Source: Pseudomonadota bacterium (GTDB lineage: Bacteria; Pseudomonadota; Alphaproteobacteria; Caulobacterales; Caulobacteraceae). Taken from it: a DNA stretch of 10,887 nucleotides. The translations under genes and the position numbers were made by a program. Under the pieces are notes generated by a model, which searched no databases, was not told the DNA's origin, and worked only from the letters and a program-made list of their open reading frames with translations. Numbering within the stretch: the first letter of the stretch is position 1; each line of letters starts with the position of its first letter. The stretch spans positions 1 to 10,887 of the forward strand of contig JAEZHG010000034.1 in assembly GCA_023436945.1 (NCBI GenBank), written 5' to 3'. Of the stretch, positions 1 through 10,887 are shown one piece after another.

Positions 1-343
1 GTGCTACGCGGTTCTGGACCAGAACCTGTGCGGTATCGAGGTCGGTACCCGGTTCGAAGGTCACGGTCACGGACACAGCGCCATCAGCCGTCGAGGACGA
101 CGTCAGATAGAGCATGCCCTCGACGCCGTTCACTTCCTGCTCGATCGGGGCGGCCACAGTCTCGGCCAGCGTCTCGGCAGAAGCGCCCGGATAGGCAGTG
201 TTGATGGTGATCGTCGGTGGCGCAATATCGGGATACTGCGACAGCGGCAGGTTCGGATAGGCGAAGGCACCAACCAGCGTAATGAAGGTGGCGATAACGA
301 TCGCGAAGATCGGCCTATCGATAAAGAAGCGGGAGAAATTCAT
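1..343 (-). CDS. RND multidrug efflux pump, inner-membrane subunit (AcrB/MexF type), N-terminal fragment
   Basis: This is the first 114 codons of a resistance-nodulation-division transporter, cut by the window edge; the reading frame is open to base 1. The protein begins MNFSRFFIDRPIFAIVIATF, the usual start of hydrophobe/amphiphile efflux RND pumps: a short cytoplasmic stretch ending in the conserved F-I-D-R-P-I-F, then the first transmembrane helix (about residues 11-28). Next comes the start of the periplasmic porter domain, with the typical L-P-L-S-Q-Y-P-D-I-A-P-P and Y-P-G-A-S-A-E-T segments and E-Q-E-V-N-G-V-E-G-M. Such pumps form a trimer in the inner membrane and drive proton-coupled export of drugs or other amphiphiles through an adaptor and an outer-membrane channel. 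The ATG is 32 bases after the stop of the adaptor gene, with GGAA about 7 bases upstream, so the two are surely co-transcribed. The substrate cannot be told from this fragment. The MexF subgroup is suggested by the N-terminus and the MexE-like partner, with moderate certainty. Confidence 0.93.
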   Translation of the reverse strand, partial: MNFSRFFIDRPIFAIVIATFITLVGAFAYPNLPLSQYPDIAPPTITINTAYPGASAETLAETVAAPIEQEVNGVEGMLYLTSSSTADGAVSVTVTFEPGTDLDTAQVLVQNRVA

Positions 344-375
344 AACTGTTTTCCGGCCTTAAGCCTCTCTTTCGA

Positions 376-1563
376 TCAATCTGCGTTGACGAAGGTGGCG
401 GAGGAGGCCGTCGACGCAGCGGTCGTCGGGGCCGGGTTTGCCGGAGCGTCTGAAGGCTTGATCTCGCCGTTCTGGGCGGTGACCTTCTGACCCGGACGGG
501 CGCGCTGCTGGCCGTTGATGATCACGCGGTCATCCGGCGTCAGACCCGTACGGATCACGCGCAGACCATTCACGACCGGACCCAGTTGCACCGGCTTGGC
601 ACCCACCGTGCCGTCCTGGGCAACGGTGAAGACCATGCGACGGGTACCATCGGCGATGATGGCCGAGTCAGGCACCAGCATGGCCTGATAGGAAGCCGCG
701 CCAGCCAGTTGGGCATGACCGAACATGCCCGGCTTCAGGAAGCCGTTGGCATTGGCAATCACGGCACGCAGGCGGATGGTGCCCGAGGCCGGATCATTGG
801 CGTTGTCGGTGAAGTCGAGCGTACCGGAATGGGTGAACTCGGCTTCGTCCTGCAGGCGGACCTTGATCGGGACCGGGCCCTTGGCGGATTCACGCTGGTA
901 ACGCAGGGCCGTGGCTTCCGAACCGTCGAATACGAAATAGATCGGCGAGGCCGAGACGATGGTGGTCAGAACGTCGCCAGCGGACGAGCCGCCGCCGATC
1001 AGGTTGCCCGGATCGACGCGACGGTCAGACACGCGACCCGAGATCGGGGCGGTGACGCGGGTGAACTCGAGTTCCAGATTGCGGGCGCGGATCGCGGCAT
1101 TGGCAGCGGCCAGTGCGGCCTCTGCGGTCTGTACGGCGGCCTTCTTGGCATCGAATTCGGCTTGGGAGACCGCTTGCGAAGCCAGCAGGGTCTCGGCACG
1201 GGCCAGATCGGCCTTGGCCAGAGCGCTCTGGGCCTGTGCCTGTGCCAGCTGGGCGCGTGCCGAGGCAAGGGCGGCCTGTGCCGGACGCGGGTCGAGGGTG
1301 AACAGCAGTTGGCCCTGACGGACATAGTCGCCGTCCTTGAAGTGGACCTGCTGGATGTAGCCGCCTACGCGGGCGCGTACATCGACATTGCGGGTGGCTT
1401 CAAAGCGTCCGGTGAACTGGTCCCAGTCAACGACCTCCTGCGACAGGGCGGTGGCAACAGTAACAGGCGGTGGGCCTTGTTCCGGTGCCTGCTGTCCTTT
1501 GGAACAGCCATAGAGGGCAACTGTCGCTAGGACAGACGCCACCGCGATCTTAACCGTGCGCAT
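376..1563 (-). CDS. RND efflux periplasmic adaptor lipoprotein (AcrA/MexE, HlyD family)
   Basis: Membrane fusion protein linking the RND pump to an outer-membrane channel. It has 395 residues, the usual family length. Residues 1-20 form a lipoprotein signal peptide (M-R-T-V-K-I, hydrophobic core, L-Y-G-C with lipidated Cys20; Tyr at -2 is slightly unusual). The D-W-D-Q-F-T-G-R-F-E-A segment and V-D-V-R-A-R-V-G-G-Y-I start the barrel/lipoyl half, as in MexE relatives. An Ala/Gln-rich alpha-helical hairpin follows (about residues 90-165), then F-T-R-V-T-A-P-I-S-G-R-V-S-D-R returning to the lipoyl domain, then beta-barrel and membrane-proximal domains. The tail is rich in Pro, Ala and Thr. Start choice: an in-frame GTG exists six bases upstream (1567-1569), but AGGAG stands 9 bases before the ATG at 1561-1563 and only 3 before the GTG, so I chose the ATG. 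The gene precedes the pump gene, and both are probably repressed by the divergent TetR protein. Confidence 0.94.
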   Translation of the reverse strand: MRTVKIAVASVLATVALYGCSKGQQAPEQGPPPVTVATALSQEVVDWDQFTGRFEATRNVDVRARVGGYIQQVHFKDGDYVRQGQLLFTLDPRPAQAALASARAQLAQAQAQSALAKADLARAETLLASQAVSQAEFDAKKAAVQTAEAALAAANAAIRARNLELEFTRVTAPISGRVSDRRVDPGNLIGGGSSAGDVLTTIVSASPIYFVFDGSEATALRYQRESAKGPVPIKVRLQDEAEFTHSGTLDFTDNANDPASGTIRLRAVIANANGFLKPGMFGHAQLAGAASYQAMLVPDSAIIADGTRRMVFTVAQDGTVGAKPVQLGPVVNGLRVIRTGLTPDDRVIINGQQRARPGQKVTAQNGEIKPSDAPANPAPTTAASTASSATFVNAD

Positions 1564-1630
1564 CGGCACAATCTCCTGGGGTATGAACTCGAGTTTTCAA
1601 CTGAACGCGCGAAAAAGGGAGGGGGCGCCC

Positions 1631-1648
1631 AGTCAACAGGTGTGGACT
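1631..1648. promoter_or_regulatory. Second, degenerate TetR-type operator (dyad)
   Basis: An interrupted dyad, AGTCAACAG followed by GTGTGGACT, with symmetric outer AGTC/GACT arms. It carries the same GTCAACAG half-site as the strong palindrome, starting exactly 40 bp away (1632 versus 1672), and the two dyad centres (1639/1640 and 1679/1680) are also 40 bp apart. It covers the predicted transcription start of the efflux operon. Binding by the neighbouring TetR protein is inferred, not shown. Confidence 0.5.
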
Positions 1649-1676
1649 TAAAGCTTAGGAGAACAGCACTTGTCAA
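1648..1676 (-). promoter_or_regulatory. Predicted promoter of the efflux adaptor-pump operon
   Basis: On the minus strand a perfect TTGACA (1676-1671) is followed after 17 bases by CTTTAA (1653-1648), a weak -10 box. Transcription would start near 1641 and leave a leader of about 78 bases before the adaptor ATG. The -35 box lies inside the 22-bp palindrome, so a bound repressor would block RNA polymerase. Confidence 0.5.
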
Positions 1677-1690
1677 CAGCTGATGACAAG
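1669..1690. promoter_or_regulatory. Primary TetR-type operator, 22-bp near-perfect palindrome
   Basis: Arms CTTGTCA (1669-1675) and TGACAAG (1684-1690) are exact reverse complements. The centre CAGCTG (1677-1682) is itself palindromic; only the A/A pair at 1676 and 1683 breaks the symmetry. It sits midway in the divergent intergenic region and overlaps both -35 boxes, the usual place for a TetR-family operator controlling itself and a divergent pump operon. The assignment to this TetR protein is inferred from position. Confidence 0.8.
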
Positions 1691-1698
1691 CCCATACT
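1670..1698 (+). promoter_or_regulatory. Predicted promoter of the tetR-family gene
   Basis: TTGTCA (1670-1675, five of six matches to the -35 consensus), 17 bases, then CATACT (1693-1698, four of six matches to TATAAT). The start would be near 1705, about 18 bases before the GTG start codon. The -35 box lies in the palindromic operator and overlaps the -35 box of the divergent promoter by five bases. Confidence 0.55.
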
Positions 1699-1722
1699 GC
1701 CCCCATTGAGCAAACGAGCTAA

Positions 1723-2307
1723 GTGTTGACCTCTGAAGTAAAACATCGCTCCCGCAATGCGGTTGCAACGCGTCAGGCCATACTAGATGCGGCACGTTCA
1801 CGTTTTATGGCGCATTCCTATGATGACGTGGGAATGCGCGATGTTGCGCGTGACGTTGGCGTCGATGCGGCACTGGTGTCGCGCTACTTCGGTGGCAAGG
1901 AAGAGTTGTTCGTAGAAGTGCTCGACAGCTGCAAGAAGCGCAGCCTGATGGACGGCGACCGCGCCACCTTCGGCGAGCGTATTGCCCGTGAAGCGATCAT
2001 GGGTTCGGCGGATGAGGAAGAAGAGGTCGGATTTACCGGTCTTCTGGTTCTGCTGCGCTCGCTGGGATCATCCAAAGCTCTGGATATTGTTCAGCAAAGT
2101 TCGAACAAATCGTTCTTCGAGCCACTGACCGAATGGTTGGGCGGAAAGCATGCCGCGGGGCGTGCGCGACTGGTCGCCGGTATCATCATGGGCGTCGCCA
2201 TCAGCCGTGAACTGACCCATGGTTATTCTGTGGTCGGTGAGGCCGAGCGCGAGGCCATGGTGCGACATCTGGCGGGCATACTTCAGGCCATCGTCGACGG
2301 CGAATAA
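1723..2307 (+). CDS. TetR/AcrR-family transcriptional repressor, divergent to the RND operon
   Basis: A 194-residue regulator of usual TetR-family size. Residues about 14-62 form the DNA-binding domain: A-T-R-Q-A-I-L-D-A-A-R-S-R-F begins helix 1, G-M-R-D-V-A-R-D-V-G-V begins the helix-turn-helix, and A-L-V-S-R-Y-F-G-G-K-E-E-L-F is the recognition helix plus the family signature into helix 4. The remaining helical half would bind a ligand, probably a pump substrate, and make the dimer. It contains an acidic run (D-E-E-E-E, about residues 87-91). The start is GTG at 1723, with only a weak GAG upstream; the next codon is TTG, so the exact start is not certain. The gene lies back to back with the adaptor gene and ends just before a bidirectional terminator. 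By analogy with AcrR-type regulators it should repress the pump operon and itself through the palindrome at 1669-1690. Confidence 0.92.
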   Translation: MLTSEVKHRSRNAVATRQAILDAARSRFMAHSYDDVGMRDVARDVGVDAALVSRYFGGKEELFVEVLDSCKKRSLMDGDRATFGERIAREAIMGSADEEEEVGFTGLLVLLRSLGSSKALDIVQQSSNKSFFEPLTEWLGGKHAAGRARLVAGIIMGVAISRELTHGYSVVGEAEREAMVRHLAGILQAIVDGE

Positions 2308-2310
2308 GAA

Positions 2311-2337
2311 AAAGGCGGGCCCATCGGACCCGCCTTT
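2311..2337. terminator. Bidirectional rho-independent terminator between the TetR gene and leuB
   Basis: Nine-base perfect stem AAAGGCGGG (2311-2319) and CCCGCCTTT (2329-2337) with a 9-base loop, which may pair further as CC/GG. On the plus strand it is followed by CCTTTTGTCTT and on the minus strand by a short T run (TTTTTC within and after the stem). It lies 3 bases after the TetR stop codon and 23 bases after the leuB stop codon, so it can end transcripts from both sides. Confidence 0.88.
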
Positions 2338-2360
2338 CCTTTTGTCTTGTCTGTGAGGGC

Positions 2361-3461
2361 CTAGGCCCAGTGCATCGGCACATGGCGCGCTGCGGCCCAG
2401 TGGATGGCGCGGATGGCATCGACGATGGCGCGGGTCGCCGCCTCGGTGCCGAGTTCACCGCCCAGATCACGCGTGACCTGACCCGAGGCCTGAACGGCGG
2501 CCACGGCGGCCTCGATGGAATCCGCCTCGTCTTCCAGACCAAAGCTGTGACGCAGCATCATCGATGCAGACAGGATGGTGCCAATCGGGTTGGCCTTGTC
2601 CTGCCCTGCGATGTCTGGTGCCGAGCCATGGATCGGTTCGAACAGGCCAGGGCCTTCACCGCCCAGCGAAGCCGACGGCAGCAGGCCGATGGAGCCACCC
2701 AGCACCGAGATTTCGTCCGACAGGATGTCGCCGAACATGTTCTCGGTCAGGATGACGTCATAGTCGCGCGGGCGCTGGATCAGGTGCATGGCCATGGAGT
2801 CGACCAGTGCGTGCTCCAGAGTGATGTCCGGAAACTCTTCGGTATGGATGCGGGTGACGGTCTCGCGCCACAGACGCGAGGTCTCCAGCACATTGGCCTT
2901 GTCCACCGAGGTCACCTTGCCACGGCGTTGCTCGGCAGCCTTGAAGGCGGCGCGGGTAACGCGCTCGATCTCTTCGACACTATAGGTGCACAGGTCCGAC
3001 GCGGTGGTCTCGGTGCGGGTGCGCTCGCCGAAATAGACGCCTCCGGTCAGTTCGCGGAAGACCAGCAGGTCCACACCCTCGACGATCTCGCGCTTCAGTG
3101 GCGAGCGGTGGGCCAGCGCGGGCGAGACCTGCAACGGGCGCAGGTTGGCGAACAGACCCATGGCCTTGCGCAGCGCCAGCAGGCCCTGCTCGGGGCGAAC
3201 GGGCTTGCCGTCATATTTGGGATCACCCACGGCACCCAGCAGAACCGCATCGGCCTTGGTGCAGGCCTCTTCGGTCGCCTTGGGCAGGGGCTCGCCCGTG
3301 GTGTCGATTGCGATGCCGCCGATCAGATGCGGCGTGAACTCGAAGCGGTGACCGTAGATGTCACCGATGCAGGTCAGGACGCGCTCTGCGGCCTTGGTAA
3401 CTTCTGGACCAACGCCGTCGCCAGCCAGCGAGACGATATTGAAGGTGCGTTTCTCGCTCAT
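2361..3461 (-). CDS. leuB: 3-isopropylmalate dehydrogenase
   Basis: Oxidizes and decarboxylates (2R,3S)-3-isopropylmalate to 2-ketoisocaproate with NAD+, the third leucine-specific step, in the cytoplasm. It has 366 residues, normal for the family. Visible signatures: A-G-D-G-V-G-P-E (residues 13-20), the substrate-binding Arg region L-R-K-A-M-G-L-F-A-N-L-R-P, catalytic Tyr in E-L-T-G-G-V-Y-F-G, catalytic Lys in S-V-D-K-A-N-V-L-E-T-S-R, and the metal-binding L-T-E-N-M-F-G-D-I-L-S-D-E. The nucleotide-binding F-E-P-I-H-G-S-A-P-D-I-A-G with K-A-N-P-I-G-T follows. The C-terminus H-W-A-A-A-R-H-V-P-M-H-W-A runs a little past the usual end. The ATG overlaps the leuD stop (ATGA), with AGGA about 9 bases upstream. 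Last gene of the ilv-leu operon, followed by the shared terminator. Confidence 0.97.
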   Translation of the reverse strand: MSEKRTFNIVSLAGDGVGPEVTKAAERVLTCIGDIYGHRFEFTPHLIGGIAIDTTGEPLPKATEEACTKADAVLLGAVGDPKYDGKPVRPEQGLLALRKAMGLFANLRPLQVSPALAHRSPLKREIVEGVDLLVFRELTGGVYFGERTRTETTASDLCTYSVEEIERVTRAAFKAAEQRRGKVTSVDKANVLETSRLWRETVTRIHTEEFPDITLEHALVDSMAMHLIQRPRDYDVILTENMFGDILSDEISVLGGSIGLLPSASLGGEGPGLFEPIHGSAPDIAGQDKANPIGTILSASMMLRHSFGLEDEADSIEAAVAAVQASGQVTRDLGGELGTEAATRAIVDAIRAIHWAAARHVPMHWA

Positions 3462-4069
3462 TGGGCAATCCTAGCTTGGGCTTGAGGGGCAGGGTCGTTA
3501 CGGGCCGCTTCGAACGCGGCAATCTGGTCGTCCTTGGCCAAGATCCAGCCAAGGGTATCGACGCCATCAAGCATGCATTGGCGCGCGAAAGCTTCGACCT
3601 TGAATGGGACGGGGGCGGCGTTGCCGCGCTGGATCTGGTTGTTCTCCAGATCGATGGTTACGGGTTGGTCCTGATGGGCGGCCAGATCGTCCCAGACCTC
3701 CTGGCTGACCACGATGGGCAGTAGGCCGTTCTTCAGGGCGTTGGAGGTGAAGATGTCGGCGATCTCGGTCGAGATGACGACCTTGAACCCATAGTCCAGC
3801 AGCGCCCACGGCGCGTGCTCGCGCGAGGAGCCACAGGCGAAGTTTGGACCGCCCAGCAGGATGCGGTGCTCGCTCGGGTCGATGCGGTTAAGGATGGCCT
3901 CGGGCTTGATCGAGCCATCGGCCTCATAGCGCCAGTCACGGAAGGCGTGCTGGCCCAGACCATCGCGGGTTGTCACGGTCAGGAAGCGGGCGGGAATGAT
4001 CTGGTCCGTGTCGATATTGGCTTGCGACAGGACAACAACCTTGGAGGTCAGGGACTTGAACGGTTCCAT
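3458..4069 (-). CDS. leuD: 3-isopropylmalate dehydratase, small subunit
   Basis: Swivelling (aconitase domain 4) subunit of isopropylmalate isomerase. With LeuC it converts 2-isopropylmalate to 3-isopropylmalate through isopropylmaleate. It has 203 residues, close to the family's roughly 200. It starts [10 protein letters not shown], shows N-I-D-T-D-Q-I-I-P-A-R-F-L (residues 18-30), the substrate loop G-G-P-N-F-A-C-G-S-S-R-E-H-A (residues 73-86), and I-A-D-I-F-T-S-N-A-L-K-N-G-L-L-P. The frame is open further upstream, but those codons lie within leuC and do not resemble the family. The ATG at 4067-4069 shares its A with the leuC stop (TGATG), with GGAGG 7 bases before it, so translation is probably coupled and gives equal amounts of both subunits. 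Its stop overlaps the leuB start by four bases. Confidence 0.97.
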   Translation of the reverse strand: MEPFKSLTSKVVVLSQANIDTDQIIPARFLTVTTRDGLGQHAFRDWRYEADGSIKPEAILNRIDPSEHRILLGGPNFACGSSREHAPWALLDYGFKVVISTEIADIFTSNALKNGLLPIVVSQEVWDDLAAHQDQPVTIDLENNQIQRGNAAPVPFKVEAFARQCMLDGVDTLGWILAKDDQIAAFEAARNDPAPQAQARIAQ

Positions 4070-5484
4070 CAGGCGACCTCCTCGGTAATGGCAGGATACT
4101 GGCGCGGGTCGGCCAGATATCCGGCGACGGCGCTGGCGGCAGCGGTGGCAGGGCTGGCCAGAATGGTGCGCGCGCCCTTGCCTTGGCGGCCTTCGAAATT
4201 GCGGTTGGAGGTCGAGACACACAGTTGCCCCTCGCCCACAGCATCGCCGTTCATGGCAATACACATGGAGCAGCCGGGGATACGCCATTCAGCTCCGGCG
4301 GCGATGACGACCTTATGGATGCCCTCTGCTTCGGCCTGCTGGCGAACAGCCTCGGAGCCGGGGACGACCAGCATGCGAACGCCATCTGCGATCTTGCGAC
4401 CGCGCAGAATGTCGGCAGTGGCGCGCATGTCGGTCAGGCGGCCATTGGTGCAGGAGCCGACAAAGACCACATCGACCTTCTCGGTGGTCGTGGCTTGACC
4501 CGCAGTGAAGCCCATATAGGCCAGAGCCTTGGCGTCGGATTCCGATTGTGGATGCGGTGCGGCCTCGCCGATCGGCATGGCGGCATCGGGGGTGGTGCCC
4601 CACGTGGCCATAGGCTGGATGGTGCTGCCGTCCAGAGTGACTTCCTTGTCGAATACCGCGCCTTCATCGGTCGCCAGCGACAGCCAGTCCTTGGCCGCGG
4701 CCTCATAGTCGGCGGGCACATATTTGCGGCCACGCAGCCAGTCGATGGTGGTCTGGTCCGGCGCGATCATGCCTGCGCGTGCGCCGGCCTCGATGGACAT
4801 GTTGCATAGGGTCATGCGCCCTTCCATGTCCAGCGAACGGATCGCCTCGCCGGCATATTCCAGCACATAGCCGGTGCCGCCGCCGAAACCGATTTCGGCA
4901 ATAATGGCCAGAGCCACGTCCTTGCCCGTGACGCCGGTTTGCAACTGGCCGGTCACGTTCACGCGCATGGTTTTGGCCTTGCGCTGGATCAGGCACTGGG
5001 TCGCCAGAGTATAGCCGACCTCGGAGGTGCCGATGCCGAAGGCCAGAGCGCCGAACGCGCCGTGGGTGGCGGTATGGCTGTCACCGCAGACAACGATCAT
5101 GCCCGGTTGGGTCAGGCCCAGTTCCGGACCCATGACGTGAACCACGCCGCGCTGGTCGCTGTCCCATCCGGCCAGTTCGATGCCGAAACGCTTGGTGTTG
5201 GCTTCCAGAGTCTCGACCTGTTTGCGGGCCTGCACGGTAATATAGGGGCGCTGACCATCCGGTCCTGCGGGCAGGGTCGGGGTCGAGTGATCCAGCGTGG
5301 CGAAGGTGCGATCCGGACGGCGAACCTTGAGACCACGGGCATCAAGCTCTGCAAAGGCCTGTGGCGAGGTGACCTCGTGGACCAGATGCAGGTCCACATA
5401 CATCACACCCGGCGTGTGTTCGTTCTCCGCCACGACGACGTGACGGTCCCACACTTTTTCATAAAGGGTCTTTGGCTGGCTCAT
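4069..5484 (-). CDS. leuC: 3-isopropylmalate dehydratase, large subunit
   Basis: Catalytic [4Fe-4S] subunit of isopropylmalate isomerase in the leucine pathway, 471 residues (typical about 465-475). The three cluster-ligand cysteines are all present: Cys345 in F-V-G-S-C-T-N-G-R, and Cys405 and Cys408 in [10 protein letters not shown]. Other aconitase-family signatures are V-W-D-R-H-V-V near the start, [35 protein letters not shown], and [11 protein letters not shown] near the end. The ATG is preceded by GGGGGAG at 7 bases. The gene follows the ilvM-type gene by 42 bases without an obvious promoter or terminator, so it should be transcribed from the ilv promoter. It overlaps leuD by one base. 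Confidence 0.97.
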
Positions 5485-5526
5485 TGGTACTCTCCCCCGC
5501 CGCAGATGCGGGCAGGGCTTTTAGGT

Positions 5527-5775
5527 TCAGGCGTTGGCGACGTTGGCAGGAGCTTCCAGACGACGGACGCCGAAAAGGCGGTCGATCTGCAGGCCCAGAT
5601 TGTTGATGCAACGGGTGCCGTCGCGGCTGGCCACGGTCAGGTCCAGCATGCGCCAGTCACCGGCATCGTTCATCTTCATGCCGTGGATTTCAAAACCGCG
5701 ACGCTCTACGAGGCCGATCAGACGCTGAAGCGAACCGTCAGCGCGGTCGATCTGGATGTGGATCGTGTTGCTCAT
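5527..5775 (-). CDS. ilvM: Acetolactate synthase small (regulatory) subunit, short IlvM type
   Basis: An 82-residue protein consisting of one ACT-like fold. It begins M-S-N-T-I-H-I-Q-I-D-R, has L-I-G-L-V-E-R-R-G-F-E-I-H-G-M-K-M (residues about 19-35), then L-D-L-T-V-A-S-R and I-D-R-L-F-G-V-R-R-L-E. The spacing of R-G-F, the paired Met residues and L-T-V-A-S matches my memory of E. coli IlvM (about 87 residues). The IlvH/IlvN type common in alphaproteobacteria is about twice as long, with a second C-terminal domain that is missing here. The small subunit stabilizes and activates the large subunit and, in other systems, sets feedback sensitivity. The start overlaps the large-subunit stop by four bases (ATGA), indicating coupled translation. 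The stop is intact and followed by a normal gap, so this is not a truncated ilvH. Confidence 0.85.
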   Translation of the reverse strand: MSNTIHIQIDRADGSLQRLIGLVERRGFEIHGMKMNDAGDWRMLDLTVASRDGTRCINNLGLQIDRLFGVRRLEAPANVANA

Positions 5776-7481
5776 CGTGAGCCCTCCATCATTTCAGAGT
5801 TGTTCTTGCCGGGGGGGACCAACGGCCAGACATTGTCTTCAGGGTTGATAATGACGTGCGCCAGTATGGGGCCGTCGGCGGCCAGCAGGCGTTTCAGGCC
5901 GTCTGTGACCTGTTCCTTGCTGTCGATACGGAAGGCCTCGATGCCAAAGGCTTCGGCGACCTTCACGAAGTCGGGGTTGTCGGACAGGTCGACCTCGGAG
6001 AAGTTCCGTTCGAAGAAGAACTCCTGCCACTGGCGCACCATGCCCAGACGCGAATTGTCCAGCAGAACGATCTTCAGCGGAATGTTGAAGCGTTTGACCG
6101 TGGCCAATTCCTGAATGTTCATCATCACGCCGCCGTCGCCGGTGATGGTGACGACGCAGGCGTCCGGATCGGCCAGCTTGGCACCGATACCGGCAGGCAG
6201 GCCAAAGCCCATGGCACCCAGACCACCCGAGGTGATGTGGGCTTGCGGGCGCGAGAACTCGCAGTGCTGGGCGACCCACATCTGGTGCTGGCCCACATCG
6301 CATGCGGCCATGAAGGACGGGCCTGCCAGCTTCGACAGCTCGTTCAGCAGGGCGGGGGCATAGACGCCTTCGCCCGGCGCATCATAGTTGACGGCGCAGG
6401 CGGCCATCTCGGCGCGGCACTTGTCGGACCAGTCCTGCACATTGATAGAGGCACCCGAAGCGATCTCGCGGTTCAGGGCCTCCAGATTGGGTTTCAGGTC
6501 GCCGACAACCGGAACGGCCACAGGGCGCAGCTTGCCGATTTCCGACGCATCGACGTCGAAATGGATGACGCCCGCATCAGGGGCGAACTCGGCCAGCTTT
6601 CCGGTGGCGCGGTCATCGAAACGCGCGCCGATGACGATCAGCAGGTCGGAACCCTGAACTGCATCATTGGCGGCGCGGGTGCCGTGCATGCCCAGCATGC
6701 CCAGATAATTGTCCTGGCCGGTCGGGATCGTGCCCAGCGCGTTCAGGGTCGAGACCTGCGGAATACCGGTCAGGCGTGCGAACTCGCGCACAGTTTCGAC
6801 CGCGCCGGAGATCTTTGCGCCGCCGCCTATATATATAATGGGGCGCTTGGCCGAACGGATGGCATCGGCTGCAGCCTTGATTGAGGCGCTGGCGGCGATG
6901 GCATTGTCGTTTGGCAGGTGGAAGGCGCGGGTCTTGGCCGTGGTCTGGAACTGGATGTCCTTTGGCAGGTCGATCAAGACGGGACCCGGACGGCCTGTAC
7001 GCGCGATGTGGAAGGCTTCTTCCATGATGGCCGGAATGTCGGCGGCATCGCGCACCAGATAGGAGTGCTTCACCAGAGGCATCGTCACGCCCATGATGTC
7101 GACTTCCTGAAACGCGTCCGTTCCCATGACGCCCTGCGGGACATTGCCTGTGATGCAGACCATGGGAACAGAATCCAGCATCGCATTGGCGATACCGGTA
7201 ACCAGATTGGTCGCCCCCGGACCGGAGGTGGCCATGCAGACACCGACCTTGCCTGACGCACGCGCATAGGAGTCGGCGGCAAAGGCTGCACCCTGCTCGT
7301 GGCGGCACAGATAGTGACGCACGCTGGAGCCAGCGATGGCGTCATAGATCGGCATGATGGCCCCGCCCGGATAACCGAACACTACATCCACGCCCATCCG
7401 CTCCAGAGTGGAGACGACGAGGCTCGCACCGGTTTGAACGGTGGTCTCGTTGGCGGGCATTTGAATCGTAGCGACGGTCAT
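5772..7481 (-). CDS. ilvG: Acetolactate (acetohydroxyacid) synthase large subunit, IlvG/ALS II type
   Basis: Thiamine diphosphate and FAD enzyme that condenses two pyruvates to acetolactate (Val/Leu), or pyruvate and 2-ketobutyrate to acetohydroxybutyrate (Ile). It has 569 residues. F-G-Y-P-G-G-A-I-M-P-I-Y (35-46) is followed by catalytic Glu62 in C-R-H-E-Q-G-A-A-F-A-A-D, then A-T-S-G-P-G-A-T-N-L-V-T-G. G-M-L-G-M-H-G-T-R-A-A-N and G-A-R-F-D-D-R-A-T-G-K mark the FAD domain. The thiamine motif G-D-G-G-V-M-M-N-I-Q-E-L begins near residue 448. The C-terminal N-V-W-P-L-V-P-P-G-K-N-N-S-E-M-M closely recalls E. coli IlvG, fitting the IlvM-type partner just downstream. The frame extends 24 codons upstream into ilvC; I chose the ATG at 7479-7481, although only a weak GGAA precedes it, because family similarity and the ilvC stop fit it. 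It lies 38 bases after ilvC. An equally valid name would be ilvB. Confidence 0.95.
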   Translation of the reverse strand: MTVATIQMPANETTVQTGASLVVSTLERMGVDVVFGYPGGAIMPIYDAIAGSSVRHYLCRHEQGAAFAADSYARASGKVGVCMATSGPGATNLVTGIANAMLDSVPMVCITGNVPQGVMGTDAFQEVDIMGVTMPLVKHSYLVRDAADIPAIMEEAFHIARTGRPGPVLIDLPKDIQFQTTAKTRAFHLPNDNAIAASASIKAAADAIRSAKRPIIYIGGGAKISGAVETVREFARLTGIPQVSTLNALGTIPTGQDNYLGMLGMHGTRAANDAVQGSDLLIVIGARFDDRATGKLAEFAPDAGVIHFDVDASEIGKLRPVAVPVVGDLKPNLEALNREIASGASINVQDWSDKCRAEMAACAVNYDAPGEGVYAPALLNELSKLAGPSFMAACDVGQHQMWVAQHCEFSRPQAHITSGGLGAMGFGLPAGIGAKLADPDACVVTITGDGGVMMNIQELATVKRFNIPLKIVLLDNSRLGMVRQWQEFFFERNFSEVDLSDNPDFVKVAEAFGIEAFRIDSKEQVTDGLKRLLAADGPILAHVIINPEDNVWPLVPPGKNNSEMMEGSR

Positions 7482-7519
7482 CAGGGCGGGTTTCCGGGGA
7501 AGTGGATTAAGCGGCCAGA

Positions 7520-8533
7520 TCAGGCAGCTTGAGGTTTGGCGGCTTGCAACCAAGCCATGCGTTCACGCAGGCGCGCACCGACCTCTTCGATCTGGGTGTC
7601 GCGGTCGACCTGCATCAGGCGCTCGTATTCCGGCTTGCCCTGCTCGTTCTCTTCGATCCAGCGGCGGGCGAACTCGCCCGACTGGATGTCGTTCAGAACG
7701 TCCTTCATGCGGTCAGCGGTCTCGTCATTGACGACGCGCGGACCCGAAACCAGAGCGCCCCACTTGGCGGTTTCCGAGATGAAGTGGTGCATCTTGGAGA
7801 TGCCGCCTTCGTAGAACAGGTCCACGATCAGCTTCAGTTCGTGCAGGCATTCGAAATAGGCGATCTCGGGCTGGTAGCCGGCTTCGACCAGGGTGTTGAA
7901 GCCGCGGATGACCAGTTCCTTGGCACCGCCGCACAGGACGGCCTGTTCACCGAACAGATCGGTTTCGGTCTCTTCGCGGAAGGTGGTTTCCAGCAGGCCG
8001 CCGGTCGCACCGCCATTGCCCTTGGCATAGCCCATGGCGCGGTCGCGGGCCTTGCCGGTGACGTCCTTCTCGATAGCGAACAGCGACGGCACGCCACGAC
8101 CACGCTGGAACTCGCGGCGGACCAGATCGCCCGGACCTTTCGGCGCGACCAGAATGACGTCCATGTCCTCACGCGGGGTGATGCGGCCATAGATGATCGA
8201 GAAGCCGTGGGCGAACAGCAGGGCCGAGCCCTTCTTGGCGTTCGGCTCGATGATGTCCTTATAGACCTCGGCCTGAACCATGTCCGGCGTCAGGATGGCG
8301 ATTATGTCCGCATCCTTGACGGCTTCGGCAGGCTCGGCGGTGGTCAGGCCGTCTTCGGTGGCATGCTTCCAGCCGGTGCCGCCGTGACGAACGCCGACGA
8401 TCACGTCGTGACCGGAGTCCTTCAGGTTCTGGGCGTGGGCGCGGCCCTGCGAGCCATAGCCGATGATGGCGATCTTCTCACCGGCGATAGCGCCCGGCTT
8501 GATGTCTTCGTTGGTGTAGATGGTGATGGCCAT
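7520..8533 (-). CDS. ilvC: Ketol-acid reductoisomerase (NADP+), class I
   Basis: Isomerizes and reduces 2-acetolactate or 2-aceto-2-hydroxybutyrate to the dihydroxy acid, with Mg2+ and NADPH, shared by Val, Leu and Ile synthesis. At 337 residues it is the short class I form. The Rossmann motif G-Y-G-S-Q-G-R is at residues 25-31 and is followed by V-G-V-R-H-G-G, the phosphate-contacting segment that normally favours NADPH. Catalytic His lies in [16 protein letters not shown] follows, the metal ligands are in E-T-D-L-F-G-E-Q and [12 protein letters not shown], and [11 protein letters not shown] is the substrate loop. The ATG is 3 bases after the ilvD stop, with GAGGA about 10 bases upstream inside ilvD, so translation is probably coupled. 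Confidence 0.97.
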
Positions 8534-8536
8534 AGT

Positions 8537-10288
8537 TCAGGCGTCCTCGGAAACGGTGTCGGTTTGGGCGATGGCTTGGTAGCGATCCGGCGTCTGTGCC
8601 GGAGGCGGGTTCGGGATGGTCACGGCACCCTGCGAAGCCGAAGCGACGCTGGCGCGGTATTTGGCAAAGACGCCGCGGGCCTCGCGCAGTTCACGCATTG
8701 TGAAGGCGGCGCGGCGGGCGGTCAGATCGGCATCGGTGTCGATGCGGCGGTTGGTGACATCGATGGTGATGATGTCGCCGGTCTCGATCAGGGCGATCGG
8801 GCCACCGACAGCAGCCTCCGGCGAGATATGACCCGCAACGAAACCGTATGAGGCACCGGAGAAGCGGCCATCGGTCAGCAGGGCGACGTTCTCGACCTTG
8901 CGACCCTTCAGGGCCGCGGTGATCTGCAGCATCTCGCGCATACCGGGGCCGCCCTTGGGGCCTTCATAGCGGATGATGATGACATCGCCTTCGCCCGCCT
9001 CGCCCGACTGGACGGCGGCGAACGCGTCCTCTTCACAGTCATAGACCTTGGCCGGACCTTCAAAGCGGTCGACCTTGTGGCCGGTCAGTTTGATGATCGC
9101 GCCCTCTGGGGCGACGTCACCATAGATGACAGCATAGGAGCCGCGCGCCATGACGGGTTCGTCAACGTTGGTGACGACCTGCTGGCCCGGTGCTTCTTCA
9201 GCCTTGGCCGCCTCGGCAAACAGGCTCTCGCCTGAAACGGTCGGGGTGTTGATGATCTTGCCCGCTTCGGCCAGACGCTTGGCGACCAGACGGGTGCCGC
9301 CAGCGACATACAGGTGCGAGGCTAGGAAACGGCCACCCGGCTTCAGGTCACAGATGACCGGAGCCTCGACACAGGCCTGATGGCAGTCCTCGATACCGAA
9401 ATCGACACCGGCCTCTGCGGCGATAGCCGTCAGGTGCATGACCGCATTGGTCGAGCCGCCCGAGGCCGAGCAGGCGATGGCTGCGTTCTTCAGGCTGGCG
9501 CGGGTGATGTATTTGCGGGCGTTGTCTCCGGCAAAGACGCGCTCGACTGCCAACTGGCCACAGCGATAACCCTCGGCAGCCTTGTCCGGATCGACGGCGG
9601 GAACGTCATTGGCCCCCATGGGCGAGATACCCATCATCGACAGGGCCATGGCCATGGTGTTGGCCGTGAACTGGCCACCGCAGGCACCGGCTCCGGGGCA
9701 GACGGCGCTTTCGACCTTCTTCAGTCCGTCATCATCCAGCGTGCCTGCGCCGTGAGCGCCGATGGCTTCAAAGACTTCCTGAACCGAGACTTCCTTGCCG
9801 TCGATACGGCCCGGCATGATGGTGCCGCCATAATAGACCAGACCTGGAATGTTCAGACGGGCCAGCGCCATGGCCGCTGCAGGAATGGTCTTGTCGCAGC
9901 CGACGATGCAGATGACGCCATCCAGCTGATGGCCCTCGATAGCCAGCTCGATAGAGTCAGCGACAACTTCGCGGCTGATCAGCGAGGCCTTCATCCCCGG
10001 CGTGCCCATCGAAATGCCGTCGGTGACCACGATGGTGTTGAAGTCCACCGGCCAACCGCCCGCATCCATGACGCCCTGACGGACATCCTTGGCCAGACGG
10101 TCCAGATGCATGTTGCAGGGGGTGACCGTCGACCAGGTGTTCACGATGCCGATCATCGGCTTCTTGAAGTCACCATCCTTCATACCAGCGGCGCGCAGAT
10201 AGGAACGTGCGGCAGCGCGGCTCGGCCCTTCGGTTACCGAAGCACTGCGTGCGTTTGGTGCGGAACTCTTTGGGGTCTGGTCGGTCAT
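8537..10288 (-). CDS. ilvD: Dihydroxy-acid dehydratase (short, probable [2Fe-2S] subgroup)
   Basis: Dehydrates 2,3-dihydroxyisovalerate and 2,3-dihydroxy-3-methylvalerate to the 2-keto acids preceding Val/Leu and Ile. It has 583 residues. The cluster cysteines are Cys58 in V-T-P-C-N-M-H-L, Cys131 in V-G-C-D-K-T-I-P, and Cys203 in P-G-A-G-A-C-G-G-Q-F-T-A-N. Lys133 of C-D-K is the residue carbamylated in the family, and the second-half motif D-G-R-F-S-G-A-S-Y-G is present. The N-terminal pattern (T-P-C-N-M-H-L, D-G-I-S-M-G-T-P-G-M) and length fit the subgroup with a stable [2Fe-2S] cluster, unlike the roughly 616-residue [4Fe-4S] enzyme of E. coli; the cluster type is inferred. The ATG at 10286-10288 is chosen over an upstream in-frame TTG (10328-10330) that abuts the terminator T-run. 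Only GAAG precedes it closely. First structural gene of the operon, 41 bases after the attenuator. Confidence 0.96.
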   Translation of the reverse strand: MTDQTPKSSAPNARSASVTEGPSRAAARSYLRAAGMKDGDFKKPMIGIVNTWSTVTPCNMHLDRLAKDVRQGVMDAGGWPVDFNTIVVTDGISMGTPGMKASLISREVVADSIELAIEGHQLDGVICIVGCDKTIPAAAMALARLNIPGLVYYGGTIMPGRIDGKEVSVQEVFEAIGAHGAGTLDDDGLKKVESAVCPGAGACGGQFTANTMAMALSMMGISPMGANDVPAVDPDKAAEGYRCGQLAVERVFAGDNARKYITRASLKNAAIACSASGGSTNAVMHLTAIAAEAGVDFGIEDCHQACVEAPVICDLKPGGRFLASHLYVAGGTRLVAKRLAEAGKIINTPTVSGESLFAEAAKAEEAPGQQVVTNVDEPVMARGSYAVIYGDVAPEGAIIKLTGHKVDRFEGPAKVYDCEEDAFAAVQSGEAGEGDVIIIRYEGPKGGPGMREMLQITAALKGRKVENVALLTDGRFSGASYGFVAGHISPEAAVGGPIALIETGDIITIDVTNRRIDTDADLTARRAAFTMRELREARGVFAKYRASVASASQGAVTIPNPPPAQTPDRYQAIAQTDTVSEDA

Positions 10289-10328
10289 AAACTTCGGGGA
10301 ATCGGAGGGCAGGGGAGAAAGCGGCAAC

Positions 10329-10357
10329 AAAAAACCCGCTTCCAGTTGGAGAGCGGG
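10329..10357 (-). terminator. Attenuator terminator hairpin (segments 3:4) upstream of ilvD
   Basis: On the minus strand CCCGCT (10357-10352) pairs with AGCGGG (10340-10335). Inside the loop TCC (10350-10348) can pair with GGA (10343-10341), and six T follow (10334-10329). It lies between a leader ORF and ilvD, 41 bases before the ilvD ATG, so it should stop transcription before the structural genes unless segment 3 is captured by segment 2. Confidence 0.9.
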
Positions 10358-10423
10358 GTGGTGCAGGTCTGACTAGGTTTTGTCTTGTCAGGTTACAGGC
10401 AGCCACACCGCTCGTCGGAGCGG
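10335..10423 (-). promoter_or_regulatory. Four-segment transcription attenuator of the ilv-leu operon
   Basis: Segment 1 CCGCTC (10423-10418) and segment 2 GAGCGG (10413-10408) form a perfect 6-bp hairpin with loop CGAC. Segment 2 can instead extend as GAGCGGTGTGG (10413-10403) and pair with CCACCCCGCTC (10361-10351) at 10 of 11 positions, forming an antiterminator that removes segment 3 from the terminator. Segments 1 and 3 share the identical 9-mer ACCCCGCTC. Segment 1 begins 4 bases after the last control codon, so a ribosome stalled there would mask it and favour 2:3. The mechanism is inferred from this arrangement and from known enterobacterial ilv, leu and his attenuators. Confidence 0.88.
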
Positions 10424-10522
10424 GGTAATAAGTACCGATACGAGGAGTACGCGGCCGGTCACGCGCTCGGCGAAAGCACGAACGGCGGTGGCAAACTTCG
10501 CGATGTGTGAAGCGGTGTTCAC
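10388..10522 (-). CDS. ilvL: Leader peptide of the ilv-leu attenuator (44 aa, Val/Leu/Ile-rich)
   Basis: A short ORF of 44 codons between the predicted promoter and the attenuator, opened by GTG (10522-10520) with GAGG 8 bases upstream and closed by TGA (10390-10388). Codons 25-32 read V-L-L-V-S-V-L-I, so seven of eight consecutive codons are for the end products of the operon's pathways. They use GTA (three times), CTC (twice), CTT and ATT. More Val and Leu codons follow (L35, V39, L41, V43). The peptide itself probably has no function; ribosome speed over codons 25-32 would report charged tRNA-Val, tRNA-Leu and tRNA-Ile. The first 24 codons are Ala-rich and carry no such run. The peptide is longer than the 32-residue E. 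coli IlvL, and I see no clear sequence similarity beyond the hydrophobic run. The ORF was found by reading the minus strand; its function is inferred from position and composition. Confidence 0.88.
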   Translation of the reverse strand: MNTASHIAKFATAVRAFAERVTGRVLLVSVLITPLRRAVWLPVT

Positions 10523-10549
10523 AGCGGCAACCTCGATTTAGTTGCCAGC

Positions 10550-10578
10550 GTTATGCCGAACCTTCTGCTGCATTGCAA
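10550..10578 (-). promoter_or_regulatory. Predicted sigma70-type promoter of the ilv-leu operon
   Basis: On the minus strand TTGCAA (10578-10573, four of six matches to TTGACA), a 17-base spacer, then CATAAC (10555-10550, four of six matches to TATAAT). The transcript would begin near 10543, about 20 bases before the leader-peptide GTG, leaving just room for the GAGG ribosome-binding site at 10534-10531. It is the only well-spaced candidate I saw directly upstream of the leader. Confidence 0.6.
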
Positions 10579-10887
10579 CAGGACATGAGCGTTGTTGCGC
10601 AAAAAAGCTTCATTATTGCGGGCTTTTGCGGAATGTTTGGGCGCAACAGTGCCTAAAATGCAGGTCATTAGGGTTGAAAATGATCTCCAAGCCAACGGCG
10701 GAGTGGGAAATTTTACCGCCAAAGGCATAGTCATTCCTTGTGGCCAGTGTTCACCTAACAAGATCATTTCTAAAGTTCCGTATTTGGGCAAAGAATCGGT
10801 TGCCTTCGTTTAAGTGCCTGCCTATACAGCCACCTCGCTCGACGGCGGGCCGCACTTCGGTGGGGCGGGCCGGAGAGGGTTGGCCTT
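10579..10887. other. Upstream region without a supported gene: low-GC stretch then GC-rich tail
   Basis: From about 10579 to 10813 the base composition is clearly lower in GC than the surrounding genes. A plus-strand frame (TTG at 10592 to TAA at 10813, 73 codons) and a minus-strand frame (TTG at 10791 to TGA at 10519, 90 codons) are both open. Neither has a good start or ribosome-binding site or resembles a family I know, and the minus-strand frame runs through the ilv promoter. The stretch contains A- and T-tracts and inverted repeats and may be an upstream regulatory region or gene remnant. From 10814 to the edge it is GC-rich, with a 9-base direct repeat GGCGGGCCG (10844-10852 and 10864-10872) and no recognisable gene. 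Confidence 0.5.

Follow-up and report, generated by a model that had tools for sequence, protein, structure and literature searches.

We conclude with strong confidence that the short leader on the minus strand of the window, by which we mean the whole 10,887-nucleotide stretch of DNA analysed here, is a ribosome-mediated transcription attenuator, and that it controls a single operon containing much of the pathway to the branched-chain amino acids. From the computed parts of the leader, the degree to which they are conserved, the bias in codon use and the folds obtained with a ribosome on the RNA, we infer where transcription starts, that the leader is translated, that transcription terminates and how the operon responds to starvation. 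The initial annotation had proposed the same mechanism, and the anatomy, the presence of the leader at 56 of 58 loci, its codon choice and the ribosome-placed folding all speak for that proposal. In kind, the leader is a conserved further example of a classic, known type of switch. Its interest lies in the control of a combined operon by one leader, in the codon bias and in a helix that straddles the terminator in relatives.

Reading the minus strand from 10887 to 10150, we located the parts of the leader upstream of ilvD-ilvC-ilvG-ilvM-leuC-leuD-leuB (Table 1). The promoter, the ribosome-binding site, the 44-codon GTG reading frame and the Val/Leu/Ile run of the initial annotation were all read at their claimed positions, the promoter by way of its conservation. 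The helices also agreed, by sequence and fold, with what had been described: 1:2 has 6 bp, 2:3 has 10 of 11 pairs, and 3:4 has 6 bp plus an inner 3 bp, which fold as UCC/GGA, and is followed by six T. At the control run of the window, 7 of 10 codons encode Val, Leu or Ile. A strict consensus scan of the window reported neither a promoter nor a terminator at the leader, so the promoter call rests on conservation: the pattern TTGC-N17-CATAA was found in the window and in 14 of 14 relatives (L001-L012, L020 and L033), and it was not found in the remaining 42 of the 57 sequences. Transcription would accordingly be expected to start near 10543. The leader was more stable than its shuffles (folding z-scores of −3.0 and −3.2), and an Rfam covariance-model search found no family matching it at E up to 1. 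A search of a large protein database with the leader peptide gave, at E ≤ 0.1, a single relative of 61 aa, in keeping with the earlier suspicion that the reading frame is probably unannotated.

Table 1. Features of the leader and of the operon in the window.
Feature	Position	Strand	Basis
-35-like TTGCAA	10578-10573	-	sequence
-10-like CATAAC	10555-10550	-	sequence; 17 bases from -35-like TTGCAA
Shine-Dalgarno-like GAGG	10534-10531	-	sequence; GAGG or GAGGG kept across L001-L003 alignment
Leader ORF, GTG start, 44 codons + TGA stop (10390-10388)	10522-10388	-	sequence, peptide MNTASHIAKFATAVRAFAERVTGRVLLVSVLITPLRRAVWLPVT; relatives at 56/58 loci
Control run GTA CTC CTC GTA TCG GTA CTT ATT	10450-10427	-	sequence; rare-codon bias
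Segment 1 CCGCTC (1:2 partner 10413-10408)	10423-10418	-	sequence; 76.4% of cells pair, 53 leaders
Segment 2 GAGCGGTGTGG	10413-10403	-	sequence; 2:3 pairs in 81.6% of cells, three further pairs counted
Segment 3 CCACCCCGCTC, overlapping terminator 5' arm	10361-10351	-	same basis as segment 2
Terminator hairpin (3:4), CCCGCT 10357-10352 / AGCGGG 10340-10335	10357-10335	-	sequence, fold; 87.7% of cells pair
Terminator T run TTTTTT	10334-10329	-	sequence
ilvD, ATG at 10288	8537-10288	-	PRK00911 above cut-off; PF00920, PF24877
ilvC	7520-8533	-	TIGR00465
ilvG, acetolactate synthase large subunit, probable start ATG 7481	5772-7481	-	PRK08978 above cut-off, run on 5772-7478
ilvM-like small subunit	5527-5775	-	PF13710 ACT_5 above Pfam cut-off; PRK11152 below NCBIfam cut-off
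leuC	4069-5484	-	TIGR00170
leuD, probable start ATG 4069	3458-4069	-	TIGR00171, run on 3458-4078
leuB	2361-3461	-	TIGR00169
Probable end-of-operon terminator, 9-bp hairpin + TTTTT, 3' of leuB	2309-2334	-	by-eye reading of sequence

The leader was followed through relatives of IlvD. Eighty of the 152 loci encoding a relative were taken, and the survey covered 58 of them (L001-L060 minus L019 and L050, which have no upstream DNA), titled mostly Brevundimonas, Caulobacteraceae, Hyphomonadaceae or unplaced Alphaproteobacteria. A leader with a Val/Leu/Ile run precedes ilvD at 56 of the 58 loci (L036 was counted by reading, not by rule) and is absent at L056 (Sphingomonas) and L059 (Gemmatimonas). 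Because many of the relatives are close kin, these loci are not independent cases. We also applied a fixed rule (an ORF 20 or more codons long, Val, Leu or Ile at 7 of 10 codons, and a terminator after the ORF) to 58 ilvD upstream regions, namely the window and 57 loci, with L059 left out. The ORF was found in 56 of these regions and the ORF plus terminator in 55; the failures were L056 and L036, together with L049, which has no T run. The combination of ORF and terminator occurred in none of 21 ilvD regions of distant organisms that served as a negative control (L061-L080 and L059), in none of 3270 random windows (15 ORFs), in none of 1160 shuffles (15 ORFs) and in none of 1000 shuffles of the upstream region of the window (26 ORFs).

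The run, stop codon, segments and T run of the window closely match those of L001-L003. Across the aligned relatives, the predicted leader start is GTG or TTG, with ATG in L027, and the peptide is conserved in the part encoded by RNA segment 2 and the codon run, its first half varying freely. The alignment yields a covariance model for a leader that has no Rfam match. This model, built from 36 leaders (the number in our alignment A3), matched over its full length in all 10 genomes searched (E no higher than 8.1e-22), each of which holds a locus of the surveyed set, five of these loci having been used in model building. Among 149 genomes of G001's family, 58 had a match at E 0.001 or better. 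Among the matches listed (30 loci), ilvD lies downstream in 12 (L085, L111-L120 and L123), an ilvD-like fragment and ilvC lie downstream at L131, and the remaining ones are partial terminator matches or other leaders.

The control codons are mostly rare ones. We counted codons −26 to −9 in 57 leaders and compared them with ilvD of 56 of them (L051 was dropped for a stop in the assumed frame). For Val, GTA accounts for 89 of 165 codons (54%) in the leaders but for only 34 of 2481 (1.4%) in ilvD. For Leu, the leaders use CTT 133 times, CTC 145 times and CTG 78 times out of 365, compared with 42, 170 and 1215 out of 1577 in ilvD, and for Ile, ATT makes up 75 of 98 codons in the leaders versus 150 of 1630 in ilvD. 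Theory, as laid out in PMC1183508, holds that leader codon choice tracks the charging of isoacceptors more than rarity as such. A possible alternative driver is the avoidance of RNA structure in the run. A bias this strong towards rare codons allows theories of how control codons are chosen to be tested outside the enterobacteria.

To model the switch, we set a ribosome at given codons of the leader and computed the equilibrium fold of the RNA lying 3' of it, taking the mean over codons −18, −16, −14 and −12 as the stalled state. In the window, the 3:4 hairpin had a probability of 0.99 once the ribosome had reached the stop codon, against an average of 0.02 when it was stalled in the run. When the 60 bases preceding the stop were shuffled, 0 of 200 shuffles reached this difference. 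The model was run over 56 sequences (L054 was left out). The difference in P(3:4) was at least 0.5 in 47 of them, the window being among the clearest, and below 0.5 in nine (L013, L016, L018, L020, L035, L036, L045, L049 and L052); across sequences, 18 of 2400 shuffles reached the difference of their own sequence. At the stage when segment 4 has yet to be transcribed, 2:3 of the window is fully formed whenever the ribosome stands at codon −11 or earlier, and therefore each codon of the run could act. With no ribosome on the RNA, the equilibrium fold gives the terminator of the window a probability of 9%; consequently, this calculation does not support the part that textbooks assign to 1:2, which is to allow termination when no ribosome translates the leader.

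The pairing of the segments was measured on an alignment of 53 of the 57 leaders (A1; L006, L009, L011 and L033 left out). Standard pairs filled 76.4% of the cells for 1:2, 81.6% for 2:3 and 87.7% for 3:4, compared with 42–58%, 36–59% and 26–64%, respectively, in slid controls; taking the structure from the window biases this comparison in its favour over the slid versions. The initial annotation had looked to an alignment of relatives for both a conserved codon run and complementary changes in the segments. The run is kept (56 of 58 loci). As to the changes, the arms of 2:3 and 3:4 are nearly invariant on the 53 leaders, too conserved to be informative, and show no covariation beyond shuffles; the covariation score of 1:2 is slightly above shuffles, 20 of 500 of which reached it. 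What supports the helices is thus that their complementarity is conserved, and not that changes compensate one another. Individual positions of 1:2 are unpaired in 5 to 20 of the 53 sequences, and this helix is poorly kept in distant relatives. Runs of 2:3 pairing of at least six bases occur in 46 of the 57 sequences; the 6-base 2:3 core of the window, taken alone, is within chance (reached by 52 of 300 shuffles). A poorly set antiterminator rule, limited to six bases of the first hairpin arm, was passed by 4 of 58 regions and by none of the controls. These rule-based tests of 2:3 were superseded by the fold model.

Taking the sequence and the folding model together, the leader very probably works as an attenuator for the seven-gene operon, one that is ordinary in kind. 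RNA polymerase would start near 10543, with a ribosome trailing it on the 44-codon leader. A shortage of charged tRNA for Val, Leu or Ile would slow the ribosome within the run; segment 2 would then pair with segment 3, no terminator would form, and ilvD through leuB would be transcribed. With a good supply, on the other hand, the ribosome would reach the stop codon and cover segment 2; segments 3 and 4 could then pair as the terminator, releasing a transcript of about 215 bases. One leader would in this way probably read all three branched-chain amino acids for one operon.

Could a metabolite-binding riboswitch or a protein-bound terminator control the operon instead, the ORF being incidental? 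A terminator does precede the operon, and the greater stability of the leader fold over shuffles would also suit such an element. However, no Rfam family matches the leader at E up to 1, and the conserved Val/Leu/Ile frame, the rare codons and the ribosome-dependent switch would all be left unexplained, which makes this account very unlikely; the riboswitch was rejected on the missing Rfam match and the unexplained codon run. We give hardly any credence to the ORF being the gene of a small functional protein with its own terminator, the promoter of the operon lying downstream of the ORF. Functional small proteins encoded in 5' untranslated regions exist, peTrpL being one, and here a ribosome site precedes the ORF and the peptide is partly conserved. 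Yet the conserved part of the peptide is the part that doubles as RNA segment 2 and the codon run, the first half is free to vary, and a promoter would hardly fit into the roughly 40 bases between the T run and the ilvD start, where the scan reported none.

The leader might also be an attenuator that is decaying, or constitutively read through, in the strain of the window. Two features of the window would fit such a state, namely that its group is without the straddling helix of 39 relatives and that its operon has neither ilvE nor leuA. The run, stop, segments and T run are nevertheless intact and close to those of L001-L003, and the fold switch is among the clearest, so that decay, too, is most improbable and a working attenuator is the reading that we retain.

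The straddling helix was studied on a second alignment (A2) of 39 relatives, which was chosen after a single-sequence helix scan in which many matches were within reach of shuffles; it leaves out the window, L001-L012, L020, L033, L048, L053 and L054. In A2, a helix of up to 11 pairs (GGATCGC.CGCA : TGCG.GCGGTCC) pairs the bases immediately following the leader stop with bases past the T run, and thus lies around the terminator, between the leader stop and the ilvD start (e.g., L014:8924-9029). It pairs in 92.1% of cells versus 23–46% in slid controls, none of 500 shuffles reached its covariation score, and its covariation support is the best among the helices counted. The helix is absent in the window, L001-L012, L020, L033 and L048. 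It cannot help termination because RNA polymerase must already have passed the terminator by the time the 3' arm is transcribed. A tentative idea, which we think more doubtful than not, is that Brevundimonas and its relatives have a lineage-specific layout in which the helix serves as a second layer of control on the read-through RNA (by re-folding, protection of the RNA or access to the first start codon) and that the group of the window lost it or never had it. A further hairpin just before the ilvD start in relatives paired in 68.8% of cells, with 20–48% in slid controls and no excess over shuffles, and is not claimed.

The adjacent genes of the operon overlap or sit within about 45 bases of each other, and about 40 bases separate the T run of the leader from the ilvD start. 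The seven ilv and leu genes that had been predicted downstream were recovered with NCBIfam and Pfam, the ilvM-like one falling below its NCBIfam cut-off with an ACT domain above the Pfam cut-off. The guess of an alphaproteobacterial origin was right as well: the nearest IlvD proteins, 94 and 95% identical, belong to Brevundimonas pishanensis (L001) and a Brevundimonas MAG (L002), and by this protein similarity the window can be called Brevundimonas-like. In eight relatives inspected, with the genes named by eye, the space between ilvM and leuC holds an ilvE-like gene (L001, L003, L013 and L052) or a leuA-like gene (L004, L022, L026 and L041); in the window, that space (5484-5527) contains neither. 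A leuA family search gave matches directly after ilvG in seven genomes, below the family cut-off, and no leader was seen upstream of leuA at L146, L154 and L155 (best 5 of 10). Ten relatives' genomes each have exactly one acetolactate synthase above the family cut-off, and by its coordinates it lies about 3 kb downstream of a strong leader match.

How does the leader compare with known systems? The enterobacterial ilvGMEDA and leu leaders combine a run of control codons with mutually exclusive 1:2, 2:3 and 3:4 helices. Compared by description, the leader here is built in the same way and differs in that the gene order is another one, ilv and leu genes are combined, the start is GTG and no Rfam leader family matches. 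Both enterobacterial operons are listed as attenuated in PMC1183508. The initial annotation had implied more novelty than the literature leaves, since attenuation has already been published for ilvBN of Caulobacter, a genus in the same family: the ilvBN leader of Caulobacter crescentus (Tarleton, Malakooti and Ely 1994) is a described attenuator which, according to PMC4117421, has tandem Ile and Val codons, a terminator and ribosome pausing. In contrast to that leader, again by description, the present one precedes ilvD at the head of a seven-gene ilv-leu operon and contains Leu codons too. An alphaproteobacterial ilvB leader peptide (Vitreschak and others 2004, cited in PMC1273637) is likewise a case of leader peptide attenuation of a branched-chain operon, in the same bacterial class, but precedes ilvB instead of ilvD. 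An ilvD motif in print comes, according to PMC8632094, from Veillonella. In the titles and abstract openings searched, which cover the literature in part, no description of a leader before ilvD in these bacteria was found.

Several further observations were made along the way. At L145, the same place as L131, a leader is followed by a 197-codon ORF resembling only part of IlvD and then by ilvC, after which come ilvB, ilvE and leuC, named by eye. A second type of leader, with Met/Ile/Thr codons (e.g., TTMMIIITPTIGTGRTRAL) and a similar terminator, occurs at L121, L122, L124-L129, L132, L134, L138 and L139, where it stands before small genes in genomes of G001's family; one protein downstream of such a leader has 51 relatives, a few of them named hypothetical protein of Phenylobacterium. 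Locus L008, on a contig titled as a Bordetella MAG, carries a Brevundimonas-type ilv operon with the leader, and its title is probably a binning error. Downstream of the operon, the window contains RND efflux genes (2-343 and 376-1569, minus strand) and a divergent TetR-type regulator (1723-2307, plus strand); in several relatives (e.g., L015 and L023), RND efflux/TetR-type genes lie upstream of the operon instead. In L011, a ribosomal RNA operon (1-4431) lies upstream of the leader, and such an operon may be the reason that many contigs of relatives, possibly also the window, end shortly before the leader. Finally, a TTGGAA-N5-TTCC inverted repeat, or TTTCTTCCA or TTTTTTGCNCAA in other groups, stands 216–227 bases before the leader stop. 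In a total of 872434 bases there were 39 matches, including overlapping ones. The repeat or related motif keeps this near-fixed distance in 24 of the 57 sequences (near 10606 in the window) and could possibly be the site of a regulator.
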